Source: Taklimakanibacter albus (GTDB taxonomy: Bacteria; Pseudomonadota; Alphaproteobacteria; Rhizobiales; Aestuariivirgaceae). From it: 64,000 nucleotides of DNA. A program made the position numbers and the translations under genes. Below the pieces are notes generated by a model. The model did not search any database, was not told the origin of the DNA, and was given only the letters and a program-made list of their open reading frames with translations. Positions within the stretch are counted from its first letter, which is position 1; each line of letters opens with the position of its first letter. Below, piece after piece: positions 1 to 64,000 of the stretch. The stretch is taken from NCBI RefSeq assembly GCF_016595235.1, contig NZ_JAENHL010000006.1:434001-498000 (forward strand). The letters are read 5' to 3'.

Positions 1-332
1 TTGGCGTCGGTGTTCGACCCCTTGGCCATCTTGTCGATCTGGGCGTCGATCGTCTTGTCGTTCGGGTCGGCCTTGTATTTCTTCGCCTCGACCAGCTTGA
101 TGACGTCGTCGATGACGGCCTGCAGCGCCCGCTTGCGCTGGTCGGCAATGCTGCCCTCGGTGCGTCCGAGGATGGCGTTGAGCCTGACCCGCTGTTCGAC
201 ATCGTAGCTGGTGATCGGATAATCGTTGACGGTGACCAGCACGCCTTGTCCGTCCCCCGCGGCGAGGGCGGCGGGATCGCCGGCGAACAGGGACAAAGTG
301 AGGGCGGTGGCGAAAAGAGCTCCGATCTTCAT
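1..332 (-). CDS. surA: SurA-type periplasmic chaperone / peptidyl-prolyl isomerase, N-terminal part (runs off the window)
   Basis: Read on the minus strand, the ATG at 332 opens a frame that begins MKIGALFATALTLSLF, a signal peptide ending near an AAG/ALAAG site. It continues with VLVTVNDYPITSYDVEQRV, the typical opening of the SurA N-domain, followed by a helix-rich stretch (RKRALQAVIDDVIKLVEAK). The family folds outer-membrane proteins, including LptD, in the periplasm. The gene starts 14 bp after the lptD stop, so the two are almost certainly cotranscribed, as in the lptD-surA-pdxA-rsmA order common in alphaproteobacteria. About 110 residues are visible; the parvulin domains lie outside the window. 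Confidence 0.85.
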   Translation of the reverse strand, partial: MKIGALFATALTLSLFAGDPAALAAGDGQGVLVTVNDYPITSYDVEQRVRLNAILGRTEGSIADQRKRALQAVIDDVIKLVEAKKYKADPNDKTIDAQIDKMAKGSNTDA

Positions 333-346
333 ACCGGTATCAGCCT

Positions 347-2644
347 CTATTGGTTCGGCAGCGAACCGATATTGTTGCCGAGCGATTTGAGGTCGATCGA
401 GAATTGAACTGAACGGTCAATCTTTTCATCCTCATCCGCCCGGTCTTCCTCATAGAAGAGGCGGAAATTGAAACAATCACAGTTAAAGCCGATACCCACC
501 GTATCGCGGATCAACTTGCTCGAGTCCATGTCGTAGCGAGCGCCCGCATAAACACTCCACCCACCGGAGAAATTCCAACCGGCGCTGCCCCAGACCTGCT
601 CTTCGCTTTCCGGACGCCCCGAATTCGGGTCGGCATCGACATTCGCGTAGAATAATGACGCGGAAAACCTGTCGAAATTGAGGCTCAGGCCGGCTTCCTG
701 GGCATTGATGTCCGACAGGTCCTCTTCCATGCGGACCTGATAGGAGAACCGCAGGCTGTCCCAGGGTTGTATCGCGACGGCGGCCACCAGGTCCGAGCTG
801 GTGTCCTCGAGGCCACTGCCGTCGGTAAAGCTGTTCTCGCCGGCGACGTGGAACGATTCGCCGAGGCTGGCCCGGATGAAGCCGCCATTCTCCGACAGGA
901 AGGTATAGAGCAGGCCGGCATTGATGCGGGTGCCGCCTTCATAGCGGTCGAGCCCGCTGAACCGGTCATGCAGGAACAGGTTGGTGGTGTCGAAATTCAG
1001 GTTGATCGAGTCTTCATTGCCGATCTTGTCCTCGTCCTTCTCGTCGGTCGAGGCGATGAACTGGGTCACCGGCGTCAGGATGTGCTGGCCGCCCTCGGTG
1101 TTGGAGAGGAAAGGCCAACGCATGTCGAGGCCGACGGTCGGCTGGAAGCGGGTGGTCGTATCGTTCTCTTCCGTCAGATTGTTGTCGTCGGGAAGATTCT
1201 CGGTCACGTAGAGATCGCCGCGCAGATTGGCGAAGGGCGTGATCACCTGGCCCATGCTGTTGATGATCTGCCGCTGCCAGCGCAGATTGGCGATGCCGCG
1301 CGTCTGGTCGGTGCCGAGATTTACATTGGTCAGCGGCAGGTCGGGATCATTGGCGAAGACCGCATCGTTGCGGCGGATGCTGTAGAGATTCCAGTCATAG
1401 CCGAACTCGCCGCCCAGCACCGGCTGATCGAGGGTATAGCTGTGCTGAATGTAGGGCAGGGCCGTCGGGAAGGTACTGTCGTCGTCATCGGGATCGAGCG
1501 ACTGGAAGTGCAGGGCTTGCGCCGAGAAGTAATTCCGGTCGTTGAGGCCGGTGATATAGACCTTGTCGATCGCCTCGTCGCGGCTGTCGATCTTGTACTT
1601 GTCCATGAAGTCTTTGTCGGTGACAAGCGTGCCGTCCCAGCCCCAGCTCCAGTTGTCGTTGATCTCGAACCGGCCTTGCGAGCGCGCCGAACCGCGGAAG
1701 CGCGAATCCCCGGCGGCGTCCGAGCCCATGGTCAACTGGTAGATGCCGGCGACATCGACATTGTATTCGCCACTGGCGAGGCGGTGCCGCCATTCCGCCT
1801 TGCCCAGCAAGCCTTGCTCGGAAGTGATGACCGGCGAGAAGGTCAGGTCGTAGCTGGGCGACAGATTCCAGAAATAAGGAACCTCGACGCCGACGCCATA
1901 GACGCTGGCATAGCTGAATTTGGGCGACAGGAAGCCGGTGCGGCGTTTGACCGTCGGATCGGCATGCGAGAAAGAGGGCAGCGTGATGATGTCGGCGCCG
2001 CCGAATTCGAAGGTGGCGTCCTTGTGATAGAGGACGCCTTCCTTCTCGTTATGCGTCACCTGGCGCGACCGCAACTGCCACAACGGCTTGCCGCTCGAGG
2101 TCAGGCAGTTGCCGCAGGCATTGTAGACGACATTGTCGTAGACGGTCAGATAGCCGTCCTGGCGCACCGCGTAATCGGCGGTGATGACCGCATCATTGGT
2201 GAGCAGCAGCCGCAGATGCTCGGCGAAGCCGTCCTTGAACTTGTTCATCAGCGAGGCGCGTTCCGCCTCGAGGATATTGCCGCCGGGCTCGCGGAGTCGG
2301 ACCTCGCCGATGGCGGTCATCTTGTCGTTGCGTTGGTCGTAGGAAACGCGCGTGGCGACGAGTTCGTATTTGCCATAGACGAGGACCACCTTGCCGATGG
2401 CGGTCGCGATCTTGGTCTGCGCATCGTAGGTGATCTTGTTGGCGACGACATTGACGCGCGAGCCTTTGGGCGGCGTCTTGAAGTTGGTGTCGCGCACATC
2501 ACCGGGGGCGGCGATGGCGGTCGGCGTCGGCCAGGCGATGATTGTGCCAAGGCAAAGGCTTGCCGCGAAGAGCGCAGCAATACTCGCACCTCCAGGCAAT
2601 AGCCTGGAGGGCGTCAGCCTTCCCCTTCGACGCCCCGTCGTCAT
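347..2644 (-). CDS. lptD: LPS-assembly outer-membrane protein LptD
   Basis: A 765-residue protein that inserts lipopolysaccharide into the outer leaflet of the outer membrane. The sequence shows an N-terminal basic region and hydrophobic signal segment (about residues 15-45), then an OstA/LptA-like beta-jellyroll (about 60-190, with VVANKITYDAQTKIATAIGK and repeated 'A.GEVRL' strands). A long C-terminal beta-barrel follows, with RRTGFLSPKFSYASVYGVGV, the usual LptD strand after the jellyroll, and alternating aromatic/hydrophobic strands to the C-terminus. Length is normal for the family. surA follows downstream. pepA is divergent, 213 bp away. In many rhizobia lptF and lptG sit between pepA and lptD; they are absent here. 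Confidence 0.93.
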   Translation of the reverse strand: MTTGRRRGRLTPSRLLPGGASIAALFAASLCLGTIIAWPTPTAIAAPGDVRDTNFKTPPKGSRVNVVANKITYDAQTKIATAIGKVVLVYGKYELVATRVSYDQRNDKMTAIGEVRLREPGGNILEAERASLMNKFKDGFAEHLRLLLTNDAVITADYAVRQDGYLTVYDNVVYNACGNCLTSSGKPLWQLRSRQVTHNEKEGVLYHKDATFEFGGADIITLPSFSHADPTVKRRTGFLSPKFSYASVYGVGVEVPYFWNLSPSYDLTFSPVITSEQGLLGKAEWRHRLASGEYNVDVAGIYQLTMGSDAAGDSRFRGSARSQGRFEINDNWSWGWDGTLVTDKDFMDKYKIDSRDEAIDKVYITGLNDRNYFSAQALHFQSLDPDDDDSTFPTALPYIQHSYTLDQPVLGGEFGYDWNLYSIRRNDAVFANDPDLPLTNVNLGTDQTRGIANLRWQRQIINSMGQVITPFANLRGDLYVTENLPDDNNLTEENDTTTRFQPTVGLDMRWPFLSNTEGGQHILTPVTQFIASTDEKDEDKIGNEDSINLNFDTTNLFLHDRFSGLDRYEGGTRINAGLLYTFLSENGGFIRASLGESFHVAGENSFTDGSGLEDTSSDLVAAVAIQPWDSLRFSYQVRMEEDLSDINAQEAGLSLNFDRFSASLFYANVDADPNSGRPESEEQVWGSAGWNFSGGWSVYAGARYDMDSSKLIRDTVGIGFNCDCFNFRLFYEEDRADEDEKIDRSVQFSIDLKSLGNNIGSLPNQ

Positions 2645-2857
2645 GAGATGTGTGAACTACCCGAATAACTTTATTTTACACTTTCTTAACCCGGTTTGCC
2701 CGGACGCGCAAAGTGCTTTTCGATGTCTGAATGTAACGTGTCTTTGGGCGGGCCCAAGGCAGGAAATTGGCATACTTAACAATCCATTACAGCAGTTGAA
2801 CCGAGAAGGTCCAGCGGCTAAGGGAATAACCTCGATTTTCCTCAGCGAGATATATTC
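2645..2857. promoter_or_regulatory. divergent promoter region between lptD and pepA
   Basis: The 213-bp gap between two divergently transcribed genes must hold both promoters. It is noticeably richer in A+T than the genes on either side (for example around 2665-2690 and 2765-2795). I see no convincing paired -35/-10 hexamers and no clear operator, so exact promoter positions are not assigned. Confidence 0.4.
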
Positions 2858-4342
2858 ATGAATGTGACATTCGCTGCGCCCGGGCAGCCTAAATCCGGCG
2901 TTTTGGTCGTTTTCTGCCCGGAGGACAAAAAGCTCTCCGGTATCGCGGCCGAGGCCGATAAGCGCAGCGGTGGTCATATTTCCCGGGCGATGAAGGCGAT
3001 CGGCTTCGAAGCCAAGCGCGAGCAGATCCTCGATCTCGTGGCGCCGGAGAAGCTTCCCCTCCAGCGAATCATCCTATTGGGCGTGGGCGACCCGGCCAAG
3101 CTCGTGGCCCGCGAAGCCGAGCTTCTCGGCGGCGCAATTGCCGGCTATCTCCAGGCGGCCAAGGCCGAATCGGGCGCCGTCGCCGCCGACCTCACCGGCC
3201 TGGCGCTCGACGCGGCAGAATTCGCCGCCCTCCTGGCCTCGGGCGCCACGCTCAGGACCTATAGCTTCGACCGTTACAAGTCCAAGAAAGCCAACAACGG
3301 CAAGGGGCTCACGGCTCTCACCATCCTGACCGGCGAGGCGGCCAAGGCCAAAAAGGCCTTTGCCGACTACGCGGCGGTCGCCGAGGGCGTCCATTTCGCC
3401 CGCGACCTCGTCAACGAGCCCGCCAACAAGCTCAATCCGGTGGAATTCGCCGCGCGGGTGAAGGCCAAGAGCAAGGCCGGCCTGGCGGTCGAGATCCTGA
3501 CCCCCGCCCAGATGAAGAAGCTCGGCATGGGAGCTCTTCTCGGCGTGGCGCAAGGCTCGGTCAACGAGCCGCGCCTCGTCATCATGCGCTGGCAGGGCGG
3601 CCGGAAGAACGACAAGCCGGTGTCCTTCATCGGCAAGGGCGTCACCTTCGATACCGGCGGCATCTCGATCAAGCCGGCCGCCGGCATGGAGGACATGAAG
3701 GGCGATATGGGCGGCGCCGCCTGCGTGGCGGGCCTCATGCTCGCTCTGGCGCGGCGCAAGGCCAAGGTGAACGCAGTCGGCGTCATCGGCCTCGTCGAGA
3801 ACATGCCGGACGGCAATGCCCAGCGTCCGGGTGATATCGTCACCTCGATGTCGGGCAAGACGATTGCGGTGCTCAACACCGACGCCGAGGGCCGTCTCGT
3901 CCTCGCCGATGCGCTCTGGTACACCCAGGACCGCTTCAAGCCACAATTCATGATCAATCTCGCCACCCTCACCGGCGCCATCATGGTGGCGCTCGGCAAG
4001 GAGCATGCCGGCCTCTTCTCCAATAGCGATGAATTGTCGGCGCGCCTCTACGACCTGGGACTGGCGACGGGCGAGAAGGTGTGGCGCATGCCGCTGGCGC
4101 CCGAATATGACAAGATGATCGACTTCGAAGTGGCCGATATGAAGAATATCGGCGGCCGCAATGCCGGCGCCATCACCGCCGCGCAATTCCTGCAGCGCTT
4201 CGTCAATAATGTGCCCTGGGTGCATCTCGACGTCGCCGGCACCGCGATGGATTCGAACAAGTCGCCGATCAACCAGAGCTGGGGCTCGGGCTGGGGCGTG
4301 CGTCTGCTCAACCGCCTGGTCGCCGATCATTACGAGAGCTGA
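2858..4342 (+). CDS. pepA: cytosol aminopeptidase PepA (leucyl aminopeptidase, M17)
   Basis: A 494-residue M17 metallopeptidase that removes N-terminal residues from peptides in the cytoplasm; family members are hexamers with two metal ions. The M17 signature NTDAEGRL is near residue 340. The metal/active-site segment [15 protein letters not shown] is near residue 262, followed by [10 protein letters not shown] and [19 protein letters not shown]. The N-terminal macro-like domain (about 1-160) is present, so the protein is full length. The ATG at 2858 gives the expected N-terminus, although only a weak purine run precedes it. A stem-loop follows 18 bp after the stop. Confidence 0.95.
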
Positions 4343-4360
4343 TCGAGCACTTACGATCGT

Positions 4361-4387
4361 CACCTCGGGTCGCTTCGACCTGAGGTG
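4361..4387 (+). terminator. stem-loop after pepA
   Basis: CACCTCGGGTCG (4361-4372) pairs with CGACCTGAGGTG (4376-4387) across a 3-nt loop, giving 12 bp with one G-U pair. There is no U-run after it, so termination efficiency is uncertain. It covers a possible GTG start at 4385 for the next gene and argues for the later ATG. Confidence 0.55.
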
Positions 4388-4435
4388 ACGCGCAACACTC
4401 TTCACAGTTTCGCGCTTTCCGGGCTAGATGCGGCG

Positions 4436-5206
4436 ATGCCGTCCTTCGAACCCGTCAATGCCGTTGTCCGCGCTTTGGACATCCTGCGTCTCATCAACGA
4501 AATCGGGCCTGTATCGGTCGTCGACCTGCAGAAGCGCAGCGCCATGCCGAAGGCGACCGTCTTGCGCATGGTGGAGACGCTGATCGCCCAAGGTTATGTC
4601 AGCCGCTCCGAGAATGCGCTCTATGCGCCCACCGGCAAATGCCTGTTGCTGAGCAGCGGCTTCGACAGCAAAGCCAGCTATGTCAAGGCGGCCGAGCCCG
4701 TCCTCGCCAAGTTGCGCGACCGCATCGGCTGGCCCTCCGACTTCGCCATCTATGACAATGACGCCATGCTGATCGTCCTGGCGAGCAGCGAGCTCGGTGT
4801 CCTGTCGATCACCGGCCAGGGGGCCGCCCGCACGCCGCTTTTACGCAGCGCGCTGGGTCGCATCTATCTCGCGCATCTGAGCGATGAGGAGCGCAAGAGC
4901 CTGCTCGATCGCTTCTTGCCGGCCGATCCGCTCGCCGGAACGCGGCGCCAAGTTGAAAAGATCTTGGGCGACGCCGGCGAGCGCGGCTACGCCATTTCCG
5001 ATGAAGCCTATCTCGATACGCTCTATCCGGCCGGCATGCATGCGCTGGCGGTGCCGGTGCTCGGCGGCAAAAGACCGCTCGCCGCCGTGAACGTGCTGTT
5101 CCTGCGCAAGGCGTTGACCCTTGAGAAGGGGATCAAGACGCTTTTGCCGGCGTTGCGCGCTGCGGCGAAAGAGATCGGTGAGGGCATAGGTCAGGAAAGT
5201 CGATAG
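4436..5206 (+). CDS. IclR-family transcriptional regulator
   Basis: A 256-residue regulator. Residues about 5-65 form the IclR winged helix-turn-helix (NAVVRALDILRLINEIGPVS, then KATVLRMVETLIAQGYVSR). The rest is the effector-binding domain (about 75-250, with TPLLRSALGRIYLAHLSDEER and ALAVPVLGGKRPLAAVNVLF). I chose the ATG at 4436 because the in-frame GTG at 4385 lies inside the pepA stem-loop and would add a non-conserved 17-residue tail. The gene reads toward an orphan peptide-binding protein and an M24 homologue. A perfect 13-bp inverted repeat lies between it and them, so it probably controls that pair. The ligand is unknown. Confidence 0.88.
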   Translation: MPSFEPVNAVVRALDILRLINEIGPVSVVDLQKRSAMPKATVLRMVETLIAQGYVSRSENALYAPTGKCLLLSSGFDSKASYVKAAEPVLAKLRDRIGWPSDFAIYDNDAMLIVLASSELGVLSITGQGAARTPLLRSALGRIYLAHLSDEERKSLLDRFLPADPLAGTRRQVEKILGDAGERGYAISDEAYLDTLYPAGMHALAVPVLGGKRPLAAVNVLFLRKALTLEKGIKTLLPALRAAAKEIGEGIGQESR

Positions 5207-5209
5207 GTT

Positions 5210-5239
5210 CAACAGATGAACCTTATGGTTCATCTGTTG
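5210..5239. promoter_or_regulatory. perfect palindrome overlapping a -35 box; probable IclR operator
   Basis: CAACAGATGAACC (5210-5222) and GGTTCATCTGTTG (5227-5239) are perfect inverted repeats separated by TTAT. The right arm runs into TTGACA (5237-5242), followed 17 bp later by ATAGAG (5260-5265), a plausible sigma-70-type promoter for the gene starting at 5304. A palindrome of this size over a -35 box fits binding by a dimeric repressor, and the adjacent IclR regulator is the obvious candidate. It could instead be a stem-loop after the regulator gene, but it lacks a U-run. Confidence 0.6.
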
Positions 5240-5303
5240 ACATTGCCGGCGATGTGCCGATAGAGGGGAAAGGCATTTCCCTTCATCGCATCGCGAGGCA
5301 TGC

Positions 5304-6878
5304 ATGGCACGGCATACATCTTCTTCGTCCCTCATCCGCAAATTCAGCCGCCGCGACTTCATGCAGCTATCGCTCGCGGCCGGCCTCACCGTCGCGACTG
5401 CCGACCAATTGTGGGCGCAGGAAACGGCGGAGCGCAAGCGCGGCGGTCATTTCAGGATCGGCCTCGGGCAGGGGGCGACGACCGACATGCTCGATCCCGC
5501 GACCTTCATGGATTTCATGCCGGGCACCGTCTGCGCCTCTTATGCGAATTTCCTCACCGAGGTCGATGCCGACGGCAATATCACGCCCGATCTGGCGGAG
5601 TCCTTCGAAGGCTCCGACGGCGCCAAGACCTGGGCCTTCCGGCTGCGGAAAGGCGTCCAGTTCCATGATGGCCGCGAGCTCAAGCCGCAAGACGTGGTCG
5701 CCTCGATCCGCCATCATCTGGGAGCGGACTCGAAGTCGGCGGTGAAAGCGCAGCTGAGCGCGATCAAGGAGATCAAGGCCGATGGCGGCAATGTCGTATT
5801 TTCGCTCGAGGCCGGCAATGCCGATCTGCCTTATCTCCTGAGCGACTATCACCTGCCGATCTTCCCGGCCAGGGAAGATGGCGGCATGGACTGGCAAGCT
5901 CGGGTCGGCACCGGCCCATATGTGCTCGAGGCCTGGCAACCCGGCATCGGCGCCAAGCTCAAGCGCAATCCGAACTACTATCGCGACACCTGGTTCGACG
6001 AGGTCGAGATTCTGTCCATCGTCGATGTCGCAGCGCGCATGAACGCGCTGGTGACGGGCGACATCCACTTCGCCGATCGCTGCGACCTCAAGACCCTCGA
6101 TCTCCTGAAACGCAATCCGAATATCGAGATCGACGAGGTGACGGGCTTCGCGCATGCGACCTTCTCGATGGACGTCACCCAGGCGCCATTCGACAACCCC
6201 GATGTCCGCAATGCGCTCAAACATGCCGTCGACCGCGAGGCGATCCTCAACAAGATCTTCTTCGGCCATGGCATTGCCGGCAACGACAATCCGATCGCGC
6301 CGTCGGTCAAATATGCGACGAGCCCGGAGCCCCGGCATGGCTATGATCCGGCCAAGGCCCGGGAGCTTTTGAAGAAGGCCGGCCTCGAAGGGCTCAAGAT
6401 CGATCTCTCCGCCGCCGATACCGCCTTTGCCGGCGCGGTGGATGCCGCACTCTTGTTCAAGGAATCGGCCGCCGCGGCTGGCATCGACATCAATGTCATC
6501 CGCGAGCCCAATGACGCCTATTGGGAGACGGTATGGGGCAAGAAACCCTTCATCGCTTCCTATTTCAGCGGCCGCCCGGTCCAGGACCTGCAATTCTCGC
6601 TGGCCTATGCCGAGGGTGCCGCCTGGAACGAGACGAAATGGGCGAACAAGCGCTTCAACGAATTGCTGACCTCGGCGCGTGTCGAGCTCGACGAGGTGAA
6701 ACGCGCCGGCCTCTATGCCGAGATGCAGCAGCTCGTGCATGACGACGGCGGCACCATCGTGCTGCTCTTCGTCAATTATGTGAGTGCCCACGCGAAGAGC
6801 GTCGCGCATGGCAAGCTCGCCACCGACAAGGAAATCGACGGCACCAAGATCGCCTCGCGCTGGTGGATGACGGCCTGA
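5304..6878 (+). CDS. periplasmic peptide/oligopeptide-type substrate-binding protein (SBP_bac_5, DppA/OppA family)
   Basis: A 524-residue solute-binding protein of the dipeptide/oligopeptide/nickel class. The N-terminus carries a twin-arginine signal (SRRDFMQLSLAAG, about residues 13-27, cleavage near LWAQ), which suggests export in folded form. The body shows family landmarks: LAESFEGSDGAKTWAFRLRKGVQFHDG near residue 100 as the typical strand-helix, later DNPDVRNALKHAVDREAIL, and the C-terminal lobe. GAGG lies just before the ATG at 5304. No permease or ATPase gene is adjacent; the next gene is an M24 peptidase homologue 14 bp on. It may use a transporter encoded elsewhere. Confidence 0.9.
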   Translation: MARHTSSSSLIRKFSRRDFMQLSLAAGLTVATADQLWAQETAERKRGGHFRIGLGQGATTDMLDPATFMDFMPGTVCASYANFLTEVDADGNITPDLAESFEGSDGAKTWAFRLRKGVQFHDGRELKPQDVVASIRHHLGADSKSAVKAQLSAIKEIKADGGNVVFSLEAGNADLPYLLSDYHLPIFPAREDGGMDWQARVGTGPYVLEAWQPGIGAKLKRNPNYYRDTWFDEVEILSIVDVAARMNALVTGDIHFADRCDLKTLDLLKRNPNIEIDEVTGFAHATFSMDVTQAPFDNPDVRNALKHAVDREAILNKIFFGHGIAGNDNPIAPSVKYATSPEPRHGYDPAKARELLKKAGLEGLKIDLSAADTAFAGAVDAALLFKESAAAAGIDINVIREPNDAYWETVWGKKPFIASYFSGRPVQDLQFSLAYAEGAAWNETKWANKRFNELLTSARVELDEVKRAGLYAEMQQLVHDDGGTIVLLFVNYVSAHAKSVAHGKLATDKEIDGTKIASRWWMTA

Positions 6879-6892
6879 GAACGGAGACCAGA

Positions 6893-8083
6893 ATGACCGA
6901 ACGCTATTTCCCGATCTCCGAATATGAGCGGCGCTGGGCTCTCGTCCATGCCGAAATGCGCAGACGCGGCGTCGCGACAGCCGTCGTCTGGGGCAGGAGC
7001 GGCGGCACCTATGACCGGGCCTCCGACATCTATTACCTGACCAACTACTACGGCAATAATTCCGGGCAGGGCTTCGACAACGACCTGCAGAATTGCCGGG
7101 CTTTCTCCGCCGTCATCCTGCGTGAAGGCGAGAAGCCGGAGCTCATCATCGAGGAATCGGCTCCGCATCTCAACCTGCTGGCCACCGATCGCATCGTCGG
7201 CACCTGGGATCCGGTGAAGACCGTGGCCGAGCGCCTCGGCGCGCGCGCCGACAAGGGGCCTGTCGCCTTTCTCGGCACCGATTTCTTCTCCATGAAACAT
7301 TGGGGCCAGCTTCAGGCGGCGACCGCCGGCATCACATGGCAGTTCGAGGACGATATCGTCCGCAAGATTCGCCGGGTGAAGAGCTCGCTCGAGCTCGATG
7401 CCTATCGCGAAGGCGGACTGATCGCCTCACGCGCCTGCAATCTGCTGATCGAAGGGCTGCTGTCGGGAAAATCGGAGGCCGAGGCGGCGGGCGATGCGGC
7501 GCGTGAAGTTGTGCGCTCGGGCGGCGCCATTCACATGATCCCGGTCTCGCATGGCGACAAGATCGACAATATGTGCCGCAACCCATTGCCGGGCTACAGC
7601 CACGACACGCCGAAGCCGGGCGATCTGATCCGCGGCTTCGTCTATGGCCCGATGTTCCAGGGATATTACCTGGATCCCGGCCGCACTGTTGTGGCAGGCC
7701 GCAAGCCGACGCCGGCCCAGCGCGAGTTGATCGAGTCCTGCGTCAGGGTGACGGACGATCTGCTGGCGGCGCTCAAGCCCGGTCTCAAAGTGCGTGAGCT
7801 GGTCGATCTCGGCGATCGTCTCAAGGCCGACCTCAATGTCGAGGACGACGAGATGGCCAAGAAATTCCCGCTCTATGGCCATGGGCTAGGGTTGTTCTTC
7901 GAGCAACCGATCTTCTCGACCGCGATGGGGTATGGCGACGACGAGTTCGTCGAAGGCATGGTCGCCGGCATTGAGGTGTTCTTCGCACGCCCGGGCATTG
8001 GAAGCGTGGGCTTCGAGCAGAATGCCATTCTGACATCCAACGGCATCGAGCTTCTGACCACGACGCCGATGTTGTGGTGGTAG
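6893..8083 (+). CDS. M24-family (creatinase / Xaa-Pro peptidase fold) hydrolase with incomplete metal site
   Basis: A 396-residue protein with the two-domain architecture of creatinase and prolidase: an N-terminal domain to about residue 150 and a pita-bread C-terminal domain. Recognisable segments are YYLDPGRTVVAG, YGHGLGLFF and GFEQNAILTSNG. Of the five usual metal ligands, the second Asp (YLDPGRT), the His (GHGLGL) and the last Glu (GFEQ) are present. The first Asp is lost (FVYGPMFQGYY) and the usual Glu-Pro is replaced by ARPG. Metal-free creatinase-type chemistry is therefore more likely than a true aminopeptidase. ATG 6893 is preferred over 6863 because GGAG precedes it and it does not overlap the upstream gene. 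Confidence 0.8.
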   Translation: MTERYFPISEYERRWALVHAEMRRRGVATAVVWGRSGGTYDRASDIYYLTNYYGNNSGQGFDNDLQNCRAFSAVILREGEKPELIIEESAPHLNLLATDRIVGTWDPVKTVAERLGARADKGPVAFLGTDFFSMKHWGQLQAATAGITWQFEDDIVRKIRRVKSSLELDAYREGGLIASRACNLLIEGLLSGKSEAEAAGDAAREVVRSGGAIHMIPVSHGDKIDNMCRNPLPGYSHDTPKPGDLIRGFVYGPMFQGYYLDPGRTVVAGRKPTPAQRELIESCVRVTDDLLAALKPGLKVRELVDLGDRLKADLNVEDDEMAKKFPLYGHGLGLFFEQPIFSTAMGYGDDEFVEGMVAGIEVFFARPGIGSVGFEQNAILTSNGIELLTTTPMLWW

Positions 8084-8095
8084 CGGACTCTTCTC

Positions 8096-8488
8096 TCAGT
8101 CAGACAGGGGCGGGATTCCCGGCTCCATCGACAGATGCGAATGAATGCAGAGGAGCTTCTCGCCATCCTGTCTGAGGACGAGCGTGCAGCGGCCTCTTCT
8201 GTCATACCAGCCGCCATCCTTGGTCTTACCCTGGGAATGCCAGAGCGAGATCACGATGGCGGTGTCACCGGATATGACGATTTTCGGATCATCGAAGGTG
8301 AACCCGGCGATGGTCGGCCAGATGACGCGCCATTGCCGGGCTTCGAGATCGGCCAGCCCGGTCAGGATCTCGGAGAATGTTCCGAACGAGACGACGTCCT
8401 CGGCGAAGAGCGTCCGCGCCTTTGCGAAGTCTTGACCATTGATCAGGACTTCCCAGTCGCGGAGCCATTGCAGGACCTTGCTTCTCAA
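8096..8488 (-). CDS. small NTF2-like / SnoaL-type protein
   Basis: A 130-residue protein with the layout of the SnoaL/DUF4440 class of NTF2-like folds. It has an N-terminal helix pair (LRDWEVLINGQDFAKARTLF), FAEDVVSFGT, then beta strands with IVISGDTAIVISLWHSQGK and TLVLRQDGEKLLCIHSHLSM, a typical ending. Such folds serve as ketosteroid-isomerase-like enzymes, dehydratases or ligand-binding proteins; nothing here picks a reaction. It is convergent with the M24 gene and separated from its upstream neighbour by a double-hairpin repeat. Confidence 0.75.
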   Translation of the reverse strand: MRSKVLQWLRDWEVLINGQDFAKARTLFAEDVVSFGTFSEILTGLADLEARQWRVIWPTIAGFTFDDPKIVISGDTAIVISLWHSQGKTKDGGWYDRRGRCTLVLRQDGEKLLCIHSHLSMEPGIPPLSD

Positions 8489-8505
8489 AATGTAACCTCT
8501 GGCCT

Positions 8506-8631
8506 AGAGCCCTTCCCGTTTTGATCGAATCGTTCCGATTCGATCAAAACGGGAAAAAGGGCTCGAAAACATATAATCTGGAGCGCTTCCTTATCGCCAA
8601 AGTCGAGCAACTTTGGCGGGAAGCGCTCTAG
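8506..8631. repeat. double-hairpin intergenic repeat, copy 1
   Basis: Two long stem-loops in tandem. The first (8507-8564) has outer arms GAGCCCTT/AAGGGCTC and an inner stem CCCGTTTTGATCGAATCG with its complement. The second (8581-8629) has GAGCGCTTCC, a 4-nt bulge TTAT, the stem CGCCAAAGT/ACTTTGGCG, then GGAAGCGCTC. The whole element is nearly identical to 21131-21258, 12.6 kb away. Its right end supplies the stop codon of the minus-strand ATP-grasp gene (8628-8630). Confidence 0.9.
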
Positions 8632-9608
8632 GACGCGTGCGCGTGTGTTTGCTCGACGAGCGCCTTGGCGGCGATGTCGAAAGCGCCATATTGATCGATG
8701 AACATCTGCCGCGCGATCTCATGGGCGCGCTTCTCGCCGTTCACCGTGGCATTGCCGAAGCCTAAGCGAAGCTTCGCCCCGATCTGCGAGGAGAAATGCC
8801 AGGTATTGCCGCCTGGATTGCATTCAAGCACGTAGAGCTTTCCCGTATTTTGTTCGCGCAGGACATCTATCGCAAGCAGCGGTATCGACGCAAATGCCGC
8901 GTGTACCTTTTCGGCGAGGGCCAGTATGTCGGGTGCCTTCACCAGTTTACGGTCTTTGCCACCGCCTTGCGTGGCGATGATGGTGCGCTCGATCTCCGCA
9001 TCCGGCGCATCGAGCCCGCAGCGCGGGCTCTGCAGCGTTGAATGCCAGGAATAGAGGATCTTGCCGAACAGGGTCTCGACCCGGTGGAACGACGGGTAAG
9101 GGCCGGTATCGACGAATCTCTGCACCAGATAGCCTTGCCTGTCGCGGTGCAGGGGATGATCGGGCGGAAAATCATGTAGCCGCAGCTGCTCGATCCGGCG
9201 GCGCCGGAACAATTGCACGCCGTCGCCTTTGGACGTCAGATTCAAGTCCATGGGCTTGACGAGCACGAACTCGCCGAAGAGCAGGGGATCCAGCATCATG
9301 CCGAACTTGAAGGCGAGGGTGGGCGGTGTCGGTATGTCGGCCTTGCGGAAGATCTCATATTGCAGAAGCTTGTCGATGGGGACGTTCTTCAGAAGCTTGC
9401 CGCGTTTGATCCGCAGGTTGAATTTTCCGGCAAAGGCGACGACGAGCGTGGGTCTTTGCCATATCGCCGGCGGGAGCTGCGATCTCGACTCTATGCCGAT
9501 CGCATAGACATCGATATCGCGATCGAGGGCCACGACCTTCCGGCCGATTTCCGCGAAGTCCCGCTCATAGCGGGCGCCGCGATGAATCAGGATCAGATTT
9601 CTTTTCAT
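8628..9608 (-). CDS. ATP-grasp family protein of unknown substrate
   Basis: A 326-residue protein resembling RimK/glutathione-synthetase-like ligases. A non-conserved N-terminal Rossmann-like part (about 1-90) is followed by QYEIFRKADIPTPPTLAF and FVLVKPMDLNLTSKGDGV, the ATP-grasp lid and Lys-containing strand. Near residue 250 is LLAIDVLREQNTGKLYVLE, and then CNPGGNTWHF, the Mg-binding Glu/Asn end of the active site. The reaction would be ATP-dependent carboxylate-amine or thiol ligation, substrate unknown. No signal peptide. Its C-terminus ends in the intergenic repeat. The upstream neighbour encodes a Cys-rich exported protein 22 bp away, perhaps cotranscribed. Confidence 0.75.
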   Translation of the reverse strand: MKRNLILIHRGARYERDFAEIGRKVVALDRDIDVYAIGIESRSQLPPAIWQRPTLVVAFAGKFNLRIKRGKLLKNVPIDKLLQYEIFRKADIPTPPTLAFKFGMMLDPLLFGEFVLVKPMDLNLTSKGDGVQLFRRRRIEQLRLHDFPPDHPLHRDRQGYLVQRFVDTGPYPSFHRVETLFGKILYSWHSTLQSPRCGLDAPDAEIERTIIATQGGGKDRKLVKAPDILALAEKVHAAFASIPLLAIDVLREQNTGKLYVLECNPGGNTWHFSSQIGAKLRLGFGNATVNGEKRAHEIARQMFIDQYGAFDIAAKALVEQTHAHAS

Positions 9609-9630
9609 GCAAGCACTGTGAAACGGAGAG

Positions 9631-10110
9631 TCAGTCGGATTTGCGCCCCACCCGGTTCAGATAGGCGCGGATGCCGTGATAGTAGTTGACCAGGGCTTCC
9701 TTGTAGAGCGCGTCGGCCTTGTCGAAATCCGCCGGGGTGATCTTGTGCCGCTTGAGCTTGCGCAGGGAGGCATTGTAGGAGGCGATCGCCTGGCGGCGGC
9801 CGGCTTCCAGGAACTCTCGGAACTCCTCGAGCTGTCCGGGTCTCGGGTCGCCGAGCGCCATGTCCCTGAGCGACATGCCGTTCAGGGGATTGGCGCCGGG
9901 AACGGTGGCCCCGGTTCCTTCATAATCGACGATGGCAGGGCACATTCCGGGCGCCAGGCTGATCACCGCGCAGACCTTGCCGCAAGAGGCGGTGAGGCTC
10001 GTTTCGCAGCAATCGCAGAGGCCCACGGCCTCGGCCCGCTGAGCCGGTGCGAACAGGCCAAACCCAATCACAGCCGCAACCGCGGCTCCCCACAGCACAA
10101 AGCGCCCCAT
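9631..10110 (-). CDS. exported Cys-rich protein of unknown function
   Basis: A 159-residue protein not assigned to any family. It starts with a clear signal peptide (FVLWGAAVAAVIGFGLF, cleavage near AEA-V). The mature N-terminus has a cysteine cluster (GLCDCCETSLTASCGKVC, then GMCPAI), seven Cys within about 35 residues, suggesting disulfides or metal binding in the periplasm. The C-terminal half is charged and helical (about residues 90-155). It precedes the ATP-grasp gene on the same strand. One could imagine a substrate/modifier pair, but the sequence does not show this. Confidence 0.6.
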   Translation of the reverse strand: MGRFVLWGAAVAAVIGFGLFAPAQRAEAVGLCDCCETSLTASCGKVCAVISLAPGMCPAIVDYEGTGATVPGANPLNGMSLRDMALGDPRPGQLEEFREFLEAGRRQAIASYNASLRKLKRHKITPADFDKADALYKEALVNYYHGIRAYLNRVGRKSD

Positions 10111-10146
10111 TGCGTTCCCCTTTTGGCGTTTCTTGCCATTACCTTA

Positions 10147-10257
10147 GAGCAAACCCCGCCAAAGTTGAAGACTTTGGCGATAAGGGTTTGCTCCAAGGTG
10201 TTGATTTGGCGCGAATCCTCATCGGCGAAGTGAAGTCACTTCGCCGGGATGCGCGCT
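10147..10257. repeat. double-hairpin intergenic repeat, diverged copy 3
   Basis: Two stem-loops. The first (10147-10192) is in reverse orientation relative to copies 1 and 2: read on the minus strand it is GAGCAAACCC, bulge TTAT, CGCCAAAGT, loop, ACTTTGGCG, GGGTTTGCTC. The second (10210-10256) is a GCGCG/CGCGC outer stem with ATCC, bulge TCAT, CGGCGAAGTG, loop, CACTTCGCCG, GGAT. The bulge and inner stem resemble copies 1 and 2, while the outer stems differ but remain complementary. Confidence 0.8.
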
Positions 10258-10322
10258 AGCGGCAAATCTGGACGAGCGCAAAGACCGTTGACCGGCAGGG
10301 CCGGACCGGCTTGGATGCCGCC

Positions 10323-10784
10323 ATGACCGACGTGTTATTCTATCATCTCGAGCAGCAGCCGCTCGAACGTGTGCTGCCGCAGCTCCTCGAACGCACCATT
10401 GAACGAGGCTGGCGGGCCGTCGTGGAGACTGATTCGGATGAGCGGGTCGAGGCGCTCTCGACGCTGCTCTGGACCTATACGGAAGAAGGTTTCCTGCCGC
10501 ATGGCACCGCCCGTGACGGCCATGCCGAGAGCCAGCCGGTATGGATCACCGCTTCGCCCGAGAACCCGAATGGCGCCTCGGTGCGCTTTTTCGTCGGCGG
10601 CGTCGAGCCCGCCAATTACGACGGATTGGAGCGTGCGGTCCTGCTGTTCGATGGCGCCGACGCCGAATCGGTCGAGCGTGCGCGGCGCGTCTGGAAGGAC
10701 GCCCGTGGCCAGGGCCATGAGGTCAGCTACTGGCAGCAGGACGAACGCGGCCGCTGGCAGAACAAGGCGAAAGCCGCCTCCTAA
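10323..10784 (+). CDS. holC: DNA polymerase III chi subunit (HolC)
   Basis: A 153-residue protein matching HolC: MTDVLFYHLEQQPLERVLPQLLE at the N-terminus with the family pattern 'fY.l....le..L..Ll', then GWRAVVET and ALSTLLWTYTEEGFLPHG, which is the 'LW.f.d..FlPHG' segment. Further on are PVWIT and FFVGG, and a C-terminal 'Y.Q...G.W..KA' end (SYWQQDERGRWQNKA). Chi links the clamp loader to SSB at the replication fork. The ATG at 10323 matches the family start; a TTG at 10311 is less likely. In many rhizobia holC directly follows pepA; here about 6 kb of other genes separate them. Its stop overlaps the convergent protease gene by 4 bp. Confidence 0.88.
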   Translation: MTDVLFYHLEQQPLERVLPQLLERTIERGWRAVVETDSDERVEALSTLLWTYTEEGFLPHGTARDGHAESQPVWITASPENPNGASVRFFVGGVEPANYDGLERAVLLFDGADAESVERARRVWKDARGQGHEVSYWQQDERGRWQNKAKAAS

Positions 10785-11461
10785 AATCGGAGAATCCGGA
10801 TCCAGCGCGCCACATCGAACAGGCTGACCAGGGCCGCCGCGACATAGGTGAAAGCGGCGGCGCGCAGCACTTTCCGTGCGCCCTTCATGTCTTCCGGACG
10901 GATATAGTTTTCGAGCACCGGCAAGGCCCGCTTGAAGCTCGCATCGAATTCCGTCGGCAGCGTCACCAGGTGGATGACGATGGTCGAGGCCATGATCGCG
11001 AGTCCGGCAGCGAGCTCGAAGAGCAGCACTACCGGAGAGCGGACGAGGGCGAAGATGATCGGCGTGGCGAGGAGCAGGGCGCTGCCGACACGTTCGATGA
11101 CGATGCCATAGCGCACCAGCTTCTGGCGCAGATGCAAGGGGGCATAGCCCTGCGCATCCTGGAGGGCGTGCGCCGCCTCATGGGCGGCGACCGCGACGGC
11201 GGTGACGGACCTGCCTTCGAAATTGGCTTTGCCGAGTCGCACCGCCTTGTCGTCCGGGCTGTAATGATCGCCGGTTTCGACCATTTCCACCTTTACCTCG
11301 GTCAGCCCTGCCTCATCGAGCAGATGGCGGGCGAGCTCGCCGCCGGTGCCGGGAAAATCGGCGCGCTCACGCGCATGGCGCGCCATCGTGCTGCGGATCA
11401 ACAACTGCGGCACGAATATCAGGGCGAGGAGGGCGATGAAAGCGAGGGCGGCAAAGACCAT
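10781..11461 (-). CDS. membrane zinc metallopeptidase (YugP-like, neutral zinc metallopeptidase family)
   Basis: A 226-residue integral membrane protein. An N-terminal transmembrane helix (about residues 3-22) is followed by the zinc motif HEAAHALQDA near residue 93, with SVTAVAVAAHEAAH reading as the active-site helix. Further hydrophobic segments are near residues 125-165 and 200-220. This matches the YugP/putative membrane protease type 2 family, a little-studied group of HExxH membrane proteases. It is transcribed against holC and shares 4 bp at the stop. No functional partner is evident nearby. Confidence 0.85.
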   Translation of the reverse strand: MVFAALAFIALLALIFVPQLLIRSTMARHARERADFPGTGGELARHLLDEAGLTEVKVEMVETGDHYSPDDKAVRLGKANFEGRSVTAVAVAAHEAAHALQDAQGYAPLHLRQKLVRYGIVIERVGSALLLATPIIFALVRSPVVLLFELAAGLAIMASTIVIHLVTLPTEFDASFKRALPVLENYIRPEDMKGARKVLRAAAFTYVAAALVSLFDVARWIRILRF

Positions 11462-11585
11462 TTAGCGTGACGTTATATTGTTCATCCTTGGCAGAACTGT
11501 GCCGACCTGCGTAGCATGGCGTTCTTTACCTGAAGCATAGCCGAAACAATAACCTCAAGCCTAATCACGAACGGAGGAGACGACG

Positions 11586-12404
11586 ATGTGCGTACCTGGT
11601 TGCATGGCGACGGTTGCTGCAACAATTTCACGGCGCGGTTTGTTTCGCGCGGCGGGAGCGACGGCCTTTGTTGGCTCGATGTCGGCTTTCAGCCCGTTTG
11701 CGGCTCAGGCCGCGACGATGAGCTTTTCCAAGGTCGTTGACCTGACGCATGTCTTGACGCCGGACTTCCCCACGTTCACCGGCAAGCCGCAGCTGACCGT
11801 CGAAGTCCTGTACCGCTTCGAAAAGGACGGCTGGAACGAGAATCAGTGGCATCTGATCGAGCATACCGGCACCCATATGGACGCGCCGCTGCATTTTTCG
11901 ACCAACGGTCCCGATGCCTCGTCGATTCCGGCCGAGACGCTGGTGGCGCCGCTCTGCATCGTGAACATCGCCGAGCGTGCCGCCAAGGATCCCGACTCGC
12001 AGGTGACGGCCGACGACATCAAGGCCTGGGAGGCCAAGAACGGCGCGCTGCCGGATGGCGCCGCCGTGGCGATGAATTCGGGCTGGGACCAGCATGTGAA
12101 GACCGACAAGTTCCGCAATGCCGACAAGGACGGCGTCATGCATTTCCCCGGCTTCCATCCGGATGCGGCCGCCCTCCTGCTCGAGCGTAAGGTGGTCGGC
12201 ATCGTCGTCGACTCGCTGTCGCTCGACTACGGTGCCTCGAAGGATTTCGCCACGCATTATCGTTGGCTGCCGGCCGGACGCTGGGGTCTCGAATGCGCCG
12301 CCAATCTCGGCCAGCTGCCGGAGAAGGGGGCCGCCATCGTCGTCGGCGGCCCGAAGATCGCCGGCGCTACCGGCGGCATGACGCGCGCCTTCGCATTGCT
12401 CTGA
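11586..12404 (+). CDS. Tat-exported cyclase-family metal-dependent hydrolase (kynurenine-formamidase-like fold)
   Basis: A 272-residue protein of the cyclase superfamily (PF04199 type). The family motif HTGTHMDAPLHF at about residues 93-104 supplies the metal-binding His and Asp residues. Supporting segments are VVDLTHVLTPDFPTF near residue 50 and VGIVVDSLSLDYG near residue 205. The N-terminus contains a twin-arginine signal (ISRRGLFRAAG) followed by a hydrophobic stretch and FAAQA, so the enzyme is probably periplasmic. GGAGG stands just before the ATG. Family members hydrolyse formylkynurenine or cyclic amides; the substrate here is unknown. The gene appears monocistronic, ending at a hairpin shared with the ABC-F gene. 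Confidence 0.85.
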   Translation: MCVPGCMATVAATISRRGLFRAAGATAFVGSMSAFSPFAAQAATMSFSKVVDLTHVLTPDFPTFTGKPQLTVEVLYRFEKDGWNENQWHLIEHTGTHMDAPLHFSTNGPDASSIPAETLVAPLCIVNIAERAAKDPDSQVTADDIKAWEAKNGALPDGAAVAMNSGWDQHVKTDKFRNADKDGVMHFPGFHPDAAALLLERKVVGIVVDSLSLDYGASKDFATHYRWLPAGRWGLECAANLGQLPEKGAAIVVGGPKIAGATGGMTRAFALL

Positions 12405-12410
12405 AGTAAC

Positions 12411-12438
12411 AGGGCGGCCCTTTGTGTAGAGGGCCGCT

Positions 12439-12440
<2 letters not shown>
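12411..12440. terminator. bidirectional stem-loop between convergent genes
   Basis: AGGGCGGCCCT (12411-12421) pairs with AGGGCCGCTCT (12430-12440), 11 bp with one G-U pair and an 8-nt loop. It lies between the stop of the cyclase gene and the stop of the ABC-F gene, which it touches. No strong U-tract on either side. Confidence 0.6.
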
Positions 12441-14310
<1,870 letters not shown>

Positions 14311-14390
14311 GGGCGGGCTGTTTAGCCGCAATCTAAGCCATTGTCATTCTTTGGGTGCAGTGCACAATGCAACCCTAAAGGGGTGAGGAA

Positions 14391-17105
14391 ATGGCGGATA
14401 CGGCCCGGCATATTTTGCCTGTCGACGGGGGCTATGTGGACGAGATCACCGTCCTCCTGCGCGACCTGTTGCGCCGGGTGATCCGCGAGCGGGCGCCAAA
14501 GGTCCTCCCCATCATCGACAATCCGGAAGATGCCCGCGCCATCAAGCCTGAACTGCGCGCGCCGGCCCTCCAGGTCATCGGTATCTGGCTGCAACTTCTT
14601 AATATCGCGGAAGAAAATGCCGCGATGCGGTCCAGGCGCCGGCTCGAGACGATGGGTGGCAACGACCAGATCCTGGGCTCCTTCTCCAACGCTTTCGCCA
14701 ATATCGCGGCGGCCGGCGCCTCGGGCGAGCAGGTCGCAGAAGCGCTCGAGACGGCGGAGGCTGGTCCCACCATCACCGCGCATCCGACCGAAGCCAAGCG
14801 CGTGACGGTGCTCGAAATCCACCGCCGCATCTATTTGCGCCTCTATGATCTCGAAAGTCCGCGCTGGACGCCGCGCGAGCGCGAAGCCCTCATCCGGCAA
14901 TTGCGCAACGACATTGATCTTCTCTGGATGACGGGTGAGATCCGGCTCGAAAAGCCGACCGTCGAGGCGGAGGTCGCCTGGGGCCTGCATTTCTTCCGCG
15001 AAACCTTGTTCGAGCGCACGCCGCAACTCTGCGAATTGCTGGAAGGCGCCCTGGCGCGTCATTATCCTGAACAGCCGATCCGCGTGCGCCCGCCCATCCG
15101 GTTCTATTCCTGGATCGGCGGCGATAGGGACGGCAATCCCTATGTCACCGCGGCGACGACACGCTTCGCCTTGCAGGAAAATGCCAAGGCGGCGATCGAG
15201 CGTCTCGACAAGCGCCTCGAATATCTGGCGCAGACCGTTTCGGTTTCCGAGCAGGAAGCCGATGTGCCGGAAGCCTTCCGTGCCCGCGTGACCCGCGAGA
15301 TTACCAATGCCGCTGACGAAACGCTCGTCCAGCGCAATCCGGGCGAGCCTTTCCGGCAGTATTTCGCGGCCTTGCGGGCGCGGCTCGCTGCAACCCGCAG
15401 TCCAGATGAGTATGCCGGGCGCAAGGCCTTTGCCAGTCCGGAAGAACTCGCCGAGGCGATCCATCATGCCGAGCGGGCGCTGGCGCAGATGCATGCGACA
15501 TCGATCGCCGCCTACACCATCAGGCCGGTGCGCTGGGAGGTCGATATCTTCGGCTTCCGAACCGTGAGCCTCGACATGCGGCAGAACACGACGGTCATCA
15601 ACCGCGTGCTGACCGAGCTGTGGCAGAAATTCAACCCGACCGCCAAGCGCGAGCCGCCCAAGTCCGATTCACCCGAATGGGCGAAGTGGGTGACGAGCGA
15701 GCTCAAGCGGCCGATGGGGTTCCTGCCGCTGTTCCAGGGGCTGTCGGACGAGGCGCGCGAAACGCTCGACCTCCTGAGTCTGATCCGCTCGTCCCTCGAC
15801 GGTGCCGACCAGCGGGCGACCGGCGCCTTTGTGCTGTCGATGACGCGCAGCGCCACCGACATTCTGGGCCTTTATCTGCTCGCCAAGTATAGCGGCCTTT
15901 TCACCGATGCGGCTTCCCGTGGAATCTGCCGTCTCGCCATCGTGCCGCTCTTCGAAACCATCGACGATTTGCAGCGCGCCCCCGGCATCATGGAGGAGCT
16001 GTTCAAGATTCCGATGGTGCGCCGCACGGTGAAGTCGCTGGGCGGGCGCCAGGAGATCATGCTCGGCTATTCCGACTCCAACAAGGATGGCGGCTTCTTC
16101 TGCGCCAGCTTCGAGCTTTACGAGACGCAGCGCCGCCTGGTTCAAGTCGCGCGCGGCGCCGGCATAGAAATCAGCTTCTTCCACGGCCGCGGCGGCTCGG
16201 TGAGCCGGGGCGGGGCGCCGACCGGGCGCGCCGTGGCCGCCCAGCCCGCCGGCACCATTGGCGGGCGGATGCGCGTCACCGAGCAGGGCGAGGTCGTCTC
16301 GTCCAAATTCGCCAATCGCGGCACGGCGCTTTATCAGCTCGAGGTGCTGGCTTCGAGCGTGCTGGTGCATACGCTCAAATCGGCGAAGGAAAGCGAATTG
16401 CGCCTGGTGCCGGAACATCAGGCGGCGGTCGAGGCCATTTCATCGGCCTCCTTCACGGCCTATCGCGGTCTCGCCGAGGATCCGGGCCTCATGGACTATT
16501 TCCAGGCGGCGAGCCCGGTCGAGGAACTGTCGCTGCTCAAGATGGGGTCGCGCCCGGCACGCCGTTTCGGCGCCAAGGGTGTTGAAGATCTGCGCGCCAT
16601 TCCTTGGGTCTTCGCCTGGAGCCAGAACCGCCATGTCATCACCGGCTGGTACGGGCTGGGCTCCGGGCTCGACCGTTATATCGCCGAGAAGGGCGACGCC
16701 GGCCTGGCGCAGCTCAAGGAGATGTTCGTGCGTTCGCGCGGCTTCCGGCTCGCCATCGACGAGGTCGAGAAGTCGCTTTATCTCGCCGACATGGAGATCG
16801 CCGCCCTTTATGCCGGGCTGGTTCCCGACCGTAAGGCGGCCAAACGCATCCTGGGCCTCGTCCAGACCGAGCATGCCTTGACGCGCGAACGTGTCCTGCA
16901 GCTTTCCGGCGCCAATGGTCTGTGCGCCCGTTTTCCCGGCTTCCGCCGCCGTCTCGACCGGGTGCGCCCGATGATCGACCAGGCCAATCGCTGGCAGGTC
17001 GATCTGCTCAAGGATGCGCGCGCCGGGAGGCCTTCGGACAAGGCGCTGACGCCTTTGCTGATGACGATGAATTGCATCGCCGCCGGGCTGGGGTGGACAG
17101 GCTGA
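14391..17105 (+). CDS. ppc: phosphoenolpyruvate carboxylase
   Basis: A 904-residue cytoplasmic enzyme making oxaloacetate from PEP and bicarbonate, replenishing the TCA cycle. The catalytic His motif TITAHPTEAKR is near residue 128. Other conserved stretches are SWIGGDRDGNPYVT near residue 240, LGYSDSNKDGGF near residue 558, and FFHGRGGSVSRGGAPTGRA near residue 596, which carries the phosphate-binding and catalytic Arg/His residues. Length is normal. AGGGGTGAGGAA ends directly before the ATG. It is divergent from the ABC-F gene, with about 80 bp for both promoters, and is followed after 58 bp by an amino-acid importer. Confidence 0.96.
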   Translation: MADTARHILPVDGGYVDEITVLLRDLLRRVIRERAPKVLPIIDNPEDARAIKPELRAPALQVIGIWLQLLNIAEENAAMRSRRRLETMGGNDQILGSFSNAFANIAAAGASGEQVAEALETAEAGPTITAHPTEAKRVTVLEIHRRIYLRLYDLESPRWTPREREALIRQLRNDIDLLWMTGEIRLEKPTVEAEVAWGLHFFRETLFERTPQLCELLEGALARHYPEQPIRVRPPIRFYSWIGGDRDGNPYVTAATTRFALQENAKAAIERLDKRLEYLAQTVSVSEQEADVPEAFRARVTREITNAADETLVQRNPGEPFRQYFAALRARLAATRSPDEYAGRKAFASPEELAEAIHHAERALAQMHATSIAAYTIRPVRWEVDIFGFRTVSLDMRQNTTVINRVLTELWQKFNPTAKREPPKSDSPEWAKWVTSELKRPMGFLPLFQGLSDEARETLDLLSLIRSSLDGADQRATGAFVLSMTRSATDILGLYLLAKYSGLFTDAASRGICRLAIVPLFETIDDLQRAPGIMEELFKIPMVRRTVKSLGGRQEIMLGYSDSNKDGGFFCASFELYETQRRLVQVARGAGIEISFFHGRGGSVSRGGAPTGRAVAAQPAGTIGGRMRVTEQGEVVSSKFANRGTALYQLEVLASSVLVHTLKSAKESELRLVPEHQAAVEAISSASFTAYRGLAEDPGLMDYFQAASPVEELSLLKMGSRPARRFGAKGVEDLRAIPWVFAWSQNRHVITGWYGLGSGLDRYIAEKGDAGLAQLKEMFVRSRGFRLAIDEVEKSLYLADMEIAALYAGLVPDRKAAKRILGLVQTEHALTRERVLQLSGANGLCARFPGFRRRLDRVRPMIDQANRWQVDLLKDARAGRPSDKALTPLLMTMNCIAAGLGWTG

Positions 17106-17163
17106 TCTTGCCCAAGCTCCTCCGGCATGATCTAGTGATGCAAAATATAACGGAGGAAGCCTG

Positions 17164-18021
17164 ATGAAGTTCGACAAACGGAGTTTTCTGGCTGCCGCGG
17201 CCATGGCCGCGCTGGCCTCATTCTCGATGCCCGCCGTTGCCGCCAATATGATCGGCAATTGCGAAGTGACGGGCGAGAAGGGATCGATCCCGATTGCCAA
17301 TCCGGCCAAAGCCGGACAGTTCACAGTCGTGGTGTCGCTGCCGGCGCCGATCTGGTGGAATGGCGACACACCGGAAAGTATCAAGGACGGCATGGAATAT
17401 TGTTTCGCCGCCGAGATCGCCTGGCGCGCGGGTTATGACAAATTCGAGCTCGTCAATGTCGGCTGGGATCCGCTGGTCACTGGCCAAGTGACGGATTTCG
17501 ATCTGGCGATTTCCGAGATCTCGATCACCGACGCACGCAAGAAGGTCGTGGACTTCTCCATTCCTTATTTCAGCTCGGATATTGGTGTTCTTGTCCGCGC
17601 GGACGCGCCGGTCGATGGAACGACGATCAAGGATAAGACGGTGGGCGTGCAGCAGGCGACCACGGGTGCCAGTTTCGTGGCCGATGTGCTGAAGCATCCG
17701 GCGGACAAGACCCAGGTCTATCCGGATCAGGGCGACATGTTTACCGCACTCGCGGCCGGCCAGATCGATGCCGCCGTCACCGACACTTCGATCGTGCTCG
17801 CCGAGGAAGTGAAGACCAAGGGCCAGCATGTGGTGGCCGGCCAATACAAGACCGGCGAAAGCTACGGCGCCATCTATCCCAAGGGCGGCGCCAATAATGC
17901 GACGCTCGACAAGATCATCAAGTCGATCATCGACGATGGCACCATATCGAAGCTTGCCGATAAATATCTGGCGGCCGTCTGGGGCAAGGATCCGGCCAAG
18001 GTTCCGTATTTCACACCCTGA
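17164..18021 (+). CDS. periplasmic amino-acid-type substrate-binding protein (SBP_bac_3)
   Basis: A 285-residue binding protein with a signal peptide (RSFLAAAAMAALASFSMPAVAA, seen at residues 6-27) and the type 3 solute-binding fold. Markers are FDLAISEISITDARKKVVDFS, the usual lobe-1 to lobe-2 hinge, IPYFSSDIGVLV, and ALAAGQIDAAVTDTSI near residue 198. GGAGGAAG precedes the ATG. Two Cys (NCEV and YCFA) may form a disulfide. It opens an operon with the permease and ATPase that follow. Ligand not predictable; polar amino acids are usual for the family. Confidence 0.9.
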   Translation: MKFDKRSFLAAAAMAALASFSMPAVAANMIGNCEVTGEKGSIPIANPAKAGQFTVVVSLPAPIWWNGDTPESIKDGMEYCFAAEIAWRAGYDKFELVNVGWDPLVTGQVTDFDLAISEISITDARKKVVDFSIPYFSSDIGVLVRADAPVDGTTIKDKTVGVQQATTGASFVADVLKHPADKTQVYPDQGDMFTALAAGQIDAAVTDTSIVLAEEVKTKGQHVVAGQYKTGESYGAIYPKGGANNATLDKIIKSIIDDGTISKLADKYLAAVWGKDPAKVPYFTP

Positions 18022-18035
18022 CGGACTCTGGAACG

Positions 18036-19214
18036 GTGAGCGATATCGCAGCTAAGGAAAGAGTGGGCGGCGCGCTGCCCACTCTCCCGGCACGAACCGA
18101 CGGACTTTCCCTCGCCGCTTTGCTGTTCGCAGGCTTCTGCGTGCTCTGCGCCTGGGGGGCGACGCGCACCGTCGCGTCGGCGCTCGATCATCTGCAGATC
18201 GAGCGAGGCGCCGGCTGGTCGATCGTCTTCTTTCTAGTGATCGCCGCAACCGCGATCCTGTTCTGGCCGGCGGCGCGCTCCTGGAGCTTCTCCAGCCGCG
18301 CCCGCCAGGCGCTTTCGACCAACAATATCGTCGAGGCGCGCATTGATGCGGCAGCGGCGCGCGAATGGTCCTATCTGACTTTCGGCTGGGGCGCGACGTC
18401 CCTGGTGCTCCTCGCTTTCGCCAGCTTCATCATGGCGAACAATGCCGGGGTCGGCAAAACCTTCTTCTACCTGCCGTTGATCGCCGAGAAATGGGATCTG
18501 GTGCTCCGGGCCTTCTGGAACAACATCAAGATCTTCGTCATTGCCGAGATCCTGGTGCTGATCTGGGGGCTGGTGGTGGCGATCGCGCGCCTGATGCCGG
18601 GGCCGGCCGGACGTCCCGTTCGTCTCCTGGCGATCGCCTATTGCGACATTTTTCGCGGCCTTCCGGCGATCTTGACGCTTTATCTCGTCGGCTTCGGTCT
18701 GCCGATCTCCGGTCTGCCGGATCTGATCGTCCCGCCCATCGTCGGCCTGTTCGTCAATTTCGACGGCATGACGGCGGCCGAGATCAAGCAATTCACCCGC
18801 ATCCCGCTCACCTGGTATTGCATCCTCGCTTTGACACTGACTTACGGCGCCTATGTCGCCGAGGTCTATCGCGCCGGCATCGACAGCATCCATCCAAGCC
18901 AATGGGCGGCGTCGCGCTCGCTCGGCCTTTCTTATCTGCAGACGCTGCGTTATGTGATCGTGCCGCAAGCGGTGCGCCGCATCATGGCGCCGCTGCTCAA
19001 CGATTTCATCGGCCTGCAGAAAGATACGGCACTCGTCCAGGTCATCGGCGTCGTCGACGGCTTCAACCAGGCGCGCATGATCGCGTCCAATGCCTTCAAT
19101 CTGTCGGCGGTGACGATCATCGCCATCATCTTCGTGCTCATCACCATACCGCAGGCGCGCTTCGTCGACCGGCTGGTAGAGCGCGACCAGGCGCGCATGC
19201 GGGCGGCGAGCTGA
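18036..19214 (+). CDS. amino-acid ABC transporter permease (HisMQ/GlnP family) with extended N-terminus
   Basis: A 392-residue inner-membrane permease, longer than the roughly 220-residue GlnP type. Residues 1-140 hold extra transmembrane segments (about 27-45 and 60-80, and again near 115-140). The conserved permease domain follows, ending with the cytoplasmic coupling loop GIDSIHPSQWAASRSLGLS and QKDTALVQVIGVVD. A GTG at 18036 is the start, 14 bp after the binding-protein stop, with a weak ribosome site. The long form resembles the second permease of glutamate/aspartate-type systems. Only one permease is encoded, so it likely works as a homodimer. Confidence 0.9.
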   Translation: MSDIAAKERVGGALPTLPARTDGLSLAALLFAGFCVLCAWGATRTVASALDHLQIERGAGWSIVFFLVIAATAILFWPAARSWSFSSRARQALSTNNIVEARIDAAAAREWSYLTFGWGATSLVLLAFASFIMANNAGVGKTFFYLPLIAEKWDLVLRAFWNNIKIFVIAEILVLIWGLVVAIARLMPGPAGRPVRLLAIAYCDIFRGLPAILTLYLVGFGLPISGLPDLIVPPIVGLFVNFDGMTAAEIKQFTRIPLTWYCILALTLTYGAYVAEVYRAGIDSIHPSQWAASRSLGLSYLQTLRYVIVPQAVRRIMAPLLNDFIGLQKDTALVQVIGVVDGFNQARMIASNAFNLSAVTIIAIIFVLITIPQARFVDRLVERDQARMRAAS

Positions 19215-19215
19215 C

Positions 19216-19959
19216 ATGGCCTTTCTCGAGATCAAGGACGTCCACAAGCGTTTCGGTTACCTCGAAGTGCTGCGCGGCGTCGACATGTCGGTCAACGAGC
19301 ATCAGGTCGTCTGCCTGATCGGCCCGTCGGGCTGCGGCAAGTCCACGCTGCTGCGCTGCATCAACGGCCTCGAGCCGATCCAGGGTGGCGAGATCAAGCT
19401 CGAGGGAGACCGCGTCTCGGGCCCGGGCGTCGACGTCAACCGCCTGCGCCGCGAGGTCGGCATCGTCTTCCAGAGCTTCAATCTCTTTCCGCATATGAGC
19501 GTCATCGAGAATGTCACGCTCTCACCGACCAAGGTTCTGGGCTTCAGCAAGGCGGAAGCCCGGGAGAAGGCGATGGCCTTGCTGTCGCGCATCGGGCTCG
19601 AGGCGAAGGCCAATGAATATCCCGACCGCCTGTCGGGCGGTCAGCAGCAGCGCGTCGCCATCGTTCGGGCTTTGGCCGTGGAGCCGAAGCTCATGCTGCT
19701 CGACGAGATCACCTCGGCGCTCGACCCTGAGCTCGTCTCGGAAGTGCTCAATATCGTGCGCGACCTCGCGGGGCAGGGCATGACCATGCTGCTCGCCACG
19801 CATGAAATGGGCTTTGCGCGCGAGGTGGCGTCCAAGGTCTGCTTCCTCTATGACGGTGTCGTTCACGAGGAGGGGCCGCCGGAAAAGATCTTCGGCAATC
19901 CGGAGCATGAACGTACCCGTGCGTTTCTGAAGCGCATCATTGAGGCAGGACGTCTTTAA
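19216..19959 (+). CDS. amino-acid ABC transporter ATP-binding protein (GlnQ-like)
   Basis: A 247-residue ATPase. Walker A is GPSGCGKST near residue 35, Q-loop FQSFNLFPHMS near residue 85, signature [10 protein letters not shown] near residue 140, Walker B LMLLDEITSALDPE, and H-loop [11 protein letters not shown]. The Walker B has DEIT in place of the common DEPT, a frequent variant. It starts 1 bp after the permease stop and energises that permease. Confidence 0.93.
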   Translation: MAFLEIKDVHKRFGYLEVLRGVDMSVNEHQVVCLIGPSGCGKSTLLRCINGLEPIQGGEIKLEGDRVSGPGVDVNRLRREVGIVFQSFNLFPHMSVIENVTLSPTKVLGFSKAEAREKAMALLSRIGLEAKANEYPDRLSGGQQQRVAIVRALAVEPKLMLLDEITSALDPELVSEVLNIVRDLAGQGMTMLLATHEMGFAREVASKVCFLYDGVVHEEGPPEKIFGNPEHERTRAFLKRIIEAGRL

Positions 19960-19968
19960 AACTTTGAC

Positions 19969-20730
19969 ATGGCACGCATCGCAGTCGTCACCGTTCCCTC
20001 GCCACAGTCCTGGATCATCGTCAACGCGCTGGTGAAGTTTTTCGGGCCGGTGACGATCGTCGCCGAGGAGCGCGAATCCAAGCTCACTCTGATCCGCCGG
20101 CGCATGCGCCGTCAGGGCGTGATCACCATTCTGGGGCAGATCGGCTTTGTCCTGTTCCAGCGGCTTTTGGCCCAGAAGTCACGCAAACGGATCGGCGAGA
20201 TCATCGCCGAATATGGCATCGACCCCAATCCCAATGCCGCGTGCGAGATGATCAAGGTCGGATCGGTCAACAGCGACGCCTGCCGTGCTGCTCTGGCAAA
20301 GCTCGCGCCCGATGTGGTGCTGGTCGTCGGCACGCGCATCATCGGCAAGGAGACATTGTCCAGCATCACCGTGCCGGTCATCAATTTCCACTCCGGCATC
20401 AATCCCAAATATCGCGGCCAGGCCGGCGGCTATTGGGCACTCGCCATGGGCGATCCGGACAATGCCGGCGTCACCGTCCATCTTGTCGATGAAGGCGTCG
20501 ATACCGGCGCTGTCCTCTATCAGGCGCGGTTCAAGGCGACGCCGCGGGACAACTTCATCACCTATTTCTTCACGCAGGCGGCGATTGCCCGGCCGCTCGC
20601 CATCACCGCGGTGGAAGACGCGCTGGCGGGGCGCCTCAAGCCGGTCAAGGTCGACCTGCCGTCCCAGCAATTCTACCACCCGACCCTGTGGTTCTATCTC
20701 TGGACGGCCTGGACCAAGGGTGTCTGGTGA
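19969..20730 (+). CDS. formyltransferase-family protein (PF00551 fold)
   Basis: A 253-residue protein with the catalytic core of the methionyl-tRNA/GAR formyltransferase family. The segment INFHSGINPKYRGQAGGYWA near residue 142 carries the Asn-x-His pair, and VTVHLVDEGVDTGAVLYQ near residue 170 carries the catalytic Asp. The N-terminal 110 residues are basic and not conserved (KLTLIRRRMRRQ). It lacks the C-terminal domain of Fmt, so a tRNA role is unlikely; an amine or sugar-amine acceptor is more plausible. It starts 9 bp after the ATPase gene and is probably in the same operon. Confidence 0.78.
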   Translation: MARIAVVTVPSPQSWIIVNALVKFFGPVTIVAEERESKLTLIRRRMRRQGVITILGQIGFVLFQRLLAQKSRKRIGEIIAEYGIDPNPNAACEMIKVGSVNSDACRAALAKLAPDVVLVVGTRIIGKETLSSITVPVINFHSGINPKYRGQAGGYWALAMGDPDNAGVTVHLVDEGVDTGAVLYQARFKATPRDNFITYFFTQAAIARPLAITAVEDALAGRLKPVKVDLPSQQFYHPTLWFYLWTAWTKGVW

Positions 20731-21114
20731 TTATTTGAACGCCTCGTCGACCGGCACCTTATAAGCATTGGCGAGGCGGTTGGTCATGTTGGCGAGCCCG
20801 GTGACCGCATAGACCTCGCGGATCATCTCTTCGCTGGCGCCCTTCTGGCGGGCGCCCGCCGTGTGGCTCGCCATGCAATACTCGCAGCCATTGGTCACCG
20901 ACACGGCGACATAGATCAGTTCCTTGGTGAGGGGATCGAGTGCGCCCGGACCCATCATCTCCTTCAGGCTCTCCCAAACATGACGCAGCATGCGCGGGTC
21001 ATGGGCGAGATGTTTCCAGAAGTTGTTCACATCGGCCACTTTGCGGGTCGCTTTGATGTCGTCGAAGACGGCACGCACCTCGGCGCTCGCGGTGTCATAA
21101 GTGATGGGCTGCAT
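20731..21114 (-). CDS. AhpD-like / carboxymuconolactone-decarboxylase-family protein
   Basis: A 127-residue, all-helical protein with the AhpD active-site motif CEYCMASHTAGARQKG near residue 80 (two Cys and a His, able to act as an alkylhydroperoxide reductase). PLTKELIYVAVSVTNG precedes it, as usual. The frame stays open upstream to 21315, but that part crosses the intergenic repeat. The ATG at 21114, with GAGGG about 8 bp before it, is the credible start. Convergent with the formyltransferase; the stops are adjacent. Confidence 0.87.
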   Translation of the reverse strand: MQPITYDTASAEVRAVFDDIKATRKVADVNNFWKHLAHDPRMLRHVWESLKEMMGPGALDPLTKELIYVAVSVTNGCEYCMASHTAGARQKGASEEMIREVYAVTGLANMTNRLANAYKVPVDEAFK

Positions 21115-21130
21115 TGGTAATTCCCTCAAT

Positions 21131-21258
21131 AGAGCCCTTCCCGTTTTGATCGAATCGTTCCCGATTCGATCAAAACGGGAAAAAGGGCTCGAAATACATT
21201 TAGTCTGGAGCGCTTCCTTATCGCCAAAGTCGGGCAACTTTGGCGGGAAGCGCTCTAG
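21131..21258. repeat. double-hairpin intergenic repeat, copy 2
   Basis: Nearly identical to copy 1 at 8506-8631 and in the same orientation: first hairpin 21132-21190 with GAGCCCTT/AAGGGCTC outer arms, second hairpin 21208-21256 with GAGCGCTTCC, TTAT bulge, CGCCAAAGT, loop CGGGCA, ACTTTGGCG, GGAAGCGCTC. Differences from copy 1 are one extra C in the first loop, changes in the short link between hairpins, and one base in the second loop. Confidence 0.9.
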
Positions 21259-21362
21259 CGGTTCGGCTGCCTCATTCTGCCTTAAACTACCTTGGGAGCC
21301 CCTAATTTTCGTCATATTACTTGGGACTATGGCGCTGTTATGCGCATTCTGGAGGGCGGCAT

Positions 21363-23867
21363 ATGAAAAGAACTGTCATCACCCTGGCCACGGCCTTGCT
21401 GCTGGGAACGTCCTGGACGGCATTGGCCCAGGAGCAGGATCCCAATGCCGTCATCATTCCGGATGGCCAGTCCGGCGCCGGCCAGCAGGAAGGCCAGGCG
21501 CCCGAGCAAAAGCCGGAGAAGAAGCGCAAGAAGCGCGACGCCGAGCAGCAGAACGAGTCGGCGCAGCCTTCGGCCGACCAGCAATTCGAACAGCCGCAGC
21601 CCGAGAAGAAAAAGCGCAAGAAGCAGGCCGAGCAGCCTGATGATTCGATGCAGCAGCCCTCGGGCGGCCAACAGTTCGAGGAACCGAAACCCGAAAAGAA
21701 GCGCAAGAAGAAGCAGGCTGAGCAGCCGGAAGAGATCCAGCAGCAGCCCGCGGCGGAGCAGCAGTTCGAAGAGCCCAAGCCCGAGAAAAAGCGCAAGAAG
21801 AAGCAGCAGGCCGAGCAGCCTGAGGAACCGGTTCAGCAGCCGGTCGAAGAACAGGTCCAGCAGCCGGAGCCGGTGAAGAAAAAGAAGAAGCAGGCGGAAC
21901 AGCCGGAAGAGCCCGTCCAGCAGCAGGTCGACCAGCCGGTCGAGCAGCCGACCGATCAGCAGGCCGAGCAGCCGCAGCCCGAGAAGAAGAAAAAGAAGAA
22001 GGAGCAGGCCGAGCAGCCGGCGCCGTCCGAGCAGACGACGGGCGAATCGAAGACCGAGACCCCGGCCGCCGGCAATGTCCCGGCCGATGTTTCGCAATAT
22101 CTGTCAGACACGCGTCCGGCAAGCGAGCTTTCCGACGCCGAGCTCAGCCAGAGGATCAAGGCCGGCCGCAGCCTCTCGAAGATGAAAGGCCTGCCCGACG
22201 ATGTCCGCCAGGAGCTGGCCGGCAAGGCCAAGCAGGCGCGCACCGAAGCCATCGCGCGTGAGCAAGGTGGTGGAAAGGCGGGCAAGCAGCCCGAGCCTGG
22301 ACAGCAGACGACTGAGCAGCCGACTGGACAGCAGCCCGAACAGACGACTGGTGAATCCACGCCCGGCACGTCGGACCAGGCTGGCGTTCCGCCGGAAGTG
22401 ACACAGTATCTTTCCGACACGCGCCCGGCGAGCGAGCTTTCCGATGCCGAACTGGCCGAACGCGTGAAGGCCGGCCGCACTCTGTCGCGGACAAAGGGCT
22501 TGTCGGACGATGTCCGTCAGGAGCTAGCCGGCCGTGCCAAGCAGGCGCGCACCGAGGCTCTTGCGCGCGAGCAGGGCAAGGGTGGCAAGCAGCCGGAATC
22601 TGGCCAGCAGCCGACGGCGGAGCAGCCATCTGGCGAGCAGCCGACGGCCGAAAAGCCTGTTGGTGAGCAGCCGACCATTGCCGACCCGAAGAAGAATGCT
22701 GAAGGCCAGGAAGTCGTCCCCAACGATCAGGCGGGTCAGCCGCCGATCACGCTCGACAAGAAGGACGTCGAGAAGCTCGACAACACCAAGGCGACGCCGC
22801 AGGCGGAAGCCAAGGCCAAGTCCTATCTGGACGACAACCGTCGGTCCGATCAGTTGAAGGACGACGAGGCCAAGGCGCGTCTCGATGGCATGCGGGAGCT
22901 TCTCTCCGACAACGAGCTGTCGCGCGACACCAAGCGGGAGCTGCGCCGCAAGCTCAAGGAGGAGCGTGATCTCTATCGCAACCGCGTCGCCGAGAAGGTG
23001 ATCGTCGAGGAGAAGAAGGACGAGCAGCGTGACCGCATTCCGCGCCGTCGCGACCGTGAAGAGGATCGCCGCTGGGACAATTGGGCCGAGCGTGACATCC
23101 TGCGTGACCGGCGCCGGTCGGACGAGCTCGAGGAAGGCGAATTGCGCCGCCGCATCGACATCTATCGCGAGGCTATCTACGACGATCGCTACAGCGATGA
23201 CGAGCGGACCTATTGGCGCGACATGATGGATCGCGACCGGCGTTATCTGGGTGACCGCATGCGCCGCGACCGGGACGAGCGCGAGCGTTATTGGCGCGAC
23301 CGGCGCGACCGCAACGAGATCAGGATCGACATCAATATCAATCTGAGCGGCGATCGCGAGCCGCCGGACTCGGCCTTCATCGACGAGATCGACGATGAGG
23401 AACTCGAGGACTATCTGGTCACGGCGCCGCGTCGCAAGGTTCCGCGCCGCTATACGGTGGCCGAGATCGAGGAGGAGCCTGAGATCCGCACCGCGATGCC
23501 GGCCATCGAGATCGACAACATCCATTTCGGCTTCAATGAAGCCTTCCTGCGCGAGGAGGAGGTCGAGAATCTCGACCGCATTGCCGAGGTGGTCGAGAAG
23601 ATTCTGGCCGCCCATCCCGACGAGGTCTTCATGATCGAGGGCCATACCGACGCGGTGGGCTCGGATGCCTATAATCTGAAGCTGTCGCGCGAGCGTGCCC
23701 AGGCGGTCAAGAAGGCGCTCACCAGCTACTACGCCATTGCCCCCCGCAACCTGGTGACGGCGGGGTACGGCGAGCGGTATCTCAAGATCCCGACCGCCGA
23801 GCCCGAGGAGGAGAACCGCCGCGTGTCCTTCCGGCGCGTGACGCCGCTGGTGGGCGAGGCCGAATAG
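21363..23867 (+). CDS. OmpA-family envelope protein with low-complexity and helical repeats
   Basis: An 834-residue protein. Signal peptide (RTVITLATALLLGTSWTALA) at residues 2-23. Residues about 45-230 are repeats of an 'EQP.PEKKKRKKQAEQPEE' type, rich in Gln, Pro, Lys and Glu. Four diverged copies of a roughly 50-residue helical unit follow: near 239 and 341 (YLSDTRPASELSDAEL in both, nearly identical), near 483 (YLDDNRRSDQLKDDEA) and near 576 (ILRDRRRSDELEEGEL). An Arg/Asp-rich segment (about 600-680) leads to a C-terminal OmpA domain (about 710-830: FMIEGHTDAVGSDAYN and LSRERAQAV, peptidoglycan-binding). ATG 21363 is preceded by GGAGGG. Likely anchored to the cell wall; function of the long N-terminal region unknown. 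Confidence 0.87.
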   Translation: MKRTVITLATALLLGTSWTALAQEQDPNAVIIPDGQSGAGQQEGQAPEQKPEKKRKKRDAEQQNESAQPSADQQFEQPQPEKKKRKKQAEQPDDSMQQPSGGQQFEEPKPEKKRKKKQAEQPEEIQQQPAAEQQFEEPKPEKKRKKKQQAEQPEEPVQQPVEEQVQQPEPVKKKKKQAEQPEEPVQQQVDQPVEQPTDQQAEQPQPEKKKKKKEQAEQPAPSEQTTGESKTETPAAGNVPADVSQYLSDTRPASELSDAELSQRIKAGRSLSKMKGLPDDVRQELAGKAKQARTEAIAREQGGGKAGKQPEPGQQTTEQPTGQQPEQTTGESTPGTSDQAGVPPEVTQYLSDTRPASELSDAELAERVKAGRTLSRTKGLSDDVRQELAGRAKQARTEALAREQGKGGKQPESGQQPTAEQPSGEQPTAEKPVGEQPTIADPKKNAEGQEVVPNDQAGQPPITLDKKDVEKLDNTKATPQAEAKAKSYLDDNRRSDQLKDDEAKARLDGMRELLSDNELSRDTKRELRRKLKEERDLYRNRVAEKVIVEEKKDEQRDRIPRRRDREEDRRWDNWAERDILRDRRRSDELEEGELRRRIDIYREAIYDDRYSDDERTYWRDMMDRDRRYLGDRMRRDRDERERYWRDRRDRNEIRIDININLSGDREPPDSAFIDEIDDEELEDYLVTAPRRKVPRRYTVAEIEEEPEIRTAMPAIEIDNIHFGFNEAFLREEEVENLDRIAEVVEKILAAHPDEVFMIEGHTDAVGSDAYNLKLSRERAQAVKKALTSYYAIAPRNLVTAGYGERYLKIPTAEPEEENRRVSFRRVTPLVGEAE

Positions 23868-23895
23868 GCCGCTCTACCGCTACTTGAAGCCTGTC

Positions 23896-23920
23896 CGGGC
23901 CGCCGCTATAAGGCGGCCCG
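23896..23920 (+). terminator. terminator-like hairpin after the OmpA-family gene
   Basis: CGGGCCGCC (23896-23904) pairs with GGCGGCCCG (23912-23920), a perfect 9-bp GC stem with loop GCTATAA, followed by ACGTTTA. It lies 29 bp after the stop and before ndk. Confidence 0.7.
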
Positions 23921-23951
23921 ACGTTTATCAGCAAAACCCAAGGGGAATTTA

Positions 23952-24374
23952 ATGGCCAAAGAGCGCACGCTCTCCATCATCAAGCCGGACGCGACGCGTC
24001 GCAACCTGACCGGCGCCATCAACGCCAAGATCGAAGGCGCCGGCCTCCGCATCATCGCCCAGAAGCGAGTGAAGTGGAAAAAGAAGGACGCCGAGACCTT
24101 CTATAAGGTCCACAAGGAGCGTCCTTTCTATAAGGACCTGGTCAAGTTCATGACCTCGGGCCCGATCGTCATCCAGGTGCTGGAAGGCGAGAAGGCGGTC
24201 GCCAAGTACCGCGATGTCATGGGCGCCACCAACCCGGCCAATGCCAATAAGGGCACCATCCGCAAGGAATTCGCCGAATCGATCGAAGCCAACTCCGTGC
24301 ATGGCTCGGACAGCGCCGACAACGCCAAGAAGGAGATCAAGCTCTGCTTCAAGGCCGCGGAGATCGTGGGCTAA
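23952..24374 (+). CDS. ndk: nucleoside diphosphate kinase
   Basis: A 140-residue enzyme transferring the gamma-phosphate between NTPs and NDPs. It begins [18 protein letters not shown], the expected first strand with the Lys residue. The phosphohistidine motif [12 protein letters not shown] is near residue 117, and [18 protein letters not shown] precedes it. Full length. AAGGGGAATTTA stands before the ATG. Four bp downstream begins the VUT-family gene, probably cotranscribed. Confidence 0.97.
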
Positions 24375-24378
24375 GCCG

Positions 24379-24864
24379 ATGTGGGTCGTCGTCTACATAG
24401 TGTCGATCGTCCTGGTGAACTGGCTCTTCGTGGCCGTGTCGCCCTGGCCGACGGTATTCGGCGACCTTTATCTTGCCAATCTGGTGGTCGGCTTCGTCTT
24501 CGTGCTCCGTGACTACGGGCAGAGGCAGGTCGGCCACAAGATCCTGCTGGCGACACTCGTCGCCGGCATCATCACCTATTTCATGGTCGATCCGGCGATT
24601 GCCATCGCCAGCATCACAGCTTTCATCCTGTCCGAGATGACGGACTGGGCCATCTATTCCTTCACCCGGAAGCCCTTGCAGCAGCGCATCCTGATCTCGA
24701 GCCTGGTCGCGGTGCCGCTGGATACGCTGGCCTTCCAATATTTGGCGAATTACCTCACCCCGGCCGCCTTCTCGATGGAAGTGCTGAGCAAGGCGGTGGG
24801 TGTGTTCATCGTCTGGTATCTGCTCAGGCTGCGGACCGGCGACGCGCCGGCGCCGGCTCATTGA
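24379..24864 (+). CDS. VUT-family (YhhQ-like) membrane protein
   Basis: A 161-residue protein with five or six hydrophobic segments (about 2-18, 26-43, 50-75, 80-97, 108-125, 133-150). The pattern ASITAFILSEMTDWAIYSF is characteristic of VUT/YhhQ proteins, some of which carry queuosine precursors (preQ0). It is somewhat short for the family. ATG 24379 is chosen because the longer open frame to 24214 lies inside ndk. The substrate is a guess; no queuosine gene is nearby. Confidence 0.65.
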   Translation: MWVVVYIVSIVLVNWLFVAVSPWPTVFGDLYLANLVVGFVFVLRDYGQRQVGHKILLATLVAGIITYFMVDPAIAIASITAFILSEMTDWAIYSFTRKPLQQRILISSLVAVPLDTLAFQYLANYLTPAAFSMEVLSKAVGVFIVWYLLRLRTGDAPAPAH

Positions 24865-24865
24865 C

Positions 24866-25624
24866 GTGACTCCGGCTGCCGTCGCGATCTACGCCGCGGG
24901 CAGCCTCAGAAACGCGCTGCCGCTCGTCTCGGGCGCTTTCACCAAGAATACCGGCATCGCTGTCACCGTCCGACACGGTCCCGCCGGCCTTTTGCGCGAG
25001 CATATCGAAAGTGGCGGCCGGCCTGATCTCTTCCTGTCGGCGAACATGGAGCATCCTGTCCGGCTGCATCAGCTGGGGCTTGCGGCGCCGCCCATTCTCT
25101 TCGCCCGCAACCGCATGGTGGCTCTGGTCCGCCGCACCGCCGGCATCACGCAGGACAATTTCATCGGCCGTAGTCTCGAGCCGGCGATCCGGATCGGAAC
25201 ATCGACGCCAGTGAATGATCCCTCCGGTGACTATGCCTGGGAGATATTCCGGAGCATCGACGCTGCGCGGGCAGGGGCTTTAGCCATCCTCGATGCCAAG
25301 GCGCAAAAGCTTGTCGGTGGCTCGGTGCCCACAGCCGCCTTGCCGCCGTCATACGATATCGTCGCCAGCGCTCTGGCCGAGGGATCCGTCGATATGTTCC
25401 TGGGCTATGCCACCGGCCTCGTGCCCCTGGCGCACAAGCTCAGCGATGTCGAGATCGTCGAGCTGCCGAAAGAGATCAATGTCGTTCCCGAATATGGCCT
25501 GGCCGTGCTCAAGGACGCATTGCCCTCGGCCTTGTCCTTCGCCCTTTTTCTGATGTCGGGTGCCGGCCAAGGGCTGATCCGGCAAGCTGGCTTCCTGCCG
25601 GTAGCGCTTTCCGCCGACGCCTGA
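24866..25624 (+). CDS. ModA-like oxyanion-binding protein without a signal peptide
   Basis: A 252-residue protein of the molybdate/sulfate-binding class. IYAAGSLRNALPLVSGAF at about residues 8-25 is the ligand-binding strand-helix, and GGRPDLFLSANMEHPVRL near residue 52 matches the 'G.paDvF.SA' segment. The C-terminal lobe includes YGLAVLKDALPSALSF. The start is a GTG at 24866, one base after the VUT stop. Translation begins almost directly at the first strand, and the only upstream extension (to 24800) does not look like a signal peptide, so the protein is probably cytoplasmic. It lies just upstream of a Mo-box and a metal-chelate-type importer, which suggests a role in molybdenum handling. 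Confidence 0.72.
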   Translation: MTPAAVAIYAAGSLRNALPLVSGAFTKNTGIAVTVRHGPAGLLREHIESGGRPDLFLSANMEHPVRLHQLGLAAPPILFARNRMVALVRRTAGITQDNFIGRSLEPAIRIGTSTPVNDPSGDYAWEIFRSIDAARAGALAILDAKAQKLVGGSVPTAALPPSYDIVASALAEGSVDMFLGYATGLVPLAHKLSDVEIVELPKEINVVPEYGLAVLKDALPSALSFALFLMSGAGQGLIRQAGFLPVALSADA

Positions 25625-25655
25625 CCCCTCGCGGCCATTGCTGGCTGCCGGCCAC

Positions 25656-25679
25656 CGATATATACCATCGGATATAACG
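25656..25679. promoter_or_regulatory. ModE-type operator (Mo-box) candidate
   Basis: CGATATATA (25656-25664), spacer CCATCG, and GATATAACG (25671-25679) form an inverted repeat. It agrees with the described ModE recognition pattern of two CGnTATAT-type half sites about 6 bp apart; the main deviation is one base (G at 25671). It lies 20 bp upstream of the ATG of the importer's binding protein, where a repressor would block transcription. This is a by-eye match, not a scored one. Confidence 0.65.
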
Positions 25680-25699
25680 AAATGCGAAATGGGGGTCCG

Positions 25700-26755
25700 A
25701 TGTCTTTCCACCGGCGTGCTTTTCTGGCGCTTGCGCTTCTCTGCCTGAGTGCTCTTCCCAATGCGGCGCGGGCCGAGAGCCGCACGATCGTCGACCAGCT
25801 CAACCGCACCGTGATCTTGCCGACCGAGGTCAACCGCATCGTCGTGCTGCAGCATCAGACGCTCGATATCCTGGTCGAGCTCGGCGCCGCCGATAAGGTC
25901 GTCGGCGTGCTGAAGAGCTGGCCGAGCCTCATTCCGGGCCTCGACAAATATGCGCCGGGGCTGAAAGGCCTGCCGATGCCGGGCGATCTCTCCGCCGCCA
26001 ATGTCGAAGAGGTGTTGAGCCTCAAGCCGGATATCGTCTTCGTCACCAATTATGCGCCGCCTGAGATGATCGAAGCGATCGCCAAGACCGGCGTGCCGGT
26101 CGTCGGTATCTCCCTGTCGAAAGGCGAGGGCGTCGAGGCGCCGAAACTCAATCCGACCTTCGCCGACGACGATGTCGCTTATGCGGAGGGCCTCAAGATC
26201 GGCGTCAAGCTGATCGGCGAGATCGTCGGCAAGTCCGAGCGCGCCGAGGAGCTGCTGAACTTCGCTTTCGCCAACCGCAAGCGGGTCGAGGAACGTGTCG
26301 CCAAGATCGCCGATGCCGATCGCGTCCGCCTCTATATGGCGAACCCCAAGATGAGCACCTATGGTTCAGGCAAATATACCGGCGTCATCATGAAGCGTTC
26401 GGGTGGCATCAATGTCGCGGCGGGTGTGCGGGGCTCGACCAAAGTATCGATGGAGGACGTGCTCGCCTGGAACCCGCAGGTCATCTTCGTCCAGGACCGT
26501 TATGCGCCGGTGGCCGACGAGATCCGGCAGGGGGCGGCCTGGCGAGAGATCGACGCGGTCAAGAACAACCGCATCTACATCACACCCGAATATGTGAAGC
26601 CCTGGGGTTATCCGCTGCCTGAGGCACTGGCGCTGGGCGAGCTCTGGATGGCCAAGAAGCTCTATCCCGATCAGTTCGCCGATATCGACATGCAGAAGGA
26701 AGTGGACGCCTTCTACACCCAATTTTATGCGCAGCCTTATACCGGGCCGCACTGA
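25700..26755 (+). CDS. periplasmic binding protein of a metal-chelate/oxyanion importer (FecB/BtuF class)
   Basis: A 351-residue class III binding protein with a signal peptide (FLALALLCLSALPNAARA, residues 6-25). It shows RTIVDQLNRTVILPTEVNRI, the standard N-terminal strands, VEEVLSLKPDIVFVTN near residue 100, and SMEDVLAWNPQVIFVQD near residue 250. ATG 25700 has GGGGG nearby and is preferred over 25682. FecB-class proteins bind siderophores, haem, cobalamin or, in MolA of Haemophilus influenzae, molybdate and tungstate. The Mo-box upstream and the ModA-like neighbour favour the last. Confidence 0.85.
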   Translation: MSFHRRAFLALALLCLSALPNAARAESRTIVDQLNRTVILPTEVNRIVVLQHQTLDILVELGAADKVVGVLKSWPSLIPGLDKYAPGLKGLPMPGDLSAANVEEVLSLKPDIVFVTNYAPPEMIEAIAKTGVPVVGISLSKGEGVEAPKLNPTFADDDVAYAEGLKIGVKLIGEIVGKSERAEELLNFAFANRKRVEERVAKIADADRVRLYMANPKMSTYGSGKYTGVIMKRSGGINVAAGVRGSTKVSMEDVLAWNPQVIFVQDRYAPVADEIRQGAAWREIDAVKNNRIYITPEYVKPWGYPLPEALALGELWMAKKLYPDQFADIDMQKEVDAFYTQFYAQPYTGPH

Positions 26756-26759
26756 GCCG

Positions 26760-27782
26760 ATGTCCGTAATGGGGAAGGAACGTCGTCTGATCGGGGGCGC
26801 CGTCCTTCTCGGCTTGCCGATCGTTCTGTTCCTTTTGTCCTTCCTGGTCGGACGTTATCCGGTGCCGCCGCTGACGGTGATCCGCATCATCGCCGCGCAA
26901 TTTCTCCCGATCGAGCCGGACTGGCCGCCGCTCGTCGCCTCCGTCGTTCTCGATGTCCGCCTGCCGCGCCTTCTGGCCGGCATGGCGGTCGGCGGTGGGC
27001 TGGCGCTGGCAGGAGCCTGCTATCAGGGCGTCTTCCGCAATCCGCTGGTCTCGCCTTTCACCCTCGGCGTCTCGGCCGGTGCCGGCTTCGGCGCGGCGGT
27101 GGCGATCCTGCTCTTCGAGCAGCATTATGCGACCCAGGCTTTGGCCTTCGTCTTCGGGCTCGCCGCGGTGGCCTTGTGCTTCTTCATGAACCGTCTCTAC
27201 CGCGCCGGCTCGACACTCGTCCTGGTGCTGGCCGGCATCATCGTAAGCTCGCTTTTCACGGCCCTTCTATCGCTCCTCAAATATGTCGCCGATCCGCATT
27301 CGAAGCTGCCGGTGATCGAATTCTGGCTGCTGGGCTCGCTGTCGGCGGTGTCGATGGAAGATGTCGTGGTCGTCCTGATCGTCATGATCCCGGCCTCCAT
27401 CCTGCTGCTGCTTTTGCGCTGGCGCATCAATATCCTGTCCCTGGGCGATGAGCAGGCGGGCATATTGGGCCTGGAAGTCGGCCGTCTGCGTTTCCTCATC
27501 GTGCTGCTCGCGACACTCGTCGCCGCCTCGACCGTGGCGATCAGCGGCATCATCGGCTGGGTCGGGCTGGTCATTCCGCATTTTGCCCGCATCCTGGTCG
27601 GTCCCGATTTCCGCAAGCTGTTGCCGACGACACTGTCCCTGGGCGCCTGCTATCTTCTCCTCATCGACGACATCGCCCGCACCGTCACCGCGGCCGAGAT
27701 ACCCTTGGGGATTCTGACCGCTTTGGTGGGGGCGCCGGCTTTCATGCTGCTTCTGCGGCGCGGATCGCTCGGATGGGCGTGA
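26760..27782 (+). CDS. FecCD/BtuC-type importer permease
   Basis: A 340-residue inner-membrane permease of the type II ABC importers, with about ten hydrophobic segments. Diagnostic stretches are RLPRLLAGMAVGGGLALAGA near residue 72, RNPLVSPFTLGVSAGAGFGA near residue 97, GIIGWVGLVIPHFARI near residue 262 and EIPLGILTALVGAPAF near the C-terminus. ATG 26760 lies 4 bp after the binding-protein stop. The ATPase gene overlaps its last 10 bp. Confidence 0.92.
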   Translation: MSVMGKERRLIGGAVLLGLPIVLFLLSFLVGRYPVPPLTVIRIIAAQFLPIEPDWPPLVASVVLDVRLPRLLAGMAVGGGLALAGACYQGVFRNPLVSPFTLGVSAGAGFGAAVAILLFEQHYATQALAFVFGLAAVALCFFMNRLYRAGSTLVLVLAGIIVSSLFTALLSLLKYVADPHSKLPVIEFWLLGSLSAVSMEDVVVVLIVMIPASILLLLLRWRINILSLGDEQAGILGLEVGRLRFLIVLLATLVAASTVAISGIIGWVGLVIPHFARILVGPDFRKLLPTTLSLGACYLLLIDDIARTVTAAEIPLGILTALVGAPAFMLLLRRGSLGWA

Positions 27783-28552
27783 TCCTCGCCGCCGAGAAAG
27801 TCGGCTTTTCTTATGCCGGCCGATCACAGCCGGTCTTCAGTGGGGTGAGCCTCGATATTGCCGAAGGCGAGATCCTCTGCGTCCTGGGACCCAACGGCAT
27901 CGGCAAATCAACCTTGCTCAGATGTCTTTCAGGTCTCGCTCCCGCTACGACCGGTGCCATTCATGTCGCCGGACAAGACATGACGGAGCTTTCGCGCAAC
28001 GAAATCGCCCGTCATCTGGCCCTGGTGCCGCAGAACGACGAAGCGGTCTTCGCCTTTGCCGTCCATGCCGTCGCCGAAATGGGACGCGCGCCCTATCTCG
28101 GCCTGTTCGAACGGCCCGGTCCGAAAGAGGCGAGTCTTGCGCTGGAGGCGCTGGCGACCCTCGGCATCGCCCATCTCGCTGAAGTGTCGTATACCGAGAT
28201 CAGTGGCGGTGAGCGTCAACTGGTGCAGATCGCCCGCGTTCTGGTCCAGGCCCCCCGGCTCATGATCCTCGATGAGCCGACGGCGCATCTCGATTTCGCC
28301 AATACCGCGCGGCTCCTCGCCTTGCTGCGCCGCCTGGCCAGGAGTGGCCTTGCCGTCATCTTCACAACTCATGCGCCGGACCAGGCCTATGCGCTGGCCG
28401 ACCGCACGCTCATATTGTCACCGCATCACCCGCCGCGCCTCGGCGGCACGCGGGATTTGCTGACGGCCGATGTCTTGTCCGAAACTTACGGTGTGCCGAT
28501 CCGTCTCGTGGCGTCGGACAGGCACATGCTCTGCATTGCGGACGCAGATTAG
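27773..28552 (+). CDS. ATP-binding protein of the FecCD-type importer
   Basis: A 259-residue ATPase of the FepC/BtuD group. Walker A GPNGIGKST near residue 41, Q-loop VPQNDEAVFAF near residue 85, signature ISGGERQLVQIARVL near residue 143, Walker B LMILDEPTAHLDFANT and H-loop FTTHAPDQAYALAD. The start codon overlaps the permease gene, so translation is coupled. Its stop overlaps the convergent DMT gene by 4 bp. Confidence 0.92.
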   Translation: MGVILAAEKVGFSYAGRSQPVFSGVSLDIAEGEILCVLGPNGIGKSTLLRCLSGLAPATTGAIHVAGQDMTELSRNEIARHLALVPQNDEAVFAFAVHAVAEMGRAPYLGLFERPGPKEASLALEALATLGIAHLAEVSYTEISGGERQLVQIARVLVQAPRLMILDEPTAHLDFANTARLLALLRRLARSGLAVIFTTHAPDQAYALADRTLILSPHHPPRLGGTRDLLTADVLSETYGVPIRLVASDRHMLCIADAD

Positions 28553-29457
28553 GGCTGCGGTGGTGTCGGCTCGATCGGCACGCCGCGCACGCGTTCGCGA
28601 TAGGAGATGTAGATCGCGCAGGCGATGAGGATGCCGACGCCGGTAAAGGTCCAGCGATCGGGCAGGTCGCTGAAGAACCACCAGCCACAGACCACCGCCA
28701 TGATCATTTCGGCATAGGCCATGGGCGCGAGGAGCGAGGCCTCGGCATAGTGATAGGCCGCGATCACCAGATAATGGCCGATGAAAGCGATGAAGGCGAT
28801 GAGAAGCAGGAGACCCCATTGCTCGGGGCTGGGCGTCACCCAGAAGAAGCCGACCATCAGCGTGCTGAGCACGGCGCCGGCGACATTGGTATGGAACATG
28901 GTGACGATCGGATCGGCGCGCCCGGCGATGCGCCGGGTCAGGATCATGTAGACGGCGCTGGTGGTGCCGGAAAGCAGAGCGAACAAGACGCCCGCATTGA
29001 TCGCCTGGAAGCCCGGTCGGATGATGATCAGCGTGCCGATGAAGCCGATGACTACGGCGATCCAGCGGCGCAGGCCCACTTGTTCCTTGAGGATTACCGG
29101 CGACAGCATGGTGACGATCAGCGGCTGGACGAAGTAAATGGCGAGCGTGTCGGCGATCGGCAGATAGTGCAGCGCCAGGAAGAACAGCGCGGTCGAGGCG
29201 AGGACGAGGCTGGCGCGGACCGTGTGCATCACCGGCATAGTGGTCTTGAGCGCGCTGACCGGCCGGTTCCTGAGCACGAAGGGCACATTGATCAAGGTGC
29301 CGAAGATGAAACGCCCCCACACGCTCTCGATCACCGGCATGTTCATCTGGCCCAGGAATTTCGCCGCGACATCCAGGAACGGCAGAATAAGCATGGCAGC
29401 CAGCATCAAAAGGATGCCGGTAAGGGGCGCATTATGCTGTTGCGGGGAGGTTGCCAT
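28549..29457 (-). CDS. DMT-superfamily (EamA) transporter
   Basis: A 302-residue inner-membrane protein made of two EamA repeats and ten predicted helices, seen as ten hydrophobic stretches. The first repeat ends about residue 140, and KEQVGLRRWIAVVIGFIGTL is the typical loop and helix before it. The second ends with VCGWWFFSDLPDRWTFTGVG. Members export amino acids, metabolites or drugs; substrate unknown. It stands alone, convergent with the importer operon. Confidence 0.88.
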   Translation of the reverse strand: MATSPQQHNAPLTGILLMLAAMLILPFLDVAAKFLGQMNMPVIESVWGRFIFGTLINVPFVLRNRPVSALKTTMPVMHTVRASLVLASTALFFLALHYLPIADTLAIYFVQPLIVTMLSPVILKEQVGLRRWIAVVIGFIGTLIIIRPGFQAINAGVLFALLSGTTSAVYMILTRRIAGRADPIVTMFHTNVAGAVLSTLMVGFFWVTPSPEQWGLLLLIAFIAFIGHYLVIAAYHYAEASLLAPMAYAEMIMAVVCGWWFFSDLPDRWTFTGVGILIACAIYISYRERVRGVPIEPTPPQP

Positions 29458-29507
29458 ACTATATCAGGGAAAGGACGGTTGTGCCCCTCTACAAGGAGGA
29501 CCGGGCG

Positions 29508-29864
29508 ATGACAATGCGGATCGCTGCAATCCTGCTTTGCCTTTGGGTAAGCCCTGCTTGGGCCGTCGAAGGCAGCGGCGGACCGGTGCGCACCATGTTC
29601 ACCGTGTCCAATCAGACGCTCGACGTCGAGGTGACCTGGCTGCAGACCGGCGGCGTGGTGCAGCTCAAGATCGTCTCCACCGAGGCCGTGCCGGAGGAGA
29701 AACGTACAGATGTCCTGCAGGCGGCGCGCCAGCTTCTGCGCGCCAGCGCCGGCGGCAGCAACAAGGTGATGATTTCGGACACCGGCAAGCTGATCGGCAG
29801 CTATCGTTTGACCGGCTGGACCAAGCCGTTTTCGGCGAATGACCTGACGCTGGGAGCGCCGTGA
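29508..29864 (+). CDS. small exported protein of unknown function
   Basis: A 118-residue protein. Signal peptide (RIAAILLCLWVSPAWA, residues 4-19), then a beta-rich region (TMFTVSNQTLDVEVTWLQTG and VVQLKIVST) and a helix (DVLQAARQLLRA). Family not recognised. AAGGAGG lies 11 bp before ATG 29508; 29514 is an alternative start. The stop abuts the LysR pseudogene on the other strand. Confidence 0.6.
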   Translation: MTMRIAAILLCLWVSPAWAVEGSGGPVRTMFTVSNQTLDVEVTWLQTGGVVQLKIVSTEAVPEEKRTDVLQAARQLLRASAGGSNKVMISDTGKLIGSYRLTGWTKPFSANDLTLGAP

Positions 29865-30445
29865 TCAGCGTGCAGGCAATTCCGGTCGGGTTTCTTCCGC
29901 GCCCGATAACGCAGGTTGCTGCTCATTTATCGTCGCTTCGAGAAAATCGGACACGATCCTGATTCTCCGCGCGCGATGAATGTCGCTGTGAACCACGAGC
30001 CAGATCGTTTCCTCGTGATGAAACTGCCGTGAATTCACCCGCACGAGTTCCTTGTCTTTGCCAGCCATGATGCAGGGCAGGATGCCAAGGCCGAAGCCTG
30101 AGCGGATGGCGAGAACTTGCGCCTGCATTGAATCGACATTGAGCGCGGTGCCGCTCTCGGCCGTCTGACAACGCCCGAGACCTCGGTGTCTCGCCCTTTG
30201 AAATCATCCAGCAGCTCGACCATGCGGGATTCGATGGGAATGGCCCGGTCGACCATTCCGCGCCCCGCTTCGGTCAGCTCATAGCCATTCGTATGTCGCT
30301 CGAAGAGGCGCGTGCGAAGAGCGGTTTCCAGAGTCTCGATCCGCCGCGCCACCGTCGACTGGCTGACCTTCAACTCGCGGCTTGCGCCGGTCAGGCCACC
30401 ATGGCGGCTGACGGCAAGGAGGTAGCGGATATCGTTCCAGTTCAT
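29865..30445 (-). pseudogene. LysR-family regulator, internally deleted and frameshifted
   Basis: The N-terminal part (30445 down to about 30170) is an intact LysR helix-turn-helix: MNWNDIRYLLAVSRHGGLTG, then SRELKVSQSTVARRIETLE, through DTEVSGVV near residue 92. The C-terminal end of a LysR effector domain then appears at once in another frame: TALNVDSMQAQVLAIRSG, then FGLGILPCIMAGKDKELVRV. Roughly 100 residues between these parts are missing. Read on in the first frame, the protein becomes a Ser/Arg-rich tail ending at 30035. The remains can bind neither effector nor partner normally. The divergent DMT gene at 30541 is the likely former target. Confidence 0.8.
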
Positions 30446-30488
30446 CGTTCTGTTTCTGGAAAATGATCTGCCAATAATAGGCCTTTCA

Positions 30489-30502
30489 TTCCAAAAGTGG
30501 AA
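30489..30502. promoter_or_regulatory. short dyad between LysR remnant and DMT gene
   Basis: TTCCA-AAAG-TGGAA (30489-30502) is a perfect dyad of 5-bp arms in the divergent intergenic region, where a LysR regulator would bind near the target promoter. Only position and symmetry support it. Confidence 0.35.
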
Positions 30503-30540
30503 ACAATATCTCCCCTACATTCGAAAAGAGTGGTGGGACC

Positions 30541-31560
30541 GTGCTCGTCAGATATCCCTATTTGCTTGGCATTCTGGCGGCGCTTTTCGCGGCCTTCGTC
30601 TGGTCCCTGAACTTCGTCGTTCCCTTTGTCATTGGCGATTATTCGATCTTCGATTTCGCGCTGTTTCGCTTTGTCATTGCCAGCGCCTTCGCGGCCATCT
30701 TCCTCATTTGCAGAAGGGGCGATGCAATGGGGCTCAAATCAAAGGACTACCTGATCGCCTTTTATCTCGGTTTCATCGGCTATCTCGCTTATTTCCTCAC
30801 TGTCGCGGGCGCAGCCATCTATGCCGGCCCGGTGATTGCGCCTGCGTCGCTTGGGCTGGTCCCCGTCGTCCTTGCGATCGCCGGCAATCTGAGCCGGAAG
30901 TCGGTTTCCTGGCAGGCTTTGTCTCTGTCGGTCCTGGTGACGGCTGTTGGTATGGTGCTCGTAAATCTCAGCGTGTTCGATCCATCGAGCATGGCGACGG
31001 CGCGATCACCTGCGCTGGGAATCTTGCTGGCGGCTGGTGCTGTCGGCCTCTGGACCTGGTTTGGTGTGGCCAATCAGCGGGCGCTCGCCGAGCGTCCGGA
31101 AATGGATGCGGCGATCTGGACCGCTCTCATACTGGTCGGGGGCGGCTTCGAGATGCTGCTTCTCATGCCTGCCGGCCTTGCCTTGGGAGCCTTCAACATT
31201 CCAGAGCTTGGCCTGGCGTGGGAGAGTGCGGCACCTCTCTATTTCTGGGGCGCATCACTGGCGATCCTCGCCTCGATCGGAGGCGCCTGGGCATGGACTT
31301 TTGCGTCGCAAAGAATTCCCGTGGCGCTTTCCGCGCAGTTGCTGGTGTCGGAAACCATATTCGGGACGATATTCGGCTTAGGAGTCCATGGCCGCTTGCC
31401 GACATATACCGAGCTGGCCGGGATTGTCGTTCTCACCGCCGGCGTGCTCATGACGATCCGTATTTTCCAGGGGGTGAAATCACCCTTCAGCGCGCCAGCA
31501 ATTCCGGCCGATACTCGAAATGCATCGTGTCATAGTGGTACCAACGGCCGCCCCAGATGA
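30541..31560 (+). CDS. DMT-superfamily (EamA) transporter with extended C-terminus
   Basis: A 339-residue membrane protein with ten hydrophobic segments in two EamA repeats: LAALFAAFVWSLNFVVPFVI at the start, LAGIVVLTAGVLMTIRIFQG as the last helix near residue 295-315. The final 25 residues (SPFSAPAIPADTRNASC and beyond) are hydrophilic, are not expected for the family, and lie over the 3' end of the opposite M15 gene for 74 bp. Readthrough after loss of an earlier stop is a simple explanation. Start is GTG at 30541. The gene is divergent from a LysR pseudogene, so its original control is probably lost. Confidence 0.85.
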   Translation: MLVRYPYLLGILAALFAAFVWSLNFVVPFVIGDYSIFDFALFRFVIASAFAAIFLICRRGDAMGLKSKDYLIAFYLGFIGYLAYFLTVAGAAIYAGPVIAPASLGLVPVVLAIAGNLSRKSVSWQALSLSVLVTAVGMVLVNLSVFDPSSMATARSPALGILLAAGAVGLWTWFGVANQRALAERPEMDAAIWTALILVGGGFEMLLLMPAGLALGAFNIPELGLAWESAAPLYFWGASLAILASIGGAWAWTFASQRIPVALSAQLLVSETIFGTIFGLGVHGRLPTYTELAGIVVLTAGVLMTIRIFQGVKSPFSAPAIPADTRNASCHSGTNGRPR

Positions 31561-32269
31561 AGCCGTGGCGCTCGAAGATTTCGACGATCTCCATCGGCAT
31601 CCGGTTGGTCCAGGCGATCTTTCCGTCCTTGCCCGGTTTGCGCCAGCGCCAGTAGTCGGCGAATTCAGTGTTGAGATCGATCGAGGCGCCATAGGCATGC
31701 ATCGATAGGCGCTGGGTTCCGGCGATTGCCCGGCAATTATAGGTGCCGGCCGAGGGGGCGAGGTACTTCATCATCGGCTTGGGCAGTTTTGCCAGATCGC
31801 GCGCCGTCGCCTCGAGCGCCCGGTCGACGCCCTGGCGCGTGGTGATAAGCACGCTGCCGCCGAACCAGGGGACCCGGCGCATCCTGAGCGCCGCTTCGCC
31901 CTTGCGGCAGTCACCGTAAAGCGCGCGGAAGAGGGCTTCGACGCGGACGCGGCCTGGATCGACATTGACGCCCGGTGCCTTGGGCTTGGTGTGCGCCGGA
32001 TAGGGGATGGCGAACATGTCGTCGACGTCGGGATCATCGAGCAGCTCGTCGAAGCTCTTGTCACGGCGGCCGTCCGACATCGGGATCGTCACTCCCGATT
32101 TCAGGGTGAGCTTGGCCTTGTCGTAATCCGCGATGACACCGGGATAGGCCCGCTTAAGGCGCTCCAGATGTTCGGCGAGATCGGCGGGAGGCGCGCCATA
32201 GGAGGGCTCGCCGGCTGCGGCGGTCGATACGGTGAGGCACAGAAAGAGGACGGCGAGGAGAGACTTCAC
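31487..32269 (-). CDS. M15-family peptidase (D-Ala-D-Ala carboxypeptidase-like)
   Basis: A 260-residue exported protein. Signal peptide at residues 2-19 (LLAVLFLCLTVSTAAAG). The catalytic region has RLSMHAYGASIDLNTEF near residue 187 (zinc-binding His and Asp) and GRWYHYDTMHFEYRPELL at the C-terminus (third zinc ligand), which is the M15_4 / VanY-like pattern. It likely cleaves peptidoglycan stem peptides in the periplasm. Its start overlaps the caspase-like gene stop by 4 bp, so the two are translated together. Confidence 0.82.
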   Translation of the reverse strand: MKSLLAVLFLCLTVSTAAAGEPSYGAPPADLAEHLERLKRAYPGVIADYDKAKLTLKSGVTIPMSDGRRDKSFDELLDDPDVDDMFAIPYPAHTKPKAPGVNVDPGRVRVEALFRALYGDCRKGEAALRMRRVPWFGGSVLITTRQGVDRALEATARDLAKLPKPMMKYLAPSAGTYNCRAIAGTQRLSMHAYGASIDLNTEFADYWRWRKPGKDGKIAWTNRMPMEIVEIFERHGFIWGGRWYHYDTMHFEYRPELLAR

Positions 32270-33600
32270 TTGGCCTTTTCGAACTTTTGGATCAGCTCGA
32301 CATTCTTGGTTTCGATAAAGGTGAGTTCGACTTCGCCGAATTGCGGGCGATACCAGTCGAATTGCTTGAAGTAGCTGGAGACTTCCTTACGCACGAATTT
32401 GCGCCCACGCCGGGCATAGATCTCGTTGCGGGCATTGCGCAACTGCGCCTTGTCGAGACCTTTGAGCTCCTGCGCCGTGAGCAGGCGGCGATCCGAATCG
32501 GCGAACAGGAAGCCGGCCTGGGGCGCCGACTGGTTCATCTCATACTGACGGATCAGTCCGACATTCTTCTTCTCGATCGCACTGATCTTCGGCTCATAGC
32601 TCGTGCCCTGGTACCAGTCGAATTTTTCGAAATGCGCGCGCAAGGCGGGGTCGTTGAAAATACGGCCGTTGCGGGCGAAAATCTCGTTGCGGGCGAGCCG
32701 CAAGGTCGCCGCATCCTTGCCTTCGAGATCGGCCGCGCTCAGCAATTCGTCACTCGACTGCGGGAAGATCACCCCGATGCTGGCGTCGGGCTCCGGCGGC
32801 GTCAGGTCGACGACCTTGCCGGGAGAGACCAGAGCGGCCGCTGCGGCGCTGGCGAAGAAGAAGCTCTTGGTGAGTGAGTTTTCGAGCCAGACCGTCTGGC
32901 GTCCTTCGGTCCGCTCGCGCACATGCAGGCTCACCGAGCGCATGAGGTCGGAAAGCTCTTCATTCGGCTTGTTCATATTGCCGAGCAGGCCTTCGGCGAA
33001 GGGGCTGTGATCGCCGCGGCCGTCGAGCGCCACCGCACCTTGCGCCGTAGAAAAGGCAATGAGCATATCCTGGCTGCGGGCTTCCGTCTCTTCCGGCTTC
33101 TCGATCACCGTGGCGCCCCGGCTTTCCAGCGGATTGTTGCGGCAGGCATCGAAGAGCAGCATCTTCACGGTGGCATGCGTGCTGGAAAGCGTCTGCAGCA
33201 GGCGGTCGGTGGCGAGCGCTTCCTTGTCGATCTCGTCGAAATTGCTCATCGAGAAGTCGGTCGGGAGCATGAAGCTGCGGCCGTTGATCATGGCGCCGTG
33301 ACCGGCATAGTAGATGAGGGCGGCTTCCGCCGCGATCCCTTCCGGCACGAAGTCGTCGAGCGCCTTCTGCGCGGTGGCGAGATCGCTGTCCATGACCATG
33401 GTGACGGTGAAGCCGAGCTCGGAGAGGCTTCTGGCGACGGCGCGAGCATCGGCCACCGGATTGCGCAGTTCATAGCCCGGCCGATAGGCCGAGTTGCCGA
33501 TGACCAGCGCGATACGCTGCGCCGTTTCCGCATAGGCCGGCATCGCGCTGAGAAGCGCGAAAGCCAGGCCCGCAATCTTGAGCCGCCGTCCGAGTGCCAT
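32266..33600 (-). CDS. exported caspase-like (C14) protein with two YARHG-like domains
   Basis: A 444-residue protein with a signal peptide (LKIAGLAFALLSAMPAYA). The caspase-fold domain spans about residues 25-265: QRIALVIGNSAYRPG, the catalytic His in LIYYAGHGAMING near residue 100, and the catalytic Cys in LLFDACRNNPLES near residue 152. Two C-terminal repeats of about 75 residues follow (near 285-360 and 367-441), each with ARNEIFARNGR or ARNEIYARRGR and a 'FDWY' element, typical of YARHG domains. ATG 33600 has GGGA before it; 33639 would add 13 non-conserved residues. It probably acts in the periplasm, with the M15 peptidase immediately downstream. Confidence 0.87.
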   Translation of the reverse strand: MALGRRLKIAGLAFALLSAMPAYAETAQRIALVIGNSAYRPGYELRNPVADARAVARSLSELGFTVTMVMDSDLATAQKALDDFVPEGIAAEAALIYYAGHGAMINGRSFMLPTDFSMSNFDEIDKEALATDRLLQTLSSTHATVKMLLFDACRNNPLESRGATVIEKPEETEARSQDMLIAFSTAQGAVALDGRGDHSPFAEGLLGNMNKPNEELSDLMRSVSLHVRERTEGRQTVWLENSLTKSFFFASAAAAALVSPGKVVDLTPPEPDASIGVIFPQSSDELLSAADLEGKDAATLRLARNEIFARNGRIFNDPALRAHFEKFDWYQGTSYEPKISAIEKKNVGLIRQYEMNQSAPQAGFLFADSDRRLLTAQELKGLDKAQLRNARNEIYARRGRKFVRKEVSSYFKQFDWYRPQFGEVELTFIETKNVELIQKFEKAK

Positions 33601-33771
33601 CCCTATCCCTTCAGCCGGGAACTTGTTGTCCCGGGCCATTATCCCACAATTTGGGCATTTTTCGCACTCCAGGCAAGCTGCCCCCCCCCGGTGGAACCGG
33701 TTTGCTGCGCAAAATCTGTCGCGTCGCCCGGGGAATACATTATCCTAGCCTTGAGCCAATGGAGAAATGGC

Positions 33772-34092
33772 ATGAGAGGACTTTTCATCGTAGCCGGGCT
33801 GATGCTGATCACTGCCGGGGTGGCCCAGGCGACATCCGGACCCGGCTGCCTGATCGTGACCCGCGTCGCGGCGAATGACGCGCTCAACATGCGCTCAGGA
33901 CCTGGCGCGTCCTACCGGGTCGTCGACGTCCTGCCGCCCGGCAATCACGGCATCATCCATCTCGATGGACCCTGCGTCCCGCGCACGGTGAAGCCGTCGT
34001 CCCGCTGGTGCAAAGTGACCCACTACAATGGTGACCGCACCACCAAGGGCTGGATCAAGCGACTCTATACGCGCGACAGCGATTGTCCTTGA
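33772..34092 (+). CDS. small exported SH3-like domain protein
   Basis: A 106-residue protein with a signal peptide (RGLFIVAGLMLITAGVAQA). The mature part is one bacterial SH3 domain: ALNMRSGPGASYRVVDVLPP is the 'LNvRsGPg..y.vv..lp' signature, and RWCKVTHYNGDRTTKGWIKR ends it. Four Cys suggest disulfides. Such domains bind peptidoglycan. The long in-frame extension upstream to 32923 is antisense to the caspase-like gene; ATG 33772 gives the signal peptide. It is divergent from that gene, and its last 28 bp overlap the end of the SDR gene. Confidence 0.85.
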   Translation: MRGLFIVAGLMLITAGVAQATSGPGCLIVTRVAANDALNMRSGPGASYRVVDVLPPGNHGIIHLDGPCVPRTVKPSSRWCKVTHYNGDRTTKGWIKRLYTRDSDCP

Positions 34093-34901
34093 GCGTTGCG
34101 TCTGAGAAAGCTCTCGAAGTCCTCTGAGCGGAAGTGCTGGGAGGTCGCCGCATAGCGGCCCTCGCGGATGGAGGTGCACAGGGTTGAGAAGGCTTCCGGC
34201 CAGGGCTTTTCCACGTCAGTCGTGAGACGCCCGAAATAGACCTCGGGCGCGCATGCCTGGTAGCTATAGGGTTTGCCCAGAGCACGCGTCGCTATAGCAG
34301 CAATTTCGGCCATCGAATAAGACACGGCGCCCGTCAGCTGCCGAGTCTCATCCGTTGAGCCGAGCACTGCATGAACGGCGGCGGCGGCTACATCATCGCG
34401 AGAGATCGGAGCGATCCGCGCATCGGCCAGCGGAAGCGAGATCAGCGTCTTCTGCAACCAGTGCTGCAGGACGAAGTCAGCATAGAGACCGCATCGGAGG
34501 AGCGCCGACGAAAAGCGCGCGGTTTTCAATCGCTTTTCGGCATCACGATAGACGGGAGCAAAGTAGAAGGGCGAGCTTTCGTCGATATCGACGATGCTGG
34601 TGAAGACGGTCCGCGCAATAGCACTCCGGTTCGCGGCGTCGATCACGTGAGCATGCTGGCGGATCATATCTTCGGCGAAGCCGTCGCTTGCGACAAAGAG
34701 GAGCTTCGTCGCCTGTGCGAAAGCGCGGTCGAGTGACTCGGGATCGTCGTAATCGGCGATGACGAGTGGAATGCCCTCAGGAATCACTTTGCGCAGGCGC
34801 ACTTCGTCGCGCCCCATCGCGGTCACCGGCACGCCGAGTTCAGTGAGCCTCCGGACGGCCCGGCTTCCGACATAACCGCTGGCGCCGGTGACGAGGATCA
34901 T
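34065..34901 (-). CDS. NmrA-like / atypical SDR NAD(P)-binding protein
   Basis: A 278-residue protein starting MILVTGASGYVGSRAVRRL, the glycine-rich NAD(P)-binding motif TGxxGxxG. There follow VTAMGRDEVRLRKV, a substrate-like loop, and TVFTSIVDIDESSPF near residue 95. It resembles the NmrA/QOR2-type atypical short-chain dehydrogenases, which bind or reduce quinones or sense redox state; the Tyr-xxx-Lys pair is not evident. Its ATG overlaps the stop of the upstream methyltransferase gene (ATGA), so they are coupled. Confidence 0.85.
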   Translation of the reverse strand: MILVTGASGYVGSRAVRRLTELGVPVTAMGRDEVRLRKVIPEGIPLVIADYDDPESLDRAFAQATKLLFVASDGFAEDMIRQHAHVIDAANRSAIARTVFTSIVDIDESSPFYFAPVYRDAEKRLKTARFSSALLRCGLYADFVLQHWLQKTLISLPLADARIAPISRDDVAAAAVHAVLGSTDETRQLTGAVSYSMAEIAAIATRALGKPYSYQACAPEVYFGRLTTDVEKPWPEAFSTLCTSIREGRYAATSQHFRSEDFESFLRRNAQGQSLSRV

Positions 34902-35659
34902 GTCTTCAGGTCGGGCCGCTTGATTTCGTAAAGGAGTAGCGCTGAGGCGGTGGCGACATTGAGCGATTCCGCCTGGCCGAGCATCGGGATGCGCACCGAT
35001 ACATTGGCCTTGGCGGCGAGGTCGGCCGAGAGACCGGCCCCTTCGCTGCCCATCAGAAGCAGCGTCGGGCGCTGATAGGGACGGCGGAAGTCGCTCCGGG
35101 CGTCCGCCGCGGTGGCAACGATCTCGCCCGGCCATTCATCGAGGGCTGCTGTGAACTTGGCCGTCGCCAGGCGGGTGAGGGTGACGCCGAACAGCGAACC
35201 CATCGTGGCGCGCACCGCCTCCGGCGAGAAAGGGTCGCAGCTTTCGCCGACCAGAACGACGTGCCGGATCGCCAGCGCATCAGCAGTGCGGATGATGGTG
35301 CCGAGATTGCCGGGGTCGCGAATATCCTCGAGCGCGATGGCGACATCGGCCTTCTGGTCGAAGGGCGACAGAAAATCGGACTGCCTGAACACGCCGATGA
35401 GGCCGGAAGGGTTGTTCTGGACGCTGAGCCGGGCCATGACCGCTTCCGATACGCGGATGTCGCGCGCCTGGCCCCACTCCTGAGGACCTGTGACGGATAG
35501 AACCATGTCGGGGGCGATGCCGGCCATGCGTGCCCGCTCCAACGCGCGGACGCCCTCGGCCACGAACAGTCCCGTCTCCTGGCGATGTTTCTTCTGCTCG
35601 AGCGCGCGGACCGATTTGATCGTCGGATTTTGCGCGCTGGTGATGATCTCAGGCGTCAT
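34898..35659 (-). CDS. TrmH/SpoU-family RNA 2'-O-methyltransferase
   Basis: A 253-residue SPOUT methyltransferase. An N-terminal substrate-binding domain (EIITSAQNPTIKSVRALEQK, then ETGLFVAEGVRALERA, about 1-100) precedes the knotted catalytic domain. Motif 1 is LEDIRDPGNLGTIIRTADA near residue 112, motif 2 LLMGSEGAGLS near residue 203, motif 3 IPMLGQAESLNVATASALLL near residue 225. The target, rRNA or tRNA, is not readable from sequence. Confidence 0.92.
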   Translation of the reverse strand: MTPEIITSAQNPTIKSVRALEQKKHRQETGLFVAEGVRALERARMAGIAPDMVLSVTGPQEWGQARDIRVSEAVMARLSVQNNPSGLIGVFRQSDFLSPFDQKADVAIALEDIRDPGNLGTIIRTADALAIRHVVLVGESCDPFSPEAVRATMGSLFGVTLTRLATAKFTAALDEWPGEIVATAADARSDFRRPYQRPTLLLMGSEGAGLSADLAAKANVSVRIPMLGQAESLNVATASALLLYEIKRPDLKT

Positions 35660-35809
35660 GGTCAGGCCGAAATTTTGGAAAAAGAGGAGGCAAGGCGTAT
35701 CATGCTGTCACCATCACGGACATTGCCGCCAAAGGCAAGATTGTCCTGACAGGTTTCGTCAGGCCTTTCCGCTAACGACGGAATGACCGTCACCAAGAAA
35801 GGATCTGCC

Positions 35810-36178
35810 ATGGCCGTCACAGGCAGCTGTCACTGCGGTGCCACTCGTTTCGAGCTCGATTTCACCCCCACGCATGCTTTGCGCTGCACCTGCACATTTT
35901 GCACCAAGCGGGGCGCGCTCTGGACTTATTGCCAGCCGGATCAGTTTCGCCTGTTGACGCCGCCTGAAAATGGCAAGGTCTATGCGCGCAGGCACCCGGA
36001 AAACCGGCATTTCTTCTGCCCCGATTGCGGTTGCGGGACCTATTCCGTGACCCCCGATTACGGGGTCGAACCCTTCGATCCCAATCGCCGCAAGATTGGC
36101 GTCAGCGCTCATCTGCTCGATGATTTCGATATCGGCGCCCTGACCGTCGAGGTGATCGACGGCCGGAATCTCTGGTAG
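35810..36178 (+). CDS. GFA-family zinc protein (glutathione-dependent formaldehyde-activating enzyme fold)
   Basis: A 122-residue protein with the CENP-V/GFA zinc ligands: GSCHCGATRFELDF near the N-terminus, LRCTCTFCTKRGAL near residue 33, and FFCPDCGCGTYSV near residue 70. Named after Gfa, but most members' substrates are unknown. AAAGGA precedes ATG 35810, which is preferred to 35783. Confidence 0.87.
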   Translation: MAVTGSCHCGATRFELDFTPTHALRCTCTFCTKRGALWTYCQPDQFRLLTPPENGKVYARRHPENRHFFCPDCGCGTYSVTPDYGVEPFDPNRRKIGVSAHLLDDFDIGALTVEVIDGRNLW

Positions 36179-36249
36179 GGTTGCCATAGGGGCAGGTCTG
36201 CGTGGGGCGTATTCCGCCGCCGCCCGATTCCGCGCTATAAGCACTTTCG

Positions 36250-38340
36250 ATGAACATCCGCCCCAATATCAAGACCGGCAAGTCGGTCTGCCCGCATGAT
36301 TGTCCCTCCGCATGCGCCCTCGAGGTCGAGTTGCTCGATGAGCACACGATCGGCCGGGTGCGCGGCTCCAAGGACAATTCCTACACGCTTGGCGTCATCT
36401 GCGAGAAGGTCGGGCGTTATGCCGAGCGCATTCACCATCCGGACCGCTTGCTCCATCCCTTGAAGCGCAAGGGCGCCAAGGGCGACGGGCAATGGCAGCG
36501 TCTCTCCTGGGACGATGCGATGGGCGAGGTCGCGGAAGCCTTTCTCAAGGCGGAAGAACGTTACGGCGCGCTGTCGGTCTGGCCCTATTATTATGCCGGC
36601 ACCATGGGGCTGGTGATGCGCGACGGCATCAACCGCCTGCGCCATGTGAAGAAATATTCCGGCATGTACGACACGTTCTGTGTCGCTCTGTCCTGGCCGG
36701 GCTTCCTCGCCGGCTGTGGGCGCATGACCGGTTCCGATCCCCGCGAGATGCAGAAGTCGGATCTGATCGTGATCTGGGGCACCAATCCGGTGAACACCCA
36801 GGTCAATGTGATGACCCATGCGTCGCTGGCGCGCAAGACACGCGGCGCCAAGATTGCCTGCGTTGATGTCTATGACACCGGCACGATGAAGCAGGCGGAT
36901 GTGAAGATGATCATCCGACCCGGCACTGACGGGGCGCTTGCCTGCGCCGTCATGCATGTGCTGTTCCGCGACGGTTATGCCGACCGTGCCTATCTCGAGA
37001 AATACACCGACGTCCCGCGTGAGTTCGAAGCGCATCTGCAGTCGCGCTCGCCCGAATGGGCGGCGGCCATTTGCGGCTGTCCTGCGGCTGAGATCGAGGC
37101 TTTCGCCAAGCTCATCGGGCAGACTGAGCGCACATACTTGCGTATCGGCTATGGCTTCACGCGCTCACGCAACGGCTCGGTCAACATGCATGCGGTGACG
37201 GCGATCGCGGCGGTCACCGGCTCATGGCAGCATGAGGGCGGCGGCGCCTTCCATTCCAACAGCGGCATGTACAAGTGGAACAAGACGCTGATCGAGGGGC
37301 TCGAATGCCGCGATCCATCCATCCGACAGCTCGACCAGAGCCGCATCGGGCCGGTACTGCTGAACAATCCTTACGATCTGGCCGGTGGTCCGCCGGTCAC
37401 CGCGATGATCATGCAGAACACCAACCCCGCCTCGGTGGCGCCCGACCAGACCAAGGTCCGGCAGGGGCTGATGCGCGACGACCTGTTTCTCTGCGTGCAT
37501 GAGCAGTTCATGACCGAGACGGCGCAGCTGGCCGATATCGTGCTGCCGGCGACGATGTTCCTCGAGCATGACGACATCTATCAGGGCGGCGGCCATCAGC
37601 ACATCATGCTGGGCGCCAAGCTGGTCGAGGCGCCGGGCGAATGCCGCAACAATCACGAGGTGATCGCCGATCTCGCCCGCCGCGTCGGCGCCAAGCATCA
37701 GGGCTTCGACATGACGCCCCGCGAGCTCATCGACTGGACGCTCAAGAACTCCAACCGGCCCGACCTGGAAAAGCTCGAGCAGGAAACCTGGATCGACGTG
37801 CAGCAGGATTTCGAGACGGCACATTTCCTCAACGGCTTCGGCCATCCGGACGGCAAGTTCCGCTTCAAGCCGGACTGGCAGGCGGCACGCTTCAAGCCCG
37901 GCATCGGGCCTTTCGGCCCGGTCGGCGACATTCCGCCGATGCCCGATCACTGGGGCGTCATCGAGGAGGCGACCGAGACCTATCCGTTCCGGCTGGCGAC
38001 CAGTCCGGCCCGCACCTTCCTTAACTCCACCTTCAACGAGACACCGTCCTCGCGCAAACGGGAAGGGCGGCCGACCGTCTTCGTGCATCCCGAGGACCTT
38101 GCCGCCCAGGGTCTCAAGGATGGCGACAAGGTGCGGCTCGGCAGCGCCCGGGGCGTGGTGACGCTGCATGCCAAGGTGATGGACGGCATCCGCCGCGGCG
38201 TCCTGATCGCCGAGTCGATCTGGCCCAATGACGCTTTCGAGGACGGCAAGGGCATCAACACGCTCACCGGCTGCGATCAGCCGGCGCCGGCCGCTGGTGG
38301 CGTTTTCCATGACAATCGGGTCTGGCTGAAGCCCGCCTAA
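36250..38340 (+). CDS. molybdopterin (bis-MGD) oxidoreductase of the DMSO-reductase family
   Basis: A 696-residue enzyme. The N-terminus binds a 4Fe-4S cluster: SVCPHDCPSAC at residues 13-22 and a fourth Cys in GVICEKVGRY near residue 51. The Mo-pterin body includes GQWQRLSWDDAM, IVIWGTNPVNTQVNVM near residue 176, and a C-terminal cofactor-binding domain (about 580-690, VHPEDLAAQGLKDGDKV). There is no Tat signal, so it is cytoplasmic. A partner subunit is not adjacent. The electron donor and substrate are unknown. It fits with the presumed molybdate importer 8 kb upstream. Confidence 0.9.
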   Translation: MNIRPNIKTGKSVCPHDCPSACALEVELLDEHTIGRVRGSKDNSYTLGVICEKVGRYAERIHHPDRLLHPLKRKGAKGDGQWQRLSWDDAMGEVAEAFLKAEERYGALSVWPYYYAGTMGLVMRDGINRLRHVKKYSGMYDTFCVALSWPGFLAGCGRMTGSDPREMQKSDLIVIWGTNPVNTQVNVMTHASLARKTRGAKIACVDVYDTGTMKQADVKMIIRPGTDGALACAVMHVLFRDGYADRAYLEKYTDVPREFEAHLQSRSPEWAAAICGCPAAEIEAFAKLIGQTERTYLRIGYGFTRSRNGSVNMHAVTAIAAVTGSWQHEGGGAFHSNSGMYKWNKTLIEGLECRDPSIRQLDQSRIGPVLLNNPYDLAGGPPVTAMIMQNTNPASVAPDQTKVRQGLMRDDLFLCVHEQFMTETAQLADIVLPATMFLEHDDIYQGGGHQHIMLGAKLVEAPGECRNNHEVIADLARRVGAKHQGFDMTPRELIDWTLKNSNRPDLEKLEQETWIDVQQDFETAHFLNGFGHPDGKFRFKPDWQAARFKPGIGPFGPVGDIPPMPDHWGVIEEATETYPFRLATSPARTFLNSTFNETPSSRKREGRPTVFVHPEDLAAQGLKDGDKVRLGSARGVVTLHAKVMDGIRRGVLIAESIWPNDAFEDGKGINTLTGCDQPAPAAGGVFHDNRVWLKPA

Positions 38341-38452
38341 GCCGGTTCAGAATATGAACCGCAGATGAATGGGTCGATCAGCCCGCGCTCACACAGAGCG
38401 GGATAGGGTGCGCGCAAGTTCAGCGCTTACCTGCTTCTGATGAGGGCTCATC

Positions 38453-38689
38453 ATGATCCGCCACCTATTGGGATGTCTATTGCTGACAGCCGTTCTGGCC
38501 GTGCCCGTGGCAGCGGCCGAGAAGGCCAAGCCCAAGCTGACCAATGAGGCCAAGGATGGCGTCCAGACGACCCAGGACAACATCACCAAGATGAAGCTCA
38601 AAAAGGCCCAGCAGCCGACCTTTACACCCTCCCTGGGCGGGCCGCCCGTCGCACCATCGCCGCCGCCGGCGCCGCCTTCGATCAACTGA
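38453..38689 (+). CDS. small exported protein of unknown function
   Basis: A 78-residue protein. Signal peptide MIRHLLGCLLLTAVLAVPVA ending at AAA-E. The mature part is lysine-rich then proline-rich (PSLGGPPVAPSPPPAPPS). Not assigned to a family. GAGGG lies about 8 bp before the ATG. Confidence 0.55.
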   Translation: MIRHLLGCLLLTAVLAVPVAAAEKAKPKLTNEAKDGVQTTQDNITKMKLKKAQQPTFTPSLGGPPVAPSPPPAPPSIN

Positions 38690-38701
38690 CGACAATTGAA
38701 T

Positions 38702-38732
38702 CAAAGGCTTAGTCTGTGAATCTAAGCCTTTG
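38702..38732. terminator. perfect 11-bp stem-loop
   Basis: CAAAGGCTTAG (38702-38712) and CTAAGCCTTTG (38722-38732) are perfect inverted repeats with a 9-nt loop, 13 bp after the small exported-protein gene. AAAAG follows, so a U-tract is absent on the plus strand. A terminator is likely; an operator is possible. Confidence 0.5.
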
Positions 38733-38778
38733 AAAAGAATCATTTTCTCAAAACGAGAATCGGCACAGAGTTCCGCCC

Positions 38779-38886
38779 ATGACTTTCCGCCGCGCTACAC
38801 TGCCCACCCACTGGTTCCTGATCATGGCCGTGCTCCTCATGGTGGCCACGATCGCTCCCTTGGCCATGCTGGCGGTCCTCGTCTGA
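38779..38886 (+). CDS. possible 35-residue single-pass membrane microprotein
   Basis: The ATG at 38779 opens a 35-codon frame: MTFRRATLPTHWFLIMAVLL, then a continuous hydrophobic helix (MVATIAPLAMLAVLV) to the TGA at 38884-38886. A basic N-terminus with one helix is plausible for a membrane microprotein, but there is no good ribosome site, and short GC-rich frames can look like this by chance. It lies in the 283-bp gap before the YafY-family gene. Confidence 0.3.
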   Translation: MTFRRATLPTHWFLIMAVLLMVATIAPLAMLAVLV

Positions 38887-38972
38887 CACTTGTCCGAGGC
38901 CGCGTGCGAACGGTCCTGTCTCCTGCCAGCCTCCTGACATAATCTGACAGCAGCATAGGCTAGGTTCTAGCC

Positions 38973-39686
38973 ATGAGACGCGCTGACCGACTTCTTCAAG
39001 TATTGCAGATCCTGCGCCGCCACCGGCGCCCGGTGACCGGCGACGCCATGGCCGACGAGCTGGAGGTGTCGCTGCGCACCGTCTATCGCGACATCAATTC
39101 GCTGGTCGGCCAGGGCGTGCCGATTAGGGGCGAGGCCGGCATCGGTTATGTGCTGGGCGAGGGTTACGACATGCCGCCCTTGATGTTCACGGCCGATGAG
39201 CTCGAGGCCGTCATGCTTGGCCTGCGCTGGGTGACCCGGCGCGGCGATGGCCAGCTGTCGCGGGCGGCGCGCGATTCGGTCGCCAAGATCGGCGCCGTGC
39301 TCCCCGAGGGGCTGAGGCCGTTCCTGTACGATGCGGGGCTCGTCGTGGCGCCGCGCGACGGGCGTACCGTCGATGCGGTCGATGTCGCCGCCTTGCGCAG
39401 CGCCATCCGCGAGAGCCGCAAAGTGTCGATCCAGTATCGCGACGAGATCGACCGCTATACCGAGCGCACCATCTGGCCGATCGGCATCGTCTATTATGAG
39501 GCGACCCGCAACATCATCGCCTGGTGCGAGTTGCGCACCGCCTTCCGCCATTTCCGCACCGACCGGATCGGGCAGGTCGACATCCTCAAGGACCGGTATC
39601 CCAAGCGCCGTAAGGCGCTGCTCAAGGAATGGCAGGATGAGCTGCGCGCCGACATGGAAAAGCCGGATCTCGACGTGTTCCTCTAG
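38973..39686 (+). CDS. YafY-type transcriptional regulator (HTH plus WYL domain)
   Basis: A 237-residue regulator. An N-terminal helix-turn-helix (RRADRLLQVLQILRRHRRPV, then LEVSLRTVYRDINSLVGQGV, residues 2-55) leads to a C-terminal WYL domain (about 140-200) with RKVSIQYRDEIDRYTERTIW. WYL domains sense small ligands or nucleotides. It stands alone; the adjacent amidohydrolase gene is convergent. Confidence 0.9.
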   Translation: MRRADRLLQVLQILRRHRRPVTGDAMADELEVSLRTVYRDINSLVGQGVPIRGEAGIGYVLGEGYDMPPLMFTADELEAVMLGLRWVTRRGDGQLSRAARDSVAKIGAVLPEGLRPFLYDAGLVVAPRDGRTVDAVDVAALRSAIRESRKVSIQYRDEIDRYTERTIWPIGIVYYEATRNIIAWCELRTAFRHFRTDRIGQVDILKDRYPKRRKALLKEWQDELRADMEKPDLDVFL

Positions 39687-39691
39687 CGTCT

Positions 39692-40480
39692 CTACCGGAT
39701 TGCTTCCAACACCGTGGCGGCCGCCAGGCCAAACACTTCGGAAAAACGCTCAATCGTTTCGGCGATGCCGTGCCGGGAGATCAACGTGTCCTGGCGCATT
39801 TCGATCAGCGCATTCGGCAAGCCGCGCTTTTCCGCATGGAACGGGATCGTCACATCGTCCACGTCGTCGATCTGATAAGGCTCATTGTCGCCGATGCACA
39901 GGTCCGTTCGCTCGCGCAGCAGGCGGACGATTTCCGCCCCGAGCCCCATATCGAAACGGTGGGTCACGCCGATGTGCCACGGCCGGGTTTCGCCGGGATA
40001 GTCGCCGGTGAAGCTGTGCATGGCCACCAGCAGTGTCGGCGTGGCGCGGTCCAGCCGAGTCTCGATGATGTCCGATATCGCGCCGTGATATGGAAGGAAG
40101 AAGGCGCGCAGGCGTGCCTCCCGCTCCTGTGGTGACGCCGCCCGATTCGCCGGGATCGTGATCCCGGCGCTCACTTCAGGAATATGACCGCGCGAGGAGG
40201 GTGGGCGATTAAGATCGAGGACGAGGCGCGAATAGTTGCTGAAGATGAGCGGGGCATTCAGCGCCCGGGACAAACCTTTCGCCACCTCGAGCGCGCCTGG
40301 ATCCCAGGCGATGTGAGACAGCATCTCGTCATCCGACAGACCCATTTGGCCGATACGCCGGGGGATCCGGTTGGAGGCATGATCGCATGTGAACACATAG
40401 GGGGAAGTCCCGCTCGGATTCAGCGTCGACACGCTCGGCTCTTCATCGTCGAAGAGATAGCTTTCAATAGATTCTGACAT
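39692..40480 (-). CDS. N-formylglutamate amidohydrolase-family protein
   Basis: A 262-residue zinc-dependent amidohydrolase. Family segments are YVFTCDHASNRIPRRIGQMG near residue 28, HIAWDPGALEVAKGLSRAL near residue 56, SRLVLDLNRPPSS near residue 85, LLVAMHSFTGDY near residue 150 and LIEMRQDTL near residue 226. It may remove an N-formyl group from formylglutamate (last step of a histidine pathway), but no hut genes are near. Its start overlaps the glutamine-synthetase-like gene by 17 bp, so the two work together. Confidence 0.88.
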   Translation of the reverse strand: MSESIESYLFDDEEPSVSTLNPSGTSPYVFTCDHASNRIPRRIGQMGLSDDEMLSHIAWDPGALEVAKGLSRALNAPLIFSNYSRLVLDLNRPPSSRGHIPEVSAGITIPANRAASPQEREARLRAFFLPYHGAISDIIETRLDRATPTLLVAMHSFTGDYPGETRPWHIGVTHRFDMGLGAEIVRLLRERTDLCIGDNEPYQIDDVDDVTIPFHAEKRGLPNALIEMRQDTLISRHGIAETIERFSEVFGLAAATVLEAIR

Positions 40481-41795
40481 AGCGCCGGCACAGATCTTCC
40501 GGTGAGAGCGGTCTGGCGAGATCAGCCTCCTTGGTGAGGACAGAGTGGAAGACCGAGTTGAGGTTCGCGCTCATCCATGAGGAGGCGAGAGAATCCGACG
40601 CGAGCGACGATAGAGCGGTGTCGAGCGAAGAGGGCAGGGCCTCGATACCCATGGACCGGCGGTCTGCTTCGCTGAGGGAAGCAGGGTCGCATTCCAAGGT
40701 GCGTGGCGCCGGCAGATCACCGCGGATGCCTGCGATACCGGCGCGAATGAGAGACCCGAGCGCCAGATAGGGATTGGCCGTTGCATCGAGCGGCCGGAAT
40801 TCAAGATTGAAGGAGCGGTGCCTGTCCTGGCCCGCGATAACCGGGGGCGGGCAGACCCGCAAGGCGGCCTCCCGGTTCTGCACCCCGAAACTTGTATAAC
40901 CGCAGGACCAGTTGCTGGGGCCAAGGCGCAGATAGGAAACCGGGCTCGATGCATAAAAAGGGGCAAGGGCCTTCAGGTGCCTGATGACGCCGCCGGCGAA
41001 GCCCGCGGCGGAACGCGACAGCATTGCCGGCCCATTGCGGTCGAATGTTACATTCTCGCCGGCCCGGTTCACGAAACTGAAGTGAAGATGAGCGCCTGAT
41101 CCGATCTTGCCGGGAAAGGGTTTTGGCGAGAACGTGGCGCAATAACCGCGCCGGCGCGCGACTTCCCGGATAATTTCGCGCGCCACCACCGCCCGGTCGG
41201 CCGCGGTGAGCGCCGGCGCCGGGCCGCATGATATTTCATATTGGCGCCGGCCGGCTTCCGGCTCGATGGTTTCGACATCGAGCTTCGCCTGGTCGAGAGC
41301 CTCGGAGAGATCCTCGAGAAAGGTGGCGACACGCCGCATCTGCTCCAGCGAGAACGAGACAGTCTCGTCAAAGCCGGTGTCGAGAAGCGTGAATTCATGC
41401 TCCATGGCGGCATGGATTGTAAGCCCGGTCAGGCTGTGGAATTCATCGATGGCGGTGGCGAGGAACTGACGCGGACAGCAATCCCAGGGTTCGCCGGATT
41501 GATCGAGGGCGCGGCAGAGAATCATGGTGAGGGGCGGCGCGTCGTCCCAGATGTCTATGTGTGTTTCGGTTCCCGGAACCGGGACTTGCCGCACCTCGGA
41601 CATCGGTCCCCATGGATTGGATGCGGGCTGTTCGAAAGTCGTGAGAGCCAGGCCTGCCGCCGCCCAGCCGAGACCCGTGCTTCGCACCTTCTCGAGGCGT
41701 GATTCCGGCACGCCGCGACAGCGAACCATGCCGACGATATCGGTCCAGCACAGATAGGCTACGCCCGGGCCGCGTCGAGTTGCCTGACTATTCAT
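40464..41795 (-). CDS. glutamine-synthetase-like gamma-glutamyl ligase
   Basis: A 443-residue member of the glutamine synthetase fold, shorter and more diverged than GlnA. Visible motifs are MEHEFTLLD near residue 132 (metal-binding Glu), PFPGKIGSGAHLHFSF near residue 222, LGPSNWSCGYTSFG near residue 290 and FRPLDATANPYLALGSLIRA near residue 333. The GlnA adenylylation loop is not seen. It likely joins glutamate to an amine other than ammonia. It is the first gene after the RpiR regulator and is coupled to the formylglutamate-type amidohydrolase. Confidence 0.88.
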   Translation of the reverse strand: MNSQATRRGPGVAYLCWTDIVGMVRCRGVPESRLEKVRSTGLGWAAAGLALTTFEQPASNPWGPMSEVRQVPVPGTETHIDIWDDAPPLTMILCRALDQSGEPWDCCPRQFLATAIDEFHSLTGLTIHAAMEHEFTLLDTGFDETVSFSLEQMRRVATFLEDLSEALDQAKLDVETIEPEAGRRQYEISCGPAPALTAADRAVVAREIIREVARRRGYCATFSPKPFPGKIGSGAHLHFSFVNRAGENVTFDRNGPAMLSRSAAGFAGGVIRHLKALAPFYASSPVSYLRLGPSNWSCGYTSFGVQNREAALRVCPPPVIAGQDRHRSFNLEFRPLDATANPYLALGSLIRAGIAGIRGDLPAPRTLECDPASLSEADRRSMGIEALPSSLDTALSSLASDSLASSWMSANLNSVFHSVLTKEADLARPLSPEDLCRRYVRIY

Positions 41796-41804
41796 AGGGA
41801 GAGT

Positions 41805-42683
41805 TCATGAGTTCGTGGAGGGAATATGTGTATCGGCGTCCCATTCGAACCCAGTTCGGAGCTGCTCCAGCCGCGTGACGCGCTCGAGCGCCTTTTTGTC
41901 GAGGCGTTCGAAGACCTCGGTATAGACCGCTTCGAGGAGGGCGAAGGTGGGAACGAGAGAATCATAGGCCGACGGCGAAGAGACTTCCGCCGAGATCACG
42001 AAATCGGCGAAGCGGGCGATAGGGGACTGCCACGGATCGGTGAACAGCAGAATTTCGGCTCCCTGTTCCTTGGCGGATCTTGCCAGCGAAACGGATTCCT
42101 TTTCGTAGCGGCGAAAGTCAAAGATGACGAAGACGGTCCGCTTGTCGATATCGAGCAACTGATCGCGGCGGGTCTGAGTGGCGGGCTGAATCATGCGGAT
42201 GCCGGGACGCATCTGGTAGAGATGCAGGTAGAGCATCTGCGCGGCGAGATTTGAAACGCGCCCGCCGCTGAGCACAACGGACTTCTTCAGGTCGCACAGG
42301 CAATCGACGATGCGCTCGAAGTCGCCCTGCGACAGCCTGGCGAAGGAATTCACGACGCCTTCCGAGAATATCGACGAGCACTTGCCCAACGTACCACCGA
42401 CCGCCGACCGGCCGGCGGCGTGCAAGCTCAACGGCGACTGCTTGCGTTCTTCGAGCTCGCTTCTGAGCTCTTTCTGGAAGTCATCGTAGCGCGCGAAGCC
42501 GAGCTTCGCGGTCATGCGCAGCACCGTCGGGCCGCTCACATTCGCCCGGGCGGCAAGGCCCGCCACGGTTTCCAGGCCGGCGATCATGCCGCTGGCGAAC
42601 AGCGTTCTGGCGACCTTCTGTTCGGCGGCCGCGAAGCCGGGAGCCAATCGGCGCAGCCTTTCGGCCACGGTTACATCACTCAT
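41805..42683 (-). CDS. RpiR/MurR-family transcriptional regulator
   Basis: A 292-residue regulator. Residues 1-75 are the RpiR helix-turn-helix (VAERLRRLAPGFAAAEQKVA, then LAARANVSGPTVLRMTAKLG). Residues about 115-260 form a SIS phosphosugar-type domain (LKKSVVLSGGRVSNLAAQML near residue 134). ATG 42683 is preceded by AGGTGA; 42707 is less likely. The gene lies between the ligase operon on its own strand and the divergent importer operon, so it probably controls both. Confidence 0.9.
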   Translation of the reverse strand: MSDVTVAERLRRLAPGFAAAEQKVARTLFASGMIAGLETVAGLAARANVSGPTVLRMTAKLGFARYDDFQKELRSELEERKQSPLSLHAAGRSAVGGTLGKCSSIFSEGVVNSFARLSQGDFERIVDCLCDLKKSVVLSGGRVSNLAAQMLYLHLYQMRPGIRMIQPATQTRRDQLLDIDKRTVFVIFDFRRYEKESVSLARSAKEQGAEILLFTDPWQSPIARFADFVISAEVSSPSAYDSLVPTFALLEAVYTEVFERLDKKALERVTRLEQLRTGFEWDADTHIPSTNS

Positions 42684-42801
42684 CTTGTCACCTCGGACAT
42701 GTATCATTTATCACGTCTATTGCTATTGAAGTCAAATCCGTAATAAAAGAATTGGACCGATATTCTCCGTTAGATACGTTCTCCTGGAGCAAGAGCCGCG
42801 A
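42684..42801. promoter_or_regulatory. divergent promoter region, rpiR-like gene / liv operon
   Basis: This 118-bp AT-rich gap holds the promoters of both the regulator operon and the importer operon. I see several near-dyads around 42750-42775, but none convincing enough to name as the operator. TGGAG stands about 13 bp before the ATG at 42802. Confidence 0.4.
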
Positions 42802-44670
42802 ATGATGGGTGCGTTTGCCGGTCGATGGTTGACGAAGCAGGGCGGCGCAAATGGCGCGCTTCTTGCGCTCCTGATCATCGCCATTGGCATGGGCAGCGCG
42901 CTCCTGGGCTCGCCCGCGATGCTCAATACGGTCACCAACATGATGACCGCTCTTGTCGGCGTCATGGCGATCGCGCTCTTCTCCGGCAATTCGGGAGCGC
43001 TCAGTTTCGGACATGTGGCCTTCATGGCGCTGGGCGCACAGGTCAGCGCCACATTGACCATGCCGCCGGCGCTCAAGGCGCAATTGTTTCCAGCACTTCC
43101 CGATATTCTGCTGCATTTCCAGGCGAACTTCGCGGTGGCCCTCGTGCTGACCGCTATCCTTGTTGGCCTCTTTGCATTCGCCACTGGCCTCGCGATCGTC
43201 AAGCTGTCGAGCGCCACGATTCCCATAGCGACGCTCGGTCTTCTCATCATCGTCAACTCGCTGATCATCGGCGCCGACGGCGTCACGCGCGGCAGCCAGG
43301 CGGTCTATGGCATTCCCAAAAGCGTCGACATCTTTGTCGTATCGGCGGTCGCGGCCCTGGTCACTGGCTTCATCGCCCTGTTCAAGGAATCGGCCGCCGG
43401 CCTCGCTTTGCGGGCGACGCGTGAAGACGAGGCGGCGGCAGCGGCGGTGGGTGTCGATGTCGCGCGGCTGCGCCTTCTGGCCTGGGTGCTGAGTGGCGCC
43501 GTAGCCGCAATCGCTGGCGCCTTGATTGCCCATAATCTCTCCGTCTTTTCGCCGAAGGACTTTTATCTCGACCTGACTTTCTCGCTGGTCGTCATGCTCA
43601 TCGTCGGCGGGGTCAATAGCGTGAGCGGCGCCTTGGCCGGAACGCTCGTCGTGACGGTGATGATCGAAATCCTGAGACGGCTGGAGAACGGCTTCTCGCT
43701 TGGTGTCGTCGAAGTGCCGCAGATTTTCGGGCTGACCATCATCGGTCTGTCGCTCCTGATCATGGCGGTTCTCTATTACCGGCCGGGCGGGCTCCTTGGT
43801 TATCGCGAGCTGGCCGATATTCTTTCGCGGCGCTCAGCACCCGTGGCGTCCAAGCCTCACTCGGTGCCGGCGCAGGTGACACAAAAGGACGCGGAAAAGC
43901 ACATGCTCCGCGTGGCGTCGGTCTCGAAAGTATATGGCGGCGTGAAGGCGTTGCAGGAGGTCTCGCTCGAGGTTGCCTCAGGCGAGATACTCGGTCTCAT
44001 CGGACCCAATGGCTCCGGCAAGTCGACCTTGCTCGCCTGCATCAGCGGCACGCAGTCGGCGTCGAGCGGATCGATCCGGATGGATGGCGCGGAACTTGCC
44101 GGCCTGCCGGCCTTTGCCGTCGCCCAATCCGGCATTGCCAGGAATTTCCAGAGCATCCGGCTGTTCGCCAACCTCTCGGTTCTCGAGAATGTGCTGGTCG
44201 CCGTTCTGGCCAATGACCGGACGGCGACGCAGGCGAGCGCACGCCATAAGGCGATGACGCTGCTCGACCGTCTGGCGATCGCCGAGCTGGCTCATCGCCG
44301 CTCTGGCGATCTGGCTTATGGCCAGCAGCGACGGGTCGAGATCGCGCGGGCTTTGGCGCTCGACCCGCGCTTCCTGCTGCTCGATGAGCCGGCAGCGGGC
44401 ATGAACGAGGCGGAGACCGGAGACCTCTTGAATATTCTCGGTCAGACGATGCGGGAGACATCGATCGGCCTGATCATCGTCGACCACGACATGCCGCTGA
44501 TCATGCGGCTTTGCCATCGCCTTGTGGTCCTCAATCGTGGCTCGGTCCTCGCCGTCGGAGCGCCGCAGGAAATCCAGAACGACGAGACAGTGCGTGAAGC
44601 TTATTTCGGCCGTCGCCGCTCCGGAAAAGGGCGGCCCATAACAATGCAACAAAGGGAGATTATCGCGTGA
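42802..44670 (+). CDS. fused branched-chain-type ABC permease and ATP-binding protein (LivM-LivG)
   Basis: A 622-residue fusion. Residues about 15-340 are a LivM permease with about nine hydrophobic segments, including NSLIIGADGVTRGSQAVYGI and RATREDEAAAAAVGVDVARL, the coupling loop. A linker (about 345-370) leads to a LivG ATPase: Walker A GPNGSGKST near residue 402, LAYGQQRRVEIARALALDP as signature, Walker B LLLDEPAAGMNEAE, and H-loop IIVDHDMPLIMRL. The 3' end overlaps the binding-protein gene by 4 bp. Such fusions occur in several rhizobia. The ligand is unknown. Confidence 0.9.
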   Translation: MMGAFAGRWLTKQGGANGALLALLIIAIGMGSALLGSPAMLNTVTNMMTALVGVMAIALFSGNSGALSFGHVAFMALGAQVSATLTMPPALKAQLFPALPDILLHFQANFAVALVLTAILVGLFAFATGLAIVKLSSATIPIATLGLLIIVNSLIIGADGVTRGSQAVYGIPKSVDIFVVSAVAALVTGFIALFKESAAGLALRATREDEAAAAAVGVDVARLRLLAWVLSGAVAAIAGALIAHNLSVFSPKDFYLDLTFSLVVMLIVGGVNSVSGALAGTLVVTVMIEILRRLENGFSLGVVEVPQIFGLTIIGLSLLIMAVLYYRPGGLLGYRELADILSRRSAPVASKPHSVPAQVTQKDAEKHMLRVASVSKVYGGVKALQEVSLEVASGEILGLIGPNGSGKSTLLACISGTQSASSGSIRMDGAELAGLPAFAVAQSGIARNFQSIRLFANLSVLENVLVAVLANDRTATQASARHKAMTLLDRLAIAELAHRRSGDLAYGQQRRVEIARALALDPRFLLLDEPAAGMNEAETGDLLNILGQTMRETSIGLIIVDHDMPLIMRLCHRLVVLNRGSVLAVGAPQEIQNDETVREAYFGRRRSGKGRPITMQQREIIA

Positions 44671-45830
44671 AACGGATCGTGGCATGTTTCTACATCGCGC
44701 TCAGCTGGCTGTTCGCCAGCGGCCTGGCGCATGCGGCCGACCCATTGAAGATCGGCTTCGTCGGCGGGCAGACGGGTTATATGGCCCAATGTGATCAGCC
44801 CAACCTGAAAGGCATGGAGCTGGCGGTCGCGCAGATCAACGCCAAGGGTGGCATCGACGGCAAACTTCCGATCGAGCTGATCGCCCGCGACAGCCGCTCG
44901 GAAGTGGCACCATCGGCCGTCATGGCCCAGGAACTCCTGTCGGAGGGCGTTACCGTCATGATTTCGCCTTGCGATGTCGACCATTCGGTCGCCGTGGCGC
45001 AGATCACCGCCGCCGCCCAGGTGCCGACGATCAGCTCCTGCGCGTCGACGCCGTCGCTCGCCTCGGTGGGCGGCGAGTTCATGTTCATCAACTGCACGCC
45101 GGACAATCTCCAGGGCGGCGTGCTCGGCAAATATGCCGCTGAGCAGGGGTACAAACGCGCGCTCGTCCTCGTTTCGCGCGACACGCCTTATACTTACCAG
45201 TTGCCGATGTATTTTGCCGATGCCTTCAAGAAGGCCGGTGGCGAATTGATCGGCACGGTCGAGTACAAGCTCGGGCAGCAGGACTTTGCCGCCGAAGTGA
45301 CCAAGATCAAGGCGCTGCAGCCGCAGCCCGACGTCATCATGACCTCGGCTTACGAGCCCGACTTTCCCGCCTTTCTCAAGCAGCTGCGGTCGGCCGGCGT
45401 GACGGCGGCGGTGCTCGGATCGGATGGCCTCGATTCGCCGACCATCTGGGGCCTGGGCGCGGTGGCGGACGGTGTGGTTTTCTCGACCGCCGGCTTTCCC
45501 GTCGAGGGCAGCTCGCTGGCGCAATTTGCCAGCGACTACAAGCAGCATTTCGGCGAGGAGTCGCAGACTTCTTTCAACGCGACGGGCTATGACATCATCA
45601 AGATCATCGAGGCCGCCGTCGTGGCGACAGGCGATAAGACCGATGGCAAGTCCATTCGTGACGCGATCGACAATCTGCAGGATGTGCAGGTCGCGACCGG
45701 CAAGATCACCTATCGCGGCTTGAACAGAATTCCGCTGCGCTCGGTGGCGCTGAACAAGGTGCAGGACGGCAAGAAGACCTTCGTGTCGACGGTCACGCTG
45801 CAGCCGGGCGAAATCCCGCCGCCGAACTGA
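44667..45830 (+). CDS. Liv-type periplasmic substrate-binding protein (Peripla_BP_6)
   Basis: A 387-residue binding protein with a signal peptide (FYIALSWLFASGLAHAADPL) and the type I fold. The mature protein opens LKIGFVGGQTGYMAQCDQPN, followed by GMELAVAQINAKGGIDGK, both typical. RALVLVSRDTPYTY, PDVIMTSAYEPDFPAFLKQL and ATGYDIIKIIEAAVVATGDK support it. The translation start overlaps the fused transporter gene. Confidence 0.93.
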   Translation: MKRIVACFYIALSWLFASGLAHAADPLKIGFVGGQTGYMAQCDQPNLKGMELAVAQINAKGGIDGKLPIELIARDSRSEVAPSAVMAQELLSEGVTVMISPCDVDHSVAVAQITAAAQVPTISSCASTPSLASVGGEFMFINCTPDNLQGGVLGKYAAEQGYKRALVLVSRDTPYTYQLPMYFADAFKKAGGELIGTVEYKLGQQDFAAEVTKIKALQPQPDVIMTSAYEPDFPAFLKQLRSAGVTAAVLGSDGLDSPTIWGLGAVADGVVFSTAGFPVEGSSLAQFASDYKQHFGEESQTSFNATGYDIIKIIEAAVVATGDKTDGKSIRDAIDNLQDVQVATGKITYRGLNRIPLRSVALNKVQDGKKTFVSTVTLQPGEIPPPN

Positions 45831-45843
45831 CCGGAACAGCATC

Positions 45844-46553
<710 letters not shown>

Positions 46554-46557
<4 letters not shown>

Positions 46558-47447
46558 TCGCAATGGACTATTTCGCTCAACAGGCTGTGAATGCCCTGGC
46601 GCTTGGCGGCACATATGCCTTGCTGGCCTTGGGCCTGGCGGTCGTCTTCTCGATCCTCGGCCTGATCAATTTCGCTCATGGCGAGCTGATGACGATCACC
46701 GGTTATGGCCTGGTGTTTTCGCTGGCCGCCGGCGTGCCCTATCCGGGCGCTCTGATCTGCGGCGTGGCTCTCGCGGTGTTCTGCGCCGTGGCCATGGAGA
46801 GGGTGGCTTTCCGTCCGGTGCGCCGGGCGAGTGCGACGACCATGCTGCTGACGAGCTTCGCGGTCAGCTCGATCCTCCACACCGCCTTTCAGAATTTCAT
46901 TTCGGCGCGTCCTAAGCCGGTGCCGGTCCCTGAATGGCTGGGCGGGGCGTTCACGCTGGCCGGTATTCAGATCGGCGCCATTCCCTCACTGTCGATCCTG
47001 GTGACCGTCGTCGCACTGGCGACCCTGGTGTGGTTCTTTCAAAGCGCGCAGACCGGTCTGGCGATGCGCGCCGCATCCGAGGACTTTGCCGTCACGCGCC
47101 TCATGGGCATCAATGCGAACCGGGTGATCGCAGCCTCTTTCGCGATATCCGGATTCCTCGCGGCGGTCGCCGGCATCCTGTGGCTGTTCCAGCGCGGGTC
47201 GGTCGATCCCATGATGGGTTTCGTGCCGGTGCTGAAGGCTTTCATCGCCGCCGTCCTGGGCGGCCTTGGAAGCTTGCAAGGCGCCGTCCTGGGCGGCCTG
47301 ATCCTCGGCGCCACGGAGGTGATGCTGCGCGCTTATCTTCCGGAGGCGCTGCTCGGATTTCGCGATGCCATAGCACTTGCTCTTATCATCGGACTGCTCA
47401 TCGTCTTCCCGAACGGGCTGATGGGCCGGCCCATCCAGGCGCGGTAA
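46554..47447 (+). CDS. branched-chain-type ABC transporter permease (LivH)
   Basis: A 297-residue permease with about eight hydrophobic segments: ALALGGTYALLALGLAVVFS at the N-terminus, then GLINFAHGELMTITGYGLVF, the LivH signature, and TGLAMRAASEDFAVTRLMGI as the coupling loop near residue 170. Start GTG 46554 overlaps the LivF stop by 4 bp; ATG 46563 is possible. Confidence 0.92.
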
Positions 47448-47454
47448 GGAAAAA

Positions 47455-48624
47455 ATGATTGATCTGTCATCCATAAAGGCAATCGATGCCCATAATCACG
47501 GGCTGCCGCTGAGCATTCTCCGCCGCAATGATCCTGCCGGGATGATCGATCGCTGCACCATCACCGGCATGTGTATCCCGTCTTCCAACCTTGCCGGAGC
47601 GGTCGCGGCCGATTTTGTTTCGGGCCTGTCGCAGACGACGCCCTTTGCTCTGGCGCTTATCCGCGAGCTCGCGGGATTTCTCGGCTGCGATCCAAGCCTT
47701 GAAGCCGTGCAGCGCAGCAGGAACGAGAGGCTCGTCGCGGATGGGGTAGGGTATCTGCGTTCGCTGATGAAGAGCGCCGGCATTGCCGGCCTGATCGTCG
47801 ATGACGGATATCCGCAACCCCGTGTAGATCCGGCGATTCTGCGGGAAGAATACGCCGTTCCGATCGGCAGCGTCGTCCGCATCGAACCTCTGATCCTCGA
47901 GGCGCTGGAAACCGCAACATCGTGGCGCAGCCTGAATGAGACGTTTGCGGAGCGCCTCAGCGCGGCGATCGATGCCGGCGCGATCGCCATCAAATCGATC
48001 ATCGCCTATCGAAGTGGCCTCGACATCGCCTGGCCGTCAGGCGAGGACCTGGAAGCTCATTTCAGCCGATGGCGTGATGCCGGACTTCCAAGGGGCAGGG
48101 GAAGCTCCAAGATCATGCGCGATGCCCTGGCCTACAGCGCTGCCGATGTGGCCAAGCGCCATGACGTTCCCTTCCATATCCATTGTGGCGGCGGGGATTC
48201 GGATATCTTTCTCGAACAGGCGCGTCCGTCATGCCTCTTCCCGTTTCTCAAAGACCGGTTCGAGCAGGATATCGTCCTCATTCATGCCGGCTGGCCCTGG
48301 ACGGATGAGGCCGCCTTCATCGCTTCCATCCTGCCGCGGGTCTATATCGAGACATCGCTGGCGACGCCCTGGGCGTCACTGGCTTTGGAGCAGAAGCTCA
48401 ATACGCTTCTGGGCGTCGCCCCACCGCGCAAGGTGCTCTACGGGTCCGACGCATCGAGTGAGCCGGAGATCCTGTGGTTCTCCGCACGTGTGATGCGACG
48501 GACATTGGCGCGCGTTCTGGAGAACGGGATCGGATCCGGCTGGCTGGTGGAAAAGGAGGCGCGGATGATCGCCGAGGACGTTCTGGCGGGCAATGTACGC
48601 CGTCTTCACCGGCTCGATTTCTGA
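47455..48624 (+). CDS. metal-dependent amidohydrolase (Amidohydro_2 / FluG N-domain-like)
   Basis: A 389-residue TIM-barrel hydrolase. KAIDAHNHG at residues 8-16 is the HxH metal motif, VPFHIHCGGG near residue 241 and VLIHAGWP near residue 278 supply more ligands, and VLYGSDASSEPE near residue 329 carries the final Asp. In eukaryotic and some bacterial FluG-like proteins, an amidohydrolase of this type is fused to a glutamine-synthetase domain; here a GS-like gene is 6 kb away in the same cluster. The start is 7 bp after the LivH stop. Confidence 0.82.
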   Translation: MIDLSSIKAIDAHNHGLPLSILRRNDPAGMIDRCTITGMCIPSSNLAGAVAADFVSGLSQTTPFALALIRELAGFLGCDPSLEAVQRSRNERLVADGVGYLRSLMKSAGIAGLIVDDGYPQPRVDPAILREEYAVPIGSVVRIEPLILEALETATSWRSLNETFAERLSAAIDAGAIAIKSIIAYRSGLDIAWPSGEDLEAHFSRWRDAGLPRGRGSSKIMRDALAYSAADVAKRHDVPFHIHCGGGDSDIFLEQARPSCLFPFLKDRFEQDIVLIHAGWPWTDEAAFIASILPRVYIETSLATPWASLALEQKLNTLLGVAPPRKVLYGSDASSEPEILWFSARVMRRTLARVLENGIGSGWLVEKEARMIAEDVLAGNVRRLHRLDF

Positions 48625-48639
48625 CAAGGACGGCCCAAG

Positions 48640-50592
48640 TTGAGATTTCCCCATCTTTTCTCGCCTTTTGCCATCAAAGGCGTCACCATTCCCAACCGCA
48701 TCCTGTCGACCGGACATGATACGGATCTGGGACGCCATGGCTTACCCTCGGATGGCCTCATCGCCTATCAAAAGGCGCGGGCCAAGGGTGGTGTCGGGCT
48801 GATCATCGTGCAGGTGGTCGGCGTGCATGAAACAGCCCGCTACACATCCGAAGTCCTGATGGGAACGTCGGACGACGCCATCCCGAAGTTCAAAGCGCTT
48901 TTCGAGGCGATCAAGGCGGAAGGCACGCGCGCCTTCGTGCAATTGTTCCATCCCGGCCGCGAGCTGCTTGGCCGCTCGAACGGCATTGCCCAGGCAGCCT
49001 GTTCGGCATCGAGCTCACCGGCAGAGCGCTTCCGTATCGTGCCGCGCGAGCTCGCCACGGATGAGATCTACGATATCATCGCGGGTTATGGCTCGACGGC
49101 GCGCCGGATGGCGGAAGCCGGCGCCGACGGGGTGGAGATCGTCGCCAGCCACGGATATCTCCCGGTCCAGTTCCTGAGCCCGAAGGTCAATTTCCGCACC
49201 GATGAGTTCGGCGGCTCGGACGACAATCGCCTGCGTTTCATGCGCGAGGTATCGGCCGCCGTTCGCCGTGCGACGTCGGATGATTTCATCATCGGGACGC
49301 GCATCTCCTCCAATGAATATGACATCGAGGGATTTCAGGACGATGAGACGCTGGCCGTCTGCCGCTCGCTGAAGGACAGTTTCGACTATTTCAACATCAT
49401 TGCCGGCACATCCGCCTCAGCGTCCGGCGCGGTTCATATCGCCCCCCCGATGACCGTCGGGAATGCCTATCTGGCGCCCTTTGCGCAGAAGCTGAAACAG
49501 GCGATCGGCAAGCCGGTCTTCGTCGCCGGCCGCATCAACCAGCCGCATGAGGCCGAGGCTGTGATCGCCAGCGGTTCGGCCGATATGTGCGGCATGACGC
49601 GGGCGATGATCTGCGATCCTCTCATGCCTACAAAAGCCCGAGAGGGCCGCACGGATGATATCCGCGCCTGCATCGCTTGCAATCAGGCCTGCATCGGTCA
49701 TGCCCAGCTCGGCCTCTCGATCTCCTGCATCCAGTATCCCGAAAGCGGCCGAGAGATGGAGTTCGGCACCCGCCCCAGGACGGCGCGCCCGAAGCGGGTG
49801 CTGATCATCGGCGGCGGCCCCGCCGGCATGAAGGCCGCGAGCGTGGCGGCAGAGATCGGCCACGCAGTGCAATTGTGGGAAAGCGCGAAACGGCTCGGTG
49901 GTCAGGCGCAGCTGGCGCAGCTTCTGCCGCATCGCGGTGAATTCGGCGGCATCATCACCAATCTCTCGCGTGAGCTGGAGCTTGCGAAGGTCGATATCCA
50001 TTTCGGCAAGACGGCGACAGCGGAGGCCATCGCCACGGAGAAGCCGGATGCCGTCATCCTGGCGACTGGCAGTGAAGCGCGGCTACCGCGTTTCGAGCGG
50101 GGCGAGGGGATCGAAATCGCGCACGCGCATGATGTGATCACCGGCAAGGTCAAAACCGGGAAGCGAGTTGTCGTTTATGACTGGCTGGCCGATTGGATCG
50201 GTGTCGGCATCGCCGAAAAGCTCGCGACCGAGGGGGCTGCGGTTCAATTGGCCGTAAACGGTGTCTGTCCGGCCATCAGCATTCAGAATTATGTAAGGGA
50301 CGCAGCCATTGCCCGCCTGCACCGGCTGGGCGTGACGATGACGCCATTCTCACGCCTCTATGGCGCGGAAGCCCGCACGGTCTATCTGGTGCACACCGCG
50401 GCGCAGGAAGCGGTTGTCCTCGAGGACGTCGATACGCTGGTCGTCTGCTCGCCCAATCGGCCGCGTGATGATCTCGTGCCAGCCATTCGCGCGCTGGGCA
50501 TTCCGCTCCATGTGATCGGCGATGCGCTAGCGCCCCGTACCGCCGAGGAAGCGGTCTTCGAGGGCCTGCAGGCGGCGAGCCGGCTGCACTGA
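48640..50592 (+). CDS. Old Yellow Enzyme-type FMN / 4Fe-4S / FAD oxidoreductase
   Basis: A 650-residue three-part enzyme. An FMN TIM barrel (about 1-340, with HPGRELLGRSNG, YGSTARRMAEAGADGVEIVA and SPKVNFRTDEFGGS). A 4Fe-4S Cys cluster RACIACNQACIGHAQ near residue 343, with the fourth Cys in SISCIQYP. A FAD/NAD(P) domain from residue 388 (RVLIIGGGPAGMKAASVAAE). The family includes 2,4-dienoyl-CoA reductase, dimethylamine/trimethylamine dehydrogenase and N-methylproline demethylase. Start is TTG at 48640, with AAGGA 12 bp before; 15 bp separate it from the amidohydrolase. Substrate unknown. Confidence 0.85.
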   Translation: MRFPHLFSPFAIKGVTIPNRILSTGHDTDLGRHGLPSDGLIAYQKARAKGGVGLIIVQVVGVHETARYTSEVLMGTSDDAIPKFKALFEAIKAEGTRAFVQLFHPGRELLGRSNGIAQAACSASSSPAERFRIVPRELATDEIYDIIAGYGSTARRMAEAGADGVEIVASHGYLPVQFLSPKVNFRTDEFGGSDDNRLRFMREVSAAVRRATSDDFIIGTRISSNEYDIEGFQDDETLAVCRSLKDSFDYFNIIAGTSASASGAVHIAPPMTVGNAYLAPFAQKLKQAIGKPVFVAGRINQPHEAEAVIASGSADMCGMTRAMICDPLMPTKAREGRTDDIRACIACNQACIGHAQLGLSISCIQYPESGREMEFGTRPRTARPKRVLIIGGGPAGMKAASVAAEIGHAVQLWESAKRLGGQAQLAQLLPHRGEFGGIITNLSRELELAKVDIHFGKTATAEAIATEKPDAVILATGSEARLPRFERGEGIEIAHAHDVITGKVKTGKRVVVYDWLADWIGVGIAEKLATEGAAVQLAVNGVCPAISIQNYVRDAAIARLHRLGVTMTPFSRLYGAEARTVYLVHTAAQEAVVLEDVDTLVVCSPNRPRDDLVPAIRALGIPLHVIGDALAPRTAEEAVFEGLQAASRLH

Positions 50593-50618
50593 TCCAATAT
50601 CACAACCTGGAGAGTTCC

Positions 50619-51092
50619 ATGTCCGCGCAACGCCAGATCGAGATTGTCCCGGCTGATCCCCGCACCCCGGAGATCACGGCGATGATTCATACGCTGGACC
50701 GCTATATGGGCGCGTTATATCCGGCCGAGAGCAATCATCTGGTCGATGTGAACACGCTCGCCCAGCCGAATGTTCACTTCTTCGCCGCGAAGGTGAACGG
50801 AAAATATGTCGGCTGCGGTGCTGTCATGATCCACGGCCGAGACTATGCTGAAGTCAAGCGCGTCTTCGTCGATCCCGCCGTGAGAGGCCTTGGGCTGGGA
50901 AGGCGCCTGATCGACCAGCTCGCCGCGACGGCGCGCCAGCAGGGCATTACGCTGATGCGTCTCGAAACCGGCATTTCGCAGCCAGAAGCTTTGGGGTTGT
51001 TCGAAGTCTGCGGCTTCACCCGCTGTGGTTCCTTTGGGGATTATCCGGCCGATGATCCCTACAGCGTGTTCATGGAGCGCCAGGTGCCTTAG
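50619..51092 (+). CDS. GNAT-family N-acetyltransferase
   Basis: A 157-residue acetyltransferase. Acetyl-CoA motif A reads [20 protein letters not shown] near residue 86, with 'RGLGLG' as the pyrophosphate loop. [20 protein letters not shown] and [20 protein letters not shown] close the fold. It is the last gene of the liv-amidohydrolase operon and is convergent with the next importer by a 4-bp overlap. Confidence 0.9.
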
Positions 51093-51865
51093 CGCATCGC
51101 CTTGAAGAAGGCCTTGGTCCGCTCCTGTTGCGGGTTGGTGAAAATCTGCTCGGCGCTTCCGATCTCGACCACCGCACCCTGATCCATCATGACGATACGG
51201 TTCGCGACGTCGCGGGCGAAACCCATCTCATGTGTGACGACGATCATGGTGGTTCCCGTTAGGGCGAGCTCCTTCATGACTTCCAGCACTTCGCCGACGG
51301 TCTCGGGATCGAGCGCGCTGGTCGGCTCGTCGAAAAGCATGACCGCCGGCTTCATGGCGAGGGCCCGGGCGATCGCCACGCGCTGCTGCTGGCCGCCTGA
51401 GAGCTGGGAGGGATAGTGGCCGGCCCGGTCGGCGAGCTTCACCCGCGCCAAAAGCTCGCGGGCTTCCGCCGTCACTGTCTTCGGATCGCGGCCCTGGACG
51501 CGGACCGGGCCTACGGTGACATTTTCAAGCGCGGTGAGATGCGGGAAGAGATTGAAGCGCTGGAAGACCATGCCGATTTTCTGCCGCCGGTCGGCGATGC
51601 GTTTTTCCGAATCCTCGATGATCCGGCCCTTATGCTCGCGATAGCCGATGAGCTCGCCATCGACGGTGATGCGGCCGGACTGGATCTTTTCCAGATGGTT
51701 GATGCAGCGCACCAGCGTCGTCTTGCCGGACCCTGAGGGTCCGATCAGGCAGACGACCTCGCCGCGATGGACATCGAAGGAGACGCCGCGGAGAACTTCC
51801 ACATCACCATAGGATTTGCGGATGTCGCGCAGTGCGACGAGGGGAGTTGTATCGGTTGCGGCCAT
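51089..51865 (-). CDS. amino-acid ABC transporter ATP-binding protein
   Basis: A 258-residue ATPase: Walker [10 protein letters not shown] near residue 43, [17 protein letters not shown] as Q-loop segment, signature [17 protein letters not shown], Walker [16 protein letters not shown] and H-loop [11 protein letters not shown]. The ATG at 51865 begins [20 protein letters not shown]. The frame is open further upstream to 51934, but that part lies in the permease gene. One base separates it from the permease stop. Confidence 0.92.
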
Positions 51866-51866
51866 T

Positions 51867-52643
51867 CTAGCGCTGCCCCGAGAACAGGCCGCGCAAGCCC
51901 GGCGTGGTTTTGCTGTCGGCAGCCGGCTGATCATAACGCCCGTAATGGGCTTCGAGGCGCTTCTGCACGAAGCCCATGATCGTCGTCAGGAGCAGATACC
52001 AGATGGCAGCGATGATGAAGAGCTCGAAGGTGCGGAAGGTCGCGGCATTGAGCTGCTGGAGGGTTCCGAATAATTCGCGGATGCCGAGAATGGCGAGCAG
52101 CGATGTGCCTTTGATCATCAAGGTGAATTCATTGCCGAGCGGCGGCACCACCATGCGGGCCGCCTGCGGCAGGATGATCCAACGCATCGCTGTGATGGGC
52201 CGCATCCCTAAGGCGCGCGCAGCGTCGAACTGGCCCTTGTCGATCGACGACAGAGCGGCGCGGAAGATTTCCGCCATATAGGCGGCTTCGTTGAGCGAAA
52301 GCGTGATGAGTGCGGCCTGGAGCGGGCCGGTGAGCGTGAAGGGGCCGATCTGGATGTCGGGATATTTATAGAAACCCGCCGCCGCGACACCGGTATAGAT
52401 CAGCACAAGCTGGACGAGCAGCGGCGTGCCGCGCCAGACCCAGACATAGAATTTGCCGAAGCCGCGCAGCCAGGCGCGCTTCGACCGGATGGACAGGGCG
52501 ATAAGCAGGCCGATGGCCACGCCCAGCGCCTGGGCCACGACCGAAATCCAGATCGTCAGCCACAGCCCCTTCCAGATGATGGCCGGTGGATTGAACAGAT
52601 ATTTGAGGAAGAAGGCGGTGTCGATATTGAAGTCGCCGGACAT
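51867..52643 (-). CDS. amino-acid ABC transporter permease
   Basis: A 258-residue HisMQ-type permease. Hydrophobic segments include the one at about 25-45 ([20 protein letters not shown]) and others. The coupling loop is [20 protein letters not shown] near residue 145. [20 protein letters not shown] near residue 180 is typical of the family. It follows the binding-protein gene after 63 bp. Confidence 0.91.
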
Positions 52644-52706
52644 GGCTTATGTCTCACTGACGGGAAAATCGGCCGGGAACCAGTGGCTCCCGACCGCAAG
52701 TCTGGG

Positions 52707-53522
52707 TCACTCGAGGCCCATGGCCTCGAAGCCCCAATTGGCGAGGATCTTCTTGTACTCGCCTGAGCTCTTGAGTTCTTTCAAGCCGCCGTCGAAGGCG
52801 TCATGAAGGTCCTTGTCCTTCTTGAGTGTCGCAAGTCCGATGGTCAGCGAGAAGAGCTGTGGGCTGGCGAGCTTCAGGAGGCCGGGCTTCTGCTTGTTGA
52901 AATAGCCGGCCTGGTCGGTCGAGCCGAAATAGACATCGGCCAGGCCCGCCGTCAGCTGCTGGAAGGCGTCGGTGCCGCTTTGCAGCGACAGGATATTGAT
53001 CTCGGGCTTGCCCGCCGCTTTCAGCGCGTCGCTGGCTTTCTTCAGCTCACCCTCGAGCGCCGATCCGACGGCGACCGAGACCTTGAGACCGGACAGATCC
53101 TCGAGCGTCTTGAAGGTGGCCGGGTTTTCGGCGCGCGTGATCAACGCATTGCCCGACACGGCATAGTTCACGAAGTCGACCGCCTCGCGCCGTTCCGGCT
53201 TGTCGGCTAGGCCTGAAATGATGGCGTCGCACTGGCCGGCCTGCAAAGCCGGGATGAGGCCGTCGAAGGAGATGTTCTTGTGCTCGGAGGTGACTCCCAT
53301 CGTTTTGGCGAGCGCCGCGGCGATGTCGATATCGAAGCCTTCGGGCGCCTGCGTCTCCGGGTTGAGCATTTCCCACGGCGGATAAGCGAGCTCGGTGCAG
53401 AAGACGACCTTGCCGGCCGCTTTGATTTTCTCCGGTGCTGCGACATCCGCCTGCGCGGCGGTGGCCAGGAATCCGCACAGCACAATGCCGGCCGCTCCCA
53501 GTGCCAATCGGCGACTATTCAT
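52707..53522 (-). CDS. periplasmic amino-acid-type substrate-binding protein
   Basis: A 271-residue type II binding protein with a signal peptide (RLALGAAGIVLCGFLATAAQ, residues 5-24). Markers are AYPPWEMLNPETQAPEGFDI, LIPALQAGQCDAIISGLA near residue 95, and KKDKDLHDAFDGGLKELKSS near the C-terminus. GGAGGAG sits about 7 bp before ATG 53522, which settles the start. It opens the importer operon and is divergent in function only: the GntR gene lies upstream on the same strand. Confidence 0.92.
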   Translation of the reverse strand: MNSRRLALGAAGIVLCGFLATAAQADVAAPEKIKAAGKVVFCTELAYPPWEMLNPETQAPEGFDIDIAAALAKTMGVTSEHKNISFDGLIPALQAGQCDAIISGLADKPERREAVDFVNYAVSGNALITRAENPATFKTLEDLSGLKVSVAVGSALEGELKKASDALKAAGKPEINILSLQSGTDAFQQLTAGLADVYFGSTDQAGYFNKQKPGLLKLASPQLFSLTIGLATLKKDKDLHDAFDGGLKELKSSGEYKKILANWGFEAMGLE

Positions 53523-53596
53523 ACTTGTATTCTCCTCCCTGTGCCGTCCCTTTTGTCGGGACGAGCCGTTGCGACCACCCGGAATTGTTCCGGGAT

Positions 53597-54370
53597 TCAC
53601 TTTGGTGCCTTGCTTGCTGCTGCTTGGCGCCTGCGATAATTTTCCATGACCTCTTTGCCGGCCTGCGCGACGAGCTTGCGGATCTCGGCGGCGGCGCGCC
53701 TCTTGTCCTTATTCACGATGGCGTCGAGGAGCGATTCCTGAGCTTCGGCGGGGTAGCCCGTCTCGTCGAGCTTCAAGCCGAGAACGGAGAGGATCTGCCT
53801 CACTTCGATGGCGATCTCGTCGAACAGGCGTAAGAGCCGCATATTGCCCGACAGCGTGCAGATCGAGCGGTGGAACTCGATGATCGCCTCTATCAGCTCG
53901 GATTGCTGGCCGGAGCGGGCGCGGGCCAGCAGATTCTTGTGGGTGACGCGCAGCATCTCATGTTGCTCGGGCGTGGCGCGCTTCACCGCGGATTCGACCG
54001 CGGCGGCCTCGATCCATTCGCGCAACTCATAGAGATCCCTGATTTCGCGTTCCTCGAACTGGCGCACGAAGAAGCCGCGTCGGGGCAGGGATATCAAGAG
54101 ACCGCTCTGCTCGAGCAGGCGCGCGGCTTCGCGGACCGGGCCGCGGCTGACGCCGAGCTTCTGGGCGATCTCGCCTTCTACCAGACGCTGGTTCGGCAGC
54201 AATTCGCCGGTCGTGATGGCGTGCTGAATCTGCTCCTTCACCTGGGTGACCAGAGTCAGCGTCGGGACGGCGTGAAAGCTCTGCTCCAAGTCGATTTTCT
54301 CCAGGACTTGCCGCCGAATGAGGTTTGACAGCGCTCCGGAAATGAAACACACTAAGCTGACAACTGTCAA
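53597..54370 (-). CDS. FCD-type GntR-family transcriptional regulator
   Basis: A regulator of up to 257 residues. Winged helix-turn-helix about 40-100 (VKEQIQHAITTGELLPNQRL, then EIAQKLGVSRGPVREAARLL). FCD effector domain about 108-245, with the helices FEEREIRDLYELREWIEAAA and IIEFHRSICTLSGN, where the His belongs to the metal site. The start is uncertain: TTG 54370 and GTG 54352 are both in frame, and no ribosome site is clear. It lies between the importer operon (same strand) and the divergent hydrolase operon and probably controls both. Confidence 0.88.
   Translation of the reverse strand: MTVVSLVCFISGALSNLIRRQVLEKIDLEQSFHAVPTLTLVTQVKEQIQHAITTGELLPNQRLVEGEIAQKLGVSRGPVREAARLLEQSGLLISLPRRGFFVRQFEEREIRDLYELREWIEAAAVESAVKRATPEQHEMLRVTHKNLLARARSGQQSELIEAIIEFHRSICTLSGNMRLLRLFDEIAIEVRQILSVLGLKLDETGYPAEAQESLLDAIVNKDKRRAAAEIRKLVAQAGKEVMENYRRRQAAASKAPK
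54358..54369. promoter_or_regulatory. near-palindrome upstream of the GntR gene and hydrolase operon
   Basis: TGACAACTGTCA (54358-54369) is symmetric apart from its centre. It lies in the divergent region between the GntR regulator and the operon starting at 54381, overlapping the TTG candidate start of the regulator. A GntR operator is plausible. If it is one, the later start for the regulator (54352 or after) is more likely. Confidence 0.35.
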
Positions 54371-54380
54371 CAGTTTACAG

Positions 54381-55769
54381 ATGACCAGAATGGATCACAG
54401 CGCGATCGCCAAGCGGCACTGGCTTCCTCTCCAGGCAGAGATAGTCAGCAAATTCAATGAATTGTGGGCGATCCCCGAACTCGGCAACATGGAGTTCAAG
54501 GCGCAAGCCACGCTCTGCGCCTGGTTGGAAAACTACGGTTTTGAGGTCGATCGCGGTGTCGGCGGCCTGCCCACCGCCTTCACGGCGCGGCGTGGCAAGG
54601 GCGGCCCGAAGGTGGCGCTGCTCGCCGAATATGACGCGCTGCCCGGCACCGACAATGATGCCGTCACCGAACGAAAGCGACGGGGACATCCCGCCGGCCA
54701 TGCCTGCGGTCACAATCTCATCGGACCCGCCAATTGCGGTGCCGCGATCGCTGCTGCGCTGGCGGCGGAAGAGGCAGGGCTTGCCGGTGAGATCGTCGTG
54801 TTCGGAACGCCCGCCGAAGAGATCGTCTGGGGCAAGGTGGCGATGCTTGGGCTCGGCGTCTTCGACGGCATCGACGCCATCCTCACCTCGCATGGTGACT
54901 ATCAGAACGGCGCGATCTCGCGTCCCTGCCAGTCGGTGCTCAATGGCGAGGTCGTCTTCCTCGGCGAATCCGGCCATGGCGGCGGCACCCGCCGGCGCAA
55001 TGCGCTCGATGCCGCGGAACTCGCCGTGCAGTCGCTGGAACGGTTGCGCGCCCATCATTTCCCCGACACCTCGGTCGAGCATGTGCTGCGTGTCGCGGGG
55101 CATATTCCCAATGTGACGCCTGACGAGGCGCGGCTGTGGCTCACGGCGCGGCATGAAAGCTTCGAGCGCGCCCGCGAGGTGTTCGACTTCGCCATCGGTG
55201 TCGCGGCGCGGGCCGCTGAAATGACGGGCGTCGCCTTTCGTCATCAATTCATCGCCGGCACGCGCGGCTATCTGGCGAACGATACCCTGGCCGAGACGCT
55301 TCACGCCGCTCTCGTGACGGTCGGACCGCCACGCTGGACGGAGGAGGGGCGCGACTTCATGCGGGCACTCGCCAAGACCTGCCGTCCGGATGGCGGCTTC
55401 CGGCTCGATGAGGAGGTTGGTCTCTATCGCGAGGGGCTCGATCCTTACGGGCAGGATGATGGCGAGGTCAGTTGGCGGATACCGCTCGGGCGGGTCAATT
55501 GGGCGTTCCCCGATCAGGTGCCCTTGCACAATTGGGCGCTGACCGCACTGGCGGGACACGAGGCGAGCCATCCGGGCCCCTTGATGGCGTCCGAAGCTCT
55601 CGCCGCCGCCACGCTGCGGCTGCTCGCCGATCCGGCAATCATCCAGGCGGCGAAAGCCGAACTCGGCGAACGCACCAAAGGCGTCGCGCTTGGATCTCCG
55701 ATGTTCGGCGCCCTCGAGACGATGCGCCATCGCCCCGACGCTTTCTGGACTGCGAGCTGGGTGGAATGA
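54381..55769 (+). CDS. M20-family amidohydrolase (AbgB / aminobenzoyl-glutamate hydrolase-like)
   Basis: A 462-residue peptidase-family M20 protein. Segments: FNELWAIPELGNMEFKAQAT near residue 23, VALLAEYDALPGTDNDAVTE near residue 80, HPAGHACGHNLIGPANCGAA near residue 108 (metal His-Asp region), VVFGTPAEEIVWGKVAMLGL near residue 140 (catalytic Glu-Glu) and GHGGGTRRRNALDAAELAV near residue 200. The C-terminal dimerisation and active-site part is complete. It cleaves N-acyl amino-acid amide bonds; the substrate is unknown. ATG 54381 or 54390 could be the start. Its stop overlaps the next ATG. Confidence 0.87.
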   Translation: MTRMDHSAIAKRHWLPLQAEIVSKFNELWAIPELGNMEFKAQATLCAWLENYGFEVDRGVGGLPTAFTARRGKGGPKVALLAEYDALPGTDNDAVTERKRRGHPAGHACGHNLIGPANCGAAIAAALAAEEAGLAGEIVVFGTPAEEIVWGKVAMLGLGVFDGIDAILTSHGDYQNGAISRPCQSVLNGEVVFLGESGHGGGTRRRNALDAAELAVQSLERLRAHHFPDTSVEHVLRVAGHIPNVTPDEARLWLTARHESFERAREVFDFAIGVAARAAEMTGVAFRHQFIAGTRGYLANDTLAETLHAALVTVGPPRWTEEGRDFMRALAKTCRPDGGFRLDEEVGLYREGLDPYGQDDGEVSWRIPLGRVNWAFPDQVPLHNWALTALAGHEASHPGPLMASEALAAATLRLLADPAIIQAAKAELGERTKGVALGSPMFGALETMRHRPDAFWTASWVE

Positions 55770-56770
55770 ACGCACTTCCCGATCCGCGCACGCTCGATCT
55801 CATTCCGGAGCAGACTGTTCCAGTGACGGTCCTCACCGGCTTCCTGGGCAGCGGCAAGACCAGCTTGATCAGACGTCTGCTCGCGCTGCCGCAGGCCGCC
55901 GACACGGCGGTCATCGTCAATGAATTCGGCGAGATCGGCCTCGATCATCTCCTGATCGAAAGTGTGGACGAGAACATCGTCGTCCTTCCCGGCGGCTGCC
56001 TGTGCTGCCAGGCGCAAGGTGATCTCGCGCGCGCTTTGCGCAGCCTGCAGGACAAGGTCGCTCTCGGCAGAATTCCGCCCTTCGCCCGGGTCATCGTCGA
56101 AACCAGCGGGCTCGCGTATCCCACCGCGATATTGCAAGCCTTCGTCAGCGATCCCTTGCGCCTGTCGCGCTACCGCCTGACCGGCCTCGTGACGGTGATC
56201 GATGCCGTCCTCGGCCTCGGCCAGATCTGGCGCCACGAAACGGCGCGGGCGCAGCTGGCGCTCGCCGACCGGCTGCTGGTCACCAAGCTCGATCTGACGG
56301 ACGAGCGTGGCAGGAGCCGGCTGATGAACGAGCTGCGCCGTCTGTCGGGTGTTCCGATCGAGGCCGCGGCGACGGATGCCCAGCTCGCGACACAGCTTTT
56401 CGACATGGCGCCGGCCGTTCATCAACATTTGACGTCCGTCGCCACCTGGCATGCGGCAGCTTTCGACAGCCTTGTCCTCCGCCTTTCCAGTCCGGTCGAT
56501 CTGCATGCCTTCCAGGCCGGCATCGAGAACCTTGCACACCAGCGTGGCGAGTCTCTGCTGCGCCTCAAAGCCATGGCCGATATCACCGGCGATGATCGAC
56601 CAGTGAGCTTCCATGCGGTCCAGCATCTGGTCGCGCCGCCTCGTTTTCTTGAAGCCATTCCCCGCACCGCACCGCGCGTCCTCGTCGCGATCTTCATGGC
56701 CGGCGCAGGTGAGGATATCCGCCGCGATCTTCGCGATGTGATGGTGCGTGCTGTCGAAGGTGTACGATGA
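55766..56770 (+). CDS. CobW/G3E-type metal GTPase
   Basis: A 334-residue GTPase. Walker A is TGFLGSGKTSLIRRLL near residue 25. The metal-binding motif GCLCCQAQGDLARAL is near residue 77. GTP-base element VTKLDLTDE near residue 175, and a CobW C-terminal domain from about 245. G3E proteins deliver zinc or other metals to target enzymes; in this operon the M20 amidohydrolase is an obvious client. The frame begins at ATG 55766, overlapping the amidohydrolase stop by 4 bp. Confidence 0.9.
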   Translation: MNALPDPRTLDLIPEQTVPVTVLTGFLGSGKTSLIRRLLALPQAADTAVIVNEFGEIGLDHLLIESVDENIVVLPGGCLCCQAQGDLARALRSLQDKVALGRIPPFARVIVETSGLAYPTAILQAFVSDPLRLSRYRLTGLVTVIDAVLGLGQIWRHETARAQLALADRLLVTKLDLTDERGRSRLMNELRRLSGVPIEAAATDAQLATQLFDMAPAVHQHLTSVATWHAAAFDSLVLRLSSPVDLHAFQAGIENLAHQRGESLLRLKAMADITGDDRPVSFHAVQHLVAPPRFLEAIPRTAPRVLVAIFMAGAGEDIRRDLRDVMVRAVEGVR

Positions 56771-57198
56771 AGCTCAAACCCCTGGACCATGTCTCGTTCG
56801 CGGTTTCCGACATTGATCAGTCCATCGCCTTCTATGCGGCGGCCTTCGGCTACGCGGTCGTCTTCATCGAAAGGGACATGGCGAAGGAAATCCGCAGCAT
56901 GACGGGCGTGGAAACGCTCTCATGCCATCTTGCCCAATTGGCCCGCTCCGATGGCGGGCCGCGGCTGGAACTCATCGAGTTCAGCGGCCACGCGCTCCCG
57001 GCACAGTCGTTGCCGCTGGCGACGGGCTGCGGTCACGTCGGTTTCGTGGTGGACGAACTCGATGACGCCTTGCGTGAGGTTGTCGCGGCCAAAGCCGAGC
57101 CGATCGGCAGCGTCACCGTCTTTCCGGAAGGGCGCTCCACTTATTGCCGGGCGCCCGGCGGATCCTTTTTCGAACTGCTTGAGATGAAAGAATCATGA
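56767..57198 (+). CDS. VOC/glyoxalase-family protein
   Basis: A 143-residue protein of two beta-alpha-beta-beta-beta modules: KPLDHVSFAVSDIDQSIAFY at the start supplies the first metal His, RLELIEFSGH near residue 75 the middle ligand, GCGHVGFVVDELDDAL near residue 85, and FFELLEM at the end. It is a metal-dependent lyase, isomerase or dioxygenase; the reaction is not readable. It overlaps both neighbours by 4 bp. Confidence 0.87.
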   Translation: MKLKPLDHVSFAVSDIDQSIAFYAAAFGYAVVFIERDMAKEIRSMTGVETLSCHLAQLARSDGGPRLELIEFSGHALPAQSLPLATGCGHVGFVVDELDDALREVVAAKAEPIGSVTVFPEGRSTYCRAPGGSFFELLEMKES

Positions 57199-58151
57199 AG
57201 CTGAACGAGATCAATCTGTTTCGGACCATGGTCCGGCTGCGGGCCTTCGACGAGGCCTGCATCGAAGGCGTGCCGACCTTCGAGATCCATGGCGAGCTCC
57301 ATACCAGCATCGGCCAGGAGGCGATCGGCGCGGCCATGGCGCAGTCCCTGACCCTCCATGACGCGGTGGTGAGCACGCACCGCAATCATTATCACGCGCT
57401 GGCCAAGGGCGTTCCGCCGCGCGCCTTGATGGCCGAGATATTCGAGAAGGAGACAGGCCTGTGCCGTGGCCGCGGCGGCCACATGCATCCCTTCGATCCC
57501 GAGCATAACTTCTCGGCGACCGGCATCGTTGGCGCGTCGCTGCCCGTCGCTCTGGGCTATGCGTACAATTTCAAGCTGAAGGGACTGCCTTATATCGCCG
57601 TCGGAATCTGCGGCGACGGCGCGACCAATCACGGCACCTTCCATGAATGCCTGAACATGGCGGCAGCCTGGGGCCTGCCGCTGGTCTGCCTGGTCGAGAA
57701 CAACCAATATGCGATTTCGGTCCGCTTCTCCGACGTGACCGCGACACCCGGGATTGCCGAGCGTGCGGCGGCCTATGGCGCGTTTGGGCGGCGTGTCGAC
57801 GGGACCGATGTCGAGGAAGTGGTGAAGGCCTTTGCCGAGGTCGCGAGATATACGCGTAAGGGCGGCGGCCCGTCGCTGCTCGAAGCGACCTGCTATCGCC
57901 ATCGTGGTCACTATGAGGGCGATCACGACAATTACCGCGAGCGTGCCGAGAAGCAGCGCATGCGGGCCGAGATGGATCCGATCGCACGCTATCGGCGCAT
58001 GCTGGTCGAACGCGGCGCCGCCGAGGATGAACTCGATCAGATCGTCGCGGCGGCCAAGGGGGAAATGAGCGCCATGCTGGCGGATATCCGCAAGGATGCG
58101 ATGCCCGATCCGGCCGGCGCCATGGATCATGTGTTTGCGGAGGTGGTGTGA
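57195..58151 (+). CDS. TPP-dependent 2-oxoacid/acetoin dehydrogenase E1, alpha subunit
   Basis: A 318-residue E1-alpha. Conserved elements: SIGQEAIGAAMAQSLTLHDA near residue 37, GRGGHMHPFDPEHNFSATG near residue 92, and the TPP/Mg motif GDGATNHGTFHECLNMAAAW near residue 139, ending NNQYAIS. CYRHRGHYEGDHDNYRE near residue 233 is the phosphorylation-loop region. Closest in style to AcoA-type acetoin or branched 2-oxoacid dehydrogenases. No E2 or E3 gene is near. Overlaps E1-beta by 4 bp. Confidence 0.92.
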   Translation: MKLNEINLFRTMVRLRAFDEACIEGVPTFEIHGELHTSIGQEAIGAAMAQSLTLHDAVVSTHRNHYHALAKGVPPRALMAEIFEKETGLCRGRGGHMHPFDPEHNFSATGIVGASLPVALGYAYNFKLKGLPYIAVGICGDGATNHGTFHECLNMAAAWGLPLVCLVENNQYAISVRFSDVTATPGIAERAAAYGAFGRRVDGTDVEEVVKAFAEVARYTRKGGGPSLLEATCYRHRGHYEGDHDNYRERAEKQRMRAEMDPIARYRRMLVERGAAEDELDQIVAAAKGEMSAMLADIRKDAMPDPAGAMDHVFAEVV

Positions 58152-59173
58152 TGACGGCCGACATGACAGCGAATATGCGCAAGATCAATGCGTCGCAGGC
58201 GGTCGCCGAAAGCCTGTTTCAGGAAATGGAGCGCGACGAACGCGTCGTGATCCTGGGCGAGGATGTCGGCCGCTGCGGCGGCGTTTTCGGTTCGAGCCGC
58301 AATCTGCTCGATCGTTTCGGCCCGATGCGCGTGCGCGACACGCCGATCTCGGAAATGTCTTTCACCGGCATGGGTGTGGGCATGGCGATGGCTGGCCTCA
58401 GGCCGGTTGTCGAGATCATGTTCGTCGACTTCATTGGTGTCTGTCTCGAGCAGGTCTACAATGCGATGGCCAAGATCCCCTATATGTCCGGGGGACGGGT
58501 CAAGATGCCGATGGTGATCAAGACGGCAGGCGGTAATATCGGCTCGGCGGCGCAGCATTCCCAATGCCTGTGGGCGACCTTCGCGCATCTGCCGGGCATG
58601 CAGGTGGTGGCGCCGAGCTCGGCGCGTGACCATAAGGGCCTGATGGCCGCCGCCATCCGCTCCGACAATCCGGTGATCTTCATCGAGCATAAGGGGCTGC
58701 TGCTCAAGCAGGCTAAGGAATTCCTCAATGCCGGCGATGTGCCGGCCGAAGCCTTCGTCACGCCGATCGGCAAGGCCGACATCGTACGCCAGGGCGGCGA
58801 CATTACGCTCGTCACGCTGAGCGCCAGCGTCGAATATGCGATGGAAGCTGCGGCGCAAGTGGCGGGCGAGGGGATCGATGTCGAGCTCATCGATCTGCGC
58901 TCGATTGTTCCCTTGGATGTCGAGACCGTCGCCCAGTCGGCGGCCAAGACCGGCCGCCTTCTGGTCGTGGACGAGGACTATCTGAGCTTCGGGCTCTCGG
59001 CCGAGATCATCGTGCGCGTCCTGGAGCGGCTTGGACCTTCGTCCTTGCGCCAGCTGCGCCGTCACGCCGTGCCGGATGTGCCCATCCCGGCGGCCTTGTC
59101 CCTGGAAGAAGTGCTGGTGCCGGGGCCTGCTTCCATCGCGCGGGTCTTGCGTGAAATGGCGGCGGCATCATGA
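58148..59173 (+). CDS. TPP-dependent 2-oxoacid/acetoin dehydrogenase E1, beta subunit
   Basis: A 341-residue E1-beta (transketolase-like pyrimidine-binding plus C-terminal domain). NASQAVAESLFQEMERDERV, VVILGEDVGRCGGVF, DTPISEMSFTGMGVGMAMAG, GRVKMPMVIKTAGG and QHSQCLWATFAHLPGMQVVA are the usual blocks. VELIDLRSIVPLDVETV near residue 238 starts the C-terminal domain. GTG 58148 overlaps the alpha stop; ATG 58151 is the alternative. Confidence 0.93.
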   Translation: MMTADMTANMRKINASQAVAESLFQEMERDERVVILGEDVGRCGGVFGSSRNLLDRFGPMRVRDTPISEMSFTGMGVGMAMAGLRPVVEIMFVDFIGVCLEQVYNAMAKIPYMSGGRVKMPMVIKTAGGNIGSAAQHSQCLWATFAHLPGMQVVAPSSARDHKGLMAAAIRSDNPVIFIEHKGLLLKQAKEFLNAGDVPAEAFVTPIGKADIVRQGGDITLVTLSASVEYAMEAAAQVAGEGIDVELIDLRSIVPLDVETVAQSAAKTGRLLVVDEDYLSFGLSAEIIVRVLERLGPSSLRQLRRHAVPDVPIPAALSLEEVLVPGPASIARVLREMAAAS

Positions 59174-59937
59174 GCAAGCTTGGTGCTTCGCATGTCGCGG
59201 TGGTCGTTGGTGGCGGCGGAACCATCGGAGCCGCCTGTGTGCGGGCGCTAGCGGACACCGGTGCCATCGTCTGGTCGCTCGACCGCAGTGAAGAACAGGC
59301 GGCTCGCGCCATCTCCGGTCTGCCGGGTGCCCATCGTAGTAAGGCCTGTGATGTCACCGACGCGCAGGCCATGGCGGCGCTCGCGGCCGAGATCGGTCCT
59401 GTCGACAGTCTGATTTATGCTGCCGGCCTCAATGCCGATGGCGCCGTGGTCGATATCGACTGGAGCATTTATCGTCGCGTGATGGCGGTCAATCTGGATG
59501 GCGCCTTTCATACGGCCGCCGCCTTCGCGAAACCCATGATCGCGCGCGGCAAGGGCGGCGCCTTCGCGTTCCTGTCCTCCACGGCGGGTTTGCGTGGCGA
59601 GGCCGGCGCTTCGATTTACTGCGCCACTAAATTCGCTCTGATCGGCTTCACCGAGAGTTTCGCGGCCGAGCTCAGTGCACATGGCATCAGGGCCAATGCA
59701 GTCTGTCCCGGCAATGTCGACAGCCCGATGCTGCGCGAGGTGGCGAAGAATATCGCCGATCGCACCGGCGCTGATGCGGCGGAAGTGTGGGAGAGCATGG
59801 CGCAGAGCGGTGCTGCGACCCGGCTGGTTGATCCGAAGGAAGTTGCCAATCTCTGCCTTCACCTCGTATCGCCGGCGAGCGCCGCCATCACCGGCACGAC
59901 GATCAGGGTCGATGCCGGCGCGATGTTGAGCGCCTAG
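59170..59937 (+). CDS. short-chain dehydrogenase/reductase
   Basis: A 255-residue classical SDR. Cofactor motif VVVGGGGTIGAACVRAL near residue 9 (GxxxGxG-like), LIYAAGLNADG near residue 78, catalytic Ser in FLSSTAGLRGEA near residue 137, and Tyr-xxx-Lys as YCATKFALIGF near residue 153. VCPGNVDSPMLREVAKNI and GTTIRVDAGAML close the fold. Overlaps E1-beta by 4 bp; GGT begins 15 bp later. Confidence 0.92.
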   Translation: MSKLGASHVAVVVGGGGTIGAACVRALADTGAIVWSLDRSEEQAARAISGLPGAHRSKACDVTDAQAMAALAAEIGPVDSLIYAAGLNADGAVVDIDWSIYRRVMAVNLDGAFHTAAAFAKPMIARGKGGAFAFLSSTAGLRGEAGASIYCATKFALIGFTESFAAELSAHGIRANAVCPGNVDSPMLREVAKNIADRTGADAAEVWESMAQSGAATRLVDPKEVANLCLHLVSPASAAITGTTIRVDAGAMLSA

Positions 59938-59952
59938 CTAGGAGCAAGAGCG

Positions 59953-61725
59953 ATGAGCGATCCGAAGAACAGCGTGCCGGAAGAGGCCGCGGGCGGCATG
60001 CGCAACAGCACGTCGCCGGTTCCCAATATCTTTCCGCCGCCGGAATCGATGCGCCCGACCTTGATCGGCGAGAATTATTCGGTGGTGGCCGGCCATCCGC
60101 TGGTCTCCATGGTGGCGGCCGATGTTCTCGAGCGGGGCGGCACGGCGATCGATGCCGGTGTCGCCGCCGGTCTTGCGAGCAATGTGATCCAGGCCGACAT
60201 GTGCAATCTGGGTGGCGTCGCGCCGATTGTTCTGCGCCTCGCAGGCTCCGATGAGGTCTGGTCGATCAGCGGCGTCGGGTCCTGGAGCCGTGAGGTGACG
60301 CTCGATGCCTATCTCGACCGTTACAAGGGCGACATGCCGCTGGGGGCGGCCTGTTCGGTCGTGCCGGCAGCGCTCGACGCCTGGGTGACGGCACTGTCTC
60401 GCTTCGGCACCTGGTCCTTCGGCGAAGTCGCGGCGCCGGCGCTGCGTTATGCCGAGGAGGGCTTCGTGCTCGATCGGCGCACCGCGCTCGCTTATGAATT
60501 GATGGGCGCCACGTTCAAGAACTGGGAGAGCTCAGCTTCGATCTATTGGCCGGAAGGGAGGCCACCGCGTGAAGGTGATCGCCTCGTGCAGACCGATCTG
60601 GCGCGGCTGCTCAGGCGGCTGACAGCTGCCGAACGCGGCGCCAAACGGACGGAAGCGCTCGAAGCGGTGCGCAAGGCCTTTTACGAAGGCGAGGTTGCCG
60701 AGAGAATAGTCGACTGGGTCAGGCAGGGTGGCGGCTGGATGACCCTTTCCGACTTGGCCGAGTTCCGCAATGAAGTGTCGCCGGCGAAAAGCTATGACTA
60801 TCACGGCTGGCGCATGTTCACCGGCGGGACCTACAGCCAGGCGCCGGTGATCTTGCAGACACTGTCCGTCCTCGCCGGCTTCGACCTCGCATCGCATGCC
60901 ACGGATGAGGAGGCCTATATCCATCTTCTCGTCGAAGCGATGAAGCTCGCTTTCTCGGACCGTGAGAAGTTCTATGGCGGCACGGGTGTCGAAATTGAAG
61001 AGCTGTTGTCCGACGACCACGTGGCACGGCTGCGCGCCATGGTTCGGCTGAAGAAGGCGCTGCCGGACCTTCCGACTCTTGATCTTCCTGCCTCGACTGG
61101 CGCCAATCGTGGAAAAAGGCGCGACACGACCAATTTCACCATCATCGATGGCGAGGGCAATGTCTTCAGCTGCTCTGCGAGCGACACCATCGACGGCAAT
61201 CCGATCGTGCCGGGGCTTGGCATCATCGTCTCGCCACGGGGAGTCCAGTCGCGGCTCGATGCCAGGCATCCAGCGGCATTGGGGCCGGGCAAGCGCCCGC
61301 GTCTGACGCCGGCGCCGGCACTCGCGCTGAGCCTTGAAGCGGGGGAGGCCAGAGCGATGGCCTTATCGGCGAGCGGTGGCGATGTGATTCCGCAAGGTAT
61401 CCTGCAAGCCTTCCTCAATGTCGTCGACCGCGGAATGTCACCACAGCAATCGGTCGAGGCGGCGCGCGTGACCTGCTTGGCCTTCCCGGATTCCTTCTTC
61501 CCGCATTTCCATGACCGTGGCCGGTTGAGCGTCGAAGCACGCATCTCCGACAAGGTCAGAGCGGGCCTCGCCAAGCGCGGCCACCGCATCCATCTCTGGC
61601 CCGATTACGAATTCGATGCCAGCGGCGTTGCACTGTCGGTCGATATGAAAGCGCCGATTGATGGGCGCCGCATCCTCGGCTCGGGCGCCGATCCGCGCCG
61701 TAGCCACTATGCGATCAGTCGCTAG
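59953..61725 (+). CDS. gamma-glutamyltransferase-family protein (Ntn hydrolase)
   Basis: A 590-residue member of the GGT family. The large-subunit end and self-cleavage site appear at RRDTTNFTIIDGEGNVF near residue 390; the Thr pair holds the nucleophile. Earlier blocks are GHPLVSMVAADVLERGGTAI near residue 50, DAGVAAGLASNVIQADMCNL, and EAYIHLLVEAMKLAFSDREK near residue 318. No signal peptide, so it should act in the cytoplasm, unlike classic periplasmic GGT. It could hydrolyse a gamma-glutamyl or other amide bond in the same pathway as the upstream amidohydrolase. The stop touches an intergenic palindrome. Confidence 0.88.
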   Translation: MSDPKNSVPEEAAGGMRNSTSPVPNIFPPPESMRPTLIGENYSVVAGHPLVSMVAADVLERGGTAIDAGVAAGLASNVIQADMCNLGGVAPIVLRLAGSDEVWSISGVGSWSREVTLDAYLDRYKGDMPLGAACSVVPAALDAWVTALSRFGTWSFGEVAAPALRYAEEGFVLDRRTALAYELMGATFKNWESSASIYWPEGRPPREGDRLVQTDLARLLRRLTAAERGAKRTEALEAVRKAFYEGEVAERIVDWVRQGGGWMTLSDLAEFRNEVSPAKSYDYHGWRMFTGGTYSQAPVILQTLSVLAGFDLASHATDEEAYIHLLVEAMKLAFSDREKFYGGTGVEIEELLSDDHVARLRAMVRLKKALPDLPTLDLPASTGANRGKRRDTTNFTIIDGEGNVFSCSASDTIDGNPIVPGLGIIVSPRGVQSRLDARHPAALGPGKRPRLTPAPALALSLEAGEARAMALSASGGDVIPQGILQAFLNVVDRGMSPQQSVEAARVTCLAFPDSFFPHFHDRGRLSVEARISDKVRAGLAKRGHRIHLWPDYEFDASGVALSVDMKAPIDGRRILGSGADPRRSHYAISR

Positions 61726-61772
61726 CGCGTGATCAGGAAAAGTGGGTACCGGTTTTCCGTCCGATCACGCGC
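61725..61772. repeat. rhizobial-type intergenic palindrome (RIME-like)
   Basis: GCGCGTGATC (61725-61734) and GATCACGCGC (61763-61772) are perfect outer arms. Between them is AGGAAAAGTGGGTACCGGTT and TTCCGTCC, itself with GGAAAA/TTTTCC arms around GGTACC. Palindromes with an 'AAAAGTGGG.ACCGGTTTT' core are widespread between genes in Rhizobiales; I recall this from the group rather than a search. The first base is the last base of the GGT stop codon. Confidence 0.75.
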
Positions 61773-61835
61773 CAAATATAAGATATAAATCGATCGGCTT
61801 GACAAATCGGCGCATGGCCCGCACCCTGAACGCCT

Positions 61836-61949
61836 TCACCAGGGGGGCTCCGACAAGGAGCTGAGAGGCTGCTGGCGAGGGCTTTCCGGCCTGAGCAGCG
61901 TAGCGACCCGTTGAACCTGATCCAGTTAACACTGGCGTAGGGACGGTGC
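61836..61949 (+). ncRNA. TPP riboswitch (THI element)
   Basis: The conserved aptamer core is visible: GGGG followed by a CTCC/GGAG hairpin (61848-61860), CTGAGAGG at 61861-61868, ACCCGTTGAACCTGATC at 61906-61922, and GTTAACACTGGCGTAGGGAC at 61925-61944. The variable arm in between (61868-61900) forms an extended stem. CACC (61837-61840) can pair with GGTG (61945-61948) to close P1. A TTGACA at 61799-61804 could be the -35 box. It precedes thiC, the commonest target. Ends are approximate. Confidence 0.93.
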
Positions 61950-61950
61950 G

Positions 61951-61996
61951 GGCGCTTGCGGCCTTCGGGCCATTTACTTCCCCAAGGGCGCCTTTT
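61951..61996 (+). terminator. intrinsic terminator downstream of the TPP aptamer
   Basis: GGCGCTTG (61951-61958) pairs with CAAGGGCGCC (61983-61992, with two bulged G), enclosing a small GGCC-TTCG-GGCC hairpin (61960-61971), and is followed by TTTT. It fits an expression platform that stops transcription when TPP is bound. Confidence 0.7.
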
Positions 61997-62028
61997 CATC
62001 ATTCCGGGTCAGAGCTGGGTCTCCATAG

Positions 62029-63872
<1,844 letters not shown>

Positions 63873-63873
<1 letters not shown>

Positions 63874-64000
63874 TGACCATGCCGGGAACACTGCTCGCCG
63901 CCTTGCGCGAGAAACCGCCGCTCGTTCAATGCATCACCAACTATGTCGCGATGAATATCGCGGCCAATGTGATGCTGGCGGCAGGCGCATCACCGGCCAT
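63873..64000 (+). CDS. thiM: hydroxyethylthiazole kinase ThiM, N-terminal part (runs off the window)
   Basis: The visible 43 residues (LLAALREKPPLVQCITNYVA, then NVMLAAGASPA) match the N-terminus of ThiM, which phosphorylates the thiazole precursor during salvage. GGAGGG at 63861-63866 fits the ATG at 63873; ATG 63870 is also possible. The start overlaps the thiC stop, so both respond to the same riboswitch. Confidence 0.88.

Follow-up and report, generated by a model that had tools for sequence, protein, structure and literature searches.

Does the operon for a FecB/FecCD-type importer in Taklimakanibacter albus serve the uptake of iron or cobalamin, as automated annotation would have it, or does it import molybdate or tungstate under control of ModE, the regulator suggested by a near-palindrome directly in front of its first gene? 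The original prediction, made from the 64,000-nucleotide stretch of DNA analyzed here (the window), favored the second answer, and this answer is supported by orthology of the encoded proteins and by a conserved predicted operator. Of the three findings that would have spoken against it (no ModE homologue, a poorly conserved box, a binding protein placed among siderophore or cobalamin binders), none was obtained. Our main reading, to which we assign a probability of about 0.87, is that the locus is a probably horizontally acquired MolABC cassette encoding a type II (FecB/FecCD-class) importer of molybdate, and probably also of tungstate, which is repressed by ModE together with modABC. The features concerned are listed below in window coordinates.

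Ending at 24864: VUT-like gene, left flank
24865..28548: presumed gained cassette of 3.7 kb (leaderless modA-like gene, Mo-box, molABC), delimited by its absence in three same-genus genomes
24866..25624, plus strand: leaderless ModA-like gene, 252 aa, GTG start, matched by NCBIfam PRK03537 models and PF13531
25656..25679, no strand: Mo-box (predicted ModE operator), near-palindrome CGATATAT-N8-ATATAACG, genome-unique zero-mismatch match
25700..26755, plus strand: molA, periplasmic molybdate/tungstate-binding protein (predicted) with FecB/BtuF fold, PF01497, signal peptide; alternative start at 25682
26760..27782, plus strand: molB, FecCD-type (type II) permease, PF01032; closest solved structure 2nq2_A (HI1471)
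27773..28552, plus strand: molC, ATPase, PF00005; closest solved structure 2nq2_C (HI1470)
28549-29457, minus strand: DMT-family gene, right flank, with its stop codon at 28549

The order of genes is as had been predicted, with a FecB-class binding protein followed on the same strand by tightly coupled permease and ATPase genes (a 4-bp gap between molA and molB and a 10-bp overlap of molB and molC). When compared with all solved structures, each of the three products has its best match in the MolBC-A importer of Haemophilus influenzae: MolA in 3psa (HI1472 MolA; phmmer E value of 6.9e-109, runner-up 3.9e-30), MolB in HI1471 (4.3e-75, runner-up 4.3e-48), and MolC in HI1470 (3.3e-41). The predicted structure of MolA (pLDDT 79) likewise has 3psa as its top match, with 51% identity and TM scores of 0.84/0.91; identity to the runner-up structure is 25%. 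When 47 binding proteins were placed in a maximum-likelihood tree, MolA fell with HI1472 and 29 others into a single clade (support 99/97), apart from the siderophore and cobalamin binders, as predicted; Escherichia coli BtuF, FecB, FepB, and FhuD and distant FecB-type proteins fall outside it, with outgroup branches so long that the placement of the four E. coli proteins is unsure and our claim is limited to the unity of the MolA group. MolA, MolB, and MolC are orthologs of H. influenzae MolA, MolB, and MolC (HI1472, HI1471, and HI1470), and the locus can be assigned with good support to the MolBC-A kind, which also has a linked ModA-type gene (HI1469) in H. influenzae. With BtuCDF, FecBCDE, and FhuBCD, the importer shares its type II architecture and protein folds, but the tree places its MolA apart from their binding proteins, and its predicted substrate is a small oxyanion. 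ModABC (type I), in turn, shares the predicted substrate and the ModE/Mo-box operator, but ModB and ModA differ from MolB, which is of the FecCD type (PF01032), and from MolA with its FecB/BtuF fold; the ModB of this genome is encoded elsewhere (contig C7, position 1186647).

The box itself was found exactly as predicted, at 25656-25679, 20 bp upstream of molA given the ATG start at 25700 (2 bp if the longer open reading frame from 25682 is used). It is the near-palindrome CGATATATACCATCGGATATAACG, whose halves can be written as CGATATATA-N6-GATATAACG, and it is the sole match to that sequence with three or fewer mismatches in the window; none of 100 window shuffles gave such a match. No sigma-70 promoter turned up around the box in a simple consensus scan. 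Across the whole genome (7.17 Mb), the pattern CGNTATATN8ATATANCG has a single zero-mismatch match, which is this box, and a single one-mismatch site, C7:1185792, which lies shortly upstream of modA in the genome's modABC. A rough calculation by hand, for a genome of 62% G+C, puts the number expected by chance at about 0.004 perfect sites and 0.2 one-mismatch sites. At three or fewer mismatches, the pattern is not enriched genome-wide relative to its reversed control (89 versus 91 sites), which leaves the two best sites as the only ones that are informative on their own; the weaker ones count through their position only. One three-mismatch site, C7:1184895, precedes an 81-aa TOBE (Mop) gene that adjoins modABC, and is suggestive by position only. 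Further candidates with two or three mismatches were rejected, as no obvious molybdenum gene adjoins them in the four loci that were read. At one of these loci, two similar near-palindromes (CGTTATA...CTATT.CG) lie about 600 bp apart (C6:356404 and C6:357009), again with no obvious molybdenum gene nearby; they are perhaps due to chance or are the site of another regulator.

One point is corrected: classic modABC, whose possible absence had been raised as a question, is present under its own one-mismatch Mo-box, the second-best in the genome, which makes molABC a second importer, probably of low affinity. The predicted ModE homologue, on the other hand, exists in the form of two short proteins encoded elsewhere, at C7:1199415 (about 12 kb from modABC) and at C8:1124574. 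Both contain the ModE DNA-binding domain (E value of about 3e-24 and about 87 bits, which is below the TIGR00637 cutoff of 98.5) and align to E. coli ModE. At roughly 129 to 141 aa, they end after this domain and are without the molybdate-sensing domain; no full-length ModE with a TOBE/di-Mop domain was found in the genome, and no TOBE hit overlaps either ModE gene. In consisting of the DNA-binding domain only, they resemble the short ModE(S) proteins of Agrobacterium and Sinorhizobium, with the difference that the present genome encodes two of them. According to Hoffmann et al. (2016), the ModE(S) proteins of both genera reportedly bind Mo-boxes upstream of modA, and those of Agrobacterium are reported to act as repressors of modABC that respond to the status of the molybdenum cofactor; control of molABC is not known to have been covered by that work. 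By analogy, such repression and a response to cofactor status may also operate here.

Taken together with the shared operator, these regulators suggest the following scheme. Where molybdenum or its cofactor is sufficient, short ModE would bind the box upstream of molA and repress molABC together with modABC; where molybdenum is short, ModE would leave the box, and both importers would be expressed and running. In the periplasm, the oxyanion would be bound by MolA and passed through a MolB homodimer driven by MolC. ModABC would act as the high-affinity route and MolABC as added capacity, as in H. influenzae, where MolBC-A imports molybdate with low affinity (PMC4031551).

Conservation of the box was assessed in 30 loci with MolA orthologs from Mesorhizobium, Rhizobium, Shinella, Paracoccus, Phyllobacterium, Faunimonas, a Rhodospirillales MAG, Pasteurella, Pantoea, and eleven genomes of one further family of the phylum. 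This set spans alpha- and gammaproteobacteria, with H. influenzae itself outside the scan. A Mo-box-like site occurs in the 250 bp searched upstream of molA in all 30 loci, the best site having 0 to 3 mismatches; a site with three or fewer mismatches lies 29 to 99 bp before molA in 29 of them, and the remaining locus (L039) has two two-mismatch sites further upstream. Among 500 dinucleotide shuffles per locus, none was as good in most loci and six or fewer were as good in the rest, while an equally good site was rare in control stretches from the same 30 loci. The sequence of the spacer varies between lineages. The Pasteurella multocida site is weak (three mismatches in AT-rich DNA, with 6 of 500 shuffles as good). 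In both Paracoccus loci, a single box sits in a divergent intergenic region and faces both genes. Six loci with other kinds of ModA-like gene (L120-L125), in which that protein is secreted in five cases and mostly encoded beside a distant FecB-type importer, gave no site even at three mismatches.

These observations bear on the reading that automated annotation would suggest, in which the operon encodes an importer of ferric siderophores, heme, or cobalamin and the box is incidental. Its domain families and fold are indeed those of FecB/FecCD importers, and public orthologs are annotated accordingly ("iron ABC transporter permease"). Nevertheless, we regard this reading as very improbable, given that MolA clusters with HI1472 to the exclusion of E. 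coli BtuF, FecB, FepB, and FhuD, that the box is kept in 30 loci, and that a ModA-like gene is linked to molA in 28 of them. The "iron ABC transporter" label appears to be wrong for the whole orthologous group.

Conservation before molA also speaks to H. influenzae, whose MolBC-A serves as a model for type II ABC importers. There, molybdate represses molB 10-fold and modB 7-fold, and regulation of molABC was ascribed by the authors to "an unknown factor" (PMC4031551). The factor that couples transcription to molybdate was left at that, as a molybdate-responsive activity only, whereas regulators were found in the present genome in the form of the short ModE proteins. With the box shared before molA across two proteobacterial classes, ModE is the natural, and testable, candidate for this factor. 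In the literature searched, we found no prior link between ModE and molABC; an earlier prediction may nonetheless exist.

The choice of oxyanion leaves room for a variant in which the system imports mainly tungstate and its use of the ModE operator is fortuitous. Molybdate and tungstate are both ligands of H. influenzae MolA (PMC4031551), and in another locus (L124:5959-7607), a relative of the ModA-like gene whose product is secreted adjoins a gene for a TupA-like tungstate-binding protein, as judged by protein sequence only. We consider this variant unlikely, however, because molABC and modABC share an operator in the present genome and the closest characterized homolog is a molybdate importer in vivo.

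How the cassette came to be in this genome is indicated by its relatives. In three genomes of the same genus (L137, L138, and L139), the VUT-like and DMT-family genes are directly adjacent, 14 to 81 bp apart, and the whole block between them is missing; these flanks are single-copy and 75 to 94% identical. Because the block is exactly missing between the same flanks, it looks like a gained cassette. No MolA ortholog was found in the relatives searched, and among 385 genomes sampled from the class, the present genome is the only one to carry it; the nearest orthologs found are from Mesorhizobium (about 80%) and a Rhodospirillales MAG. The G+C content of the block gives no sign of foreign origin. 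Gain in the present lineage is the simplest reading, probably by horizontal acquisition. Elsewhere in the window (21321-23867), an 848-aa open reading frame rich in PEKKKRKK/QAEQPEE repeats and with an OmpA-like C-terminal end was noted; its repeats align in many registers to the same-genus genomes, and its length seems to vary.

Two points in these data are of real interest: the conserved operator, which bears on an open regulatory question, and the conserved leaderless ModA partner. The ModA-like gene predicted just upstream of the box is real, as matches to the PRK03537 models attest, but it is a leaderless member of the cassette and not a spare periplasmic ModA. Its product is matched by the NCBIfam molybdate-binding protein models (PRK03537 set) with a best E value of 1e-67 and 228 bits, below the curated cutoff of 288, and its AlphaFold model (pLDDT 90) matches molybdate- or tungstate-bound ModA/WtpA. 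No signal peptide or hydrophobic N-terminal segment was found in the protein under any start codon. Of the ligand residues of ModA (Ser12, Ser39, and Tyr170 in E. coli numbering), Ser12 and Tyr170 are kept and Ser39 is replaced by Ala. The same column is Ala in all 14 MolA-linked proteins aligned to E. coli ModA, and the loop reads GPA across the MolA-linked proteins, or GPV in one. By comparison, in secreted relatives encoded next to distant FecB importers, signal peptides are clear and the Ser is retained.

Of the 30 loci, 28 have a ModA-like gene of this family close to molA, whether upstream, downstream, convergent, or divergent; none was found near molA in the other two (L040 and L116). 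All 28 proteins either begin just a few residues ahead of the first strand or carry an N-terminal extension without a signal peptide. The H. influenzae counterpart is probably HI1469, which is listed as modA (PMC3928620); in the window, the gene stands upstream of molA. Five of the six Mesorhizobium loci have a second, one-mismatch box that belongs to the ModA-like gene itself. Six loci (L106, L111, L114, and L117-L119) are missing molB and molC, and in these, molA (with its signal peptide), the ModA-like gene, and the box persist together. Five of the six genomes were searched whole, and no close MolB was found elsewhere (best identity of about 37 to 42%, compared with 45 to 47% for retained MolB). 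Such molA/ModA-like pairs are at odds with transport as currently modeled. On a Mesorhizobium plasmid (L140:5749-6750), a leaderless ModA-like gene is found beside genes for a TOBE-domain protein and formate dehydrogenase; fdhF and glp are close by, and that stretch holds no molABC.

A protein without a leader that is usually annotated as the binding protein of a molybdate ABC transporter must have another role. Most likely, it is a cytosolic oxyanion binder serving molybdenum homeostasis, which would stay in the cytosol and bind, buffer, or hand on the imported oxyanion. More specifically, we tentatively propose, with somewhat less than even confidence, that it is an overlooked fourth Mol member: a cytosolic molybdate/tungstate binder derived from a periplasmic ancestor, which receives, buffers, or reports molybdate in concert with MolA, even where MolBC is absent. 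Alternatively, the gene might have nothing to do with the importer and be a modA copy in decay whose leader has been lost. Such a copy could explain the loss of Ser39 and the position of the window gene, which lies upstream of the box, right behind the VUT-like gene, and has no further box to itself within about 400 bp. Decay is nevertheless doubtful for a gene that has an open reading frame without a leader next to MolA in 28 of the 30 loci, across two classes, that is absent or present jointly with molABC as one block, that has its own one-mismatch Mo-box in most of the Mesorhizobium loci, that is retained beside molA where molBC is lost, and that also occurs beside a TOBE protein and formate dehydrogenase.

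Apart from the MolA orthologs, the loci surveyed contain a second FecB/FecCD-type importer family (L120-L123; L142 in Azospirillum; L103:3334-5382 in Shinella). In L120-L123, where no Mo-box was found, and in L142, it is linked to a secreted ModA-like gene. It lies near fdhE and a sigma-54 regulator in Azospirillum and beside a gephyrin-like glp gene in Shinella, and is possibly another molybdate/tungstate importer annotated as an iron transporter.
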